Source: Nocardioides psychrotolerans (GTDB lineage Bacteria > Actinomycetota > Actinomycetes > Propionibacteriales > Nocardioidaceae). Taken from it: a stretch of 64,000 nucleotides of DNA. Each line of letters opens with the position of its first letter. The first letter of the stretch is position 1. Location: positions 62,001-126,000 of the forward strand of contig NZ_FOQG01000011.1 of assembly GCF_900113685.1 (NCBI RefSeq), given 5' to 3'. Below are positions 1 through 64,000 of this stretch, piece after piece. Below the pieces are notes generated by a model that did no database searches, was not told the origin of the DNA, and saw only the letters and a list, made by a program, of their open reading frames with translations. A program made the position numbers and the translations under genes.

Positions 1-2
1 CG

Positions 3-119
3 AAGCGCTGGGAGGAGGCCGCCGACCGGCGTGCCGTCATCCCCATGCGTGAGGGAATCGACTCCCTCAACGTCGCCGCCGCCACCGCTGTCGCCTGCTA
101 CATCACCGCGCGGCGCTGA
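3..119 (+). CDS. TrmH/SpoU-family RNA methyltransferase, C-terminal end (partial)
   Basis: This is the last 38 residues of a gene whose start lies before the window. The frame reads through an IPM...(R)EGIDSLNVAAATAVACY segment and stops at TGA. SLNVAxAxAV is the conserved C-terminal motif 3 of the SpoU/TrmH family of knotted SAM-dependent methyltransferases, where it forms part of the deep-trefoil-knot SAM pocket. Members 2'-O-methylate tRNA or 23S rRNA; the substrate cannot be told from this fragment. It converges on the deformylase gene downstream. Confidence 0.8.
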   Translation, partial: KRWEEAADRRAVIPMREGIDSLNVAAATAVACYITARR

Positions 120-152
120 GTCGTCCGGAGCGAGGATGGCGGGCATGACTCT

Positions 153-168
153 CCTGCACGTGTGCAGG
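153..168. terminator. Short hairpin between convergent genes
   Basis: CCTGCAC-GT-GTGCAGG forms a 7-bp perfect stem in the 96-nt gap between the convergent methyltransferase and deformylase genes. There is no T-tract and the 2-nt loop is too tight unless pairs open, so a terminator role is only plausible from position. Confidence 0.3.
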
Positions 169-215
169 CGACGACTCGGATCGGCTGAACGACTCGTCCG
201 TGGCTCCCGCAGGCC

Positions 216-800
216 CTAGGCCGGCCAGCCCGCGGGATAGGCCTCGGCAGCCTTGTCGTGCTCCTTCTGCAGCTTCTTGCGCTGCTTGGTCGGCAGCCGG
301 TCGCCGAAGACCGTGCCGAGGGTGTGGTCGGTCTCGTGCTGGAGGCAGCGCGCCAGCAGCCCGTCCCCGGCGAACGTGACGGGGGAGCCGTCCAGGCCCG
401 TGCCCGTGACGCTGGCCTGGTCCGGTCGCGCGCACTCGACGAACGCCCCCGGGAAGGACAGACAGCCCTCCTCGCCGTCATCGAGGAGGCGGTCCTTGCC
501 CTCGGGCAGCGTCAGGACGGGGTTGCACACGACGCCGACGGTGCGCTGGCCCGACTCGTCCGGGCAGTCGAAGACGAACAACGCCACGTCCTGACCGATC
601 TGGCAGGCGGCTAGGCCGACCCCGTCGGCGGCGTACATGGTCGCGACCATGTCGGCCGCCAGCGTGGCCAGCGCGTCGTCGTAGGACGTCACCCGCTGCT
701 GCGGTCGGTGCATGACCGGGGTGCCCCAGCGGGTCAGGGGATGGATGGTCCCCCCGGTCGGGAGGGGGCCGTGGGGAGTGAGGGGAGGCTGCTCGGACAC
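216..800 (-). CDS. def: Peptide deformylase
   Basis: Removes the N-formyl group from the initiator methionine of nascent proteins in the cytosol, using a bound metal. All three family motifs are present in the 194-residue product: GVGLAACQIG (about 60-69, motif 1), EGCLS (111-115, metal-ligand Cys113) and HETDH (155-159, the two His ligands and catalytic Glu). Length is normal for an actinobacterial Def. The start is GTG; a TAGGAT hexamer sits exactly 7 nt upstream with no Shine-Dalgarno, so translation from a leaderless mRNA is likely. It is a single gene transcribed away from the acyl-CoA dehydrogenase pair, sharing a 161-bp divergent region. Confidence 0.93.
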   Translation of the reverse strand: MSEQPPLTPHGPLPTGGTIHPLTRWGTPVMHRPQQRVTSYDDALATLAADMVATMYAADGVGLAACQIGQDVALFVFDCPDESGQRTVGVVCNPVLTLPEGKDRLLDDGEEGCLSFPGAFVECARPDQASVTGTGLDGSPVTFAGDGLLARCLQHETDHTLGTVFGDRLPTKQRKKLQKEHDKAAEAYPAGWPA

Positions 801-935
801 GGCGCCGATCCTAGAACCAGAGCGGGATCAGGAGCGAAGCGACCACTCCCAGGGGAGCGACCCAGTCGAGTCACCCCAGTCGAGCAACCCCGTCGCGCCA
901 CGTGACCCGGGCCACTCGGTCATCCGTAGCGGAAG

Positions 936-954
936 ATGTAACTCCGAGTTACAT
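936..954. promoter_or_regulatory. 19-bp perfect palindrome: operator overlapping the fadE -10
   Basis: ATGTAACTCCGAGTTACAT is a perfect palindrome with 9-bp arms around a central C, ending 7 nt before the ATG of the first acyl-CoA dehydrogenase. The candidate -10 hexamer TACATT (950-955) lies 6 nt before that ATG and is built from the right arm, so a bound repressor would block RNA polymerase directly. Size and symmetry suit a TetR-type fatty-acid regulator (FadR/KstR-like logic); no such regulator gene is visible in the window. Confidence 0.75.
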
Positions 955-961
955 TATTTCC

Positions 962-2326
962 ATGTCCCTGATCAACAGCCTCAAGCCTGGCGGCAAGCAC
1001 GGTGTCCCCAGCAGCGAGTCCCGCGACCCCATCGGCTTCCTCGTGGCCGGCCTCAGCAAGCTCGCGCAGAGCGACCTGATCGACACCCTGCGCCTGCGCA
1101 AGTCCACCGAGCAGGCGGTCTTCACCGTCACCCGCAACGGCTTCAAGACGATGACCACCGCGAGCCGGACGTTCGCCAGGGCCGGCAGCAGGGGAGTCGA
1201 CGGCGTGCGCCTCCCGGCCGCCCGGCCCCGGGGCGTCTTCGACCTCACGCCGACCGAGGACCAGCAGATGCTGGTCGACGTCGTCACCGAGTTTGCCGAC
1301 GAGGTCGTGCGTCCGGCGGCCACCGAGGCCAACGAGACCTGCGAGGCACCCGAGGCGCTGCTCAAGGCCAGCCTCGAGATCGGGCTGCCGATCCTCGGGG
1401 TCCCCGAGTCGCTCGGTGGCATCTCCGAGGAGCGCTCGGCCATGGCCGGGACCCTCGTCGCCGAAGCGCTCTCGCGCGGCGACCTCGGCCTCGCCGTCGC
1501 GACGCTGGCGCCCGGCTCGGTCGCGACCGCGCTGGGATTGTGGGGAACCGACGCCCAGCAGCAGACCTACCTCCCGGCCTTCACCGGCGACGACGTGCCC
1601 GCCGCGGCGCTCGCGCTCAACGAGGCCACCGTCCTCTTCGACGTGCTGAGTCCGTCGACCACGGCCACGAGGACGGCGGACGGCTTCGTGCTCTCCGGCG
1701 TCAAGACCCTCGTGCCGCGGGGCGCGCAGGCAGAGCTCTTCGTCGTCGGCGCCCTGCTCGACGACAAGCCGGTGCTCTTCCTGGTGGAGTCCTCCTCCAC
1801 CGGCCTGAGCGTCGAGGCCGACCCGGCGATGGGCGTCCGCGCTGCGTCCCTCACCCGGCTCCACCTCGACCAGGTCACGGTCCCCGCCGACGCCGTCCTC
1901 GGCGCCACCGACGGCACGACGTACGTCGAGTGCGTGCGCCTCTCGCGCCTCGCGTGGTGCGCGCTGGCCATCGGGACAGGTCAGGCCGTCCTCGACTACG
2001 TGACGCCCTACGTCAAGCAGCGTCAGGCCTTCGGCGAGCCGATCGCGCACCGTCAGTCGGTCGCGTTCATGGTCGCCGACATCGCCATCGAGCTCCAGGC
2101 CATGCGCCTGGTCACCTACAAGGCGGCCGCCCGTGCCGCCGCCGGCAAGAACTTCACCCGCGAGGTCGCCCTGGCTCGCAAGATCTGCGCCGACAAGGGC
2201 ATGCGGATCGGCCTCGACGGCGTCCAGCTGCTCGGTGGTCACGGCTTCGTCAAGGAACACCCCGTCGAGCGCTGGTATCGCGACCTCCGCGCGATCGGCA
2301 TCATGGAAGGAAGCGTGCTGGTCTAG
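962..2326 (+). CDS. Acyl-CoA dehydrogenase, C-terminally short subunit
   Basis: A 454-residue FAD-dependent acyl-CoA dehydrogenase of the FadE type, expected to introduce the alpha-beta double bond of acyl-CoA thioesters. Residues about 1-80 form an N-terminal extension, followed by the helical N-domain, the beta domain and a C-terminal domain with QRQAFGEPIAHRQSVAFMV and the QLLGGHGFVKEHPVERWYRD signature. The protein ends at IMEGSVLV, immediately after the EG(T/S) position that in the family carries the active-site glutamate, so it lacks the usual final helix. ATG at 962 was chosen because a TACATT hexamer lies 6 nt upstream (leaderless); an in-frame upstream ATG would run through the palindromic operator. 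The next fadE follows after 74 nt. The pair most likely forms a heteromeric enzyme, as several adjacent mycobacterial FadE pairs do. Confidence 0.85.
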   Translation: MSLINSLKPGGKHGVPSSESRDPIGFLVAGLSKLAQSDLIDTLRLRKSTEQAVFTVTRNGFKTMTTASRTFARAGSRGVDGVRLPAARPRGVFDLTPTEDQQMLVDVVTEFADEVVRPAATEANETCEAPEALLKASLEIGLPILGVPESLGGISEERSAMAGTLVAEALSRGDLGLAVATLAPGSVATALGLWGTDAQQQTYLPAFTGDDVPAAALALNEATVLFDVLSPSTTATRTADGFVLSGVKTLVPRGAQAELFVVGALLDDKPVLFLVESSSTGLSVEADPAMGVRAASLTRLHLDQVTVPADAVLGATDGTTYVECVRLSRLAWCALAIGTGQAVLDYVTPYVKQRQAFGEPIAHRQSVAFMVADIAIELQAMRLVTYKAAARAAAGKNFTREVALARKICADKGMRIGLDGVQLLGGHGFVKEHPVERWYRDLRAIGIMEGSVLV

Positions 2327-2400
2327 ATGCCCCCCGAGATCGTTACTTCCTCCCGCTTCGCTCCGTCCATCCACCATCCCGAGGGGACCCCGAAAAGCCG

Positions 2401-3612
2401 ATGATCAACCTCGATGACCCCCAGAAGTTCCGTCCACTCGTGGGCCAGGCCCACCAGGTCGCGATGAACATGCTGCGCCCGATCTCGCGCAAGTACGACC
2501 AGGCCGAGCACGAGTATCCCCAGGAGCTCGACATGCTGGCCGCGATGATCGACGGCCTCTCCGACTCCGGCGCCTCCGAGGGTGCGGGTGCCGCCGGCGT
2601 ACGCCGCGAGGAGAGCGACGGTGACACGACGATCAAGAACGGCGCCAACCTCGCCTCCGTGATGTCGATCGCCGAGATGTGCTGGGGCGACGTGGGCCTG
2701 CTGCTCTCGATGCCCCGCCAGGGCCTCGGCAACTCCGCCATCGCCTCGGTCGCCAACCCCGAGCAGCTCGAGCGCTTCGAGGGCGTCTGGGCCGGCATGG
2801 CGATCACCGAGCCCGGTGTCGGGTCCGACTCGGCGAACATCCGGACCACGGCCACGCTCGACGGCGATCACTACGTGATCAACGGGGAGAAGATCTACGT
2901 GACGGCGGGTGACCGCGCCGACGCCATCGTCGTGTGGGCCACCCTCGACCGTGACCTGGGCCGGGCTGCCATCAAGTCGTTCGTCGTGCCGAAGGGCACG
3001 CCCGGTATGCGCGTCGACCGCCTCGAGCACAAGCTCGGGATCCGCGCCTCCGACACCGCGACGATCACCTTCGAGAACTGCCGCGTGCCCGCCGAGAACC
3101 TCCTCGGCTCGGCCGAGGTCGACGTGAAGCAGGGTTTCGCCGGCGCGATGGCGACCTTCGACAACACGCGCCCGCTGGTGGCGGCGATGGCGATCGGGTG
3201 CGCCCGGGCCTCGCTCGATCTGACCCGCGACCTGCTGGAGCAGTCGGGCGTCGTCGTCGACTACGACCGCCCCGCGATCGTGCAGTCCGCGGCGGCCGCG
3301 AAGTTCCTCCAGATGGAGGCCGACTGGGAGGGCGCTTACCTGCTCACCCTGCAGGCGGCGTGGATGGCCGACAACCGCGAGCCCAACTCCCTCGAGGCCT
3401 CCATGGCCAAGGCGAAGGCGGGCCGCGTGGGCTCCGACATCACGCTCAGCTGTGTCGAGCTGGCCGGCTCCATCGGTTACAGCGAGACCGAGCTGCTCGA
3501 GAAGTGGAGCCGAGACTCCAAGATCCTCGACATCTTCGAGGGCACCCAGCAGATCCAGCAGCTCATCGTGGCCCGCCGGGTCCTCGGGCTGTCCAGCGCC
3601 GAGCTGAAGTAG
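2401..3612 (+). CDS. Acyl-CoA dehydrogenase, complete subunit
   Basis: A 403-residue acyl-CoA dehydrogenase. Visible family features are AGMAITEPGVGSDSANI (flavin/substrate region near 140), a KxY(V)TAGDRAD loop, and the C-terminal DIFEGTQQIQQLIVARRVLG, which places the catalytic-base glutamate in FEGT as in short/medium-chain enzymes. It therefore supplies the complete active site missing from its upstream partner. ATG 2401 begins the family-typical N-terminus; the frame stays open far upstream, but that segment has no ACAD similarity. It is co-transcribed with the upstream fadE and ends just before a strong hairpin. The substrate is unknown. Confidence 0.88.
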   Translation: MINLDDPQKFRPLVGQAHQVAMNMLRPISRKYDQAEHEYPQELDMLAAMIDGLSDSGASEGAGAAGVRREESDGDTTIKNGANLASVMSIAEMCWGDVGLLLSMPRQGLGNSAIASVANPEQLERFEGVWAGMAITEPGVGSDSANIRTTATLDGDHYVINGEKIYVTAGDRADAIVVWATLDRDLGRAAIKSFVVPKGTPGMRVDRLEHKLGIRASDTATITFENCRVPAENLLGSAEVDVKQGFAGAMATFDNTRPLVAAMAIGCARASLDLTRDLLEQSGVVVDYDRPAIVQSAAAAKFLQMEADWEGAYLLTLQAAWMADNREPNSLEASMAKAKAGRVGSDITLSCVELAGSIGYSETELLEKWSRDSKILDIFEGTQQIQQLIVARRVLGLSSAELK

Positions 3613-3663
3613 CGGACGAGGTGGCCCCGTCCCGCATCCGGGGGAAGCGGCACCAGGACGACA

Positions 3664-3699
3664 AGAGCGGCGGTAGGCCTCAGGGCGTACCGCCGCTCT
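3664..3699. terminator. 12-bp hairpin between convergent genes
   Basis: AGAGCGGCGGTA pairs perfectly with TACCGCCGCTCT across a 12-nt loop, midway between the end of the fadE operon and the oppositely oriented Ala/Lys-rich gene. There is no T-tract, as is common for actinobacterial terminators; the symmetry allows bidirectional action. Confidence 0.65.
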
Positions 3700-3739
3700 C
3701 GTCACACAGGCCGATTCCTTCAGCCGCTTCGCCAGGCTG

Positions 3740-4555
3740 TCAGGCCTGGTCGGTCCCCGTGGCCGTGTCGCTCTTCGCCCGTGGCGGGAGCCTGTCCCCC
3801 GCGCCGCTGGCAGCAGCCTTGGTCGCAGCCGGGGTCTTCTTCGGCGGGGTCTTCTTGGCCGGGGCCTTCGTGGCAGCGGGACCCTTCGCCACCGAGGACG
3901 CGATGTCGGCGGGCGTGACGGCGACCTCGCTGGCGTCAGCGCCGGCGTCGATCGTGGTGACCGGGGCCGGCGGAGCTGCCGGCGACGTCGCGGCGACCGG
4001 AGACGGGTCGAGACCGAGTGCCTCGACGGGGTTGACGGCCGTCGGCTCACCGGCGCCGGAGGACGCGGGCTTGGTCCTTGCCTTGGCGGGGGCCTTCTTG
4101 GCAGCCGGTGCCTTCTTCGCCGGTGCCTTCGCCACCGCGGGGGCCTTCTTCGCGGTCGGAGCAGGCGTGACGGCGTCCGGCTTCTTGCCCGAGGCCTTGA
4201 TGGGGTCGCCACCGGTCTTGGCAGATCCGGCCACGGGCTTCGGCTTCGCCGCGCGGGACTGGGGAGCAGCGGAGGCCATGGGAGCAGCAGCGGGCGCAGC
4301 CTTGACCGGTGCCGCCGCGGCCGGCTCGACGATCGGCGCGGGAGCAGCCGACTTGGACTTCTTCCCGGGGATCAGACCCGTGACGGCGTCGCCGGCCAAG
4401 CTGGCGACCTGACCGACCGCGGCCTTGCCGAGTGCGACGCCGCTTGTGGCGCCACCGACGACCGACGAGACGGCCTTCTCTGCCGCGGTGAACGGCAGCT
4501 TGGCGGTGCCGATCGCGGTGTCCTTGATCTTGCCGAGCGGGTTCTTGCAGGCCAC
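3740..4555 (-). CDS. Ala/Pro/Lys-rich low-complexity protein
   Basis: A 271-residue protein with no recognised enzyme motif. Residues 1-65 are moderately ordered and amphipathic (LGKIKDTAIGTAKLPFTAAEKAVSSVVGG...), followed by about 200 residues dominated by Ala, Pro, Lys and Thr, including PAKKAPAAKKAPAKA repeats like the tail of bacterial histone-like HupB/H1-type proteins. There is no signal peptide. The start is GTG with GAAGGAG 5 nt upstream. It is basic overall, so nucleoid or granule (phasin-like) binding are both possible, but neither is shown. A second, smaller Ala/Pro-rich protein follows upstream at 4979-5350 with the same start style. Confidence 0.65.
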   Translation of the reverse strand: MACKNPLGKIKDTAIGTAKLPFTAAEKAVSSVVGGATSGVALGKAAVGQVASLAGDAVTGLIPGKKSKSAAPAPIVEPAAAAPVKAAPAAAPMASAAPQSRAAKPKPVAGSAKTGGDPIKASGKKPDAVTPAPTAKKAPAVAKAPAKKAPAAKKAPAKARTKPASSGAGEPTAVNPVEALGLDPSPVAATSPAAPPAPVTTIDAGADASEVAVTPADIASSVAKGPAATKAPAKKTPPKKTPAATKAAASGAGDRLPPRAKSDTATGTDQA

Positions 4556-4655
4556 AGTGGCTCCTTCGGGTCGTGGTCGGTGGGCGGCGGCAGCGACACC
4601 GCGTCTCCCGGGCAGTACCCGAGTGCAGCGCTCGCATGCCGTGGCGAGACATCCC

Positions 4656-4987
4656 TCACGCTGTCATGGGGGCCAAGCGACTGACGTCCCCAGGTCCCTC
4701 GAGATCGACCACGCCGACGAAGACGGTGTCCACACCGAGGTCCGCGAGGGCGACGTAGCGGTCGCGCTGCTCAGCCCCGGTGCCCGCGCGGCGATCCGGA
4801 GCGCACGCCGCTCCCGCCGACTGGCCTCGAGGTCGTGCGGTCCACCGCCGACCACACCGCGCAGGGCGTCGGAAAAGACGACCTCGTCGTCCCGGTAGCG
4901 CGACCGTGCCCGGTGGACTTTCCGGAACCAGCCGCCCCCACGAGCACGACGAGCGCGGGATCCGGCAGCCGGGGCGTGTCAGGCCCC
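4656..4987 (-). pseudogene. Decayed P-loop NTPase / luciferase-like (LLM) gene
   Basis: Three reading frames on the minus strand carry consecutive pieces of one protein. Frame 1 (about 4970-4913) reads DPALVVLVGAAGSGKST, a Walker A motif. Just after ACC in KST one base appears missing; restoring a T gives GKSTWARSRYRDDEVVFSDA and then LRGVVGGGPHDLEAS, the typical continuation of Pnkp-type AAA/kinase domains, which actually lies in frame 2 (to about 4815). Frame 3 (4770-4656) reads RYVALADLGVDTVFVGVVDLEG followed by DVSRLAP and a stop, resembling the C-terminal tail of luciferase-like F420-dependent oxidoreductases. The whole middle is absent, so this is a frameshifted, internally deleted remnant, possibly of a kinase-LLM fusion. 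The original start is not recognisable. Confidence 0.6.
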
Positions 4988-5350
4988 AGGCCTCGAGGCG
5001 AGGGGTGGTTTGCGGACGGGCAGCTTGGCGCCGGGGGTGGGCTTCTTCTTGGAGGCGCCGCTCGGCGGTGCGGGCGGGTGCGGTGCGATGTTCTTGGCGA
5101 CCGTCCGGGGCGTCGGAGCGGAGGCCGGAGCCGTCGCCGGGGCTGCCGCGGGGGGAGCCGTCGACGCGGCTGGGTCCGGCGCGACCGGCGCGACCGGGGA
5201 AGCCGGCGGCTCGACCCGTGTGCGCACCGCGCCCACGGCGCGCGCGAGGAGCGGCTGGGCCGCTCTGGCGGCCTTGATGCCAAGGCTCCGGCCGAGGGCC
5301 AAGGCCCCGGTGGCGACGATGACGATGCGGTCGGTGGGTCGTGCTGCCAC
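4979..5350 (-). CDS. Small Ala/Pro-rich protein
   Basis: A 123-residue hypothetical protein. The N-terminal 45 residues (AARPTDRIVIVATGALALGRSLG and an Ala-rich continuation) could form one amphipathic or membrane-associated helix; the remainder is Ala/Pro-rich and ends in a basic KKKPTPGAKLPVRKPPL tail. No known domain is recognisable. GTG 5350 was chosen because GAGGGAG lies 6 nt upstream; upstream in-frame starts lack a ribosome site. Composition and start context echo the 271-residue gene at 3740-4555, so the two may be distant paralogues. Its stop abuts the decayed gene. Confidence 0.5.
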   Translation of the reverse strand: MAARPTDRIVIVATGALALGRSLGIKAARAAQPLLARAVGAVRTRVEPPASPVAPVAPDPAASTAPPAAAPATAPASAPTPRTVAKNIAPHPPAPPSGASKKKPTPGAKLPVRKPPLASRPGA

Positions 5351-5429
5351 GGGATGCTCCCTCGTCATGGGCGACCGCACCTGGTCGACCGGTCGTGGGT
5401 CGATTCAACCAGCCCCGAGCACATGACGA

Positions 5430-5467
5430 GGGCGGGCGCGCCATCGGGGGAGACGGCGCGCCCGCCC
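5430..5467 (-). terminator. Terminator of the YiaAB-like gene
   Basis: GGGCGGGCGCGCC pairs perfectly with GGCGCGCCCGCCC (13 bp, 12-nt loop), 24 nt beyond the stop of the leftward YiaAB-like gene. No T-tract is present. Confidence 0.65.
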
Positions 5468-5490
5468 GGGGGACGGTGCAGGGGGAGCGA

Positions 5491-5778
5491 TCAGGAGACG
5501 GCGCGGAAGGGGTCGTGCTCGGCCAGGATCTTGTCGACGCGAGCCTGGTCGAGGCGGGAGACGACGTACTGGTTCTCCTGGGAGTCGCGCACGCACTTGG
5601 CGAGGGTGAACGCGGAGGTCGTGAGGTACATCGTGCCGAGGCCGAGGAACGCCCGGATCCACGGGTCGACCGGCAGGTAGAGGACCGCCACGACCATGGT
5701 CAGGAGGGCGACGCCGAAGGAGATGGCGGCCTGGGCGAAGAAGGCGTTGGTGTTCTTGGAGGGGGTCGGTGTGCTCAT
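5491..5778 (-). CDS. YiaA/YiaB-type two-helix inner-membrane protein
   Basis: A 95-residue protein with two transmembrane segments (AAISFGVALLTMVVAVLYL and IRAFLGLGTMYLTTSAFTLA) followed by a conserved polar C-terminus with AKCVRDSQE. This is the layout of the YiaAB two-helix domain, a small membrane family of unknown function. ATG 5778 is preceded by CAGGCT 6 nt upstream without a Shine-Dalgarno, suggesting a leaderless message; longer in-frame extensions overlap the divergent DUF2252 gene and look non-coding. Confidence 0.8.
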   Translation of the reverse strand: MSTPTPSKNTNAFFAQAAISFGVALLTMVVAVLYLPVDPWIRAFLGLGTMYLTTSAFTLAKCVRDSQENQYVVSRLDQARVDKILAEHDPFRAVS

Positions 5779-5878
5779 GGCCCCAGCCTGGTCGGGGCCG
5801 CCGCCCGAGGGACCTGTCCGGCTGCCCGGCCGCTCCTGAGTACGCGGTCTCAACCGGTCCCGTGACAGGGTCGGAGCC

Positions 5879-7189
5879 ATGACCGCCACCGACGAGCGTG
5901 CCGACCAGATCGTCTCCGTCCTCACCGACGCCTTCGCGCCGCTGATGGAGGCCGACCCCGCCGCCTTCCGCGTGAAGTTCCGCAAGATGGCCGCCGACCC
6001 GCACGCGTTCTACCGCGGCAGTGCCTGCCTGTTCTACGCCGACGTGACCGAGCAGGAAGACCCCTACAGCGACGAGCGCAGCGGTCGGATCTGGGTCCAC
6101 GGCGACCTGCACGTCGAGAACTTCGGCACCTACCTCAACTCCGACGGACGCCTGGTCTTCGACATCAACGACTTCGACGAGGCCTACCTGGGCCGCTTCG
6201 TCTGGGACCTCCAGCGCTTCGCCGCCTCGTTGGCCCTGGTCGGGTGGCAGAAGGCGCTGCCGACCGACGACGTGGAGAAGCTGATCGGACGCTACGTGCG
6301 CTCCTACCTCTCCCAGGTCGACGAGTACGTCGACAGCGAGGAGGACGACTTCGCCCTCAACCTGGCCAACACGGAGGGACCGATCCACCAGGCGCTGCTG
6401 CTGGCGCGCCACCAGCGTCGCTCCGACCTGCTGGCGGACAACACCATCGAGATCGACGGGGTGCGGATGTTCGCCGCCGGCGGTGGCGTGCGTCGGCTGG
6501 GCAAGCGCGAGCGAGCCAAGGTCGTCCAGGCCTTCGAGGCCTACCTGGAGACGATCCCCGAGCGTCGGCGTTCCGACCGAGACCTCTTCTACGAGCTGCG
6601 TGACGTCGTGGGCAAGTCCGGCTTCGGCATCGGCAGCGCCGGCCTCCCGGCGTACAACGTGCTCGTGGAGGGCTACAGCCAGGCGCTCGACAACGACGTG
6701 GTGCTCTCCATGAAGCAGGCCAACGTGCCCGCCCTGAGCCGGTTCATCGACTCCGCCGAGGTCGAACGCTACTTCGACCACGAGGGTCACCGCACGGTCG
6801 TGAGCCAGCGGGCCCTGCAGGTGCACACCGACCCGATGCTGGGCTACACCGAGCTCGACGGCGTGGGCTACGTGGTCGCGGAGGTCTCGCCCTACGAGGT
6901 CGACCTCGACTGGTCCAACCTGATCGAGCCCGACGAGATCGCCAAGGTCGTCGACCTGCTCGGCCGGGCCACCGCCAAGATCCACTGCGCCTCCGACGAG
7001 GACAGCGACCAGGACCTCGTCGACTTCCAGGTCGAGGAGGTGATCGCGGCGAGCGTGCAGGGTCGGCGCCGGGAGTTCGTCCGGTGGGTCACCGACTTCG
7101 GGATGTCCTACGCGACCCAGGTGCGCGAGGACCACGCGTCCTTCGTCGCGTCCTTCCGCGAGGGCCGCATCGGGATCACGTCGACCTGA
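5879..7189 (+). CDS. DUF2252 family protein (kinase-like fold)
   Basis: A 436-residue member of DUF2252. Diagnostic stretches are FYRGSACLFYAD (about 42-53), VHGDLHVENFGTY (about 73-85) and FDINDFDEAYLG (about 94-105). HGDxHxxNFG plus FDxNDFDE matches the catalytic-loop and metal-binding arrangement of aminoglycoside/choline-kinase-like folds, so a small-molecule kinase activity is suspected but unproven. It is soluble, with no signal peptide. CAGGGT lies 7 nt before ATG, again a leaderless pattern. It converges with the phosphotransferase gene and their 3' ends overlap by 14 nt. Confidence 0.85.
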   Translation: MTATDERADQIVSVLTDAFAPLMEADPAAFRVKFRKMAADPHAFYRGSACLFYADVTEQEDPYSDERSGRIWVHGDLHVENFGTYLNSDGRLVFDINDFDEAYLGRFVWDLQRFAASLALVGWQKALPTDDVEKLIGRYVRSYLSQVDEYVDSEEDDFALNLANTEGPIHQALLLARHQRRSDLLADNTIEIDGVRMFAAGGGVRRLGKRERAKVVQAFEAYLETIPERRRSDRDLFYELRDVVGKSGFGIGSAGLPAYNVLVEGYSQALDNDVVLSMKQANVPALSRFIDSAEVERYFDHEGHRTVVSQRALQVHTDPMLGYTELDGVGYVVAEVSPYEVDLDWSNLIEPDEIAKVVDLLGRATAKIHCASDEDSDQDLVDFQVEEVIAASVQGRRREFVRWVTDFGMSYATQVREDHASFVASFREGRIGITST

Positions 7190-7991
7190 GCAGGTCGAGC
7201 AGGCGCGCCGCCTGGCGCTCCAGGCTCCCCGCCGGGTTGCGGTCGTGCCCGGGGTTGCCGGGCAGCAGCATCAGCAGCCAGAACGTCGCGAACAGCCGGC
7301 GCGAGACCAGGACGCGACGCAGCTGCGCGTGGCTCAGGTCCAGGCGCGCCACCAGGTCCTCGGGCCGCACGATCCCGCGCAGCCAGACCGAGACGTGCTC
7401 GAGCAGGTCGGCGACCTCGTAGGCGGGGTCGCTGAGGCCGGCGTCCTCGAAGTCCACCACGTGGCATCGCTGCCCGTCCCACAGCAGGTTGGCGATGTTG
7501 CCGTCGCCGTGGGTGAAGACCCGGTCGACGGGTCCCGCCGCCAGCAGGTCGGCCTCGGGCCCGCCCAGCCAGGCCCTGCCCGCGACCAGGGCCCTCTCGA
7601 CGGCCGCCGGGACGGCCGGCAGGTCCTCGGCGATCCAGGTGCGCAGCTCGGCAACGAAGCTCGCCTGGTCGGCCCGGCGCACCGGCACCGCCGCGAGCTC
7701 GTCGGCCGGGAGCGCGTCGTGCAACCTGCGCAGCGCCACGGCCAGGGCGTCGAGCTGGTGCCCCGTCAGCGGAACGGCCCCCAGGGGCTCGCCCGCGACC
7801 CGCGTCATCACCACCACCGGTCTGCCTGCGTCGTCGTGACGCCCGACGGGCTCCGGTGCCAGCCCCGACGCGTGCCGCGCGAGGGCGGTCAGCGCGGTCC
7901 ACTCGCGCTCCGCCTCGTCACCGTGGCGCGATCGGAAGGTCTTCGTCACCCGCTCGGGCCTGAGGTCGAGGTCGTGCGTCGTCTGTACCAC
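7176..7991 (-). CDS. APH-family phosphotransferase
   Basis: A 271-residue aminoglycoside/choline-kinase-like protein. FTHGDGNIANLLWD (159-172) supplies the Brenner-type catalytic Asp and Asn, and HVVDFEDAGLSDPAYEVADLL (from 177) the metal-binding DFE-like Asp. The N-terminal lobe includes VVVMTRVAGEPLG. The substrate is unknown; such enzymes phosphorylate small metabolites as often as antibiotics, and the galK context hints at a sugar-related substrate. GTG start, GGAGG about 8-12 nt upstream, and only 3 nt separate it from the preceding gene, so it is the third cistron of a galK operon. Confidence 0.82.
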   Translation of the reverse strand: MVQTTHDLDLRPERVTKTFRSRHGDEAEREWTALTALARHASGLAPEPVGRHDDAGRPVVVMTRVAGEPLGAVPLTGHQLDALAVALRRLHDALPADELAAVPVRRADQASFVAELRTWIAEDLPAVPAAVERALVAGRAWLGGPEADLLAAGPVDRVFTHGDGNIANLLWDGQRCHVVDFEDAGLSDPAYEVADLLEHVSVWLRGIVRPEDLVARLDLSHAQLRRVLVSRRLFATFWLLMLLPGNPGHDRNPAGSLERQAARLLDLLRST

Positions 7992-7994
7992 TGC

Positions 7995-8288
7995 TCAGGC
8001 CTCCAGGGCCGCGGCCGGAGCATCGAGCCGGAAGCCTGACCAGCGTCGTCCACAGACCAGGTCGGTCAACGTGTAGCGCGTGAGCGCGTCGTCGGTCATC
8101 GCCGGGGGACCGACGAGGAGGACTGCCGCACACTCCTGGCGCAGTGCGGGGTCGCCGTCGCCGTCCCGCGACGGCATGCCGGTCGCCGAGTCGTGGACCA
8201 CCGACCCGGACAACCACGCCTGGCGTGCGTCGGGGAAGCGGCCCGCGACGAGCGAGCGGGCGGTGTCGAGCGCTGCGGGACACCTCAC
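7995..8288 (-). CDS. Truncated nucleotidyltransferase-like protein (probably degenerate)
   Basis: A 97-residue product. ARSLVAGRFPDARQAWLSGSVV matches the N-terminal helix and GS motif of MNT/pol-beta-type nucleotidyltransferases, but the expected DxD metal motif and the beta-strands after it are absent. The sequence jumps to DPALRQECAAVLLVGPPAMTDDALTRYTLTDL, typical of the helical C-terminal region of longer family members. It reads as an in-frame internal deletion of a roughly 250-residue gene. The GTG start overlaps the galK stop (GTGA), so translation is probably coupled and the frame is still maintained. Loss of DxD argues against catalysis. Confidence 0.5.
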   Translation of the reverse strand: MRCPAALDTARSLVAGRFPDARQAWLSGSVVHDSATGMPSRDGDGDPALRQECAAVLLVGPPAMTDDALTRYTLTDLVCGRRWSGFRLDAPAAALEA

Positions 8289-9409
8289 GCGACGATCCCC
8301 GCGGGCCCGCTGGGGACGGCGTCGAGGTGGTGCACCGCACCCAGCCCCGCGGCCACGAAGGCGAGGTCGACCGCGCGGGCCACCGCGTCCGCGCGCTCGG
8401 CCGGCACCAGGGCGATCGCCGAGCCACCGAAGCCGCCACCCGTCATGCGGGCCCCCAGGGCACCGGCCTGCAGCGCGGTGTCGACGACCAGGTCCAGCTC
8501 GTGGCAGGACACCTCGAAGTCGTCGCGCAGCGAGACGTGCGAGGCCGTCATGAGCGTGCCGAGGCGGGTCCAGTCGAGCTCACCGATCGCGACGACCGCC
8601 TCCTCGACCCGGGCGTTCTCCGTGACGACGTGGCGCGCCCGGCCGCGCTCGCGCGGGTGCTCGACGCGGTCGAGGTCCGCGAGCGTCGCCTCGCGCAGGG
8701 ACGGGAGACCCAGGGCCGCTGTGGCGGCCTCGCAGTCCGCTCGGCGGGCGGCGTAGCCACCGTCGACGAGGGCGTGCGAGACCCGCGTGTCGACGACGAG
8801 CAGCCGCAGCCCGGCGTCGTCCCAGCCGAGCGGCACGTCACGGGTGGAGCCGTCGCGGAAGTCGATGAGGAGCGCTGAGCCCGGGCTCGCGAGGAGCGAC
8901 ACGGTCTGGTCGAGCCCACCGGTGGGGGCGCCGGCGACCTCGCTCTCGGCGCGTCGGCAGGCCTCGACCAGGGTGCGGCGCAGCTCAGGCGTGAGGTCGT
9001 GGTCGAGCAGGTCGGCGACGGCCACGGCCACGGCGCACTCCAACGCGGCCGAGCTCGACAGGCCGGCCCCCATCGGGACGGTGCTGTCCACCTCGAGGTC
9101 GACGCCGGGAACCTCCCAGCCGGACTCCCGCAGCGCCCACAGCACGCCCACGGCGTACGACGCCCATCCCTCGACCTGCCCGGGCCCGACGTCGTCGAGG
9201 GTCCCGGTCCAGGGCTCGTCCACCTGTGCGCTGCGCACGCTGACCGCGCGGTCAACGCGGACGGTCGCGCGCACCGTCGTGGCGTAGGAGAGGGCCAGCG
9301 GCAGGCACAGGCCGGCGTTGTAGTCGGTGTGTTCACCGATCAGGTTCACGCGGCCCGGTGCCCTGCCCACGGTGGTCCTGGCGGGAGACGTCCTGCTCCG
9401 GGCGGTCAT
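8285..9409 (-). CDS. galK: Galactokinase
   Basis: Phosphorylates galactose at C1 with ATP, the first committed step of the Leloir pathway. The 374-residue GHMP kinase shows the galactokinase signature GRVNLIGEHTDYN (19-31), the ATP-binding PMGAGLSSSAALE (about 112-124) and the C-terminal ARMTGGGFGGSAIAL. Length is normal. ATG 9409 has TAGGGT exactly 6 nt upstream and no Shine-Dalgarno (leaderless). It heads a leftward operon with a degenerate nucleotidyltransferase and a phosphotransferase; galT and galE are not adjacent. Confidence 0.93.
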   Translation of the reverse strand: MTARSRTSPARTTVGRAPGRVNLIGEHTDYNAGLCLPLALSYATTVRATVRVDRAVSVRSAQVDEPWTGTLDDVGPGQVEGWASYAVGVLWALRESGWEVPGVDLEVDSTVPMGAGLSSSAALECAVAVAVADLLDHDLTPELRRTLVEACRRAESEVAGAPTGGLDQTVSLLASPGSALLIDFRDGSTRDVPLGWDDAGLRLLVVDTRVSHALVDGGYAARRADCEAATAALGLPSLREATLADLDRVEHPRERGRARHVVTENARVEEAVVAIGELDWTRLGTLMTASHVSLRDDFEVSCHELDLVVDTALQAGALGARMTGGGFGGSAIALVPAERADAVARAVDLAFVAAGLGAVHHLDAVPSGPAGIVA

Positions 9410-9445
9410 CGGGCAACCCTAGAGGAGGCTTGCCATGATGAGGGG

Positions 9446-9820
9446 ATGGATCCGGAGCTCGTCGACCTCGCGCACCAGATGTTCGCGCTCGCCCGCCAGG
9501 GAGAGAGCGAGCGGCTCGTCGCCTATGTCGAGGCCGGGGTGCCGGTGGACCTCACGGACGCGTCGGGCAACACGCTGCTGATGCTCGGCGCCTATCACGG
9601 GCACGTCGAGGTGGTCACCGCGCTGGCGGCCCGGGGAGCCGACGTCGACCGGCTCAACGACCGCGGTCAGTCGCCCCTCGCAGGAGCGCTCTTCAAGGGT
9701 GAGGAGGCCGTCGTGGCAGCGCTCCGCGCGGTGGGCGCAGACCTCGATGCCGGGTCCCCGAGCGCGCGCGAGACGGCGGCCTACTTCGAGCGGGAGCCGG
9801 CGAGGCCTGACCCGGCATAG
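9446..9820 (+). CDS. Ankyrin-repeat protein
   Basis: A 124-residue soluble protein built of about three ankyrin repeats: GNTLLMLGAYHGHVEVVTAL and GQSPLAGALFKGEEAVVAAL are clear, each with the loop GADVD/GADLD. These repeats mediate protein-protein contacts; no catalytic domain is attached. ATG 9446 gives the family-typical MDPELVDLAHQMFALARQG start; a GAGGGG stretch directly abuts it, so initiation efficiency is uncertain. Its TAG stop forms part of the -10 hexamer of the downstream guaB1, 9 nt later. Confidence 0.85.
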   Translation: MDPELVDLAHQMFALARQGESERLVAYVEAGVPVDLTDASGNTLLMLGAYHGHVEVVTALAARGADVDRLNDRGQSPLAGALFKGEEAVVAALRAVGADLDAGSPSARETAAYFEREPARPDPA

Positions 9821-11266
<1,446 letters not shown>

Positions 11267-11273
11267 GGTGCGA

Positions 11274-11858
11274 TCAGCGCGAGGAGCGCGCCGTGCGGCC
11301 ACGGACGATGCCGATGAAGGTCTGCACCCGCTCGTCGTCGTCGTCCACGCGCCACGAGAGCCCGACCTTGGTCGGGGGCAGGTCGATGACAGGGCGTGAG
11401 ACGACGTCCTTGCGCTGGTGCAGGCGGGCCACGGACATGGGCACCAGCAGCACCCCGGTGCCGGAGGCCACGACGTCCACGGCGTCCTTGACCGACATCG
11501 GTGGCCACTCGAGCTGATCAGCGGTCGGCACCCACCCGGAGGCGTGGGGAAGCACCAGCTGCTCGTCGGTGAGGTCGTCCAACGACACTTCGTCGGCGGC
11601 CGAGACGAGGTGCTCGTGCCCGGCGACGACGACGGGGACCTCGTCGTACAGCGGGATGCAGTGCAGGCCGTCGCGGTTGATCGGCAGCCGGACCAGGCAG
11701 ACGTCGAGGTCACCGTTGCGCAGGCCCTCCTCCTGCTCGTCCTCCGTGACGGGGACTAGCTGGAGCGGCAGGCGGCGGTGGCGCTCGCGCCAGGTGCCGG
11801 CCCACTTGTCGGGGGTGGCGCCGGTGACGAAGCCGACGCGGAAGGCAGGAGAGTCCAC
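11274..11858 (-). CDS. Stand-alone LysR-type substrate-binding domain protein
   Basis: A 194-residue protein matching only the effector-binding half of LysR regulators: FRVGFVTGATPDKWAG at the start, then GDLDVCLVRLPIN, LYDEVPVVVAGHEHLV and VASGTGVLLVPMSVARLH. No winged-helix DNA-binding domain is encoded in this frame or upstream. GTG 11858 begins the domain and has a CATACT hexamer 6 nt upstream; a longer frame would overlap the divergent gene start. It could be a ligand-binding adaptor or a reduced regulator. Stand-alone domains of this type recur in actinobacteria without a known role. Confidence 0.75.
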   Translation of the reverse strand: MDSPAFRVGFVTGATPDKWAGTWRERHRRLPLQLVPVTEDEQEEGLRNGDLDVCLVRLPINRDGLHCIPLYDEVPVVVAGHEHLVSAADEVSLDDLTDEQLVLPHASGWVPTADQLEWPPMSVKDAVDVVASGTGVLLVPMSVARLHQRKDVVSRPVIDLPPTKVGLSWRVDDDDERVQTFIGIVRGRTARSSR

Positions 11859-11949
11859 GGCCCGAGTATGGAGCAGTAGGTCGCGCTGGCTACCGTCGAG
11901 CCCGACAGAGCGCGGGGCGCTGCGTGAGGAGACGGACGAGGGTGACGAC

Positions 11950-12918
11950 ATGCGGGTGCTCGTGACGGGCGCGACCGGCTACGTCGGGTCGCGGTTGGTG
12001 CCGGCCCTGCTGGCGGCCGGTCACGACGTGGTGGTCGGTGCGCGCGACCTCGACGCCGTCGACCGCTTCACCTGGGCCGACCAGGTCGAGCGCCGGCTCT
12101 TCGACGTCGAGGACACCGTGTCGGTCCACCTGGCCGTGCGTGACCTCGACGCCGTGATCTACCTGGTGCACTCCATGGGTGCGGGAGAGTTCCTCAAACG
12201 TGACCGGGAGGCGGCCCACTACGTCGCGGCGGCGTGCGAGTACGCCGGGGTGGGACGCATCGTCTACCTCTCCGGACTGGTTCCTCCCGGACGCCTCTCC
12301 GACCACCTGCGCTCGCGCCAGGAGGTGGAGCAGGTCCTCCTCGACTCGACGGTCCCGTCGACGGTGCTGCGTGCCGCGATGGTGATCGGCGCCGGTTCGA
12401 CGTCGTTCGAGCTGATGCGCCGGGTCAGCGAGCGTCTGCCCGTCACGCCGGTCCCGGTGTGGATGCAGCGCGCCATCCAGCCGGTCGCCGTCGAGGACGT
12501 GGTGCAGCTGCTGGTGCGTTGTCTCCAGGGTGAGCCGCGCAACCGCGCCTACGACGTCGGCGGCGACGAGGTGTTGACCTACCGCGAGCTGCTCGACCGC
12601 TTCGCCGCCGTCGCGGGGCTGGAGCGGGTGCAGCTGCTCGTCCCGATGGCCCCCACGAGCCTGGTCGGCGAGGCCGTGGCATTCATCTCCGGCGTGCCGC
12701 GCACGACCGTCCGGGCCCTGGTGCACAGCCTGTCGCACGACATGGTCTGCACCGAGGACGACGTCAAGGACGACCTCGCGGCCGGGCACGTCTTCCTCGG
12801 CATCGACGAGGCGATACGTCGCTCGCTCGCCGGTCAGACCCGGGCGACCGACGTCGACGGTGACATCCAGGGCCAGGCCGTCAGCGATCCCGCATGGGTC
12901 GGGACGACCTTCGGCTGA
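11950..12918 (+). CDS. NAD(P)-binding atypical SDR (NmrA-like) protein
   Basis: A 322-residue extended/atypical short-chain dehydrogenase. The Rossmann motif VTGATGYVGSRLVPALLAAGH is at 5-25; DLDAVIYLVHSMG and IVYLSGLVPPGR mark later strands of the fold. The canonical YxxxK catalytic pair is not evident, as is usual for NmrA/YwnB-type sensors or DUF2867-like reductases. ATG 11950 with GAGGG upstream. It is divergent from the LysR-domain gene across about 91 bp. The function is unassigned. Confidence 0.8.
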   Translation: MRVLVTGATGYVGSRLVPALLAAGHDVVVGARDLDAVDRFTWADQVERRLFDVEDTVSVHLAVRDLDAVIYLVHSMGAGEFLKRDREAAHYVAAACEYAGVGRIVYLSGLVPPGRLSDHLRSRQEVEQVLLDSTVPSTVLRAAMVIGAGSTSFELMRRVSERLPVTPVPVWMQRAIQPVAVEDVVQLLVRCLQGEPRNRAYDVGGDEVLTYRELLDRFAAVAGLERVQLLVPMAPTSLVGEAVAFISGVPRTTVRALVHSLSHDMVCTEDDVKDDLAAGHVFLGIDEAIRRSLAGQTRATDVDGDIQGQAVSDPAWVGTTFG

Positions 12919-12992
12919 TCGGCTCCGACCAGCTCCGAAGGCCGCCCCGTCGTCGGTGCTGCTGGGGTGTTGCTGGGGTGGTGCTGGGTGGC

Positions 12993-13784
12993 TCAGTTGA
13001 GCTTGCGCATGTCCTCGGGGACACCGCCGCCGGCGTGGACCGCCTCGACCAGCTTGGCGAGCGCGGTCAGCGCGACGTTCTGCGACATCGGGCCGTAGGA
13101 CACGCGGGCGACACCGAGCTCCTGCAGGCGGGCCAGCGAGGGGATGCCGGGGATGCCGATCAGGGTGAGCTTCTGCGGACCGAGGGCATCGACGAGTGCG
13201 GTGACCTGCTCCTCGTTGAGCCGGCCCGGCACGAACACGACGGGCGCCCCGGCGTCGAGGTAGGCCTTGCTGCGCTCGATCGCGTCGGCGAGCACCTCGG
13301 CGGGGTCACGGTCGCCGGCCTTGACGAAGGCGTCGGTGCGGGCGTTGAGGACGAAATCGGGCACGCCGGCCTCGGCAGCGGCCTTCATCACGGCCCCGAC
13401 CTGGGCGGCGGCCTCGGCCAGCGGCTTCATCTGGTCCTCGAGGTTGGCACCGACCACGCCGACGCCGATCGCCTTGCGGATGATCTCGGGGGCGTCGCCG
13501 TAGCCGCCCTCGAGGTCCGCGGACAGCGGCAGTGAGGTGGCCTTCGCGATGCGCGCAACCTCGGCGATCATCTCGTCGACGGGGATCTTCTCGCCGTCCT
13601 CGTAGCCGCGCGACGCGGCGATCGAGTGGCTGGCGGTGGCCAGCGCCTTGGTCCCGGCGATGTCGCTGACGACGGTCGCGGTGATGGTGTCCCACACATT
13701 GACCACGGTCAGCAGCTCAGCGGACTGGTGGAGGCGGAGCAGCTCGGTGGCCTGGGCGGCGAGGTCGGTGTCGGTGTCAGTCAC
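12993..13784 (-). CDS. Isocitrate lyase/PEP mutase-family enzyme
   Basis: A 263-residue member of the PEP mutase/isocitrate lyase superfamily, a TIM barrel that makes or breaks C-C or P-C bonds of 2-oxo acids. Visible signatures are TVVNVWDTITATVV near the N-terminus, LSADLEGGYGD (metal-binding region, about 89-99), GVVGANLEDQ and FVLNARTDAF. Reactions in this group include carboxy-PEP mutase, oxaloacetate hydrolase and 2-methylisocitrate lyase-like activity, and the specific one cannot be read off. GTG start with GAGAGG upstream. It lies downstream of ppdK on the same strand with a 108-nt gap holding a weak hairpin, which could place both in phosphoenolpyruvate metabolism. Confidence 0.82.
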   Translation of the reverse strand: MTDTDTDLAAQATELLRLHQSAELLTVVNVWDTITATVVSDIAGTKALATASHSIAASRGYEDGEKIPVDEMIAEVARIAKATSLPLSADLEGGYGDAPEIIRKAIGVGVVGANLEDQMKPLAEAAAQVGAVMKAAAEAGVPDFVLNARTDAFVKAGDRDPAEVLADAIERSKAYLDAGAPVVFVPGRLNEEQVTALVDALGPQKLTLIGIPGIPSLARLQELGVARVSYGPMSQNVALTALAKLVEAVHAGGGVPEDMRKLN

Positions 13785-13830
13785 GGGATGCCTCTCGTCG
13801 TGATGGTGCGGACGGGACGCACCCGACCGC

Positions 13831-13850
13831 GTCCGGCGTCGGTGCCGGAC
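13831..13850 (-). terminator. Small hairpin downstream of ppdK
   Basis: GTCCGGC pairs with GCCGGAC over a 6-nt loop in the gap between ppdK and the PEP-mutase-like gene. It is a short stem without a T-tract, so at most a weak attenuator. Confidence 0.3.
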
Positions 13851-13892
13851 TCCTGGCCAACCTACGAGGGGGGCGGGAACTTCCCGGCCGTC

Positions 13893-16607
13893 TCACGACT
13901 CGGGCGCGAGGTCCCCCCGACGGCGTGCGGCGAGCGCGGAACGGCCGGCCTCCAACCGTGCGACCGGCACCCGGAACGGCGAGCAGGAGACGTAGTCGAG
14001 CCCGATCTCGTCGAAGAAGTGGATCGATGCCGGATCGCCACCGTGCTCTCCGCAGACGCCGAGCCCGAGGTCCGGGCGCGTCTTCCTGCCCAGGCGCACG
14101 GCGGTGCGCATGAGCCCCCCGACCCCCTCGACGTCGATCGTCTCGAACGGCGAGGAGTCGAAGATCCGGTGCTCGAGGTAGCTGGAGAAGAACGCGGCCT
14201 CGACGTCGTCGCGGGAGAAGCCCCAGGTCATCTGGGTGAGGTCGTTGGTGCCGAAGGAGAAGAACTCTGCGGCGGTGGCGATCCGGTCGGCCGTCACGGC
14301 GGCGCGCGGCAGCTCGATCATGGTGCCGATGGTGTGGGGCACCACGAGCCCCCGTGCCAGCTGTACCTCGGCGGCAACGGTCTCGATCGTGGCGCGCACC
14401 AGCGTGAGCTCACGCTCGCTGGCCACCAGCGGCACCATGATCTCCGGTCGGGGGTCACCGCCGGCCTCGATCAGGTCGGCGGCCGCCTCGAGGACCGCGC
14501 GGACCTGCATCGCGACGAGCCCGGGGATCACGATGCCGAGCCTCACCCCGCGCAGGCCGAGCATCGGGTTCTGCTCGTGGAGCCGGCGCACGGCGGCCAG
14601 CAGCTGGTGGTGCCGCTCGACCTCGGGCCCGCGCAGGTCCTCGAGCGCGACACTGACCGACAGGTCCGTGAGGTCGGGGAGGAACTCGTGGAGCGGCGGG
14701 TCGATCAGCCGGATCGTCACCGGCAGGCCGTCCATCGCCTGGAGGACACCTGCGAAGTCCTCGCGCTGCAGCGGGAAGAGCCGGTCCAGGGCCGCAGTCC
14801 GAGCGGCGTCGTCGTCGGCCAGGATGAGGTCCTCTACGAGGATGCGGCGCTCGCCGAGGAACATGTGCTCCGTGCGGCACAGGCCGACGCCCTGGGCGCC
14901 GAAGCGACGTGCCCGGGCTGCATCCGCGGGAGTGTCCGCGTTGGCGTGCACCTCGAGGCGTCGTACGTCGTCCGCGTGCGCGAGCAGGCGGCTCACCGCC
15001 CGCACGAGGTCGTCGTCGACGTCCTCGCCCTCGAGGTGGCGGACCAGGGTCGAGTCGACGACGGGCACGTCACCGAGGAACACCTCGCCGGTCGTGCCGT
15101 CGAGCGAGATGGTGTCGCCCTCGGCGATGGTCCTACCGCCGCGCAGGTGCAGGACCCGCTGGTCCAGGTCGACCCGGACGGACTCGGCTCCGCACACGCA
15201 GGTGCGGCCCATGCCGCGCGCCACCACGGCCGCGTGGGAGGTCTTGCCGCCTCGACTGGTCAGGATCCCAGAGGCTGCGACCATGCCGCGCAAGTCGTCG
15301 GGAGTCGTCTCCGACCGCACGAGGACCACGCGCTCACCGCGTGCCGCCCAGGCGACAGCGGTGTCGGAGTCCAGGACGACGCGGCCCACGGCTGCGCCGG
15401 GGGAAGCGTTCATGCCCGTCGCCACGAGCGTCCGCTCCGCGTTGGGGTCGAAGCGGGGGAAGAGCAGCTGGGCCAGCTGGGCGCCGGAGACGCGACGCAA
15501 CGCCTCGTCGGCATCGATGAGGCCTTCGTCGAGCATGGTCGCTGCGATCCGGAAGGCGGCCTCGGGGGTGCGCTTCCCCACGCGGGTCTGGAGCATCCAC
15601 AGGGTGTTCTCCTCGATCGTGAACTCGACGTCGCAGAGGTCGGCGTAGTGATGCTCGAGGGTGGCCAGGTGCCCCAGCAGGGCCGCGTACGCCGGCGGGT
15701 CGATCGCGGCGAGGTCGGCCAGGGGCACCGTGTTGCGGATGCCCGCCACCACGTCCTCGCCCTGGGCGTTCTGGAGGTAGTCGCCGTAGGCTCCTCGTCG
15801 CCCGGAGGCCGGGTCACGGGTGAAGCAGACTCCGGAGCCAGAGGTCATTCCACGGTTGCCGAAGACCATCGCCTGCACGTTGACGGCGGTGCCGAGGTTC
15901 TCGGGGATGCCCTCCTGGCGGCGGTAGAGCGCGGCACGGTCGGTGTGCCAGGACCCGAAGACGGCGCGGACGGCCAGACGCAGCTGCTCACGGGGGTCCT
16001 GCGGGAAGTCGCGTCCCGTGTGCTCGCGGATGAGCCCATGGAACAGGGCGACGAGCTCATGCAGGTCGTCGACCTCCAGCTCCAGGTCGAGTGCGGCGCC
16101 GCGGCGGGCCTTGACCGCGTCGAGGGCAGCGGCGAAGAGGGCGCCGTCCATGCCCAGCACGGTGGCGCCGAACATCTGGAGCAGGCGGCGGTAGGAGTCG
16201 AAGGCGAAGCGCTCGTCCCCGTGCCGGCGGGCGAGGCCGAGCACGGAGACGTCGGTGAGGCCGATGTCGAGGACCGTCTCCATCATCCCGGGCATGGAGA
16301 ACTTGGCGCCGGACCGGACCGAGACGAGGAGCGGGTCGTGGGGGTCGCCGAGGGTGCGTCCCATGGCCTCCTCCAGCCGGCCGAGGTGCCGGCTGATCTC
16401 GGCGTCGAGCTCCGCGGGCTCCTGCCCGTCGGTCAGGTAGGAGCGGCAGGCCTCGGTGGTGATCGTGAACCCGGGGGGCACCGGCAGGCCGAGCCGCGTC
16501 ATCTCGGCGAGGTTGGCCCCCTTGCCGCCCAGGAGGTCCTTGAGGTCCCGGTTGCCCTCGGCGAAGCCGAAGACGTAGGTGCCGGCCACCTCAGTGAGCT
16601 GTGACAT
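13893..16607 (-). CDS. ppdK: Pyruvate, phosphate dikinase
   Basis: Interconverts pyruvate + ATP + Pi with PEP + AMP + PPi. At 904 residues it has the full three-domain layout: N-terminal ATP-grasp (LLGGKGANLAEMTRLGLPVPPGF at about 27-49), central phospho-His domain with GGKTSHAAVVARGMGRTCVCG near 452-472, and C-terminal PEP/pyruvate barrel with MIELPRAA, LGLGVCGEHGGDP and GLDYVSCSPFRVPVARL. ATG 16607 lies inside the last 17 nt of the upstream USP gene, so it is co-translated with it. Pairing of PPDK with universal stress proteins occurs in actinobacterial hypoxia regulons, where the PPi-linked enzyme may save ATP equivalents; that role is inferred here. Confidence 0.93.
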   Translation of the reverse strand: MSQLTEVAGTYVFGFAEGNRDLKDLLGGKGANLAEMTRLGLPVPPGFTITTEACRSYLTDGQEPAELDAEISRHLGRLEEAMGRTLGDPHDPLLVSVRSGAKFSMPGMMETVLDIGLTDVSVLGLARRHGDERFAFDSYRRLLQMFGATVLGMDGALFAAALDAVKARRGAALDLELEVDDLHELVALFHGLIREHTGRDFPQDPREQLRLAVRAVFGSWHTDRAALYRRQEGIPENLGTAVNVQAMVFGNRGMTSGSGVCFTRDPASGRRGAYGDYLQNAQGEDVVAGIRNTVPLADLAAIDPPAYAALLGHLATLEHHYADLCDVEFTIEENTLWMLQTRVGKRTPEAAFRIAATMLDEGLIDADEALRRVSGAQLAQLLFPRFDPNAERTLVATGMNASPGAAVGRVVLDSDTAVAWAARGERVVLVRSETTPDDLRGMVAASGILTSRGGKTSHAAVVARGMGRTCVCGAESVRVDLDQRVLHLRGGRTIAEGDTISLDGTTGEVFLGDVPVVDSTLVRHLEGEDVDDDLVRAVSRLLAHADDVRRLEVHANADTPADAARARRFGAQGVGLCRTEHMFLGERRILVEDLILADDDAARTAALDRLFPLQREDFAGVLQAMDGLPVTIRLIDPPLHEFLPDLTDLSVSVALEDLRGPEVERHHQLLAAVRRLHEQNPMLGLRGVRLGIVIPGLVAMQVRAVLEAAADLIEAGGDPRPEIMVPLVASERELTLVRATIETVAAEVQLARGLVVPHTIGTMIELPRAAVTADRIATAAEFFSFGTNDLTQMTWGFSRDDVEAAFFSSYLEHRIFDSSPFETIDVEGVGGLMRTAVRLGRKTRPDLGLGVCGEHGGDPASIHFFDEIGLDYVSCSPFRVPVARLEAGRSALAARRRGDLAPES

Positions 16608-17511
16608 CGGTCCGGGTCCCGTCGAACTGGGGCACCACGGCGACCGAGCACGCGGCGTGCTCGACGATCACCGGGGCGACCGAGCCGTAGATCACCTCGT
16701 CGAGAAACGGCTTGGCCTGGTGACCGACGACGATCAGGTCGGCGGTGGCGGAGGCGGTGATCAGGCGGGCGTCGACGAAGCCGCGGGTGAGCTGCAGGTG
16801 GACGGGAACGTTGGGGTACTTCTCGCGCAGCGGAGCCACAGCAGCGGCGAGGAGCTGACGCTCCGTCTCGACCCCTGGCTCGTCGTCGGGCACGTCGACG
16901 GCGCCTTGGGACACCTTCACCACGTCCCAGAAGCAGTGCAGCACGGTCAGGGGCAGCGAGCGGGCGTCGGCGACCTCGAAGGCGAGCTCCAGCACGCCGG
17001 CGTCACCCTTCTCGAGCGCCACGAGCACGCCTCCCGGGGCCGGCGCCTCCTCACGCTGACGGACGACGACCACCGGGCATGAGGAGTGCTTCGACAGCGC
17101 GAGGCTCACCGAGCCGAGGAGGAAGCTGCGCATCGGGCCGAGGCCGCGCGACCCCACCACGATGAGGTGGGCCTCGGCGGTGTGGTCGAGCAGGGCCTGG
17201 CGCGGGTCGGCCAGGCGCATGGAGGCGTGCACGACGAGGTCGGGGTGGGCCGCGGTGACCCGCTCGGTGGCGGTGTCGAGCAGGGCCCTCGACTCGGCAC
17301 GGAGCTGCTCGTGGACGAGCGCCGGGTCGATGCCCATCGTGCCGAGCCAGGCGCTCCCGGAAGCGGCCGGGAAGGGTGCCGCGTGGGCGATGACGAGCGG
17401 ACGCCGGGACAGGGCTGCCTCCGAGGCGGCCCAGTCGAGGGCTGCCTCCGAGGGTGCCGACCCGTCGATGCCGACGACGATGCTGCCTACGGGGACGTGC
17501 TCGGTGCTCAT
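16591..17511 (-). CDS. Universal stress protein, tandem USP domains
   Basis: A 306-residue protein with two USP folds. Domain 1 (about 8-145) has IVVGIDGSAPSEAALDWA and the ATP-binding VVGSRGLGPMRSFLLGSVS followed by HSSCPVVVV. Domain 2 (about 155-300) has GVLVALEKGDAG and LIVVGHQAKPFLDEVIYGSV followed by HAACSVAVV. Only the first carries a full G-2x-G-9x-G(S/T) nucleotide motif. It has ATG with an AGGAG ribosome site, is the first gene of the ppdK operon, and a DevR-like box lies about 70 nt upstream. Such double USPs are typical dormancy/hypoxia proteins in mycobacteria and Streptomyces. Confidence 0.9.
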   Translation of the reverse strand: MSTEHVPVGSIVVGIDGSAPSEAALDWAASEAALSRRPLVIAHAAPFPAASGSAWLGTMGIDPALVHEQLRAESRALLDTATERVTAAHPDLVVHASMRLADPRQALLDHTAEAHLIVVGSRGLGPMRSFLLGSVSLALSKHSSCPVVVVRQREEAPAPGGVLVALEKGDAGVLELAFEVADARSLPLTVLHCFWDVVKVSQGAVDVPDDEPGVETERQLLAAAVAPLREKYPNVPVHLQLTRGFVDARLITASATADLIVVGHQAKPFLDEVIYGSVAPVIVEHAACSVAVVPQFDGTRTDVTAH

Positions 17512-17579
17512 GGGGACTCCTGGGTGCCAGCGGTTCGACCTGTCGGTCCCAGCCTCGCGGCGTGCCCGCGTGGCGATCA

Positions 17580-17593
17580 GGGGCGTTGGTCCC
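17580..17593. promoter_or_regulatory. Candidate DevR/DosR-type box upstream of the USP-ppdK operon
   Basis: Read toward the operon the site is GGGACCAACGCCCC, close to the GGGAC(C/T)NNNGTCCC core used by DevR/DosR-family regulators. It lies 69 nt before the USP start, a usual activator distance. One half-site is imperfect and GC-rich background makes chance matches possible. Confidence 0.4.
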
Positions 17594-17640
17594 GGGGCCC
17601 GGGGCCGATGGTCCTGCCGCTCCGGATCCCCGGCAGGTCC

Positions 17641-18231
17641 TCAACCGATGCGTACGTCCACGACGCCGGAAACCGCGCGAGCTGCCAGGGACGCGAGGGC
17701 CTCCTCGCTGGTGCCGGAGGGGCCGTCGACGCGGACGACGCCGGCCTCGACCTCGACGAGCCAGCTGTCGTGCCCGAGGTCGCGCATCATCGTGAGGACC
17801 TCGGTCTCGATCGCGCTGTCGGCCCGCGCCAGGATCCGCACGACGTCGCTGCGGCTGACGACACCGACGACGCGTCCGCGATCGTCGACGACCGGCAGGC
17901 TCTTGATGCTCGTGGACGTCATCAGCTCGACCGCGTCGGCCAGGTCGTCGTCCGGGCGCACGCTGATCGCATGGGGCGTGTAGACCTCGTGGACGATCCT
18001 CGGCAAGGCGGACCTCTCGTTGCCGTCCGGGATCTCGTGGAGCCGGGGGTCGCGGGTCAGGGTCTCCCGGATCAGGTCGGCCTCGCTCACCATCCCGTGC
18101 AGGTGACCGTGCTCGTCGACCACGGGGAGGGCGGTCAGGCGGTGCTCGGCGAGCAGCGCCAGTGCGGCCTTGATCCGGGTGTCGGGGGTGACGGTCGTGG
18201 GGGTGCTGCTCATGGCCTCTCGGACGAGCAT
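17641..18231 (-). CDS. CBS-pair protein with C-terminal BON-like domain
   Basis: A 196-residue protein. Residues 1-65 and 85-145 form a Bateman module of two CBS domains (LTALPVVDEHGHLHGMVSEADLI and SIKSLPVVDDRGRVVGVVSRSDVV), which usually senses adenine nucleotides. The last 55 residues (WLVEVEAGVVRVDGPSGTSE and VSGVVDVRIG) match the BON fold. ATG 18231 with an AGAGG upstream. It is tandem with the USP gene, but 129 nt and no obvious terminator separate them. Tandem CBS proteins belong to actinobacterial hypoxia regulons, in keeping with the neighbours. Confidence 0.85.
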   Translation of the reverse strand: MLVREAMSSTPTTVTPDTRIKAALALLAEHRLTALPVVDEHGHLHGMVSEADLIRETLTRDPRLHEIPDGNERSALPRIVHEVYTPHAISVRPDDDLADAVELMTSTSIKSLPVVDDRGRVVGVVSRSDVVRILARADSAIETEVLTMMRDLGHDSWLVEVEAGVVRVDGPSGTSEEALASLAARAVSGVVDVRIG

Positions 18232-18251
18232 GGCGCGGCCTCTTCTCTCGT

Positions 18252-18674
18252 TCAGGGGTGGGTGGCGGCGCCGAGGCGGCGACCGGTCAGCTGGGTGGGG
18301 GAGACCCGCACGTAGGCGACGTGCGGGCCCGAGGGCCAGACGTCGAGGACGTGCAGGTGCTCGGGCACGTCCTCGCTCATCACGAGCTCGGCGGTGCCGA
18401 GGACCAGGACGCTCCAACCGGATCGCGTCGCCACGTCGACCTCGTCCACCTCGATCGAGATCGGCCGGTCGAGGGCCTCGCGCACCAGCTCCGATCCCGG
18501 GCTCGTGCGCAGCCACAGGGCACCGTCCAGCAGGGTCAGGTTGACCGGCACGACGGCTGGCCCCTGAGGACGCGACCACGCGACACGGCCGACCTGCACG
18601 CCCTTGAGGAGGGCCCAGCAGTCGTACGGCATGAGCGCGGCCAGGCGGCCGCCCTGCTCTCGGATGGTGGTCAT
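18252..18674 (-). CDS. PNPOx-like flavin-binding protein
   Basis: A 140-residue split-barrel protein of the pyridoxamine 5'-phosphate oxidase-like superfamily. LLKGVQVGRVAWSRPQGPAVVPVNLTLLDGALWLRT and ISIEVDEVDVATRSGWSVLVLGTAELV are the typical barrel strands around the flavin or F420 site. Members of this type are frequent in DosR-type regulons. ATG with GAGAGG 9 nt upstream. Only 20 nt separate it from the following CBS gene, so they are likely cotranscribed. The cofactor and reaction are unknown. Confidence 0.82.
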   Translation of the reverse strand: MTTIREQGGRLAALMPYDCWALLKGVQVGRVAWSRPQGPAVVPVNLTLLDGALWLRTSPGSELVREALDRPISIEVDEVDVATRSGWSVLVLGTAELVMSEDVPEHLHVLDVWPSGPHVAYVRVSPTQLTGRRLGAATHP

Positions 18675-18702
18675 GGTCGCGTGCCTCTCGTGGTGGGTGG
18701 GC

Positions 18703-19233
18703 TCAGATGAAGAGCAGTTGCGCGCCGTCGGTCTTCTCGATGAAGTCGCTGGCGCTGATGATGTCCTCGACCCCGTCATAGAGGTCGTCGGCACTCAGGT
18801 GCTGCATGTCGGCCGACATGCGACAGGCCCACAGGTGGCCACCGGAGTCGACGATCTGCTCGAGGAACTCCGGCACCTCGGGGATGTCCAGCTCGGCGAT
18901 CGTCTTGCGCATCTGGTGGGTCGCCATGGCGGTCATGCCGGGCATCCCGCTGATCGCGGTCGGCAGATGGGTCGCCGGGTTGCCGACCGGGGTGAACTTC
19001 AGGTCAGCCATCGTGCGCTTGTTGATCATGTCGAAGCCCCAGAAGGTGAAGAACAGGTGCACGGTCGCACCTTCGCCCAGAGCGGCGTTGGCGAGGATCA
19101 GCCCCGGGTAGGCCATGTCCAGGCTGCCCTTGGAGCAGATGATGGCGAGCGTGCGGTCGGTGGTCGGTGCCCCGAAGTCGGGCATGGTGGGTGTGGTGGC
19201 GGTGGTGGTCGGCGTGGTGTCGGTGGTGGTCAT
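18703..19233 (-). CDS. DsrE/DsrF/DrsH-like sulfur-transfer protein
   Basis: A 176-residue protein: a Thr-rich N-terminal tail (1-25) and then the DsrE fold (RTLAIICSKGSLDMAYPGLILANAAL, TVHLFFTFWGFDMI). Candidate persulfide-carrying cysteines are Cys33 and Cys137 in LWACRMSAD, the latter matching the conserved cysteine of DsrE2-type carriers. These proteins shuttle sulfane sulfur between enzymes in the cytosol. ATG with GGAG upstream. It follows the tusE-like gene by 9 nt in an operon with a sulfide:quinone-reductase-like gene, which argues for a shared persulfide relay. Confidence 0.85.
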   Translation of the reverse strand: MTTTDTTPTTTATTPTMPDFGAPTTDRTLAIICSKGSLDMAYPGLILANAALGEGATVHLFFTFWGFDMINKRTMADLKFTPVGNPATHLPTAISGMPGMTAMATHQMRKTIAELDIPEVPEFLEQIVDSGGHLWACRMSADMQHLSADDLYDGVEDIISASDFIEKTDGAQLLFI

Positions 19234-19242
19234 CTCGGGCTC

Positions 19243-19557
19243 CTAGACGCAGCCGCGGGGCTTCGGCAGCCCGGCGACGTAGGCCATCTTCTTGGCAGGC
19301 TTGGTGGGGAAGAGCTGGAACAGCTCCTTCATGGGGACCTGCAGCGAGGTGCTGACGCGACGCAGGGTCGGGGTTTCGCCGGTCGAGGCGTGGTCGGCCC
19401 GCAGGAAGCGCAGAATCTTCCAGTGCCGCTCGTCGAGCTCGATGCCCAGGAGGGCCGAGAGGGAGCGGGCCATGTCCTCGTCCCACTCCGCAGGCTCGGT
19501 CAGGAAGCCTTCCTGGTCGACGTGGATGGTGCGTCCGTCGATGGTCGTGGTGCTCAT
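19243..19557 (-). CDS. tusE: TusE/DsrC-family sulfur carrier
   Basis: A 104-residue DsrC/TusE fold protein (IHVDQEGFLTEPAEWDEDMA, HWKILRFLRADH, LFQLFPTKPAKKMAYVAGLPKPRGCV). The penultimate residue is the invariant, flexible-arm Cys103 that accepts sulfur; the second cysteine about 10 residues earlier, found in DsrC proteins of sulfite reductase systems, is absent, so it is TusE-like. ATG overlaps the stop of the upstream flavoenzyme (ATGA), so the two are translationally coupled. No TusBCD or dissimilatory sulfite reductase is present, which makes tRNA thiolation or sulfite chemistry less likely than sulfide/persulfide handling. Confidence 0.87.
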   Translation of the reverse strand: MSTTTIDGRTIHVDQEGFLTEPAEWDEDMARSLSALLGIELDERHWKILRFLRADHASTGETPTLRRVSTSLQVPMKELFQLFPTKPAKKMAYVAGLPKPRGCV

Positions 19558-20840
19558 GGCAGCTGCTCCTTCTCCGGGAACGTGGTGCCCGGCTCGGTGT
19601 GGTTCATGGGGGTGGGGACGTGCTTGCCGGCCATCGACATGTCGGTGGGCATCGGCAGCCGGCCGGGGAGTAGGAGGTTCCAGTAGACCCACGAGAAGGC
19701 GGTCTTGCCGGCGTGGTTGGCCCGGGTCTCCTCCAGCAGGGTCATCGGCCCGAGGACGGGGATGGGGAACTTCCCGGGGAGCGGCTCGACGTCGTAGTTG
19801 AAGTCGATCAGCAGCGCCTTGCCGTCGCCGCTCTCGACGAAGCAGTTGGCGTGCCCGTCGAAGTGGTGCGTCAGCGGCCTGCCCTCGACGTGGTCGAGGA
19901 AGTTGTCGACGAACACGTCGACCGAGTAGTGGGCCACGGAGCCGGCCTTGGAGGTGGGGATGTCACCAGCGTCGCCGACGGCGAAGATGTTGTCGTGGCC
20001 CGTGGCGAGCAGGGTCCCCCGGTCGACGGGCACGTAGTTGAGCTCGTCACCGAGCCCCGAGCGGGCCACGAAGTCGGCGCCCATGTTGAGCGGGACGGTC
20101 ACCAACAGGTCGAAAGGGACCTCGCGTTCGTCGTATGACACCAGGCACTGCCGCTCGTTGTCGATGGACTCGAGCATGAAGTCGGTCTCGACGAGGATTT
20201 TGCGATCCTCCAGCAGGTGTCCGAGCCGAGCCGACGCGACCGGCTTGGTGAAGGCTCCCGGCAGCGGGGTGGCGTAGACGATTTCGACCCGGTCGCGCTG
20301 GCCCCGGCCGCGGAACATCGCCTCGGCGAGCAGCGTGAACTCGAGGGGAGCCACCGGGCACTTGATCGGCATCTCGGTGACGTGCACGACGAGCCGGCCG
20401 TGGGTGAAGTGCTCGAGGGCCTCGCGCAGGGCGACAGCGCCCTCCAGCGTGTAGAACTCGTGGACCTTGTCGCGCCAGAGAGGCCCGGTCGTGCCGGGGG
20501 TCTGGTCGGGTCGGGGAGTCGTGCCCGAGGCGATCACGAGCTGGTCGTAGGGCAGTCTGGTGCCGTCGGTGAGGACCACCGCGTCGTGGGCATGGTCGAC
20601 GAGGTCGACCTCACCGGTGACGAAGCGGACCCCGTCGTGCAGCTGGGCGTGGCGAGAGCGCACGACGTCGTGGGGCGACATCATCGCGAAGGGCACGAAG
20701 AGGTAGCCGGGCTGGTAGTGGTGGTCGTCGTCGCGGTCGACGACGGTGACCTGCCACTGGTGCGGGTCAAGCAGACGCCGCATCCGGTTGGCGATCATGG
20801 TGCCGGCGGTGCCGGCTCCCAGGACGAGCAGCTGACGCAT
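19554..20840 (-). CDS. Sulfide:quinone oxidoreductase-like FAD enzyme
   Basis: A 428-residue pyridine-nucleotide-disulfide-fold flavoprotein. FAD is bound by VLGAGTAGTMIANRM (6-20) and GHDNIFAVGDAGD (281-293). Cys161 in IKCPVAPLEF and Cys333 in HANCFVESGDG are placed like the catalytic cysteine pair of sulfide:quinone oxidoreductases, and LPMPTDMSMAG near the C-terminus resembles the membrane-associating tail. SQRs oxidise sulfide at the membrane and pass electrons to quinone. ATG with GAGGA upstream; the first gene of a coupled operon with tusE- and dsrE-like genes, which could accept the sulfane sulfur. Substrate assignment is from family and context. Confidence 0.82.
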   Translation of the reverse strand: MRQLLVLGAGTAGTMIANRMRRLLDPHQWQVTVVDRDDDHHYQPGYLFVPFAMMSPHDVVRSRHAQLHDGVRFVTGEVDLVDHAHDAVVLTDGTRLPYDQLVIASGTTPRPDQTPGTTGPLWRDKVHEFYTLEGAVALREALEHFTHGRLVVHVTEMPIKCPVAPLEFTLLAEAMFRGRGQRDRVEIVYATPLPGAFTKPVASARLGHLLEDRKILVETDFMLESIDNERQCLVSYDEREVPFDLLVTVPLNMGADFVARSGLGDELNYVPVDRGTLLATGHDNIFAVGDAGDIPTSKAGSVAHYSVDVFVDNFLDHVEGRPLTHHFDGHANCFVESGDGKALLIDFNYDVEPLPGKFPIPVLGPMTLLEETRANHAGKTAFSWVYWNLLLPGRLPMPTDMSMAGKHVPTPMNHTEPGTTFPEKEQLP

Positions 20841-20852
20841 GACGATGTCCTC

Positions 20853-21416
20853 TCAGGCAGTCGGGACGGGAACGAGACGGTGACGGGTCTCGAGGGCCAG
20901 CGACCGGCCCCAGGCCAGGGCACGCTGGGTCTCGCCGTCGACGAGGCCCCCCTGGAGAGTCGTCACGAGGAAGCCGGTCGGCCGGGAGACCAGGATGAAG
21001 CCGCGTCGGGTGATGAGCCGGGCAGCGCTCCTGGAGGCCGCCTTGGGCAGGTGGCGCACCTGGGTGGCCCGGGTGTCGAAGGTCGCCAGGAGGTGGTCGT
21101 GTCCGGGCGGCAGGGTCGCGATCCACTCGCGCAGACCGTCGCCCTCGGCGGCGGTGGCAGGTGCTCCTTGGCGCACGGCATCCTGACGCGTCGCCGGCCG
21201 ACTGAGAGAGAAGGCGTGGGTGGGGCCCCCGACGACCAGCAGGTCGAAGCCCGACGGGTCGAGGCTGTCGACGTCGTGGACGTCGTGGACGTCGAGGATC
21301 GTGACGGCGAAGCCGCCCTCCTCCAGGCCCTCGGTGACGGCCCGGGCAATCGTGGCGGTGTTGCCGAACATCGACTCGTAGACCACGAGCGCTCGCAGCT
21401 CGACCTGGTGGTTCAT
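20853..21416 (-). CDS. Flavodoxin-domain protein
   Basis: A 187-residue flavodoxin-fold protein. The FMN phosphate loop is VVYESMFGNTATIARAV (about 11-27), followed by GFDLLVVGGPTHAFSLSR and a Thr/Arg-rich extension. It is probably an electron carrier or quinone/flavin reductase. A DNA micro-repeat encodes DVHDVHDVDS around residue 44. ATG with GAGGAGGGG upstream; 12 nt separate its end from the SQR-like gene, so it likely heads that operon and may be its redox partner. Confidence 0.85.
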   Translation of the reverse strand: MNHQVELRALVVYESMFGNTATIARAVTEGLEEGGFAVTILDVHDVHDVDSLDPSGFDLLVVGGPTHAFSLSRPATRQDAVRQGAPATAAEGDGLREWIATLPPGHDHLLATFDTRATQVRHLPKAASRSAARLITRRGFILVSRPTGFLVTTLQGGLVDGETQRALAWGRSLALETRHRLVPVPTA

Positions 21417-21515
21417 GTCGACCCCTCCTCGTGGGGGGCACCCTCCTGGGTGCCCTCACTCGTCACCTTCGTCCTTCCCGGGCCCGCCGTCTGGGGTCCG
21501 GGGTCAGCACCCTGG

Positions 21516-21529
21516 GGGCCGAAGGTCCC
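21516..21529. promoter_or_regulatory. Candidate DevR/DosR-type box in the flavodoxin/USP divergent region
   Basis: GGGCCGAAGGTCCC is a near-palindrome matching the GGG(A/C)C-N4-GTCCC core of DevR/OsdR-type sites. It lies in the 213-bp gap between the leftward flavodoxin-SQR operon and the rightward USP-ATPase operon and could serve both. It is stronger than the site at 17580, but still a pattern match only. Confidence 0.45.
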
Positions 21530-21629
21530 GACCCGCTGGGCACATCGGCACCTCCGGATCGGATCGCTCGGATGGTTCCGTGGGATCGTCGGATTCCCGG
21601 ACCGCACTCACGCCACCAGGAGGCACGTC

Positions 21630-22589
21630 ATGCTCGAGCTCACGACCCGCAAGGTCCTCGTCGGTGTCGCTGGTGACGAGGACGCGACCGGAGCCATCGC
21701 CTACGCGGCGCAGGAGGCGCGCCGACGCGGGTGCGGCGTGCACCTCGTCAGCATCGTCCACCCGGTGGCGACCAGCGCCGAGGCTGCGTCTTTCAACGTC
21801 CTGGAGGGCATGCTGCACAGTGCCAGCGCCTCTGCCCTGCACCAGGCGCAGCGGCAGCTGACCCACGAGCTCGGGGACGAGGTGGCCGTGACCACCGAGG
21901 TGATCCACGGGGCCGTCGTGCCGACGCTGGTCGCGCTCAGCGCCCACGCCGCCGTGGTCGTGCTCCAGCGCCAGCCGCGCGACGGTGCACGGATCCCGAC
22001 CCTCTCGGTCACGAGCGGTGTCGCTGGGCGCTCCCACGTGCCTGTGGTCGCCGTGCCCGTCGGCTGGCTGGCCACCGCCACCGCCACCACTGACACGGAC
22101 GGCGCCGTGCTGCCGGTGCTCGTGGGACTGAGCGACCCGATCGCCGGCGAGCGTGTGGTGCGGCTGGCCCTCGAGGAGGCACGCGCCCGCCAGGCACCAC
22201 TGCGGGTGCTGCACACCTGGCACTTCACCGACCACTACGACGACCTCGTCTTCGAGGGCGAGGCCGGCACCCGCCACGAGACCCAGCTGCTGGCCGACGT
22301 GACCGAGCGGCTCGCCCCCCTGCTGGAGGAGTTCCCCGACGTTGCGACGCTGGTCCGCACGCAGCACGCCCACGTGGCCGACGCCCTGCAGGCGGCGTCC
22401 GGCCAGGCCCAGCTGCTCGTCGTGGGTCGGCACCGCTCCCGGATCCCCCTGGGCCGGCACCTGGGTTCGACCACCCGCGCGGTCCTGCGCGAGGCACGGT
22501 GCCCGGTGATGGTGGTGGACCCGGTCCCCGCTGTGGTCCGTCCCGACCGCGCGCCCGAGCTCCAGCAGGTCGGAGGACCAGCGACGTGA
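21630..22589 (+). CDS. Universal stress protein, tandem USP domains
   Basis: A 319-residue double USP. Domain 1 (about 8-145) begins RKVLVGVAGDEDATGAIAYA but has a degenerate nucleotide loop. Domain 2 (about 155-305) has PVLVGLSDPIAGERVVRLAL and LLVVGRHRSRIPLGRHLGSTTRAVL followed by EARCPVMVV, a full ATP-binding motif. ATG 21630 with AGGAGG 7 nt upstream. It is translationally coupled (GTGA) to the P-type ATPase downstream, suggesting that it could sense nucleotide state for, or be induced with, the pump. Confidence 0.88.
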   Translation: MLELTTRKVLVGVAGDEDATGAIAYAAQEARRRGCGVHLVSIVHPVATSAEAASFNVLEGMLHSASASALHQAQRQLTHELGDEVAVTTEVIHGAVVPTLVALSAHAAVVVLQRQPRDGARIPTLSVTSGVAGRSHVPVVAVPVGWLATATATTDTDGAVLPVLVGLSDPIAGERVVRLALEEARARQAPLRVLHTWHFTDHYDDLVFEGEAGTRHETQLLADVTERLAPLLEEFPDVATLVRTQHAHVADALQAASGQAQLLVVGRHRSRIPLGRHLGSTTRAVLREARCPVMVVDPVPAVVRPDRAPELQQVGGPAT

Positions 22590-25195
22590 GCTTGACGGTG
22601 TCGTCACTCGGGGGACTCACCGGCGCCGAGGCGGCGCGCCTGCTCGACCTGCATGGGCCCAACCTGGCGCCGCGCGCCCGACCCGCGAGCATGCTGTCGC
22701 GGGTCGTGAACCAGTTGCGCGACCCGATGATTCTGCTCCTGCTCGGGGCGCTGGTCATCGTCATCGCCCTGGGGGACCTCAGCGACGGCATCATCATCTC
22801 GGCCGTGATCGTGCTCAACACCGTCATCGGCGTGGTCCAGGAGCTGCGCGCGGCGACAGCCATCGCGGCGCTCGACCGGCTCTCGGCCCCCCGCGCGACG
22901 GTGCTGCGCGACGGTGTCCCCGTCACCGTCGACGGCTCCGAGGTCGTGCCCGGTGACGTCGTGCGCCTCGAGGCCGGGGACGTCGTCCCCGCAGACGGCG
23001 CCGTGGTCGAAGCAGCCGGGCTGCAGATCGACGAGGCGGCAATGACGGGGGAGTCCGTCCCCGTCGGCCGAGGACCCGGTGACGACGTGCAGTCCGGGAC
23101 CGTCGTCGTGCGGGGACGGGCGCTGGTCACCATCACGCGTACCGGGGCCGACAGCGGCCTCGGTCGCATCGCGGCGGCTCTCGCCAGCACCACGAACCGG
23201 GCCACCCCCCTCCAGCAGCGCCTCGCCCGTCTCTCGCGCCAGCTGGTCGTCCTGACCCTGGCCCTGACCGCCGTCGTCTTCGTCCTGGGGCTGCTGCGCG
23301 GCGAGGACGCCGCCGACATGCTGATCCTCGCCGTCAGCCTCGCCGTCGCGGCGATCCCCGAGTCCCTGCCTGCCGTGGTGTCGGTCTCCCTCGCGATGGG
23401 GGCCTACCGGATGGCCCAGCAGCACGCCCTGGTCCGGTGGCTGCCGGCGGTGGAGACACTCGGCTCGGTCTCGGTGCTTGCCTCGGACAAGACCGGCACC
23501 CTCACCGAGGGGCGGATGCTCCTCCAGCACCTGTGGACCCCTGAGAGCAGCTGGGAGGTGTCGGGGCACGGCTACGACGCCGCCGGCACGGTGACCCTCT
23601 CGGACGGCGCCCCTGACGCTCCGGGGTCGCTCGACCTGCTGATGCGGGACCTGGTCCTGTGCAACGACGCCGAGGTGCACGGCCCCGAGGCCGGGACCTG
23701 GCGGGTCGTCGGTGATCCGATGGAAGCCGCGCTGCTGATCGCCGCGCTCAAGAGAGACCCGGCGGCCCTGACAGCCTCGGCCCGCTGGAGCCGGGTCGAG
23801 GAGATCACCTTCGACAGCAGCACGCAGCGGATGACCACCGTGCACCACGACGACGGGCACCACGACGACGGGCGCCACGACGACGGCGCGTGGTGGACGG
23901 TCTGCAAGGGCGCCCCCGAGGCGGTGCTGGACCTGGTCGGCAGCCGACCGGGCGTGGACGAGGCCCGGGTCGTAGCCGAGAGACTGGCGCGTGACGGCTT
24001 CCGGGTCCTGGCGTTCGCAGACGCCCTCTCCACCACCCGACCCGCGAGCGACCGGCTGGAGGACGGGCTGGCCCTCCGCGGGCTGGTCGCGATCTCCGAC
24101 CCGGCCAGCCCGCACGCGGCGGGCGTCGTGCGGGCGTGTCGGGAGGCAGGGATCCGCACGATCCTGATCACCGGGGACCATCCGGCCACGGCCCGCGCGA
24201 TCGCGGACCAGATCGGGCTCCTCGGCCCCGGTGTCGAGCTGGTCGAGGGTGACCTCGTCGCGGCCGGTGGTCACGTGGACCGGGTCGAGCAGATCGGGGT
24301 CTACGCACGCACGCGCCCCGAGCAGAAGGTCGACATCGTCGCGGCGTGGCAGCGCCGGGGTGCGGTCGTCGCCATGACGGGGGACGGCGTCAACGACGCC
24401 CCGGCCCTCCGACAGGCAGACATCGGGGTGGCCATGGGTGACCGGGGCACCGAGGTGGCGCGACAGGCGGCCGACCTGGTGCTCGCCGACGACGATCTCC
24501 GCACCGTCGTGACAGCGGTGGCAGAGGGTCGGCGGATCTATGCCAACATCCGGATGTTCCTGCGCTACGGGTTGTCGGGCGGCATGGCCGAGATCCTCGT
24601 CATCCTGCTCGCCCCGTTCCTGGGCATGGTCGTCCCCCTGGCGCCGGGCCAGATCCTGTGGATCAACATGCTCACCCACGGCGTGCCCGGCGTGGCCTTC
24701 GGTGGGGAGCCGCTGGACCCCCAGGACATGGCCCGACCGTCACCGTCGCCCGAGCGCTCGGTCCTCGGCGGGGAGCTGTTGGGCCAGATCCTGGTGGCGG
24801 GAAGCCTGATCACCGCTATCTCGCTGGCCGCAGGGCTGCTCGCGCCGGCGGGTGCGGTCCAGACCTGGGTGTTCCTGGCCCTGGGCCTGGCGCAGCTAGG
24901 GGTCGGCCTGGCGATCCGCTCGCCCCGTCGGGGCCTCGCCCTGCGCTCCAGGTCGCTGGAGGCCGCGCTGCTCCTGGCAGCACTGCTCCAGGTGGCGGCC
25001 GTGACCTGGTCGCCCCTCCAGGACCTGCTGGGGACGACGGCGGTGTCGTGGTCGGAGGGTGGTCTGCTCCTGGGCCTGGCAGCCCTGCCGGGGCTGGCGG
25101 TCGCGGGCCTCAGGTTGCTGCGCCGGTCGCGTCCGGGGTCCGGGACCTCGGTCCCTGGTGCCGTCGAGGTGCCGGGGGCGATGATCGGGTCATGA
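22586..25195 (+). CDS. P2-type cation-transporting ATPase
   Basis: An 869-residue membrane pump of the PacL/CtpF type. Core motifs: MTGESVP actuator loop, transmembrane-4 IPESLPAVVSVSLAMG, phosphorylation site DKTGTLT (Asp301), and hinge TGDGVNDAPALRQADIG. PESLP replaces the PEGLP of classical calcium pumps, so the ion is uncertain; calcium or manganese is plausible by analogy with hypoxia-induced CtpF. The N-domain carries an unusual His/Asp repeat around 418-434 encoded by 23841-23886. GTG start with GGAGG upstream, overlapping the USP stop. The next gene overlaps its own stop, forming a three-gene coupled unit. Confidence 0.9.
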   Translation: MSLTVSSLGGLTGAEAARLLDLHGPNLAPRARPASMLSRVVNQLRDPMILLLLGALVIVIALGDLSDGIIISAVIVLNTVIGVVQELRAATAIAALDRLSAPRATVLRDGVPVTVDGSEVVPGDVVRLEAGDVVPADGAVVEAAGLQIDEAAMTGESVPVGRGPGDDVQSGTVVVRGRALVTITRTGADSGLGRIAAALASTTNRATPLQQRLARLSRQLVVLTLALTAVVFVLGLLRGEDAADMLILAVSLAVAAIPESLPAVVSVSLAMGAYRMAQQHALVRWLPAVETLGSVSVLASDKTGTLTEGRMLLQHLWTPESSWEVSGHGYDAAGTVTLSDGAPDAPGSLDLLMRDLVLCNDAEVHGPEAGTWRVVGDPMEAALLIAALKRDPAALTASARWSRVEEITFDSSTQRMTTVHHDDGHHDDGRHDDGAWWTVCKGAPEAVLDLVGSRPGVDEARVVAERLARDGFRVLAFADALSTTRPASDRLEDGLALRGLVAISDPASPHAAGVVRACREAGIRTILITGDHPATARAIADQIGLLGPGVELVEGDLVAAGGHVDRVEQIGVYARTRPEQKVDIVAAWQRRGAVVAMTGDGVNDAPALRQADIGVAMGDRGTEVARQAADLVLADDDLRTVVTAVAEGRRIYANIRMFLRYGLSGGMAEILVILLAPFLGMVVPLAPGQILWINMLTHGVPGVAFGGEPLDPQDMARPSPSPERSVLGGELLGQILVAGSLITAISLAAGLLAPAGAVQTWVFLALGLAQLGVGLAIRSPRRGLALRSRSLEAALLLAALLQVAAVTWSPLQDLLGTTAVSWSEGGLLLGLAALPGLAVAGLRLLRRSRPGSGTSVPGAVEVPGAMIGS
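23841..23886 (+). repeat. Three 15-bp in-frame tandem repeats encoding H(H/R)DDG
   Basis: Three near-identical copies of CACCACGACGACGGG lie head to tail inside the P-type ATPase gene, encoding HHDDG-HHDDG-RHDDG in the cytosolic nucleotide-binding domain. Slippage-prone and in frame, they add a potential metal-binding loop. Confidence 0.85.
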
Positions 25196-25554
25196 GCTGG
25201 CTGGAGATCGATGGACACCACCTCCGGGTGCGCTTTACCCGGGCCGAGCACGTGCTCGGACTCGTGCGTGACCAGAGCGTGCCCCTCACCTCGATCGAGT
25301 CGGTCGCGCTGGTGCGCTCGTGGCGGGAGGCCAGGGGAGTGCGGGTCGGGCTGGACCTGCTCGGCCTGCGTCGGATCGGCACGTGGCGACGCAAGGGTCA
25401 CCGGCAGCTCGTCTCGCTCGCGCGGGGCGTGCCGGCGCTCCGGATCGGGCTGCGTGGCGAGAAGTACGACGAGCTGCTGATCAGCACCCCCGAGGTCGAG
25501 CTGCTCGAGTCGTGCCTGAGCTGGCGTCCCTCGGCGAGCGCCGCGGAGAGCTGA
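25192..25554 (+). CDS. Small protein of unknown function coupled to the P-type ATPase
   Basis: A 120-residue soluble, basic protein without a recognised family. Strand-rich patterns (WLEIDGHHLRVRFTRAEHVLG, PALRIGLRGEKYDELLIS, and a closing helix PEVELLESCLSW) look like a small PH-like or beta-barrel fold, but this is impressionistic. The ATG overlaps the ATPase stop (ATGA), so expression is tied to the pump. It may be an accessory or regulatory subunit. It converges with the BCCT transporter gene, 24 nt away. Confidence 0.65.
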   Translation: MSWLEIDGHHLRVRFTRAEHVLGLVRDQSVPLTSIESVALVRSWREARGVRVGLDLLGLRRIGTWRRKGHRQLVSLARGVPALRIGLRGEKYDELLISTPEVELLESCLSWRPSASAAES

Positions 25555-25578
25555 CCAGCAGCCTCGTCGTACGACGCC

Positions 25579-27345
25579 TCAGCGCAGGGTGTCCTTCCGG
25601 GCATCCTTCCGGGCATCACTGTCGGCTTCGGGGTGCCGCTCGACCGTGAGGACGAAGTCGTCCCCGTGCTCGGTGACACCGGTGACGACGGCCGCCTCGA
25701 CGGCCTCCTGGGCGTACTGCTGACGCACCATGAGGGGGTCGGAGCGCAGGTCCTTCACGAGGGCGACTGCCAGGCCGACCATCACCAGGACGAACGGCAG
25801 AGCAGCGACGATCGTGATCGTCTGGAGCCCGGTCAGGGCGTCCGAGCCTCCGACCAGCAGCATCACCGCCGCGACGGCACCGGTGGCGACGCCCCAGAAG
25901 ATCACGGTCGGCTTGCTCGGGTGCAGCGTGCCGCGCTCCGAGAGGGTGCCCATGACGATGGAGGCTGCGTCGGCGCCGGACACGAAGAAGATGGCCACGA
26001 GCACCATGACCACGATGCTCGAGACCGTCGCCAGCGGATAGGCCGCGAGGGTGGTGAAGAGCTGCGTCTCGATGCCGCCCGCCCCGGCGATGTCGGCGCC
26101 GCTCTTCTGCTGGTCGATGGCCGCACCACCGAAGATGGCGAACCAGACCAGGCTCACGAGGCTGGGCACCAGCAGGACGCCGGTGACGAACTGGCGGATG
26201 GTGCGACCGCGCGAGATGCGCGCGATGAACATGCCGACGAACGGTGTCCAGGAGAGCCACCAGGCCCAGTAGAAGACGGTCCAGGTCTGCAGCCAGGCGT
26301 TGGCCTCGTTGCCCTCGGCCCCGGTGCGCGCCGCCATCATCGAGAGGTCCTGCACGTAGGAGCCGAGCGAGGTCGGGACCAGGTTGAGGATGAAGACCGT
26401 CGGGCCGACGATGAAGACGAACAAGGCCAGCGAGATGGCCAACACCATGTTGATGTTGGAGAGGTACTGGATGCCCTTGGAGATGCCCGAGACGGCCGAG
26501 AGCACGAAGGCTGCGGTGAGCACCGCGATGATCCCCACGAGCACCGCGTTGCCCGTTGCACCCCACCCGGTCACGATCGTGAGGCCGGAGCGGATCTGGA
26601 GCGCACCGAGGCCGAGGGAGGCCGCCGAGCCGAAGAGCGTGGCGAAGATCGCCAGCATGTCGATGACCTTGCCGGCGGGGCCGTGCGCGCGGTCGCCCAG
26701 CAGCGGCTCGAAGGCCGCGGAGATGAGCTGCAGGCGGCCCTTGCGATAGACACCGTACGCGATGGCGAGACCGACGACCGCGTAGATCGCCCAGGGATGC
26801 AGGGTCCAGTGGAAGAGCGTGGTGGCCATGGCGTTCTGCGTCGCCTCGGGGTTGCCGGCCGCGCCGGTGCCCGGCGGCGGCGTCACGAAGTGGGTGATGG
26901 GCTCGCTGACGCCGTAGAACATGAGGCCGATGCCCATCCCGGCGCTGAACATCATCGCCACCCAGGAGACGGTCCTGAACTCCGGCTCCTCACCATCGCG
27001 GCCGAGGGTGATGTTGCCGAAGCGCGACATGGCCAGCCAGATCACGAAGACCACGAAGGCGCTCGAGGTGAGCACGAACAGCCATCCGGTGTTGGCCATG
27101 GTCCAGCCGAGCGTGTCGCCCGAGGTCGTGGCCAGCGAGTCCGTGCTGACGAAGCCCCAGACCAGGAAGGCGACGGCGATCGCGGCCGTGACACCGAAGA
27201 CGATGCGGTCGAGACCTGAGCGTGGCGGCTGGGACCCGTTGAGGTGATTGTCGAGTGCGGGGTGCGTCTCTTCCGTGTGGGCGTCGTTCGGGTCGTCGTT
27301 CCGGTCGTCGTCAGGACTGGTGATGCGTGCTTGCTGTGTCGTCAC
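25579..27345 (-). CDS. BCCT-family osmolyte transporter
   Basis: A 588-residue, 12-helix betaine/carnitine/choline-type transporter that imports compatible solutes with Na+ or H+. GMGIGLMFYGVSEPITHF is the conserved helix-3 region, and WTVFYWAWWLSWTPFVGMFIARISRGRTIR is the BCCT signature containing the aromatic substrate box and the following Arg-rich loop. The C-terminal 45 residues are charged and cytosolic, as in osmosensing members. The start is uncertain: GTG 27345 is proposed because upstream residues are Arg-rich and would begin inside the katG terminator region. The ribosome site is not obvious. Confidence 0.87.
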   Translation of the reverse strand: MTTQQARITSPDDDRNDDPNDAHTEETHPALDNHLNGSQPPRSGLDRIVFGVTAAIAVAFLVWGFVSTDSLATTSGDTLGWTMANTGWLFVLTSSAFVVFVIWLAMSRFGNITLGRDGEEPEFRTVSWVAMMFSAGMGIGLMFYGVSEPITHFVTPPPGTGAAGNPEATQNAMATTLFHWTLHPWAIYAVVGLAIAYGVYRKGRLQLISAAFEPLLGDRAHGPAGKVIDMLAIFATLFGSAASLGLGALQIRSGLTIVTGWGATGNAVLVGIIAVLTAAFVLSAVSGISKGIQYLSNINMVLAISLALFVFIVGPTVFILNLVPTSLGSYVQDLSMMAARTGAEGNEANAWLQTWTVFYWAWWLSWTPFVGMFIARISRGRTIRQFVTGVLLVPSLVSLVWFAIFGGAAIDQQKSGADIAGAGGIETQLFTTLAAYPLATVSSIVVMVLVAIFFVSGADAASIVMGTLSERGTLHPSKPTVIFWGVATGAVAAVMLLVGGSDALTGLQTITIVAALPFVLVMVGLAVALVKDLRSDPLMVRQQYAQEAVEAAVVTGVTEHGDDFVLTVERHPEADSDARKDARKDTLR

Positions 27346-27488
27346 GTGTGTCGGCGCCGTGAGGCGCCGCCTCCTTCGAGTGTCGATGGCAAAACGCGGC
27401 CCGTCCTGAGGTGCTGGACGAAAAGACCGCACTTGTCCATCTTCACCACTCGCCGGAGATGCAAACACCGACCCCACGTGAGACGGAA

Positions 27489-27522
27489 CACCCCGCCTGC
27501 CGGTGGACCGGCGGGCGGGGTG
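27489..27522 (-). terminator. katG terminator
   Basis: CACCCCGCC-T-GCCGG pairs with CCGGC-G-GGCGGGGTG (15 bp including one G-T, 4-nt loop), 16 nt beyond the katG stop on the minus strand. It is the strongest structure in the 192-bp gap before the BCCT gene. Confidence 0.8.
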
Positions 27523-27537
27523 CGTCGTTCGTGCGGG

Positions 27538-30254
<2,717 letters not shown>

Positions 30255-30273
30255 GGCTGCAGTCTGTCGGACT

Positions 30274-30292
30274 TTCTTGAATGATTCAAGAA
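30274..30292. promoter_or_regulatory. Probable FurA box (19-bp palindrome)
   Basis: TTCTTGAATGATTCAAGAA is a perfect 9-1-9 palindrome, AT-rich in a very GC-rich region, 20 nt upstream of the furA start and overlapping the -35 side of its promoter. Position and symmetry fit FurA autoregulation. Confidence 0.8.
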
Positions 30293-30666
30293 CGCGGTTC
30301 CCAAGGCAGACGAACCGGCAGCCAGAACGGGGCCTCCGATGGGTCGGTGACCGATTCAGGACCTTGGGCCCTGCCGTGGTCTGCCACGTGGCGCCATCCT
30401 GTGCAGAGAGTCGATGACGAGCGGGTCCACATGGGCGGGCGGCTCGAGGACCAGGCCCGTCAGGCTCCGGTTGGACGGCCGGGTCGGGGCGACCCTCACG
30501 CAGGGCCTCGTCCCGGCCGGGCCGGGCGCCGGTGCCGAACGTCGCTCGGGCCACCCCGGGCTGCGCTCCTCGGGCACCACCTGGATCGCTCCGGCCGCGC
30601 ACCCAGCGGCTGGGCAGTGCGCGTCGCTCCCATGGCGGTGTTCGGGCAACGTGGACCGAAATGAAC
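30293..30666. other. Intergenic stretch between furA and tRNA-Leu, no gene seen
   Basis: About 370 bases in which no frame shows protein-like composition, known motif or ribosome site on either strand. Apart from the FurA box at one side and the tRNA terminator at the other I see no structured element. Confidence 0.5.
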
Positions 30667-30668
30667 AA

Positions 30669-30692
30669 AAGGCCCCGTGGAGCCGGGGCCTT
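30669..30692 (-). terminator. Rho-independent terminator of tRNA-Leu
   Basis: On the minus strand AAGGCCCCG-GCTCCA-CGGGGCCTT is followed by TTGTT, giving a 9-bp GC stem, 6-nt loop and T-rich tail just downstream of the tRNA. It is the only canonical T-tract terminator recognised in the window. Confidence 0.88.
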
Positions 30693-30698
30693 CTGAGT

Positions 30699-30783
30699 GT
30701 CCGAGGGGGGACTTGAACCCCCACAACCGTTAAAGGTCACTAGCACCTCAAGCTAGCGCGTCTGCCAATTCCGCCACCCGGAC
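30699..30783 (-). tRNA. tRNA-Leu (anticodon GAG)
   Basis: 85 nt on the minus strand folds as a class II tRNA. Acceptor GTCCGGG pairs with CTCGGAC (one G-U). The anticodon arm CTAGC-TTGAGGT-GCTAG carries GAG. A long variable arm follows, and the T-arm has GGTTCAAGTCC. CCA is not encoded. The GAG anticodon decodes CUC/CUU, the main leucine codons in this GC-rich genome along with CUG. Confidence 0.95.
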
Positions 30784-30861
30784 GAGTGCGGTGGAACAGT
30801 AGCAAAGGAGGGGCCCATGGGCCGCATCGGGGGTCGGCCTGGGCGGTGCTTTGATGGGGGC

Positions 30862-32199
30862 ATGACTGCCGACGTCGACACACCGTCCTACGACCCCGCG
30901 GCGGAGGTCGTCGAGCTCTGCCGCGACCTGATCCGGATCGACACGAGCAACTACGGCGACCAGGACGGGCCGGGGGAGCGCAAGGCGGCCGAGCACGTGG
31001 CCAGCCTGCTCGACGAGGTCGGCATCGCGTCGCGTCTCTACGAGTCGACACCGGGTCGCACGTCGGTGGTGGCGCACTGGGGCGGTGACGGTGACGGGGG
31101 CGGCGTGCCTGACCGGGGCGCGCTGCTGCTCCACGCACACCTCGACGTGGTGCCTGCCGCGGCCGATGACTGGCAGGTCCACCCGTTCTCCGGGGAGGTC
31201 CAGGACGGCTACGTCTGGGGTCGGGGAGCCGTCGACATGAAGGACTTCGACGCGATGCTGCTCTCCGTCGTACGAGCGCGGGCCAGGGCCGGGCAGGTCC
31301 CCTCACGGCCGATGGTGCTGGCCTTCACCGCCGACGAGGAGGCGGGTGGGCACCACGGCGCCCAGGTGCTGGTCGAGAAGCACGCCGAGGAGTTCGAGGG
31401 CTGCACCGAGGCGGTGGGCGAGGTGGGGGGCTTCAGCACGACCATCCGCGGGCGCCGGCTCTACCTGATTGAGGCGGCCGAGAAGGGCATGGCCTGGATG
31501 AAGCTGACCGCGCGCGGTCGCGCCGGCCACGGGTCGATGATCAACCGCGACAACGCCGTGACCGAGCTGGCGGCCGCGGTCGCGCGGATCGGGGCCTACG
31601 AGTGGCCGGTGCGTCTGACGCCGACGATGCAGACGCTGCTGGCGGCCGTCGCCGAGATGGCGGGCACCGAGGCCACCCCGGAGAACGCCGAGAGCCTGAT
31701 CGAGGAGTTCGGCAGCGCGGCGCGGATGCTGGGCGCGGTCATCCGCAACACCACCAACCCGACAATGCTCAGCGCGGGCTACAAGGTCAACGTCATCCCG
31801 ACCGAAGCGACGGCCCACATCGACGGACGCTTCCTGCCGGGCTATGAGGACGAGTTCTTCGCGACGCTGGCCGAGCTGTGCGGCGAGAACGTGTCGATCG
31901 ACTACGTGTCCAAGCAGCAGCCGTGGCAGATGCCCTACGAGGGCGCCCTGGTGGAGGCGATGACCCGCTCGCTCCTTGCGGAGGACCCCGGGGCGGTCGT
32001 GGCTCCCTACCTCATGAGCGGCGGCACGGACGCCAAGCACTTCACCCGGTTGGGCATGCGCTCCTACGGCTTCGCGCCGCTGAGGCTGCCCGCCGACCTG
32101 GACTTCACCGCGCTCTTCCACGGCGTGGACGAGCGGGTGCCCGTGGACTCGCTGGAGTTCGGTGCCCGGGTCTTCGACCGGTTCCTGGGGCAGGTGTAG
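30862..32199 (+). CDS. M20-family metallopeptidase/deacylase
   Basis: A 445-residue di-zinc hydrolase of the M20/M25/M40 group (DapE, ArgE, carboxypeptidase G relatives). Metal and catalytic motifs: LLLHAHLDVVP (His ligand and Asp), VWGRGAVDMKDFDAM (bridging Asp) and AFTADEEAGGHHGA (catalytic Glu-Glu). A lid/dimerisation domain occupies about 195-320, and the last ligand His lies near LFHGVDERVPVDSLEFG. ATG 30862 preceded by GGGGG. No arginine or lysine biosynthesis genes are nearby, so the substrate (dipeptide or N-acyl amino acid) is open. Confidence 0.88.
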   Translation: MTADVDTPSYDPAAEVVELCRDLIRIDTSNYGDQDGPGERKAAEHVASLLDEVGIASRLYESTPGRTSVVAHWGGDGDGGGVPDRGALLLHAHLDVVPAAADDWQVHPFSGEVQDGYVWGRGAVDMKDFDAMLLSVVRARARAGQVPSRPMVLAFTADEEAGGHHGAQVLVEKHAEEFEGCTEAVGEVGGFSTTIRGRRLYLIEAAEKGMAWMKLTARGRAGHGSMINRDNAVTELAAAVARIGAYEWPVRLTPTMQTLLAAVAEMAGTEATPENAESLIEEFGSAARMLGAVIRNTTNPTMLSAGYKVNVIPTEATAHIDGRFLPGYEDEFFATLAELCGENVSIDYVSKQQPWQMPYEGALVEAMTRSLLAEDPGAVVAPYLMSGGTDAKHFTRLGMRSYGFAPLRLPADLDFTALFHGVDERVPVDSLEFGARVFDRFLGQV

Positions 32200-32203
32200 C
32201 GCG

Positions 32204-32425
32204 TCAGGAGGTGGGTCGTAGCTGGCGGATGATCTTGCGGCGCAGCACCACCCGACGGGTGCCGTCGGGAGTCATGTTCACGCGGTCGAGCTCCCAGCCG
32301 CCGTGCTCGGCGCGTTCGACGAGCAGCCGCGTCACCACGTTGCGGGAGAACTCGCGGTCGAAGGTGACGCGGTCGAACTCCCACTCGACACCGGGCCGCG
32401 GCGCGCGCCGGTCGTGCCGACTCAT
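32204..32425 (-). CDS. DUF5703 family small protein
   Basis: A 73-residue basic protein (VEWEFDRVTFDREFSRNVVTRLL, HGGWELDRVNMTPDGTRRVVLRRKI) matching the DUF5703 pattern of short actinobacterial proteins related to DUF4177, a small alpha/beta fold of unknown role. Its ATG overlaps the stop of the aldo/keto reductase (ATGA), so it is translated as a coupled second cistron. It converges with the M20 peptidase, 4 nt apart. Confidence 0.8.
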   Translation of the reverse strand: MSRHDRRAPRPGVEWEFDRVTFDREFSRNVVTRLLVERAEHGGWELDRVNMTPDGTRRVVLRRKIIRQLRPTS

Positions 32426-33372
32426 CGAGCCTCCGAGACGTCGTCGAGGGCGGCGATGATCTCGGAGGGCAGCTCCTTGTCCTCGAGGTCGAGTGCTCCT
32501 TGGAGCTGGGCGGCGGTGCGGGCACCGACGATGGGAGCGGTGACGCCGGGTCGGTCGCGCACCCAGACGAGGGCGACCTCCAGCGCTGTCCAGCCCAGGC
32601 CCTCGGCGGCGCGGACCACGGACTCGACGATGCCGCCGCTGCGGTCGTCGAGGTAGGTGCCGACGAAGGACGAGAAGACCGAGGAGGCGCCTCGCGAGTC
32701 CGAGGGCGTGCCGCCGCGGTACTTGCCGGTGAGCACGCCCCGGCCCAGCGGGGACCAGGGCAGGACGCCCAGGCCGAGAGCGGCAGCGGCGGGGAGGACC
32801 TCGCGCTCGATGGCACGGTTGAGCAGTGAGTACTCCACCTGGGTGGACGCCAGGGGAGCACGGCCGGGCACCGCGCGCTGCCAGGTGGCGGCGTGGGCGG
32901 TCTGCCAGCCGGAATAGTTCGAGATGCCGACGTACGACGTGCGGCCGGAGGCGACCGCGTGGTCGAGGGCGCCCAGGGTCTCCTCCACCGGGGTCTCGTC
33001 GGACCAGACGTGGACCTGCCAGAGGTCGACGTGGTCGACGGCGAGCCGCTTGAGCGAGGCGTCGAGGCTCGAGAGCAGGTGGCCGCGCGAGGTGTTGGTG
33101 ACACGCTCGCCCGAGCGCCGCGAGATGCCGGCCTTGGTCGCCAGGACGATCTCGTCGCGGGCCACGACGTCGCCGATGAGGGTGCCGATGAGGCTCTCGG
33201 AGGCGCCGTCGGTGTAGCCAGCGGCGGTGTCGACCAGCGTCCCGCCCGCCTCGGCGAACGCGATGAGCTGGTCGCGCGCCTCGTGCTGGTCGGTGTCCCT
33301 GCCCCAGGTCATCGTCCCGAGGCCGAGGCGCGACACCTTGAGGCCGGTTCTGCCCAGTGACCGCTGCTGCAT
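32422..33372 (-). CDS. Aldo/keto reductase
   Basis: A 316-residue NADPH-dependent TIM-barrel oxidoreductase. The catalytic tetrad can be traced: Asp in LVDTAAGYTDGASE together with its Tyr, Lys in IVLATKAG, and His in DLWQVHVWS. LGLGTMTWGRDTD at the N-terminus is a cofactor/substrate loop typical of YajO/YhdN-like members. ATG 33372 has TACCTT exactly 6 nt upstream with no Shine-Dalgarno (leaderless). Substrate unknown. It is the first gene of a two-gene operon with DUF5703 and divergent from uppP. Confidence 0.88.
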   Translation of the reverse strand: MQQRSLGRTGLKVSRLGLGTMTWGRDTDQHEARDQLIAFAEAGGTLVDTAAGYTDGASESLIGTLIGDVVARDEIVLATKAGISRRSGERVTNTSRGHLLSSLDASLKRLAVDHVDLWQVHVWSDETPVEETLGALDHAVASGRTSYVGISNYSGWQTAHAATWQRAVPGRAPLASTQVEYSLLNRAIEREVLPAAAALGLGVLPWSPLGRGVLTGKYRGGTPSDSRGASSVFSSFVGTYLDDRSGGIVESVVRAAEGLGWTALEVALVWVRDRPGVTAPIVGARTAAQLQGALDLEDKELPSEIIAALDDVSEAR

Positions 33373-33462
33373 GGCAGCAAGGTAGTCGGCGGAGGGCCCG
33401 ATCGGCGCGGCGGCTCGCCCTGAGGACGCTGAAGTGCTGCGCTGGCCCTACGCTTGCCTCTC

Positions 33463-34287
33463 GTGTGGGACTACCTCCAGGCCGTCGTTCTCGGGACCAT
33501 CCAGGGTCTGACCGAGTTCCTCCCGATCTCGAGCAGCGCCCACCTGCGCATCTATCCGGAGATCTTCGGGTGGGGCGACCCCGGCGCGGCGTTCACGGCG
33601 GTGATCCAGATCGGCACCGAGCTGGCGGTGCTCATCTACTTCCGCCACGACATCTGGCGGATCGCGACGATGTGGCTCAAGTCGCTGGTGAAGCCGGAGT
33701 ACCGCGGGCACCTCGACGCCCGGATGGGCTGGTTCATCATCATCGGCTCGTTGCCGATCGTGGTGCTCGGCATCCTGCTCAAGGACCTCATCGAGAGCGA
33801 CTTCCGCAGCCTCTGGATCATCGGCACGACCCTGATCGTCCTCGGCATCGTCCTCGGCCTGGCCGACCGGTTCGGCCGCAACGACAAGGCGCTTAAGGAG
33901 ATCTCCCTGCGCGACGCCGTCCTCATGGGCGGTGCGCAGGCGATGGCCCTGATCCCCGGCGTCTCCCGCTCCGGTGCGACGTTGTCGATGGGCCGGATCC
34001 TCGGTTACGAGCGCGAGGCGGCCACCCGCTACGCGTTCCTGCTGGCCATCCCGGCCGTCGTGGGCGCCGGCCTCTTCGAGCTCAAGGAGATCCCCGGCGG
34101 AGACAACCCCTACGGCTGGGGTCCCACCATCGTGGCGACGGTCGTGTCGTTCGTCGTGGGCTACGCCGCGATCGCCTGGTTGCTGCGCTACGTCTCCACG
34201 CATTCCTACACGCCGTTCGTGCTCTACCGGGTCGCGCTCGGCGCCGCCACGTTGCTCCTCGTGGCGACCGGCGTCATCGCTGCGTGA
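33463..34287 (+). CDS. uppP: Undecaprenyl-diphosphatase UppP (BacA)
   Basis: An integral membrane phosphatase that recycles undecaprenyl pyrophosphate to the monophosphate carrier for peptidoglycan synthesis and contributes to bacitracin tolerance. The 274-residue product has the family motifs GTIQGLTEFLPISSSAHL near the N-terminus (catalytic Glu/Ser region) and ALIPGVSRSGATLSMGRILG around 165-185 (phosphate-binding Arg), with about eight hydrophobic helices. GTG 33463 gives the canonical short N-terminus and has TACGCT 8 nt upstream; a TTG at 33454 in the same frame is an alternative. Confidence 0.92.
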   Translation: MWDYLQAVVLGTIQGLTEFLPISSSAHLRIYPEIFGWGDPGAAFTAVIQIGTELAVLIYFRHDIWRIATMWLKSLVKPEYRGHLDARMGWFIIIGSLPIVVLGILLKDLIESDFRSLWIIGTTLIVLGIVLGLADRFGRNDKALKEISLRDAVLMGGAQAMALIPGVSRSGATLSMGRILGYEREAATRYAFLLAIPAVVGAGLFELKEIPGGDNPYGWGPTIVATVVSFVVGYAAIAWLLRYVSTHSYTPFVLYRVALGAATLLLVATGVIAA

Positions 34288-34330
34288 GCCCGGTCGGCTG
34301 CCGGCTCGGGGGACGCGTGGCGGCCGAACC

Positions 34331-35311
34331 TCAGAGCCAGCCGGACTTCTTGAAGAACACCCACAGCCCCGTCGAGGTCAACGCCATCAGGACCAGCGCG
34401 AACGGGTAGCCCAAGACCCAGTGCAGCTCGGGCATATGGTCGAAGTTCATGCCGTAGACGCCGGCGATCAGCGTCGGTGCGGCCACCAGGCCGACACCGG
34501 CCGAGATCTTGCGCATGTCGTTGTTCTGCTGCACCGAGATGCCGGCCAGGTGTGCCTCGAAGGCCGACGACAGCAGCATGTCGAGGTTGTCGACCAGCTC
34601 GGCAGCCCGGGTGAGGTGGTCGGCGACGTCACGGAAGAACGGCGAGGCCTCCTCGTCCATGCCGGGCACGAGCCCTGAGGCGAAGCGGCGCATGGGCTCG
34701 CGCAGCGGCATGACGGCCCGGCGTACCTCTGCGATCTCGCGCTTGAGCGTGTAGATCCGGGCGGAGTCGTTGGTGCGGGCGGTGGAGAAGACGGACTCCT
34801 CGACCTCGTCGACGTCCTCCTCCAGCGCGTCGACGACCTCGGAGTAGGCGTCCACGACCGAGTCGCACACGGCGTAGACGACGGCGGACGGGCCGTGGGT
34901 GAGCACCTGCTCGCGCTCCTCGAGATAGGCCCGTGCGGACTGGAGCGCCCCGCCCTGGCCGTGGCGGACCGTCACCACGAAGTCCTCTCCGACGAACATG
35001 CTGATCTCGCCGGTCTCGACGGCGTCCTCCTCATCGACGTACCAGAGGGTCTTGATGATGAGGAAGAGGTGGTCGTCGTAGCGCTCGAGCTTGGGGCGCT
35101 GGTGGGCCTTGACCGCGTCCTCGACCGCAAGGTGGTGCAGCCCGAAGGCCGCCGCGACCTTCCCGAGCTCGTCGTGGCCGGGCTGGTGGAGGCCGACCCA
35201 CACGAAGTCGCCCTTGGCGCTCGCGCGCGCCCGCATGGCGACGTAGTCGTGGGGGTGGCAGTCGACGGCGACGCGCACTCCCTGGCAGTAGACGGCGCTG
35301 TCGACGATCAC
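34331..35311 (-). CDS. corA: CorA-family magnesium/cobalt transporter
   Basis: A 326-residue divalent cation channel. The long cytosolic N-domain is acidic and helical (LEEDVDEVEESVFSTARTND). Near the C-terminus are two transmembrane helices, the first ending in the pore motif GMN (GVYGMNFDHMPELHW) and the second followed by a basic KKSGWL end, as in all CorA proteins. GTG 35311 has TACCGT 7 nt upstream; GTG 35320 is another candidate. Only 33 bp separate it from the divergent phosphomutase, whose own -10 (TACAGT) sits in the same gap. Confidence 0.92.
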   Translation of the reverse strand: MIVDSAVYCQGVRVAVDCHPHDYVAMRARASAKGDFVWVGLHQPGHDELGKVAAAFGLHHLAVEDAVKAHQRPKLERYDDHLFLIIKTLWYVDEEDAVETGEISMFVGEDFVVTVRHGQGGALQSARAYLEEREQVLTHGPSAVVYAVCDSVVDAYSEVVDALEEDVDEVEESVFSTARTNDSARIYTLKREIAEVRRAVMPLREPMRRFASGLVPGMDEEASPFFRDVADHLTRAAELVDNLDMLLSSAFEAHLAGISVQQNNDMRKISAGVGLVAAPTLIAGVYGMNFDHMPELHWVLGYPFALVLMALTSTGLWVFFKKSGWL

Positions 35312-35344
35312 GGGGCTCACGGTAGCCCCACTACAGTCCCCGTC

Positions 35345-36076
35345 ATGGCAACTGTGATCCTCGTGCGCCACGGTCGGACCAGCGCCAACGCCAGCGGCAT
35401 GCTCGCCGGCCGCCTGGCAGGTGTGAAGCTGGACGACCACGGACGTGAGCAGGCCGAACGGGCAGGAGAGCGGATCGCGCCGGTGCCGTTGGCCGCGATC
35501 GTGAGCAGCCCCCTGGAGCGGTGCCGTCAGACGGCCAAGATCCTGGGTGCCGCGCACCATGCTGCGCCGCCCGTCACCACAGAGCGCGGGATCATCGAGT
35601 GCGACTACGGCGACTGGCAGGGACGGCCGCTCCGGGACCTCGCCAAGGAGAAGCTCTGGTCGGTCGTGCAGACCCAGCCGTCCGCGGCGGCGTTCCCTGG
35701 TGGTGAGTCGCTGCCGACGATGCAGGCCCGCGCCGTCGAGGCCGTACGACGCCACGACGCGGCCGTCGAGGCGGCCCACGGTGCCTCCGCGGTCTGGGTG
35801 GCGGTCAGCCACGGCGACATCATCAAGTCGATCCTGGCCGACGCCCTCGGCATGCACCTCGACCTCTTCCAGCGCCTCCACGTCGACCCGGCCTCGATCT
35901 CGATCATCCGCTACACCGGGACGCGGCCCTACGTCCTGGCCTGCAACACCCACGCGGGCGACCTCTCCTGGCTGGTCCCGCCGCCGGCCAAGAAGACGCG
36001 GCGCCGCAAGGGTGCCGACACCGTGACGGACGATGCCGCCGTCGGCGGTGGCGCGGGCCCACCGGCTCGGTCATAG
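35345..36076 (+). CDS. Histidine-phosphatase-family putative phosphomutase
   Basis: A 243-residue cofactor-independent-type phosphoglycerate-mutase superfamily protein. VILVRHGRTSAN at 4-15 is the catalytic RHG motif, SSPLERCRQTA follows, and WVAVSHGDIIKSIL provides the second His. A basic KKTRRRKG tail is at the C-terminus. This subgroup (like mycobacterial MSMEG_4193) sits in a fixed order with DUF3090 and SCO1664-type genes beside mshC across actinobacteria. ATG 35345 with TACAGT 7 nt upstream (leaderless). Its TAG stop contributes to the -10 of the next gene. The true substrate is unknown. Confidence 0.85.
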   Translation: MATVILVRHGRTSANASGMLAGRLAGVKLDDHGREQAERAGERIAPVPLAAIVSSPLERCRQTAKILGAAHHAAPPVTTERGIIECDYGDWQGRPLRDLAKEKLWSVVQTQPSAAAFPGGESLPTMQARAVEAVRRHDAAVEAAHGASAVWVAVSHGDIIKSILADALGMHLDLFQRLHVDPASISIIRYTGTRPYVLACNTHAGDLSWLVPPPAKKTRRRKGADTVTDDAAVGGGAGPPARS

Positions 36077-36086
36077 GGTGGTCGAC

Positions 36087-36665
36087 ATGCCTCCGATCAT
36101 CCACGGCTTCGACCCGCCGGAGCGCTTCGTCGCCGGCACCGTCGGGCCCCCGGGGTCGCGCACGTTCTTCCTGCAGGCGCGCACCGGGATCCGCATCACG
36201 AGCATCTCGCTAGAGAAGCAGCAGGTCGCTGCGTTGGCCGAGCGGATCGACGAGCTGCTCGACGAGGTGATGGCCAGCGACGAGGTGTCCGCGGTGATCC
36301 CGGCGGTCGCCCCCCTCGGCCTGGACGACCCCCACCCGCTGGAGCAGCCGATCGAGGAGGAGTTCCGCGCCGGCACCATGACGCTCTCGTGGGACCCCGC
36401 CGACCACCGGATCGTCATCGAGGTCTTCCCCTTCACCGAGGCGGCCGTCGTCAGCCCCGAGCAGCTCGACCAGGACTTCGAGGAGCCCGAGCCCGACGAG
36501 GTCTTCCTGGTGCGCATCGACGCCGGGCACGCTCGAGCGTTCGTCCAGCGCGCCGCGCAGGTGCTCGACGCCGGCCGGCCGAGCTGCCCCTTCTGCGGCA
36601 ACCCGATCGACCCCGACGGCCACCTGTGCGTCCGCGCCAACGGCTTCCGCCGACGCGAGCCGTGA
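36087..36665 (+). CDS. DUF3090 family protein (zinc-ribbon tail)
   Basis: A 192-residue actinobacterial protein. The N-terminal two thirds (HGFDPPERFVAGTVGPPGSRTFFLQA, ISLEKQQVAALAERIDELLDEV) match DUF3090, and the C-terminus has a CPFCGNPIDPDGHLC metal-binding knuckle. No enzyme motif is recognised. ATG 36087 has TAGGGT 7 nt upstream, overlapping the previous stop codon. It is translationally coupled (GTGA) to the kinase-like gene that follows, so the two products probably act together. Confidence 0.87.
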   Translation: MPPIIHGFDPPERFVAGTVGPPGSRTFFLQARTGIRITSISLEKQQVAALAERIDELLDEVMASDEVSAVIPAVAPLGLDDPHPLEQPIEEEFRAGTMTLSWDPADHRIVIEVFPFTEAAVVSPEQLDQDFEEPEPDEVFLVRIDAGHARAFVQRAAQVLDAGRPSCPFCGNPIDPDGHLCVRANGFRRREP

Positions 36666-37429
36666 GCCCACCGCACCTGCCGCCCGACGGCGAGCTGGAG
36701 CTCCACGGCCGCATCATGCCCGCGTCCAACGCCACCTTCCTTGGCACGATCGACGAGGTGTCGGTCGTCTACAAGCCGGTCGCCGGCGAGCGCCCCCTGT
36801 GGGACTTCCCCGACGGCAACCTTGCCGGGCGCGAGGTGTCGGCCTACCTCGTCTCCGAGGTCTTCGGCTGTGACGTCGTCCCCCTGACCTGGCTCCGCGA
36901 CGGGCCCCACGGCCCCGGGATGGTGCAGCTGTGGAAGGAGCCCGACGAGGAGCAGGACGCCGTGACGCTCGTCGAGGAGGGCCAGGTCCCCGAGGGGTGG
37001 CGTCACGTCTTCGACGGGATCGACGGCCGCGACGTCGCCGTCTCGCTCGTCCACGAGGACTCGACGTCGCTGCGCCGGATGGCGCTCTTCGACGTGATCG
37101 TCAACAACGCCGACCGCAAGGGCGGTCACGTCCTCGCGATGAGCGACGGCCACCGCTACGGCGTCGACCACGGCATCTCACTCCACCACGAGCACAAGCT
37201 GCGCACCGTCCTCTGGGGCTGGCAGGGCGAGCCGCTGACCGACGAGGAGTCCGAGACCGTACGACGGGTCCGCGCGGCCATCGGCGACGGGCTGGGGGAG
37301 CGGCTGTCCGAGCACCTGACGGACCTGGAGATCGACGCCCTCGACCGTCGGTGCCGTCGTCTGCTCGACGCGGGTGCGCTGCCGACCTCGAGCGGCGACT
37401 GGCCTGCCATCCCCTGGCCTCCCTTCTGA
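36662..37429 (+). CDS. SCO1664-type PI3/4-kinase-like protein
   Basis: A 255-residue protein of the conserved actinobacterial SCO1664 family, distantly like phosphatidylinositol 3/4- or HipA-type kinases. The glycine/lysine region is [25 protein letters not shown] (about 21-45, Lys for ATP), and the catalytic and metal loops are [14 protein letters not shown] and [16 protein letters not shown] 36662 overlaps the DUF3090 stop. The substrate could be the DUF3090 protein, a small molecule or another protein. Steady linkage to mshC suggests a mycothiol-related job, which is inference. Confidence 0.82.
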
Positions 37430-37452
37430 GTCCTCTGGTTAGGCTTCGCCTC

Positions 37453-38691
37453 ATGCGAGCCTGGAGTGCCCCGGAGATCCCGAGCCTGACCGTGAAGGGA
37501 CCCGCCGTGGCTCTCCACGACACGGCGACCGGCGCGGCCGTCACGACCACCCCCGACGGAGCCGCGCGGCTCTACGTCTGCGGCATCACGCCCTACGACG
37601 CCACCCACATGGGCCACGCCGCGACGTACGTCGCCTTCGACCTGCTCAACCGTGCCTGGCGCAACGCCGGGCACGACGTCACCTTCGTGGAGAACGTGAC
37701 CGACGTCGACGACCCGCTCCTGGAGCGCGCGACCAAGGTCAACGTCGGCTGGGTGGAGCTCGCCGAGCGCGAGACCGAGCTGTTCCGCCACGACATGACC
37801 GCGTTGCGGGTGATCCCGCCCGACCACTACATCGGTGCGGTCGAGTCGATCCCGATCGCGATCGAGCTCATTGAGGTCCTCGAGGCCGCGGGGGCGACGT
37901 ACACGGTCGACACGGACGTCTACTTCTCCGTCACCGCGGACCCGGCGTTCGGCCAGGAGTGCGGCTACGACCGCGAGACGATGCTGACGCTCTTCAGGGA
38001 GCGCGGCGGCGACCCGGAGCGCCCCGGGAAGCGGGACCCGCTCGACTGCGTCGTGTGGCGCGGCGAGCGCGAGGGCGAGCCCAGCTGGGACAGCCCCTAC
38101 GGCCCCGGGCGCCCGGGCTGGCACATCGAGTGCTCCGCGATCGCGATGCGCCACCTCGGTGGCAACTTCGACGTCCAGGCCGGCGGGTCCGACCTGGTCT
38201 TCCCCCACCACGAGATGTGTGCCGGCCACGCGCAGGTGGCGGTGCCCGGCACCCCCTTCGCGCAGGTCTACTCCCATGCCGGGATGGTGGCCTACGACGG
38301 CGAGAAGATGTCGAAGTCGCTGGGCAACCTGGTCTTCGTCTCGGCGCTGCGCAACTCAGACGTCGACCCGATGGGCATCCGGCTGGCGTTGCTGCGCCAC
38401 CACTACCGCTCCGACTGGGAGTGGACCGACGCCGAGCTCTGGGACTCCGTCGACACGATCGCGACCTGGCGCAAGGCGATCTCGCTCGGCGCCGGTGCGC
38501 CGGCCGGACCGGTCGTCCAGGAGGTCCTCGCCGCCATGGCGCACGACCTCGACGCCCCTCGCGCCACCGCAGCCGTCGACGCGTGGGTGGCCGCGACCCT
38601 CGGCACCGACGGCCTGGCCGACACCAGCGACCGCGACGCTGCGGTCCAGGTGCTCGCCGTCATCGACGCGTCGCTCGGCCTCTCGCTCTGA
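37453..38691 (+). CDS. mshC: Mycothiol ligase MshC (cysteine:GlcN-Ins ligase)
   Basis: Joins cysteine to 1D-myo-inositol 2-amino-2-deoxy-alpha-D-glucopyranoside with ATP, the third enzymatic step of mycothiol synthesis. The 412-residue protein is a cysteinyl-tRNA-synthetase paralogue: [15 protein letters not shown] (HIGH-type signature plus Zn-binding Cys), [32 protein letters not shown] (Zn ligands) and EKMSKSLGN (KMSKS near 284-288). It lacks the anticodon-binding C-terminal domain, as expected for MshC. The N-terminus [12 protein letters not shown] is diagnostic. TAGGCT lies 7 nt before ATG (leaderless). Confidence 0.94.
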
Positions 38692-38717
38692 GGGACGCCA
38701 CCCGGTGACCGGCTCGC

Positions 38718-38743
38718 CAGTCAGGAGGGCCAGTCAGGAGGGC
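38718..38743. repeat. 13-bp direct tandem duplication
   Basis: CAGTCAGGAGGGC occurs twice in direct succession, with a third diverged copy running into the end of the PAC2 gene. It lies in the 56-bp gap between convergent mshC and PAC2 genes. No function is evident; it is a likely replication-slippage product. Confidence 0.75.
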
Positions 38744-38747
38744 CCGG

Positions 38748-39608
38748 TCAGGAAGGTCCGGGATCCTCGTCGGAGCGCCGCTTGAGGTAGCGCTCGAACT
38801 CGCGGGCGATCGCCTCGCCGGACGCCTCGGGCAGGTCGGCGGTGTCGCGGGTCTCCTCAAGGCTGCGCACGTAGTCGGCGATGTCCTCGTCCTCCTCGGC
38901 GAGCTCGTCGACACCGCGCTCCCAGGCGCGGGCGTCCTCGGCGAGGTCACCGAGCGGGATGCTGACTTCGAGCAGGTCCTCGAGCTGGCCGATCAGCGCC
39001 AGGGTGGCCTTGGGGCACGGCGGCTGCGCGACGTAGTGGGGGACGGCGGCCCAGTAGGACACCGCTGGCACGTCGAGCTTCACGCAGGCGTCCTGGAAGA
39101 CACCGACGATGCCGGTCGGGCCCTCGTAGGTCGACTGCTCCAGCTTCAACCGGTCCACCAGCTCGGGCTCGGTCGCGGTGCCCGTCACCGGGATCGGTCG
39201 CGTGTGGGGGGTGTCGGCCAGGAGCGCACCCAGCGTCACCACGAGCTCGCCGCCCAGCTCGTCGACGGCCGCGAGCAGCTCGGCGCAGAACTGACGCCAC
39301 CGCATCGATGGCTCGATGCCGCGGATCAGGATGACGTCGCGGTCCAGGTCCGGGGGAGAGGCGATCGCGATCTGGGTGCTGGGCCAGGTGAGTCGGCGGT
39401 AGCCGTTCTCGTCGGTGCCCACGACGGGTCGGTTGACCTGGAAGTCGTAGAAGTCCTCGGGGTCCACGGCCCCGACGACGCGTGCGTTCCACACGTCCAT
39501 CAGGTGGTCGACGACCCCGGATGCGGCGTCGGCGGCGTCGTTCCAGCCTTCGAACGCCGCGATCACCAGGGGATCCACCAGGTCGGGCGCGTCCTCGATC
39601 TCGATCAC
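38748..39608 (-). CDS. PAC2 family protein (proteasome assembly chaperone-like fold)
   Basis: A 286-residue member of the PAC2 family, conserved next to metH/mshC in actinobacteria. [18 protein letters not shown] (about 19-36), the DFQVNRP region, [15 protein letters not shown] and [12 protein letters not shown] are family hallmarks; the C-terminal 60 residues are acidic and helical. Eukaryotic PAC2 assists proteasome assembly and archaeal homologues bind proteasome parts; for bacteria the role is unknown, though this genome encodes a 20S proteasome 16 kb away. GTG 39608 with TAGGCT 6 nt upstream. Confidence 0.87.
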
Positions 39609-39703
39609 CCGGGAAGCCTAGTCGGGCTGTCACGGACGGGAGTCGACGACCGCCGAGGATTTCACCCGGCGATTCGCCCGGTGTCACCATTCGGGAAACA
39701 AGT

Positions 39704-39721
39704 CCACGTCCTGGGACGTGG
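39704..39721. promoter_or_regulatory. Palindromic operator upstream of metH
   Basis: CCACGTCCTGGGACGTGG is a perfect 8-2-8 palindrome 4 nt upstream of a TACGCT -10 hexamer (39726-39731), i.e. within the spacer of the likely metH promoter, 58 nt before the TTG start. A second imperfect palindrome lies at about 39663-39682. Placement suggests repression of metH by a dimeric regulator; the regulator is unknown. Confidence 0.55.
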
Positions 39722-39779
39722 TTCCTACGCTGGAGGGCCGGCGGCCACAGCGGCGCCGGACCGTCCGAAAGGAGTCCCG

Positions 39780-43517
<3,738 letters not shown>

Positions 43518-44186
43518 GTGAGCCTGACCGTTCCTGCCGTCGCTCCCGCCGCGGTCCTGTGGGACATGGACGGGACCCTGGTCGACACCGAGCCCTACTG
43601 GATCGAGACCGAGTTCGAGCTCGCGGCGACCTACGGCGGCACCTGGACCCAGGAGCACGCCCTCGCCCTGGTCGGCAACGACCTGCTCACCTCCGGTCGC
43701 TACATCCGCGAGCACATGGGGATCGCGCTGAAGCCCGAGAAGATCGTCGATCTCCTCCTTGACGGTGTGGTCGCCAAGGTCGAGCAGCACGTGCCGTGGT
43801 GCCCCGGCGCCCGGGAGCTGCTGCTCACGCTGCATGCTGCGGGTGTGCCTCTCGCGCTGGTGACGATGTCCTACGAGCGTTTCGTGGCCCCGATCCTGCT
43901 CGAGCTCCCGCCGTCGACGTTCTCCGTGGTGGTCACCGGTGACCAGGTCACCCACGGCAAGCCGCACCCGGAGCCCTACCTCACCGCAGCGGCTGCCTTG
44001 GGCGTCGACCCGGGGGACTGCGTCGCGATCGAGGACTCCAACACCGGCACGACCTCCGCCGAAGCCGCCGGCTGCCAGGTCCTGGTGGTGCCCAACCACG
44101 TGCCTGTGGCTCCCGGCGTGCGCCGTCACGTCCGCGCCGACCTCACCGAGGTCACCCTCGCCGACCTCGGAAGCCTCGTGTCCTGA
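43518..44186 (+). CDS. HAD-family phosphatase
   Basis: A 222-residue haloacid-dehalogenase-type hydrolase. Motif I is LWDMDGTLVDTEPYWIE (nucleophile Asp and acid/base Asp), motif II LALVTMSYERF, motif III KPHPEPYLTAAAALG (Lys) and motif IV CVAIEDSNTGTTSAEAAG. A helical cap between motifs I and II places it with beta-phosphoglucomutase/sugar-phosphatase-like members. GTG directly follows the metH stop, so it is cotranscribed and probably coupled. The same metH-HAD order occurs in other actinobacteria; the substrate is unknown. Confidence 0.9.
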   Translation: MSLTVPAVAPAAVLWDMDGTLVDTEPYWIETEFELAATYGGTWTQEHALALVGNDLLTSGRYIREHMGIALKPEKIVDLLLDGVVAKVEQHVPWCPGARELLLTLHAAGVPLALVTMSYERFVAPILLELPPSTFSVVVTGDQVTHGKPHPEPYLTAAAALGVDPGDCVAIEDSNTGTTSAEAAGCQVLVVPNHVPVAPGVRRHVRADLTEVTLADLGSLVS

Positions 44187-44195
44187 CCTGTCCAA

Positions 44196-44219
44196 GACCG
44201 CGCTCATGACCGCGCTCAT
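44196..44219. repeat. 12-bp tandem duplication
   Basis: GACCGCGCTCAT occurs twice in tandem just after the HAD gene stop, at the border where base composition falls. It could be a slippage product or mark an insertion boundary; no target-site duplication was found on the other side. Confidence 0.7.
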
Positions 44220-44351
44220 GACCCGGATGGGGGACGCGGGCTGGTCATGGTCCTAGTACTCCTGGACAATGTCGCTTGAGCCTTCCCTGCGTCACACTAA
44301 GCGCACTCCGGGGATCGCGTCCTCGCGAGATCCCAGTAGGAGTAAGTCACC

Positions 44352-44744
44352 ATGTCGCCCCGGTCCACCCTCGTCGTCATGCTCAGCTTCGTGCTGGGTG
44401 TAGCGGCCCTCGTCACTGCTCCTTTCGCAGCGGCGAGAGACGACGACGGTGTGGACCGGGAGACATGTTCAGTCTCGAGCAGCACCCGGTTGCGGGTCGA
44501 CTCTGACGGTGATGGCCGCCTTGTCGTCATCGGAGTCGTTTGGAGTGATGACGAGGACGTGTGGGAGTGGCGCATGCTTCATGATGGTGAGTTCTCAGCG
44601 CGTGGCGAGACTCGTGCCAAGGATGCCGATCGATCACTCCGGATCAGGCGCCTCATGATCGATTTTACTGGAAGTGACGTTGTCGTCTTTCGCGCTGAGA
44701 ACATGCGCACGCGCGAAGTATGCCGAGTGGACGTCGTCACCTGA
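44352..44744 (+). CDS. Small secreted protein of unknown function
   Basis: A 130-residue protein with a signal peptide (SPRSTLVVMLSFVLGVAALV, probable cleavage after AAA near residue 28). The mature domain of about 100 residues is charged, with two cysteines (in RETCSVSSS and REVCRVDVV) that could form a disulfide tying the termini together. No family recognised. ATG with TAGGAG upstream. The last 25 nt overlap the sensor kinase gene, so it may be a periplasmic/cell-wall ligand or modulator of that kinase. Codon choice is visibly less GC-biased than in the flanking genes. Confidence 0.65.
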   Translation: MSPRSTLVVMLSFVLGVAALVTAPFAAARDDDGVDRETCSVSSSTRLRVDSDGDGRLVVIGVVWSDDEDVWEWRMLHDGEFSARGETRAKDADRSLRIRRLMIDFTGSDVVVFRAENMRTREVCRVDVVT

Positions 44745-46045
44745 TCCGCTCATTGGTCAAGAGCCCCATCGCGCGGTTCCTTGCCATCGGTTTCGTGACG
44801 CTGGTCATCCTGACCCTCGGGACGAACATCTTGGCAACTCAAGCGGCGAATCGCGAGGCGTTGGCTGAGGCCCAGACCATCAACGAGGTGCTCGCCACCT
44901 CCGTAGTCAACCCTGCGCTGCCGTCCGGCATGGCGATGGGTCTGGTCAAGGGCAACGCCGGTTCACTCGACCGGTTCGACCGCATCATTGCCGGCCGCCT
45001 CGACCTCGACTCGCTCAAGCGCACATACATCTGGTCCGAGCAGGGAGTGGTCGTCTACTCGGACCGCACTGAGCTCATCGGTCGCGACTTTGGCCTGACG
45101 CCCGAGCAACAACGTGTTTTCGATGAGGGTGGCACAGGGCAACTTGTGGAGGGCGACCCCTCTACAACTGCTCCGGCTCTCACTGCGGGCACGGACAACA
45201 TCGTGCAGATCTTTACCCGCATCGAGGCGCCGAACGGCACCAAGCTGCTCTTCGAGGGGTACTACTCGCTAGACGGGATCGAGCAACGGCGCCAACAGAT
45301 CTACGAACCCTTCAACTTCATCACGGTAGGTGCACTCGTCCTGCTCCTCCTGCTCGTCGCACCCATCTTGGTAGTGCTCACGCGGCAGGTGAAAGTCGCT
45401 GCTTTCGAGCGCGAGAGACTGCTCCGCGGAGGACTGGAAGCGTCTGACGCAGAGCGCCGACGTATTGCCCGTGACCTGCACGACGGTGTGGTCCAGGACC
45501 TGGCCGGGACGTCGTTCTCGATCGCTGCTGCCGCCCGTGAACCCGACCTCTCACCTAACGTGAAGACATCCTTGATGTCCGCGAACCAGGCAATCCGAGA
45601 CACCTTGAAGTCCCTGCGCGCCTTGCTCGCGGAGATCCACCCCCCGGAGATCCACGCCGACAGACTGGCGGCGGCGCTCGCCGACCTGACGGCTCCCGCG
45701 AGTGCGCTCGGGATCCAGGCATCCATCAGCGTCGAGGGAGCCGAGACCGCGACCGACCAACAGGCCGCACTCGTGTGGCGGGTCGCCCAGGAGGCCGTGC
45801 GCAACGCGTTGCGCCACGCCCAGGCGTCGACCATCGCCGTGACCGTCCGGAGCGACGGCAAGGTGCTGGTGCTCGAGGTCGTCGATGACGGCATCGGCTT
45901 CGCTGCCGACGCCGCACCTGCCTCGGACCGCTACGGTCTCAGGGGCATGACCAGCCTGGTCAAGGACAGTGGGGGGAGGCTCCGGGTGGATTCGGCAGCA
46001 GGCGAGGGGACCGCCGTACGGCTCGAGGTGGCCGTCGATGAGTGA
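44720..46045 (+). CDS. Membrane sensor histidine kinase (NarL-system type)
   Basis: A 441-residue kinase. Transmembrane helix 1 (about 20-40) and helix 2 (about 200-222) bracket an extracytoplasmic sensor of about 160 residues (SLKRTYIWSEQGVVVYSDRT, IEAPNGTKLLFEGYYS) with Cache-like character. The HisKA_3 dimerisation domain has EASDAERRRIARDLHDGVVQ with phospho-His near 253, followed by a HATPase with NALRHA and DDGIGF, RYGLRGM boxes. It overlaps the secreted-protein gene by 25 nt and the response regulator by 8 nt. The 5' half is lower in GC than the 3' half, suggesting an acquired or fast-evolving sensor. Confidence 0.88.
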   Translation: MPSGRRHLIRSLVKSPIARFLAIGFVTLVILTLGTNILATQAANREALAEAQTINEVLATSVVNPALPSGMAMGLVKGNAGSLDRFDRIIAGRLDLDSLKRTYIWSEQGVVVYSDRTELIGRDFGLTPEQQRVFDEGGTGQLVEGDPSTTAPALTAGTDNIVQIFTRIEAPNGTKLLFEGYYSLDGIEQRRQQIYEPFNFITVGALVLLLLLVAPILVVLTRQVKVAAFERERLLRGGLEASDAERRRIARDLHDGVVQDLAGTSFSIAAAAREPDLSPNVKTSLMSANQAIRDTLKSLRALLAEIHPPEIHADRLAAALADLTAPASALGIQASISVEGAETATDQQAALVWRVAQEAVRNALRHAQASTIAVTVRSDGKVLVLEVVDDGIGFAADAAPASDRYGLRGMTSLVKDSGGRLRVDSAAGEGTAVRLEVAVDE

Positions 46046-46667
46046 CCCCGCCACCCCCATCCGTGTCGTCCTGGTCGACGACCACGCCGTGATCCGGCTC
46101 GGGATGGGCCAGCTGCTGGCCGCCACGGACGACATGGTGGTCGTGGGGGAGGCTGGTGACGGCGCCGAGGCCATCGCGGTGGTCGAGCGCACACGGCCCG
46201 ACGTGGTCCTCATGGACCTGCAGATGCCCGGGATGGACGGGGTGAAGGCGACGCGTCACATCGTGAGCGCCAAGCTCGCCGACGTCCTGGTGCTGACCTC
46301 CTTCTCCGACAGCGAACGCATCTTCGGTGCCCTCGACGCCGGTGCGGTGGGCTACCTGCTCAAGGACGCCGACCCCGACGACGTCCTCAACGGCATCCGC
46401 GCGGTGAGCCGCGGGGAGTCCCCGATCCACCCCCGCGCCGCCCGTGCCCTGATCGGCACGAGGGCCGGCTCCGCCAACGTGCAGCTCACCGGTCGCGAGT
46501 CCGAGGTGCTCGGCCTGGTCAAGGAGGGCCTGGCCAACAAGCAGATCGCCCGCCGTCTCGGCATCAGCGAGCGCACCGTCAAGGCCCACCTGACCTCGGC
46601 GTTCGCCCGGATCGGCGTGAGTGACCGCACCCAGGCCGCCTTGTGGGTCGAGCGCAACGGCCTCTGA
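46038..46667 (+). CDS. NarL/FixJ-type response regulator
   Basis: A 209-residue DNA-binding regulator. The receiver domain (8-125) has VVLVDDHAVIR, phosphoacceptor Asp60 in VVLMDLQMPG, and the conserved Thr/Lys in VLTSFSD and YLLKDADP. The LuxR-type HTH (about 145-205) shows LTGRESEVLGLVKEGLANKQI and ISERTVKAHLTSAFARI. It is the obvious partner of the overlapping kinase gene. Target sites were not identified; the secreted-protein gene upstream is the natural first candidate. It converges with the RecB-like gene, 12 nt apart. Confidence 0.92.
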   Translation: MSDPATPIRVVLVDDHAVIRLGMGQLLAATDDMVVVGEAGDGAEAIAVVERTRPDVVLMDLQMPGMDGVKATRHIVSAKLADVLVLTSFSDSERIFGALDAGAVGYLLKDADPDDVLNGIRAVSRGESPIHPRAARALIGTRAGSANVQLTGRESEVLGLVKEGLANKQIARRLGISERTVKAHLTSAFARIGVSDRTQAALWVERNGL

Positions 46668-46679
46668 CGGCTGGTGACC

Positions 46680-47618
46680 TCACGGGTCTGGCGCACCGTG
46701 CGGTGGGTGAGCGATCCTCAGGTCCTGCACCACCGGCAGCGGCGGCGGGGTGCCACCCCATGCGGGACAGAGCGCCCGGTGCGCACACCAGTCGCACAGC
46801 CGGCTGCGTCGGGGGCGCCAGTCGCCGGACTCGCGGGCCAGTCCGATCGCCGCCCAGATGGCCTCGATCTTGCGCTCCGTGGCGAGCAGGTCCTGCTCGT
46901 CGGGGACGTAGCGCAGGATCTCGCCGTTGCCGAGGTAGACCAGCTGCAGCATCGCGGGCACCACGCCCCGGGTGCGCCAGAGGACCAGCGCGTAGAACTT
47001 CATCTGGAACAGCGCCTTGCCCTCGAAGCCCTCGGCAGGGGAGCGACCGGTCTTGTAGTCCACGACCCGGATGGCGCCGTCCGGGGCGACGTCGATGCGG
47101 TCGACGAAGCCGCGGAGCAGGAGCCGGGAGTCGAGCAGCGCCTCGACGTAGAGCTCGCGCTCGGCCGGCTCGAGGCGCTGCGGGTCCTCGAGCCCGAAGT
47201 AGCGGTCGATCACCGTCCGGCACGACGCCAGCCACGACACCACGTCCGGCCCCTCGGTCCCGAACATCTCCGCCACGCCGGGCTCGGCCTCGAGGAGCGC
47301 GTCCCAGGCCGGCATCAGCAGGTCGCGGGCCCGCGCCGGCGTGCGGTCGAGGGCCGGCAGGTCGAAGAGGTTCTCCAGGACCTTGTGCACCACCGTGCCC
47401 CTGACCGCGTCGGGCGAGGGAGGCTCGGGCAGGCGGTCGATCGTGCGGAAGCGGTAGAGCAGTGGGCAGGTCAGGAAGTCTCCGGCCCGGCTGGGGGACA
47501 GAGCGCCGAGCACCGCGACACCGTCGACCGGGGTGGAGACGCGCTCGGCGGGGGAGGAGCGCGGCTCCACCCCGGCCACCGGACCCGGGCCTGAGCCTGA
47601 GCCATCGGTCTCACTCAT
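46680..47618 (-). CDS. RecB-like PD-(D/E)XK nuclease with Fe-S cysteines
   Basis: A 312-residue Cas4/AddB-like nuclease. LSPSRAGDFLTCPLLYRFRTIDRLPEP opens the domain with the first Fe-S cysteine, RGTVVHKVLENLF follows, the catalytic core is GFVDRIDV...IRVVDYKTG (Asp, Asp-x-Lys), and LCDWCAHRALCPAW supplies the remaining three cysteines of a 4Fe-4S cluster. Such single-domain RecB-family proteins are conserved beside trmI and mpa in actinobacteria; the DNA substrate is unknown. ATG with a purine-rich GAGGCGAGG just upstream and TAGGCT further up. No cas genes accompany it. Confidence 0.88.
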   Translation of the reverse strand: MSETDGSGSGPGPVAGVEPRSSPAERVSTPVDGVAVLGALSPSRAGDFLTCPLLYRFRTIDRLPEPPSPDAVRGTVVHKVLENLFDLPALDRTPARARDLLMPAWDALLEAEPGVAEMFGTEGPDVVSWLASCRTVIDRYFGLEDPQRLEPAERELYVEALLDSRLLLRGFVDRIDVAPDGAIRVVDYKTGRSPAEGFEGKALFQMKFYALVLWRTRGVVPAMLQLVYLGNGEILRYVPDEQDLLATERKIEAIWAAIGLARESGDWRPRRSRLCDWCAHRALCPAWGGTPPPLPVVQDLRIAHPPHGAPDP

Positions 47619-47706
47619 CCTCGCCTCACGTCGGCGAGCCTAGGGGAGGGCGCCGACAAGCAGGTGCGACCAGGCCCGGCGGGGTCCGGTCGGCTAGATT
47701 CGACAC

Positions 47707-48840
47707 GTGTCCGAGCCTGCGCAACGCCGAGAGCCCCGTCCCGCGGGGACCTTCAAGCTCGGCACCATCGCGGGCAGCGACGTGCTCGTCTCGTCCTCGT
47801 GGTTCCTCATCGCCGCGCTCATCGCCTTCCTGATGGCTCCACGCGTGGAGCAGGTCCAGCCGGGCCTCGGGCCGTGGAAGTACGTCGCCGGGCTGACCTT
47901 CGCGGTCGTCCTCTACGGCTCGGTGCTCCTGCACGAGGCATCCCACGCGGTCGTCGCCCGGCGCTACGGGTTCCAGGTCACCTCGATCACCCTGCACTTC
48001 CTCGGCGGGATGACCGCCATCCAGGGGGAGTCGCGCACCCCGCGCCAGGAGTTCTGGATCGCGGTGGTGGGGCCCCTCACGTCGATCGCCGTGGGCCTGG
48101 CGGCCCTGGGGCTCTGGTTCATCACCCCCGACGGACTGCTGCTCATGGCGGTCGAGGGACTGGCCGGGGCCAACCTGCTGGTCGGCGTGCTCAACCTCGT
48201 CCCAGGGCTGCCCCTCGACGGCGGACGGGTGCTGAAGTCCGCGGTCTGGCGGGTCACCGGCGACGTCCACCGCGGCACGATCGCGGCGGCGTGGGGCGGA
48301 CGCGTGACGGCGTTCGTCGTCCTGCTCTGGCCGCTGGTCCAGGAGCAGGTCTTCGGACGGCCACCCGACATCTTCGACTTCGTGCTCTCGTTCGTGATCG
48401 CCACGTTCTTGTGGGCAGGCGCCACCCAGGCCATGACGTCTGCCCGGGTGCGTTCGCGCCTCCCGTTGCTGCGGGCCCGCGACCTCGCGCGGCGTACTCT
48501 CTCGGTCCCCGGCGACCTGCCCCTTGCCGAGGCCGTACGACGAGCCCAGGTCGCCGAGGCCGGCAGCATCGTGACGGTCACCGGCAGCGGGAAGCCTGTC
48601 GGCGTCGTCAATGAGGCGGCGCTGCTCGCGACCCCCGAGGAGCGCCGTCCCTGGGTCGCCGTGTCCACCGTGGCACGCACCCTCGAGGACGGACTCAGCA
48701 TCCCGGTGGGACTCTCGGGCGAGGAGCTGATCCAGGCCATCCAGCGAGCGCCCGCCGCCGAGTACGTCCTCGTCGAGGAGGACGGCACGGTCTACGGCGT
48801 GCTCGCGACCGCCGACGTCGACCGAGCGGTGCGGCTCTAG
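47707..48840 (+). CDS. Site-2-protease (M50) with CBS domains
   Basis: A 377-residue intramembrane metalloprotease. LLHEASHAVVARRYG (75-89) holds the HExxH Zn motif, and LNLVPGLPLDGGRVLKS (about 164-180) the third ligand Asp in transmembrane helix 4. About six transmembrane helices are followed by a CBS pair (260-377; VTGSGKPVGVVNEAALLAT, YVLVEEDGTVYGVLATADVDRAV). CBS-containing M50 proteins probably couple proteolysis to nucleotide levels. GTG with TAGATT 6 nt upstream (leaderless). It lacks PDZ domains, so it is not the Rip1/RseP type. Confidence 0.9.
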   Translation: MSEPAQRREPRPAGTFKLGTIAGSDVLVSSSWFLIAALIAFLMAPRVEQVQPGLGPWKYVAGLTFAVVLYGSVLLHEASHAVVARRYGFQVTSITLHFLGGMTAIQGESRTPRQEFWIAVVGPLTSIAVGLAALGLWFITPDGLLLMAVEGLAGANLLVGVLNLVPGLPLDGGRVLKSAVWRVTGDVHRGTIAAAWGGRVTAFVVLLWPLVQEQVFGRPPDIFDFVLSFVIATFLWAGATQAMTSARVRSRLPLLRARDLARRTLSVPGDLPLAEAVRRAQVAEAGSIVTVTGSGKPVGVVNEAALLATPEERRPWVAVSTVARTLEDGLSIPVGLSGEELIQAIQRAPAAEYVLVEEDGTVYGVLATADVDRAVRL

Positions 48841-48906
48841 ACGAGCAATTCCAACCGCTGACATCCGGCCCGTCATGCTCCACCGCACGGGCAGTAGGGT
48901 TCCGCG

Positions 48907-49893
48907 GTGTCCTCGACTACTCCAGATCCCGCTCCTGCCGCTGCCGACGTCGCCCCCCAGGCCTGGTCGGGCGTCCACCGTGGCCCTCTCCGGGCGGGGG
49001 AGTGGGTGCGCCTGCTCGACACCAAGGGCCGCAAGCACAACATCTGCCTCGAGGCCGGCAAGAGCTTCCACACCAACCGGGGCGGGATGTCCCACGACGA
49101 CCTGATCGGCCGCGAGGAGGGGTTCACGGTCACCTCGACGTCGGGCGGGCAGTACCTCGTCTTCCGTCCCCTCCTCTCCGAGTTCGTGGTCTCGATGCCG
49201 CGCGGTGCTGCGGTGGTCTACCCCAAGGACGCCGCCCAGATCGTCGCGATGGCCGACATCTTCCCGGGCGCCGACGTGGTCGAGGCCGGGGTCGGCTCCG
49301 GTGCGCTGACCTGCTCGCTGCTGCGTGCCGTCGGCCCGTTCGGGCGCGTGACTTCCTACGAGCGGCGCGAGGAGTTCGCCGACGTCGCCCGCAAGAACGT
49401 CCACCAGTTCTTCGGTGCCCCCGACGGCGAGACGCACCCGGCGTGGTCGCTGGAGCTCGGTGACCTCGCCGAGGAGCTGCCCCGCTCGGGCAAGCGCGCC
49501 GACCGGGTCATCCTCGACATGCTGGCCCCGTGGGAGTGCCTCGAGGCCACCGCCGACGCCCTGCGCCCCGGCGGGATCGTGTGCGCCTACGTCGCCACGA
49601 CCACCCAGCTCTCCCGCTTCATGGAGACCGTCCGGCTCCACGGCGGCTTCACCGAGCCGCAGGCCTGGGAGTCGCTGGTGCGTGACTGGCACGTCGAGGG
49701 CCTCGCCGTGCGCCCTGGGCACAAGATGATCGGGCACACCGCCTTCCTCGTCACCGCGCGCCGCATGGCCCCGGGGGAGAAGGCGCCCCGCAAGACCAGG
49801 CGCCCCGCACCCGGCGCCTATGGCCCCGACTACACCGGTCCGCGGCCCGCCGACGTGCCCGAGGTCGAGGCACCGGAGACACCCGAGTCGTGA
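48907..49893 (+). CDS. trmI: tRNA (adenine-58-N1)-methyltransferase TrmI
   Basis: Methylates A58 in the T-loop of tRNA using SAM, as a tetramer. Of 328 residues, the N-terminal beta domain (ERLRE-like GEWVRLLDTKGRKHNICLEAGKSFHTNRG) is followed by the Rossmann methyltransferase with VVEAGVGSGALTCSLLRAV and RVILDMLAPWECLE (substrate-binding D-x-x-x-PW). The C-terminal 45 residues are Pro-rich and likely flexible. GTG with TAGGGT 6 nt upstream. It is coupled (GTGA) to the amidotransferase gene. Its place just before mpa matches mycobacteria. Confidence 0.93.
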   Translation: MSSTTPDPAPAAADVAPQAWSGVHRGPLRAGEWVRLLDTKGRKHNICLEAGKSFHTNRGGMSHDDLIGREEGFTVTSTSGGQYLVFRPLLSEFVVSMPRGAAVVYPKDAAQIVAMADIFPGADVVEAGVGSGALTCSLLRAVGPFGRVTSYERREEFADVARKNVHQFFGAPDGETHPAWSLELGDLAEELPRSGKRADRVILDMLAPWECLEATADALRPGGIVCAYVATTTQLSRFMETVRLHGGFTEPQAWESLVRDWHVEGLAVRPGHKMIGHTAFLVTARRMAPGEKAPRKTRRPAPGAYGPDYTGPRPADVPEVEAPETPES

Positions 49894-50621
49894 AGCCCTT
49901 CCTCCTGCTGTCCATCCGGGCCGAGGCGGATGCGGCGGAGGAGGAGCACGACGCGTTCACCCGGTTCCTCGAGGTCGGCTCTGCCGATCTCGAGCGACGC
50001 CAGCTCGGGCAGGCCGGGCTGGGCTGGATCGACCTGGACCAGTGGTCCGGCATCGTCCTGGGCGGTGGCGCCTTCTGCGTCTCCGACCCGGAGCCTGAGA
50101 AGTCGGCCGAGCAGCGACGCACGGAGGAGGACCTGGAGCTGGTGCTCGACCGGGTCGTCGCGGCCGACTTCCCGTTCCTCGGCGCCTGCTACGGGATCGG
50201 AACCCTGGGTCGCCACCAGGGCGGCCTGGTGGACCGGTCCCACCCCGAGCCGGTCGGGCCGTTGTCCGTGTCGGTGACCGCCGACGGCGTCCAGGACGCG
50301 CTCTTCGCGGGTCTGCCGCGCAGCTTCGCGGCCTACGGCGGCCACAAGGAGGCGCTCTCGGTCGTCCCCGACGGCGCGACGGTGCTGGCGACCTCGGCCG
50401 CCTGCCCGGTCCAGGCTTTCCGGGTGGGGGCGAACGTCTACGCCACCCAGTTCCACCCCGAGCTGGACCTGGCCGGGATCAGGACGCGTATCGCGGTCTA
50501 CGCGGGGCACGGGTACTTCGATCCCGCCGAGGTCGCCAGCCTGCAGGCGGCCGCCTCCGAGGTCCGGGTCGACCAGCCTGGGTTGCTGTTGCGCAACTTC
50601 TCGCACCTGCACGCCCGCTGA
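49890..50621 (+). CDS. Class I glutamine-amidotransferase-like protein
   Basis: A 243-residue protein with the class I GATase triad: Cys100 in FLGACYGIG and His/Glu in TQFHPELDL near 190. It resembles the stand-alone GMP-synthase-like glutaminase domains that may amidate or hydrolyse gamma-glutamyl compounds. It is not fused to a synthetase, and no partner subunit is nearby. The GTG start overlaps the trmI stop, so it is translationally coupled. The substrate is unknown. Confidence 0.85.
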   Translation: MKPFLLLSIRAEADAAEEEHDAFTRFLEVGSADLERRQLGQAGLGWIDLDQWSGIVLGGGAFCVSDPEPEKSAEQRRTEEDLELVLDRVVAADFPFLGACYGIGTLGRHQGGLVDRSHPEPVGPLSVSVTADGVQDALFAGLPRSFAAYGGHKEALSVVPDGATVLATSAACPVQAFRVGANVYATQFHPELDLAGIRTRIAVYAGHGYFDPAEVASLQAAASEVRVDQPGLLLRNFSHLHAR

Positions 50622-50722
50622 CCTGTTGCCGGGGCGAGGGCAAAACGTGACCAACACCGGCGAATATCCACGTCGGTTGTGTGGCCACCCCGGTAGTGTC
50701 ACAAGAACAGGAGGTGGACCTC

Positions 50723-52477
50723 ATGTCGTCGACAGATGGTGTGTCCAGCGGTAGCGGTCGGAACAGCGCTGAGCTCGAGAGCCAGGTGCGCTTCCTCGAG
50801 TCCGAGGTGACCGAGCTGCGCCGGCGTCTCGACGAAGCGCCCACGCAGTCTCGCGGTGTGGAGCTTCGTCTCGCCGATGCCCAACGGTCCTTGGCAGCGG
50901 TGACCTCGCAGAACGAGCGCCTCGCGGACACGCTGCGCGAGGCCCGCGACCAGATCATGAAGCTCAAGGACGAGGTCGACCGGCTCGCCCAGCCGCCGGC
51001 CGGTTTCGGCACCTTCCTGGCGCGCAACGGGGACGACTCCGTGGACGTCTTCACGGGCGGACGCAAGCTGCGCGTCAACGTCAGCCCCGGTGTCGAGCTC
51101 GACGAGCTCCGCCGCGGCCAGGAAGTGATGCTCAACGAGGCGCTCAACGTCGTCGCCGCGTTCGACTACGAGCAGGTCGGCGAGGTGGTGATGTTCAAGG
51201 AGCTGCTCGCCGACGGCGAGCGAGCGCTCGTGATCGCCAACGCCGACGAGGAGCGCGTCGTACGCCTCGCGGAGCCGCTCCTGCAGGAGAAGATCCGGGC
51301 CGGGGACTCGCTGTTGCTCGACTCGCGAGCCGGCTACGTCTACGAGAAGGTGCCCAAGTCCGAGGTGGAGGAGCTCGTCCTCGAAGAGGTCCCCGACATC
51401 GACTACGAGTCGATCGGCGGTCTCGGCAGGCAGATCGAGCAGATCCGCGACGCCGTGGAGCTGCCCTACCTGCACCCCGAGCTCTTCAAGGAGCACCAGC
51501 TCAAGCCGCCCAAGGGCGTGCTGCTCTACGGGCCCCCGGGATGCGGCAAGACGCTGATCGCGAAGGCCGTCGCCAACTCGCTGGCCAAGAAGGTCGCGGC
51601 CAAGACCGGGCAGGAGGGGAAGTCCTACTTCCTCAACATCAAGGGTCCCGAGCTGCTCAACAAATATGTCGGCGAGACCGAGCGGCACATCCGGCTGGTC
51701 TTCCAGCGCGCGCGTGAGAAGGCCAGCGAGGGCACCCCGGTCATCGTGTTCTTCGACGAGATGGACTCCCTCTTCCGCACCCGTGGCTCAGGTGTCTCCT
51801 CGGACGTGGAGAACACCATCGTCCCGCAGCTGCTCAGCGAGATCGACGGCGTCGAGCTGCTCGAGAACGTGCTGGTCATCGGCGCCTCCAACCGCGAGGA
51901 CATGATCGACCCCGCCATCCTGCGCCCGGGTCGGCTCGACGTGAAGATCAAGATCGAGCGGCCCGACGCGGAGTCAGCGCGCGACATCTTCACCAAGTAC
52001 CTCCTCGCCGAGCTGCCGCTGCACGCGGACGACCTCGCCGAGTTCGGTGGCGACCGGCAGGCCTGCGTGGACGCGATGATCCGCGCGACGGTCGAGCGGA
52101 TGTACACCGAGACCGAGGAGAACCGCTTCCTCGAGGTCACCTACGCCAACGGTGACAAGGAGGTCCTCTACTTCAAGGACTTCAACTCCGGCGCCATGAT
52201 CCAGAACATCGTGGACCGGTCGAAGAAGATGGCCATCAAGGACCTGCTGGACCACGACCAGAAGGGCTTGCGGGTCTCGCACCTGCTCCAGGCCTGCGTC
52301 GACGAGTTCAAGGAGAACGAGGACCTCCCCAACACCACCAACCCCGACGACTGGGCCCGCATCTCGGGCAAGAAGGGCGAGCGGATCGTCTTCATCCGCA
52401 CGCTCGTCACCGGCAAGCAGGGCACCGAGCCCGGCCGGTCGATCGACACCGTGGCCAACACCGGTCAGTACCTCTAG
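50723..52477 (+). CDS. mpa: Proteasome-activating ATPase Mpa/ARC
   Basis: Hexameric AAA+ unfoldase that recognises Pup on tagged proteins and feeds them to the 20S proteasome. The 584-residue protein has the N-terminal coiled coil (about 15-90; [18 protein letters not shown]) that binds Pup, tandem OB folds (95-225), and an AAA domain with GPPGCGKT at about 270, [12 protein letters not shown], and arginine-finger and sensor regions. It ends in GQYL, the penultimate-Tyr motif that opens the proteasome gate. ATG 50723 has AGGAGGTG 7 nt upstream and TAGTGT as a likely -10 further up, one of the few clearly leadered genes here. Confidence 0.96.
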
Positions 52478-52488
52478 CCCCGCCCCCC

Positions 52489-53112
52489 TCAGACCGGCGC
52501 AGCTCGCCCGAGGTAGCCGAACGACCACGGCCGGGCGACGCGGGGACCGGGCAGGTAGTCGGTCGAGAGCTCGATGATCTCCAGACCGGCCGCCTGCACC
52601 AGGGACGCGATGTCACGGGTGAGGTGGCAGCCACCTGCGACGCGGCGTTGCAGCGGCTCCAGGCGTGCTTGCCACGTTGCCACGCCCGCCTGCGGTGCCA
52701 GACCGTGCTCCAGGAAGTGGAAGCTGCCCGTCGGCCTCAGGACACGGCGCACCTCGGCGAGGGCCTGCTCGACGTCGGGGATGGTGCACAGCGTGAACGT
52801 GGACAGGACCACGTCGTACGACGCCTCGCTCGCGGCGAGGCGCTGGCCGTCGAGGCCGACGCGTTCGACGTGCACCCGGCTGTTGCGGCGGCGATCCTCC
52901 GACAACGACCAGCCGAGGTCGGAGGGCTCCACGGCGGACAGCGTCGCCACCTCCGAGGAGAGGTGCGGCACGTTGAGGCCGCTGCCGAAGCCGAGCTCGA
53001 GCACGTCACCCGAGACACCCGCGCACACCCTCGCCCTCAACGCCTCGATGTCGGGGCCGCGCAGCGCCCTGTCGACGAGCCGGGGGACGACCCGGTCTTC
53101 CCATGCACCCAT
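52489..53112 (-). CDS. Class I SAM-dependent methyltransferase
   Basis: A 207-residue Rossmann methyltransferase. Motif I is VLELGFGSGLNVPHL (about 37-51), the acidic end of strand 2 is AVEPSD, and motif IV/V read SYDVVLSTFTLCTIPDVEQALAEVRRVLRP. It belongs to the broad UbiE/COQ5-like Methyltransf_11 type; the acceptor is unknown. ATG 53112 with AAGGAG upstream. It sits on the opposite strand inside the proteasome block, converging with mpa at an 11-nt distance, so it looks like a local insertion. Confidence 0.86.
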   Translation of the reverse strand: MGAWEDRVVPRLVDRALRGPDIEALRARVCAGVSGDVLELGFGSGLNVPHLSSEVATLSAVEPSDLGWSLSEDRRRNSRVHVERVGLDGQRLAASEASYDVVLSTFTLCTIPDVEQALAEVRRVLRPTGSFHFLEHGLAPQAGVATWQARLEPLQRRVAGGCHLTRDIASLVQAAGLEIIELSTDYLPGPRVARPWSFGYLGRAAPV

Positions 53113-53218
53113 CAGTCGACTCCTTCGACACCTCGGCGGGTGAGCCCACCCGTGGGCCCAGCGTGCTACAGATATTCGGCGACGTCACCGTGGCGGTCGC
53201 AGCTCGAAAGGTTTTCCC

Positions 53219-53293
53219 GTGAAGATCATCATCATCATCGTCGTCGTCCTCGTGATCATCTACCTGGCCCAGATGGTGCTCCGCAAGCGCTGA
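53219..53293 (+). CDS. 24-residue membrane microprotein upstream of dop
   Basis: GTG opens a frame of 24 codons reading [20 protein letters not shown] and then LRKR before TGA: one hydrophobic helix with a basic cytosolic end, i.e. a plausible N-out single-span membrane peptide. AAAGG lies 7 nt upstream, a good ribosome site. It ends 28 nt before the dop start, and the dop -10 (TACGCT) lies within that gap. It is too short for family assignment. The repeated ATC/GTC codons could also be chance, so reality depends on conservation. Confidence 0.5.
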
Positions 53294-53321
53294 GCCTCAC
53301 CGCGGCACGTACGCTCGACCC

Positions 53322-54830
53322 ATGAGCGTCCGGCGAGTGATGGGCACTGAGGTCGAGTACGGCATCTCGGTCCAGGGTCAACCCCTGGCCAACCCGATGG
53401 TGGCCTCGTCGCAGGTGGTGAACGCCTACGCGTCCGCCACGGTCAAGGCTCGTCGGGCGCGGTGGGACTTCGAGGAGGAGTCGCCGCTGCGCGACGCGCG
53501 TGGGTTCGACATGTCCCGGCAGGTCGCGGACCCCAGCCAGCTCACCGACGAGGACCTCGGGCTCGCCAACGTGATCCTCACCAACGGCGCCCGGCTCTAC
53601 GTCGACCACGCGCACCCGGAGTACGCCACTCCCGAGGTCACCAGCCCCCTCGACATCGTTTTGTGGGACAAGGCCGGCGAGCAGGTCATGCTCGACGCGC
53701 AGCGACGCGCGGGGTTGCTCCCGGGGGGCGCACCCATCGCGATGTACAAGAACAACACCGACAACAAGGGCGCTTCTTACGGCGCCCACGAGAACTACCT
53801 GATGCGCCGCAGCACGCCCTTCGCGGACATCGTGCGCCACCTGACGCCGTTCTTCGTCAGCCGACAGGTCGTGTGCGGGGCCGGGCGTGTGGGGATCGGC
53901 CAGGACGGCCGCGGGCACGGCTTCCAGGTCAGTCAGCGCGCCGACTTCTTCGAGGTCGAGGTGGGCCTCGAGACCACCCTCAAGCGGCCCATCATCAACA
54001 CCCGCGACGAGCCGCACGCCGACCCCGAGAAGTACCGACGCCTCCACGTCATCATCGGCGACGCCAATCTCTCGGAGATATCCACCTACCTCAAGGTCGG
54101 CACGACGTCCCTGGTCCTGGCGATGATCGAGGACAAGTTCATCGCCACCGACTTCAGCGTCGACGGCCCGGTCTCGGCCCTGCGAGCCGTCTCCCACGAC
54201 CCCTCCTTGAAGCAGACCTTCACGCTCGGCGACGGACGCACCCTGACCGCCGTGCAGCTGCAGCTGGAATACCTCGACCTGGCGAAGAAATACGTCGAGG
54301 ACCGGCTCGGCTCGGACGCCGACGCCCAGACCGTCGACGTCCTCGCGCGCTGGGAGTCGGTCCTCGACCGCCTCGAAGAGGACCCGATGCTCTGCGCCGC
54401 CGAGCTGGACTGGGTGGCAAAGCTCAAGCTCCTGGAGCAGTACCGCGACCGCGACGGCCTGGCGTGGGACGACGCCAAGCTCGCGCTGATCGACCTGCAG
54501 TACTCCGACATCCGTCCCGAGAAGGGCCTCTACAACAAGCTGGTGGCCTCGGGCCGGATCGACCGGCTCCTCGGCGACGCGGCCGTCGAGCGCGCTATGC
54601 ACGACCCGCCGACCGACACCCGCGCCTACTTCCGCGGTCGGTGCCTGGAGAAGTACGCCGAGCACGTCGCCGCCGCCTCCTGGGACTCCGTCATCTTCGA
54701 CCTCCCGGGGCGTGAGTCGCTGCAGCGGGTGCCCACTATCGATCCGCTGCGTGGCAGCAAGGCGCACGTCGGTGAGCTCCTGGACCGGTGCGACACCGCC
54801 GAGCAGCTGTTCACCGCCCTGACACGTTGA
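53322..54830 (+). CDS. dop: Depupylase/deamidase Dop
   Basis: Deamidates the C-terminal Gln of Pup to Glu and also removes Pup from substrates. The 502-residue glutamine-synthetase-like protein starts [15 protein letters not shown] (nucleotide-binding Glu residues), has [16 protein letters not shown] with nucleophilic Asp95, and [17 protein letters not shown]. It contains the Dop-specific loop around 40-80 ([20 protein letters not shown]), which distinguishes it from PafA. ATG with TACGCT 6 nt upstream (leaderless). Its stop codon lies in the stem of a large hairpin. Confidence 0.96.
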
Positions 54831-54858
54831 GTCCTCGCCCCCGCGGGGGCGAGGACTC
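54829..54858. terminator. 14-bp hairpin overlapping the dop stop codon
   Basis: GAGTCCTCGCCCCC followed by GC and GGGGGCGAGGACTC is a 30-nt perfect palindrome whose first bases are the last two of the dop TGA. It has no T-tract. It separates dop from pup, which has its own promoter, and would be disrupted by ribosomes finishing dop. Confidence 0.65.
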
Positions 54859-54919
54859 CGGCCGATTCCGCTGCTCGAGCCTGTCGAAACGACTGGGGGT
54901 GAGTGGATAGGGTCGGGAC

Positions 54920-55117
54920 ATGGCCCAAGAGCAGAAGCAACCGCGCAAGTCCTCGGAGACCGAGGAGGCGACCCAGGTCGCCCCCGAGACCGACGTCGCC
55001 GAGCGCAGGGAAGCCCTGGAAGGTGACATCGACGCGATCCTCGACGAGATCGACGAGGTCTTGGAGTCGAACGCCGAGGACTTCGTGAAGTCGTTCATCC
55101 AGAAGGGCGGCCAGTGA
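54920..55117 (+). CDS. pup: Prokaryotic ubiquitin-like protein Pup
   Basis: The 65-residue protein modifier that is attached through its C-terminal residue to lysines of proteins destined for the proteasome. It is intrinsically disordered and acidic; the helical segment [20 protein letters not shown] is the Mpa-binding region, and the C-terminus [10 protein letters not shown] ends in Gln, requiring Dop deamidation before ligation. ATG with TAGGGT 6 nt upstream (leaderless). Its stop overlaps the prcB start (GTGA), coupling tag and protease synthesis. Confidence 0.97.
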
Positions 55118-55968
55118 CCGACCCTCGGCTTCCCGCCGCCTACCTGCAGCCGGGGACCTCGTCGTTCAGCGACTTCCTGGCCTCCCAGTCCCCGGACCTC
55201 CTCCCGGGGCGTCGGGCGCTTCCCCAGGGACAGGTGGGCGATCTCGCCCCGCACGGGACGACGATCGTCGCCGCGACGTTCCCCGGTGGCGTGGTCATGG
55301 CCGGTGACCGCCGCGCGACGATGGGCAACATCATCGCCCAGCGCGACATCGAGAAGGTCTTCCCGTCCGACGAGTACTCCATCGTCGGCATCGCCGGCGC
55401 TGCTGGCCTCGCGGTCGAGATGGTCCGACTGTTCCAGACCGAGCTCGAGCACTACGAGAAGATCGAGGGCACGACGCTGTCGATGGACGGCAAGGCCAAC
55501 CGTCTCTCGGCCCTGATCCGCGCCAACCTAGGGATGGCGATGCAGGGTCTCGCCGTCGTGCCGCTGTTCGCCGGCTTCGACCTGCGTCAGGGCCACGGGC
55601 GGATCTTCAGCTACGACGTCACGGGCGGGCGCTACGAGGAGCAGGCGTTCTTCTCGGTCGGCTCCGGCTCGCTCTTCGCCAAGGGTTCGCTCAAGAAGCT
55701 CTACCGCGAGGACCTCGACGAGACCGGGTGCGTCACCGCGCTCGTCCAGGCGCTCTACGACGCCGCGGACGACGACTCCGCGACGGGCGGACCTGACCTC
55801 GCGCGGCGGATCTTCCCGGTCGTGCGGGTCATCACCGCCGAGGGCGGGCGGCGCGTGCCCGACGACGAGGTCGCCGAGATCGCCGACCGGGTCATCGCGG
55901 GACGGATGATCCGGCCCGACGGCCCGGGCGCACCCCTGACCGGTGGAGCGACGGGGGGCAACCGATGA
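55114..55968 (+). CDS. prcB: 20S proteasome beta subunit
   Basis: Catalytic N-terminal-nucleophile hydrolase subunit. The first 48 residues are a propeptide ending PHG; autocleavage exposes Thr49 (G-TTIVAATF). [15 protein letters not shown] supplies the catalytic Asp-Arg region and the Lys is in IEKVF. Mature length is about 236. The GTG start overlaps pup and its stop overlaps prcA, so pup-prcB-prcA is a tightly coupled operon. Confidence 0.96.
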
Positions 55969-56858
55969 GCATGCCGTTCTACGTCTCGCCCGAGCAGCTG
56001 ATGAAGGACCGGGCGGACTTTGCGCGCAAGGGCATCGCCCGGGGTCGCTCCGTCGTGACGATCCAGTACGCCGAAGGCATCCTCTTCGCCTCGGAGAACC
56101 CCTCGCAGGCGCTGCACAAGGTCTCGGAGATCTACGACCGGATCGCCTTCGCGGCCGTCGGTCGCTACAACGAGTTCGAGAACCTCCGCATCGCCGGCGT
56201 ACGCCTGGCCGACATGCGCGGCTACGCCTACGACCGGCGCGACGTCACCGGTCGGGGCCTGGCCAACGCCTACGCCCAGACGCTCGGCACGATCTTCTCC
56301 AGCGGTGGTGAGAAGCCCTACGAGGTGGAGCTCTTCGTGGCCGAGATCGGCGACACCGCCGACGGCGACCAGATCTTCCGCCTCACCTACGACGGGCAGG
56401 TGGCCGACGAGCAGGGCTTCGCGGTGATGGGCGGTGCGTCCGACATGGTCGCCACCTACATCAAGGAGCACTACAAGCCCGACCAGTCGCTCGAGAGCGC
56501 CGTGCGCCTGGCGGTCGCTGCCCTCGGTCACACCGACGACGCCGATCGCGTCATCGACGTCGACCACCTCGAGGTGGCCATCCTGGACCGGACCCGGAGC
56601 CAGCCCCGCAAGTTCAGCCGGGTCAGCCCGGCGCGGTTGTCGACGCTGCTGGGGGAGCGAGGCCCGTCCACGCCGGACGAGCCCGACCCCGAGGACACCC
56701 GTCCTGGCACGGCGTCCAGCGCCGGTGGGCCGGACGACCCGAGCGACCCCACAGACCAGACCAGCGGTCACGTCGCGCCGCTGGAGGATCCCGTGACGGG
56801 TGAGTCGGAGCCGCCGGTGGCACCGACCTCGGGTGTCCCGGGCGGCCCCGCTCTGTGA
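55965..56858 (+). CDS. prcA: 20S proteasome alpha subunit
   Basis: Structural outer-ring subunit, 297 residues. The N-terminal gate region [27 protein letters not shown] is family-typical, and the body (40-225) is the alpha-type Ntn fold without a catalytic Thr. The C-terminal 70 residues ([20 protein letters not shown] onward) are Pro/Asp/Ser-rich and disordered, longer than in mycobacteria. ATG overlaps prcB by ATGA, and the next NUDIX gene overlaps its stop by GTGA. Confidence 0.95.
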
Positions 56859-57394
56859 CTTCTGACGGTGTGGCGGGCTGGGAGCAGGTAGGGGAGGACC
56901 GGCCCGTCTACGCCGGCTACACACGCGTCGTACGTCGCCGCATGCGGCAGGCCGACGGCCGCGAGAGCGACTGGGACCTGGTCGAGAGCCCCGACTCCGT
57001 GGTGGTGCTCGCCCTCACCCCTGCTCGGCAGGTGGTGGCGATCCGCCAGTTCCGTCCCGGGCCCGACCGGGTGATGCCCTCGTTGCCCGGAGGGCTGATC
57101 GACGAGGGCGAGAGTGTCCTCGACGCGGCCGCCCGCGAGCTGCTGGAGGAGACCGGCTACGTCGGCGAGCGGTGGGACGTCGTCACCCGCACCACGCCCT
57201 ACAAGAGCACCGAGAGTCGGTGGGTGACGGTCGCGCACGACTGCCTACGGTCCGCGCCGCAGTCCCTCGACGAGCACGAGGACATCGCGGTGTGCCTCCT
57301 GTCGCTGGCACAGCTTCGCGACGAGCTGCGCTCCGGCGGCTTCGGCACCACCGACCAGGCGTACCTCGCGCTGGATCATCTCGGTCTTCTCTGA
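56855..57394 (+). CDS. NUDIX hydrolase (ADP-ribose pyrophosphatase-like)
   Basis: A 179-residue Nudix protein. The box [22 protein letters not shown] followed by GY fits GX5EX7REUXEEXGU exactly (about 80-102). [21 protein letters not shown] just before it is typical of ADP-ribose/ADP-sugar pyrophosphatases of the NudF type. The GTG start overlaps the prcA stop, so it is translated with the proteasome subunits, an unusual companion. A palindromic repeat pair begins 12 nt past its stop. Confidence 0.9.
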
Positions 57395-57405
57395 CGGGCT
57401 GGAGC

Positions 57406-57468
57406 TGCGGTTTGGTCACCGCCCGCGGCCCCAGGCCCCCAGGACATGCGGTTGGTGACCAAACCGCA
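57406..57468. repeat. REP-like palindromic repeat pair, locus A
   Basis: TGCGGTTTGGTCACC (57406-57420) is exactly complementary to 57454-57468, with a 33-nt loop. The right-hand part (57447-57468) is itself a 22-nt near-palindrome, the exact reverse complement of the unit at 60035-60056. It starts 12 nt after the NUDIX stop codon and would also act as an mRNA 3' hairpin. Confidence 0.88.
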
Positions 57469-57558
57469 CATCGTCAGTGCGTGTGACGGGTCCGACGGAT
57501 ATCCACAGGCCGCCGTGGGTCGGGTTTGCCGGACGCACCGGATGCCCAGGCTGAAGCC

Positions 57559-58569
57559 ATGACCGAGGACGCCGAGGAGCTACCCGAGCCGCCGCACTGG
57601 CGTCTGTTGACCTCTGAGCAGGTGGGCGATGCCCAGCGCGGGGAGGTACGCACGGCCGGGCATCGTCGCGTCAGCTTCGGTCTCTACCGCTCGGCGACCC
57701 AGGGCGACGAATGGTCTGAGCTGGTCAAGGACCTGCAGGCCTTCCGTCTGGTCCTGCCCGAGGGGGCTGCGTTCACCCACGTGACGGGAGCACGACTGCG
57801 GGGTTGGGACCTTCCCCAGCTGCCGCGCCAGGTGCCGGTCTTCGCGTCGGTCCCAGGTGATGTGGCGCGGCCGAGACGCTGTGGCCTCATCGTGTCGAGG
57901 TTGGTCAGCGATGCTCCCGACGAGTTGCGGCACGGCCTGCCCGTCGCGGCGGCTGAGGAGATCCTGCTGCGGGCGAGCCGCGACCTGGGGACCCTCGACG
58001 TCGCGATCATGCTCACGTCAGCACTGCGCGTGGGTGACATCGACCAGCAGCGCCTCGAGAGGCTCCTCGCGTCGCGTCGTCCCGGCGTACGACGCCTCCG
58101 GGCTGCGTGTCACTTGTCCGATCGGAAGTGCGAGTCGCCAGGAGAGGTGTTGCTGAAGATCCTCCACGACGTCTGCGACGTTCCTGCCGACCCGCAGGTG
58201 GAGCTCTTCGACGACCGTGGAACGTCCCTGGGACGAGCGGACCTGCTGCTGCGGGGGACTCGCCACGTCCACGAGTACGACGGCGGGCACCACCGCGACA
58301 AGGACCAGCACCGGACCGACCTGAGACGAGAGCGCGGCCTGTCGCCCCACTACGAGCGGCGTGGGTTCACCCTCGACGACCTGCTCAACCATCCCCTCAC
58401 AGTGATGCACGAGCTGGACCGGCTCCTGGAACGACCTCATCAGCTGCGACGGCTTCACCGGTGGCGATCCCTGGTCCTCAGCTCGTGCTACTCCGAGGAT
58501 TGCCGGGAGCGCCTGCACATGCGCTGGCAGCGGCTCACTGGCCAGGTGGAGTGGCAACCCACGGGGTAG
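57559..58569 (+). CDS. AbiEi-like/DUF559 (Vsr-like) endonuclease-domain protein
   Basis: A 336-residue protein. The N-terminal region (about 40-160; AFTHVTGARLRGWDLP, HGLPVAAAEEILLRAS) matches the AbiEi-like antitoxin/regulator module often fused in actinobacteria to a C-terminal DUF559 nuclease. That nuclease has ESPGEVLLKILHDVC, LGRADLLLRGTRHVHEYDGGHH (Asp, Glu-x-Asp) and a following RTDLRRERGL segment, so the PD-(D/E)XK active site looks intact. ATG 57559 has CAGGCT 6 nt upstream; an in-frame TTG at 57526 is possible. Copies of the same 22-nt palindrome flank it on both sides. It interrupts the otherwise conserved prcA-pafA neighbourhood and is probably an inserted, multicopy-type gene. 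The function is unknown. Confidence 0.72.
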   Translation: MTEDAEELPEPPHWRLLTSEQVGDAQRGEVRTAGHRRVSFGLYRSATQGDEWSELVKDLQAFRLVLPEGAAFTHVTGARLRGWDLPQLPRQVPVFASVPGDVARPRRCGLIVSRLVSDAPDELRHGLPVAAAEEILLRASRDLGTLDVAIMLTSALRVGDIDQQRLERLLASRRPGVRRLRAACHLSDRKCESPGEVLLKILHDVCDVPADPQVELFDDRGTSLGRADLLLRGTRHVHEYDGGHHRDKDQHRTDLRRERGLSPHYERRGFTLDDLLNHPLTVMHELDRLLERPHQLRRLHRWRSLVLSSCYSEDCRERLHMRWQRLTGQVEWQPTG

Positions 58570-58580
58570 GTCCGCATCGT

Positions 58581-58602
58581 TGCGGTTCGGGACCAAACCG
58601 CA
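58581..58602. repeat. REP-like palindromic unit, locus B
   Basis: A single 22-nt unit starting TGCGGTTCGGGACC, 20 of 22 bases identical to the right-hand units of loci A and C, located 12 nt after the stop of the DUF559 gene. It is a near-perfect palindrome by itself. Confidence 0.85.
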
Positions 58603-58659
58603 ACCTTGTCGCACGGGCAATGGGCAGACGGGCTGGATCGTGGGCCGTAGGGTCTGGGT

Positions 58660-60021
58660 GTGGACCGACGGATCTTCGGCATCGAGAACGAGTACGGCGT
58701 GACGTGCACGTTCAAGGGGCAGCGCCGGCTGAGTCCCGACGAGGTGGCCCGCTACCTCTTCCGCAAGGTGGTCAGCTGGGGCCGATCCAGCAACGTCTTC
58801 CTCCGCAACGGCGCGCGGCTCTACCTGGACGTCGGCAGCCACCCGGAGTACGCCACGCCTGAGTGCGACGACATCGCCGAGCTCGTGACGCACGACAAGG
58901 CGGGCGAGAGGGTCCTCGAGGGCCTGCTGCTCGACGCGGAGCAGCGACTCCACGACGAGGGCATCCAGGGCGAGATCTACCTCTTCAAGAACAACACCGA
59001 CTCTGCCGGAAACTCCTACGGCTGTCACGAGAACTACCTGGTGGGACGTGCCGGTGAGTTCAGCCGGCTGGCCGACATCCTGATCCCCTTTCTGGTGACC
59101 CGGCAGATCGTCGTCGGGGCCGGCAAGATCACGCAGACGCCACGCGGCGCGTCGTTCTCGGTCTCGCAGCGCGCCGAGCACATCTGGGAGGGCGTGAGCA
59201 GCGCGACCACGCGCAGCCGCCCGATCATCAACACCCGCGACGAGCCGCACGCGGACGCGGAAAAATACCGCCGGCTCCACGTGATCGTCGGTGACTCCAA
59301 CATGAGCGAGACCACCACGATGCTCAAGGTCGCGAGCTGCGACCTGGTGCTGCGGATGATCGAGGAGGGCGTGGTGATGCGCGACCTCACGATGGAGAAC
59401 CCGATCCGCGCCATCCGCGAGATCTCCCACGACATGACCGGGCGTCGCAAGGTCCGCCTGGCCAACGGGCGCGAGGCGAGCGCCCTGGAGATCCAGGGCG
59501 AATACCTTTCAAAGGCGCGTGACTTCGTGGACCGCCGTCAGATCAGCACGCCGCTCATCGAACGGTCGCTGGACCTGTGGGAGCGAGGTCTCAAGGCCGT
59601 CGAGTCAGACGATCTCGGCCTGGTGGACAGAGAGCTCGACTGGGTCATCAAGTGGAAGCTGATCGAGCGCTACCGTGCCACGCACGGACTGCCGCTGGAG
59701 CACCCGAGGATCGCCCAGCTCGACCTCGCCTACCACGACATCCACCGCGGACGAGGCCTCTACTACCTGCTCGAGAAGCGCGGCGCCGTGGCGCGGGTGA
59801 GCACCGACCTGAAGATCTTCGAGGCCAAGTCGGTCCCGCCGCAGACGACTCGTGCCCGACTGCGTGGTGAGTTCATCCGCAAGGCCCAGGAGCGGCGCCG
59901 CGACTTCACCGTGGACTGGGTTCACCTCAAGCTCAACGACCAGGCCCAACGCACCGTGCTGTGCAAGGACCCGTTCCGGGCCCACGACGAGCGCGTGCAG
60001 CGGCTCATCGACGGCATGTGA
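58660..60021 (+). CDS. pafA: Pup ligase PafA
   Basis: Activates Pup-Glu with ATP and ligates it to substrate lysines. The 453-residue protein is a Dop paralogue: [16 protein letters not shown] (nucleotide/metal Glu residues), [17 protein letters not shown] with catalytic Asp57, [17 protein letters not shown], and the C-terminal Pup/target-binding domain. It lacks the Dop loop. GTG with TAGGGT 6 nt upstream (leaderless). It is separated from pup-prcBA by the DUF559 insertion and followed by repeat locus C. Confidence 0.96.
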
Positions 60022-60034
60022 GCGCGCCACGGGT

Positions 60035-60097
60035 TGCGGTTTGGTCACCAACCGCAGCTCAACGGCAGATGGAGTTGCGGTTGGTGACCAAACCGCC
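60035..60097. repeat. REP-like palindromic repeat pair, locus C
   Basis: A 22-nt unit beginning TGCGGTTTGGTCACC at 60035-60056 is followed after 19 nt by its inverted copy at 60076-60097 (21 of 22 bases complementary). Together they form a large hairpin with 21-bp arms, 14 nt after the pafA stop. The arrangement mirrors locus A. Confidence 0.88.
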
Positions 60098-60180
60098 ACC
60101 CGTTGAGGCCTGTCGGCACTTCTCAGCCACGGCTTGTAAGGTGACGGCGCCGTACTGACCTGCTCCCGAAGGACATCCCT

Positions 60181-61116
60181 GTGCTCTCGCGTCTTCGTCG
60201 CCCTGCGACCCTGGCCGTCTCCGTCCTGCTCCTGACGACGCTCGCTGCGTGTGGCGACGACACAGGGGAGGAAGCATCGGGGCTCGACCGGCTGGATGCC
60301 GTCAGCGTGAGTGGAGACCCGGGCAAGGCGCCGAAGGTGACCTGGAAGGACCAGATGTCGGCGGACGGGATCGAGGTCGAGGTGCTCGTCGAGGGTGACG
60401 GGGACACGGTCGCCGAGGATGACCAGGTCACGGTCAACTACTGGGTCGGCAACGGCTTCACCCAGCGCAAGACCTTCAGCACCTACGACCAGGGCGGTCA
60501 GCCGGAGACCATCACGGTCAACGACGAGCTCCTCGCGGTGTTCAGGGATGCCCTGCTCGACCAGGCGATCGGGTCGCGCGTCGCCGTGACAGCCTCGGCT
60601 CCGGAGGCCTTCGGCGAGTCCGGCAACCCGCAGCTCGGCATCGGCAACCAGGACTCAGTGCTGGTCCTCGTGGACCTGGTCGAGCTCTACGAGGCCCCCG
60701 AGCCCGTCGAGGTGCCCGCGTCGAGGATGCCGAAGATCGTCGAGGAGAAGGGCGTGCCCACGGCCCTGGACTTCACCGGTCTCCCCGAGCCCGAGGCCGA
60801 CGGCGACCTGATGCGCACCGTCCTCGAGGAGGGGAACGGCAAGGTGCTGACGACCGACATGAAGGTCAAGGTCAACTACCTGGGATCGGTCTACGACGCC
60901 GACAAGCCGTTCGACGAGAGCTTCTCCGGGGAGCCCCTCTCCCTGGAGCTCTCCGGCTTCGTCCCCGGCTTCACCTTCGGTCTCGAGGGCGTCAAGGCCG
61001 GCAGTCGCGTGCTGCTCGCCATCCCGCCCGCGCTGGGCTACGGCGAGCAGGAGCAGGCCAACATCCCGGCCAACAGCACGCTCTACTTCGTGGTCGACAT
61101 CATCTCCGCCGCCTGA
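60181..61116 (+). CDS. FKBP-type peptidyl-prolyl isomerase lipoprotein
   Basis: A 311-residue exported folding catalyst. Signal peptide with lipobox LAAC (lipid-modified Cys24) after LAVSVLLLTTLAA; a degenerate FKBP domain about 50-165 (VTVNYWVGNGFTQRKTF) and a canonical one about 195-310 (VKVNYLGSVYDADKPFDESF, GLEGVKAGSRVLLAIPPALGYGEQ). It accelerates prolyl isomerisation outside the membrane. GTG with GAAGGA upstream and a TAAGGT -10 further up. It lies between pafA and pafB, unlike the contiguous order of mycobacteria. Confidence 0.92.
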   Translation: MLSRLRRPATLAVSVLLLTTLAACGDDTGEEASGLDRLDAVSVSGDPGKAPKVTWKDQMSADGIEVEVLVEGDGDTVAEDDQVTVNYWVGNGFTQRKTFSTYDQGGQPETITVNDELLAVFRDALLDQAIGSRVAVTASAPEAFGESGNPQLGIGNQDSVLVLVDLVELYEAPEPVEVPASRMPKIVEEKGVPTALDFTGLPEPEADGDLMRTVLEEGNGKVLTTDMKVKVNYLGSVYDADKPFDESFSGEPLSLELSGFVPGFTFGLEGVKAGSRVLLAIPPALGYGEQEQANIPANSTLYFVVDIISAA

Positions 61117-61170
61117 CGCGTCCCTGACCCACCCGACCGAGCAGCCCCTCGACCTGCAAGGATCCACACC

Positions 61171-62163
61171 ATGGCCGGCAGCAAGAGCGAGCGACTGCTC
61201 AACCTGCTCATCATGTTGCTCGTCCAACGGCACTTCGTGCCGAAGGAGCGGATCCGCAGCATGCTCTACGCGGACTCCTCCACCGACGCCTTCGAGAAGA
61301 TGTTCGAGCGCGACAAGGAGGAGCTGCGCAGCCTCGGCGTGCCGGTCGAGGTGGGCAATATGGACGCCTACTTCGACGACGAGCCGGGTTACCGGATCCG
61401 GCCCGACGAGTTCGCCCTGCCCGACATCGACCTCGAGCCCGACGAGGCTGCGGTCATCGGGCTGGCCACCAAGGTCTGGGAGCACGCCCGCCTCGCGGAG
61501 GCCACCACCGAGGTCGTGCGCAAGCTGACCGCTCTCGGCGTGCCCGTCGACGTCTCCGCCCTCGACATCGCCCAGCCCCGCCTCAGCGCCGACGAGCCGA
61601 CGTTCGACGTGTTCTTCGAGGCCGTGCAGGAGCGCAGTGCCGTCGAGTTCGACTACGGCCGCACCGGCCAGGCCAAGGTGAGAAGGCGGCGCCTGCAGCC
61701 GTGGGGCGTCGCGCGCTACTCCGGTCGCTGGTACGTCGTGGGCCTCGACCTCGACCGCAACGCCGAACGCGTCTTCCGCCTCTCCCGCGTCCAGGGCGCT
61801 GCCCTCAAGGTCGGCCAGCCCGGCGCCTACGACGTCCCTCCGGGCACCGACGTCAGCGCGGTCGCCCGCCGGCTCGCCCCGCCCCCCAGCACCGAGCGCG
61901 CCGTCGTCCTCGCCCGCTCCGGCACCGGCGTGCCGCTGCGCCGCGACGCCGACGAGGTCCACGAGGGTGTCCCCGGTCCGGACGAGCGCACCACCTGGGA
62001 CCGGATCGTCCTCACTCGCGCCACCGTCGGCCTGACCGACGAGCTCCTGGGCTACGGCTGCGACGTGTACGTCGAGGAGCCGGCCGCGGTGCGCGCGTCC
62101 GTCGTCGCGCGGCTCACCGCAGCGCTCGCCACCGGCTCCACCACCCCCGAGGTTTCTTCGTGA
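61171..62163 (+). CDS. pafB: WYL-domain regulator PafB
   Basis: One half of the PafBC transcription activator that turns on the LexA-independent DNA-damage response in actinobacteria. The 330-residue protein has an N-terminal winged helix (SERLLNLLIMLLVQRHFVPKERIRSML), a WYL domain about 150-225 (RRRRLQPWGVARYSGRWYVVGLDL) and a WCX C-terminal extension. ATG with an AAGGA stretch upstream. Its stop overlaps the pafC start (GTGA), as expected for an obligate heterodimer. Confidence 0.93.
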   Translation: MAGSKSERLLNLLIMLLVQRHFVPKERIRSMLYADSSTDAFEKMFERDKEELRSLGVPVEVGNMDAYFDDEPGYRIRPDEFALPDIDLEPDEAAVIGLATKVWEHARLAEATTEVVRKLTALGVPVDVSALDIAQPRLSADEPTFDVFFEAVQERSAVEFDYGRTGQAKVRRRRLQPWGVARYSGRWYVVGLDLDRNAERVFRLSRVQGAALKVGQPGAYDVPPGTDVSAVARRLAPPPSTERAVVLARSGTGVPLRRDADEVHEGVPGPDERTTWDRIVLTRATVGLTDELLGYGCDVYVEEPAAVRASVVARLTAALATGSTTPEVSS

Positions 62164-63134
62164 GCACCCAACCCACGGGCGCCAAGGACCAGGTCGCGCG
62201 GCTCCTCACGCTGGTGCCGTTCCTGCACACCCACGGCCAGGTCCGCATCGACGATGCGGCGGCGGCCCTCGGGGTGCCGGCCGACCAGCTCGTCGCGGAC
62301 CTGTTGGTGCTGCTCATGTGCGGCCTTCCAGGCGGCTACCCCGACGACCTCATCGATGTCGACGTCGACGCTCTGGACGCGGGTGTCATCCGGGTGTCCA
62401 ACGCCGACTACCTCGCGCGACCGCTCCGGCTCAGCCCCACCGAGGCCTCGGCGATCATCGTGGCGCTGCGAGCACTGCGCGACGGGGCCAAGGACGAGAC
62501 CCGTGAGGTCGTCGACCGGGCGCTCGCCAAGCTCGAGGTCGCCGCGGCGGAGGCCGGCGGCACCGGCCACATCGACCCCGGCGTCGACGCGGGAGACGCC
62601 GACCGCGCGGTGCTCGCCGTACGGCTGCAGGAGGCGACCACCGCCCAGCGGCAGGTCCGGCTGACCTACTACGTGCCCACCCGCGACGAGGAGTCCGAGC
62701 GCGTCGTCGACCCGCGTGCGGTCATCTCGCGCGGCGGACTGATGTATCTCGACGCCTGGTGCCACAGCGCCGAAGCGCCCCGGCTCTTCCGTCTGGACCG
62801 TGTAGCCGCCGCCGAGGTGCTCGACTCACCGGTGGCCGAGCCCACCGCGGCGCCCCGCGACCTCGGCGACGGACTCTTCACCTCCTCCGCGCAGACCACA
62901 CCGGTCACGTTGCGGCTGCGTGCGCCGGCGCACTGGGTCACCGAGTACTACCCCGTCGAGGCCGTGCGTCGCCGCCGCGGAAACGTGCTCGAGGTCGACC
63001 TCCAGGTGGCCGACGAGCGGTGGCTGACCCGCCTCCTGCTGCGCCTGGCGCCGCATGCCGACGTCGTCACTCCCGCCTCCTACGGCACCGCCTTCACAGC
63101 CTCAGCACAGGATGCGCTAAATCTGTATGCCTGA
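62160..63134 (+). CDS. pafC: WYL-domain regulator PafC
   Basis: The second half of PafBC, 324 residues. N-terminal HTH (VARLLTLVPFLHTHGQVRIDDAAAALG), WYL domain about 155-225 (VRLTYYVPTRDEESERVVDP, GLMYLDAWCHSAEAPRLFRLDR) and WCX domain to the end. GTG 62160 overlaps pafB, so the two are coupled. tatA follows after 48 nt, the usual actinobacterial order. Confidence 0.93.
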   Translation: MSTQPTGAKDQVARLLTLVPFLHTHGQVRIDDAAAALGVPADQLVADLLVLLMCGLPGGYPDDLIDVDVDALDAGVIRVSNADYLARPLRLSPTEASAIIVALRALRDGAKDETREVVDRALAKLEVAAAEAGGTGHIDPGVDAGDADRAVLAVRLQEATTAQRQVRLTYYVPTRDEESERVVDPRAVISRGGLMYLDAWCHSAEAPRLFRLDRVAAAEVLDSPVAEPTAAPRDLGDGLFTSSAQTTPVTLRLRAPAHWVTEYYPVEAVRRRRGNVLEVDLQVADERWLTRLLLRLAPHADVVTPASYGTAFTASAQDALNLYA

Positions 63135-63182
63135 CCCGCGACGTACTATGACCATGCAACGACACCGACAGATGAGGTCACG

Positions 63183-63503
63183 ATGATCAACCCGATGATT
63201 GGTATGCCCCAGGGGGCCGAGTGGCTGGTGATCCTGGCCATCGTCGTGCTCGTGTTCGGAGCAGCGAAGCTGCCCGACCTCGCCCGTGGCACCGGCCAGG
63301 CCCTGCGCATCTTCAAGGCCGAGACCAAGGGTCTCAAGGACGACGACGACGCTGACAAGGACGAGACAGACGCGGCTCCGCCGGCTCCCAAGGCCGAGAT
63401 CCCGCCCGCTGCTCCCGTCCCGCCTGCTGCTCCTGTCGACTCGGCGCCCGAGGTGGCTCCCGTGACGCCGACGAGCGAGCAGTCCGACACCCGTAACAGC
63501 TGA
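63183..63503 (+). CDS. tatA: Twin-arginine translocase subunit TatA
   Basis: Pore-forming subunit for export of folded proteins. The 106-residue protein has a short N-terminal transmembrane helix (EWLVILAIVVLVFGAAKLPDLA, including the FGxxKLP hinge), an amphipathic helix (RGTGQALRIFKAETKGL) and a long acidic then Ala/Pro-rich tail typical of actinobacterial TatA. ATG with a GATGAGG ribosome site upstream. tatC follows after 28 nt. Confidence 0.95.
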   Translation: MINPMIGMPQGAEWLVILAIVVLVFGAAKLPDLARGTGQALRIFKAETKGLKDDDDADKDETDAAPPAPKAEIPPAAPVPPAAPVDSAPEVAPVTPTSEQSDTRNS

Positions 63504-63531
63504 TACGCGGGTCGACTGAGAGCATCTGCAC

Positions 63532-64000
63532 GTGCGCATCACTGGAATCGTCCAGCTCTTCGTCGGCAAGCCGGTCCACCCCGTCGGTGCAGACGGGCGC
63601 ATGGCCCTGTCCGACCACCTCCGCGAGCTGCGGGGGCGCATCCTCAAGATCGCGCTCGTGGTCATCGTGGGGCTGGCCGTCTCGCTGGTGTTCTTCGACC
63701 AGCTCTTCGACCTGGTCTACGGGCCCTACCAGCAGGCGCAGGAGGCGCTGCCCAACGGCACGACGGTGCCGACGACATCGGGTGCCGGCGCCGGGCTGCT
63801 GCTCTACCTCAAGCTCTGTGGACTCGCGTCCGTCGTGCTGACCAGCCCGATCTGGCTCTACCAGATCTGGGCGTTCATCCTGCCGGGACTGCACGCCAAG
63901 GAACGCCGCTGGTCGCGGGTCTTCGCCGCGATCGCCGGCCCGCTCTTCCTCGCCGGCATCTTCCTGGGCTACGTCACGCTCCCCAAGGGCCTCGAGATCC
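63532..64000 (+). CDS. tatC: Twin-arginine translocase subunit TatC (partial, 3' end outside)
   Basis: The first 156 codons of the signal-peptide receptor TatC. ALSDHLRELRGRILKIALVV is the conserved cytosolic N-terminus and first helix, and LTSPIWLYQIWAFILPGLHAKER is the signature of the first cytosolic loop with the twin-arginine-recognising Glu/Arg residues. GTG 63532 is proposed; ATG 63601 gives a shorter protein starting closer to the conserved block. The window ends within transmembrane helix 3. Confidence 0.93.
   Translation, partial: MRITGIVQLFVGKPVHPVGADGRMALSDHLRELRGRILKIALVVIVGLAVSLVFFDQLFDLVYGPYQQAQEALPNGTTVPTTSGAGAGLLLYLKLCGLASVVLTSPIWLYQIWAFILPGLHAKERRWSRVFAAIAGPLFLAGIFLGYVTLPKGLEI

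What the first reader, a model, noticed from the sequence alone, without database searches (positions are those of the whole stretch)
57406..60097. Five copies of a 22-nt palindrome bracket a DUF559/AbiEi-type nuclease gene
The same unit (beginning TGCGGTTTGGTCACC) appears as an inverted pair after the NUDIX gene, singly after the nuclease gene and as an inverted pair after pafA, each 12-14 nt past a stop codon and nowhere else noticed in 64 kb. REP/REPIN elements elsewhere depend on a cognate RAYT nuclease; here the only nuclease-like gene in the vicinity is an AbiEi-DUF559 protein inserted in a conserved locus. A nuclease-dispersed, 3'-end-targeting palindrome family would be a new kind of REP system.
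Basis: partly seen in the sequence, partly recalled or inferred. Interest (0 to 1): 0.75.

Follow-up and report, generated by a model that had tools for sequence, protein, structure and literature searches.

The report
Nuclease-linked REP-like palindromes in Nocardioides
A gene for a predicted DNA-cutting enzyme in the soil bacterium Nocardioides is bracketed by short palindromes, and copies of those palindromes sit just past the ends of other genes almost only in species that carry the gene, which suggests a second, unrelated way for bacteria to keep scattered repeat families.

Summary
In detail: two inverted pairs of 22-nt palindromes, centres exactly 41 nt apart, and a single. Across 88 genomes of the genus the palindrome core (two or more exact copies) is in 25 and this AbiEi/DUF559-like protein lineage in 25; 24 have both, 62 neither. 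In eight of 15 genomes mapped, most elements lie within 100 kb of the gene or its old site; in five they are dispersed or too few to tell. Of 80 elements in six genomes none lies in a divergent gap; the median distance to a stop codon is 16 nt. Some distant homologs are bracketed by other repeats; two such families were counted genome-wide and are dispersed. The modelled protein joins an AbiEi-like domain to a Vsr-like nuclease domain. The arrangement parallels REPIN/RAYT systems with an unrelated enzyme. Association is strong; that the nuclease copies or maintains the elements is inferred. The main rival is that they are selected binding sites or terminators. I found no paper linking DUF559 to such repeats (listings).

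The parts
57406..57427 (+). Left 22-nt unit of REPIN-like pair A (degenerate right arm), 11 nt after the NUDIX stop codon
57447..57468 (-). Right 22-nt unit of pair A, inverted, centre-to-centre 41 nt from the left unit
57502..57508 (+). TCCACAG motif, DnaA-box-like (resemblance recalled), upstream of the nuclease gene; TCCACA[G/A] lies upstream of 45 of 50 homologs against 9 of 374 control genes
57559..58569 (+). Gene for the 336-aa protein: AbiEi-like N-terminal domain (model residues 53-188) plus Vsr-like (DUF559-type) nuclease domain (191-293). A longer ORF with a TTG start begins at 57526
58581..58602 (-). Single 22-nt palindrome (centre GTCCCG), 11 nt after the nuclease gene's stop codon; by reading a palindrome at this place is seen in 21 of the 24 other carriers (not in G032, G080, G082)
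60035..60056 (+). Left unit of pair B, 13 nt after the pafA stop codon
60076..60097 (-). Right unit of pair B, inverted, 41 nt centre-to-centre; the stretch 60029-60103 folds as one hairpin (-61.2 kcal/mol, z -10)

Best explanation
The elements are a REPIN-like family: about 63-nt units made of two 22-nt imperfect palindromes in inverted (sometimes direct) order with a 19-nt spacer. They depend on a single-copy, mostly position-conserved gene for an AbiEi-Vsr (DUF559-type) protein, itself bracketed by the same palindromes. Shown: co-occurrence, bracketing, lineage-specific likeness of gene-flank and dispersed units, clustering round the gene in many species, and placement at gene 3' ends. Inferred: the AbiEi-like part recognises the palindrome (as duplex or hairpin), the Vsr-like domain nicks or cuts DNA at or near it, and repair or replication copies the element (or restores decayed copies by conversion) into nearby and sometimes distant sites just past stop codons, where it harms least. 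Loss of the gene is then followed by loss of the family. It works like a RAYT/REPIN system but with a non-HUH nuclease.
For: Co-occurrence 24 both, 62 neither, 1 gene only, 1 element only, of 88 genus genomes (Fisher p 3e-19, not corrected for descent). On the best pafA tree the gene needs 13 changes, 5 of them forced by well-supported branches; 5 independent pairs on those branches go the same way in 4.9 on average. G061 has a stop inside the gene and no exact core. Elements within 100 kb of the gene, own flanks left out: G079 16 of 16, G009 16 of 19, G080 15 of 16, G082 13 of 14, G024 11 of 13, G036 13 of 19, G032 13 of 20, each expected under 1. In G026, whose gene is on another contig than pafA, all 11 dispersed elements carry at least one arm of the TGGCG/CGCCA type seen in its gene flanks, though the search core did not include the arms, and 8 of 11 show the same degenerate second unit by reading. 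Gene-flank units are closer to units of their own set than to others (mean 2.8 against 5.1 differences in 32 sets, permutation p 5e-5). Spacers are alike within a genome (z at least 3.7 in 18 of 20 sets), as copying predicts. Distant homologs have their own flanking repeats: a shared 12-mer or longer on both sides in 11 of 25 against 31 of 356 control genes. G023: inverted pairs at a fixed 38-nt offset on both sides of its gene and at three other places. G075: 84 copies at up to 2 mismatches, control 0. E196, D228, E239, D241 and H245 are invariant in 34 homologs (their catalytic role is inferred). Two elements are cleanly absent at the matching place in a relative.
Against: No cleavage, binding or movement was observed. 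Elements mostly keep their positions between related species (70 of 74 flank-mapped comparisons occupied, both directions counted), so movement is rare and long-term maintenance by selection fits too. In G014, G034, G083, G026 and G051 clustering is weak or absent. G056 has 12 cores without the gene, so elements can outlive it. With phylogeny respected, the sign test on supported branches cannot pass 0.05 (5 pairs, median p 0.0625). 14 of 25 distant homologs share no 12-mer between their flanks, and near 6 of 52 homologs in the named set no inverted repeat was found at all (L153, L161, L170, L171, L181, L183). Outside-flank likeness comes close to spacer likeness in some sets (L144, L156, L166, L168). 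Own units are the closest set in only 10 of 32. Whether a RAYT or other transposase is present in these genomes was not tested. Only 10 of 34 members reach E 0.1 with the DUF559 model, and the window protein has no Pfam match.
Confidence: 0.6

Rival explanations
1. The palindromes are functional binding sites of the AbiEi-Vsr protein, kept by selection and not spread by it: for example roadblock terminators at gene ends, or marks that organise this chromosome region. The protein is a site-specific DNA-binding protein and its nuclease domain serves another purpose.
For: Positions and palindromes are conserved while spacers and flanks diverge. Centre distance of 41 nt whatever the orientation. 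0 of 80 elements in divergent gaps and 37 in convergent ones against 12 expected. Strong hairpins (z -5 to -10 for four pairs, -2.2 for the single). In contigs of 4.2-5.4 Mb the gene lies at 0.47-0.57 of the contig length in eight genomes, which would be the terminus if numbering starts at dnaA; but at 0.26 in G024 and 0.10 in G050 (positions, lengths; ratios; meaning inferred).
Against: Spacers share similarity within genomes, which points to copying. Some distant homologs are bracketed by repeats of unrelated sequence. Some genomes have the family dispersed over many contigs. Tandem arrays with period 41 or 31 occur.
Confidence: 0.27
2. The elements are ordinary transcription terminators or 3'-end mRNA hairpins of this lineage and the nuclease gene is incidental.
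For: 3'-end placement, strong hairpins.
Against: Near all-or-none distribution following one gene, clustering round that gene in many genomes, lineage-matched arms. The T-run terminator scan found no site at the elements in 57300-60200.
Confidence: 0.05
3. A different, unrecognised enzyme (a RAYT/Y1 transposase or an IS) disperses the elements, and the AbiEi-Vsr gene merely lies between two of them and was inherited along.
For: REP families elsewhere use HUH transposases (PMC2817692, PMC3116915, passages seen). The gene is single-copy and mostly position-conserved.
Against: Distant homologs at other loci are bracketed by other repeat families, which an incidental neighbour would not be. In G026, where the gene lies elsewhere, dispersed elements still match its flanks.
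Confidence: 0.08

Closest known systems
REPIN/REP elements with RAYT (TnpA-REP) transposases
   Same: Short imperfect palindromes in inverted doublets with a less conserved spacer; extragenic; the gene flanked by its own repeats; repeat sequence changes with the protein lineage; in Thauera more than a third of REPs lie near the rayt gene (PMC2817692, PMC3116915: passages seen)
   Different: The enzyme is a predicted AbiEi-Vsr nuclease, not a Y1/HUH transposase; no GTAG head in any of 23 unit consensuses; fewer copies than most REP families; very strong clustering near the gene in many species; placement just past stop codons
CGTC-tagged REPs without a dedicated transposase
   Same: Palindromic dispersed repeats not tied to RAYT (PMC3733652: abstract and other passages seen)
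   Different: 22 of 23 unit consensuses do not begin with CGTC; the one that does (L144) has it inside the palindrome arm. The family here has a bracketed partner gene
Homing endonuclease I-Bth0305I and Vsr endonucleases (Vsr-like fold)
   Same: Catalytic-domain fold: 3r3p Z 9.5, rmsd 3.2 over 92 residues; Vsr 1cw0 Z 8.2, rmsd 2.9 over 96 (the tool warns that Z of 7-8 is common for models without a clear match)
   Different: Fused here to an AbiEi-like domain; associated with multicopy palindromes rather than one homing site or T:G mismatch repair (functions of the known enzymes recalled)
AbiEi antitoxins (type IV toxin-antitoxin AbiE)
   Same: N-terminal part resembles AbiEi: 6y8q Z 9.0, rmsd 3.8 over 129; PADLOC AbiEi models match some members, best E 8e-6, but not the window protein
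   Different: Direct neighbours in the window are NUDIX and pafA, not an AbiEii toxin gene; nuclease domain added

Membership tests
REP/REPIN element | Short (20-40 nt) imperfect palindrome, multicopy, extragenic | tested here: met
   22-nt units; of 80 elements in six genomes 3 fall in predicted genes
REP/REPIN element | Inverted doublets with a less conserved spacer that form a hairpin | tested here: met
REP/REPIN element | GTAG (or CGTC) tag at one end | tested here: not met
   No GTAG in any of 23 unit consensuses; one (L144) begins with CGTC within its arm
RAYT/TnpA-REP | Cognate gene flanked by its own repeats | tested here: met
   A shared repeat of 12 nt or more on both sides in 21 of 25 close and 11 of 25 distant homologs against 31 of 356 controls
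RAYT/TnpA-REP | HUH/Y1 transposase | tested here: not met
   Pfam scan of 34 members gives weak DUF559 and AbiEi and no Y1 model; the model's two domains align to Vsr-like and AbiEi chains
RAYT/TnpA-REP | Cleaves and joins its cognate repeat | not testable with these tools
   needs biochemistry
Vsr-like / DUF559 nuclease | Fold and catalytic-type residues | tested here: met
   Fold; invariant E196, D228, E239, D241, H245. The sequence-level Pfam match is weak (10 of 34, best E 0.002), and the assignment of catalytic roles is recalled
AbiE toxin-antitoxin | Adjacent AbiEii nucleotidyltransferase toxin gene | tested here: not met
   In the window the neighbours are NUDIX and Pup ligase by Pfam; neighbours in other genomes were not scanned

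The most novel reading that the evidence does not exclude
A widespread actinobacterial family of AbiEi-Vsr nucleases is a second, independent solution to what RAYTs do: each lineage's protein recognises, copies and maintains its own dispersed palindrome family by a nick- or break-and-repair route rather than by HUH transposition, placing copies just past stop codons and mostly near its own gene. A DnaA-box-like motif before the gene may tie it to replication.
Probability: 0.4. Interest if true: 0.93.

Novelty: new variant of a known kind. Interest (0 to 1): 0.83.

Why it matters
The REP families with a known partner depend on one enzyme class. A second, unrelated enzyme with the same genomic signature would show that scattered palindrome families are a recurrent solution, offer a partner-gene model for repeat families that lack a transposase, and give DUF559/AbiEi-type proteins a testable role. 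Local clustering round the gene gives a natural record of how such elements spread.

Tried and rejected
A 23-nt pattern with wrong spacing found nothing; the correct unit is 22 nt. BLAST alignments of ten locus pairs showed no large gaps, so flank mapping was used instead. One of its four 'empty' rows (L157 at 9816 against L149) is an artefact, because L149 holds the pair there; two of the other three rows are the same L149 element. The first alignment was too diverse for the genome scan and a closer set of 23 was used. A scan of viral contigs found no relative. NCBIfam gave only weak unrelated matches. PDB sequence search gave one weak endonuclease match (E 0.15). The idea of terminus-specific marks of the matS kind (recalled) was considered from the gene's place in long contigs; the dispersed genomes and the distant families weaken it, but it is not excluded.

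Limits of counts: the start used for L124 (G028) was too early, so its flanking repeat, visible, was missed; L179 was left out for short flanks. One search used 34 of the 52 named loci (L137, L138 and L171-L186 not given); three of these were dropped for too few units and G026 was added. In one search the G048 stretch had no sequence after pafA, and it counts among the 63 gene-free genomes. In one search the upstream stretch of controls reaches 60 nt into the ORF while that of homologs ends 10 nt before the matched part. The protein class limit (E at most 1e-74, at least 47% identity) was chosen at a gap in the list (next 7.7e-60, 42%).

Full report
What is there. The window is part of contig C27 of a 4.52 Mb genome; the named close relatives are mostly Nocardioides. 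The five units are confirmed with small corrections. Two inverted pairs have the same offset, and the same offset recurs twice more on the contig. In the eleven other genomes whose regions were read, most units fall in pairs whose centres are 41 nt apart, inverted or direct, with mostly 19-nt spacers. Units are imperfect palindromes with a near-invariant core GTTTGGTC[A/C]C[A/C]AAC and variable arms. Complementarity of arm pairs 2, 3 and 4 exceeds shuffles (0.77 against 0.64, 0.50 against 0.35, 0.65 against 0.49 in 197 distinct units); pair 1 does not clearly (0.44 against 0.41), and pairs 5 to 8, fixed by the search core, say nothing.

Does it follow the gene? The core was counted exactly in 116 relatives, 71 of them in the genus, and in the 17 remaining genus genomes; the protein was sought in the same sets. 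Of 88 genus genomes the gene lineage is in 25 and two or more cores are in 25. Both: 24. Gene only: G061, where the gene has an internal stop. Elements only: G056, with 12 cores still round its pafA. Neither: 62, of which G081 has one core. Among the 45 genomes of other genera two have one core each. Fisher p is 3e-19, but species are related. On the best pafA tree of 88 genomes plus two outgroups the gene needs 13 changes (5 forced by well-supported branches) and the elements 14; the 5 independent pairs on supported branches go the same way in 4.9 of 5 on average, and the sign test cannot reach 0.05 with 5 pairs. An element core lies within 160 nt of the pafA stop in 9 of 25 gene carriers and 0 of 63 others. 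The gene lies within 2 kb upstream of pafA in 24 of 25 carriers, all but G026.

Where do elements lie? Positions were mapped in 15 genomes. Counting elements rather than units, and leaving out the gene's own flanks, most lie within 100 kb of the gene in G079, G009, G080, G082, G036, G032 and G024 (13 to 20 elements each, expected under 1), and within 100 kb of pafA in G056 (9 of 10). Smaller sets G055 (3 of 4) and G008 (4 of 10) lean the same way; G014 (4 of 23), G034 (3 of 17) and G083 (2 of 11) show little, and G026 (1 of 11) and G051 (0 of 3) none. Nunvar and colleagues report a similar closeness of REPs to the rayt gene in Thauera (PMC2817692, passage seen). With genes called by a simple codon model in six genomes (637 kb), 80 elements split into 37 convergent, 40 tandem, 3 within genes and 0 divergent; by base pairs 12.4 convergent and 21.6 divergent were expected; 70 of 77 start within 40 nt of a facing stop codon, median 16.

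Copying or selection? Spacers are more alike within a genome than shuffled ones (z at least 3.7 in 18 of 20 sets; the others 2.0 and 0.9), which suggests descent from common copies; but in a few sets the stretch outside the element is nearly as alike, and the G080 set holds tandem arrays. Between L141 and L143 (90.7% identical over aligned parts) elements sit at the same places, palindromes kept and spacers changed. Over eleven pairs of loci, both directions counted, 70 of 74 comparisons were occupied; two distinct elements are cleanly absent in a relative, one of them at the pafA 3' end, with roughly 85-100 nt missing directly after the stop codon. So elements are gained or lost as units, but slowly.

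Generality. Flanks of several distant homologs (36-44% identity) hold other inverted repeats. A shared repeat of at least 12 nt lies on both sides in 11 of 25 distant homologs, 21 of 25 close ones and 31 of 356 control genes, most of the longest control hits being the window's own element family. Near 6 of 52 named homologs no inverted repeat was found. In G023 a repeat unlike the window's forms inverted pairs with a 38-nt offset on both sides of the gene and at three other places, with no exact copy in 16 other genomes. In G075 another repeat has 84 copies at up to 2 mismatches, control 0; five genomes with related homologs have 6 to 14 (G017, G022, G030, G046, G084), while four with homologs (G001, G013, G021, G065) have only 2 or 3, hardly more than ten genomes without such homologs (0 to 2). 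In G026 the gene is on another contig than pafA, and all 11 dispersed elements carry at least one arm of its gene-flank type. Across 32 sets gene-flank units resemble units of their own set most on average, though own is the closest set in only 10 of 32.

The protein. Sequence models barely see it. The AlphaFold2 model is good (mean pLDDT 90). Residues 191-293 align to Vsr-like nucleases and the homing endonuclease I-Bth0305I, 53-188 to an AbiEi antitoxin, at Z 8 to 9.5; Foldseek alone gave no match below E 0.001. E196, D228, E239, D241 and H245 are invariant in 34 homologs. TCCACA[G/A], like a DnaA box (resemblance recalled), lies in the 250 nt upstream of 45 of 50 homologs (25 of 25 close, 20 of 25 distant) against 9 of 374 control genes; in 9 of them it comes twice, 27-30 nt apart. 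No relative was found in viral contigs.

Comparison and verdict. The architecture matches REPIN/RAYT systems as described in PMC3116915, PMC2817692 and PMC3733652 (passages seen), except for the enzyme and the end tags. It is therefore not filed as a member of the RAYT family, but as something that probably works like one. Full-text searches for DUF559 with repeats, mobile elements or REP, and for AbiEi with inverted repeats, showed no such report; one held papers contain DUF559 at all, judged from titles and the start of abstracts, with passages seen in one, on a Vsr-like DUF559 protein of Caulobacter (PMC12907096). The library is partial.

Noticed in passing
window 57502-57508 and upstream of 45 of 50 homologs: A TCCACAG motif resembling a DnaA box lies between the upstream palindromes and the nuclease gene; in 9 homologs it is doubled 27-30 nt apart.
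   Followed up: partly
L255 (G029), just after the pafA stop codon: A different long inverted-repeat pair (GTTGACCCGTCT type) sits where several gene carriers have the window's element; possibly another repeat family using the same kind of site.
   Followed up: no
L060 7666-7883 and L064 92-270 (G080): Same-orientation arrays of the unit with a period of about 41 nt and nearly identical spacers, so tandem duplication happens too.
   Followed up: no
G000:C25:110409-110464 (in L027): A same-orientation pair of units lies inside an open MFS transporter reading frame.
   Followed up: partly
G061:C1:2079034-2079981 (L105): The gene has an internal stop and the genome has no exact core; degenerate palindromes remain beside the gene.
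   Followed up: partly
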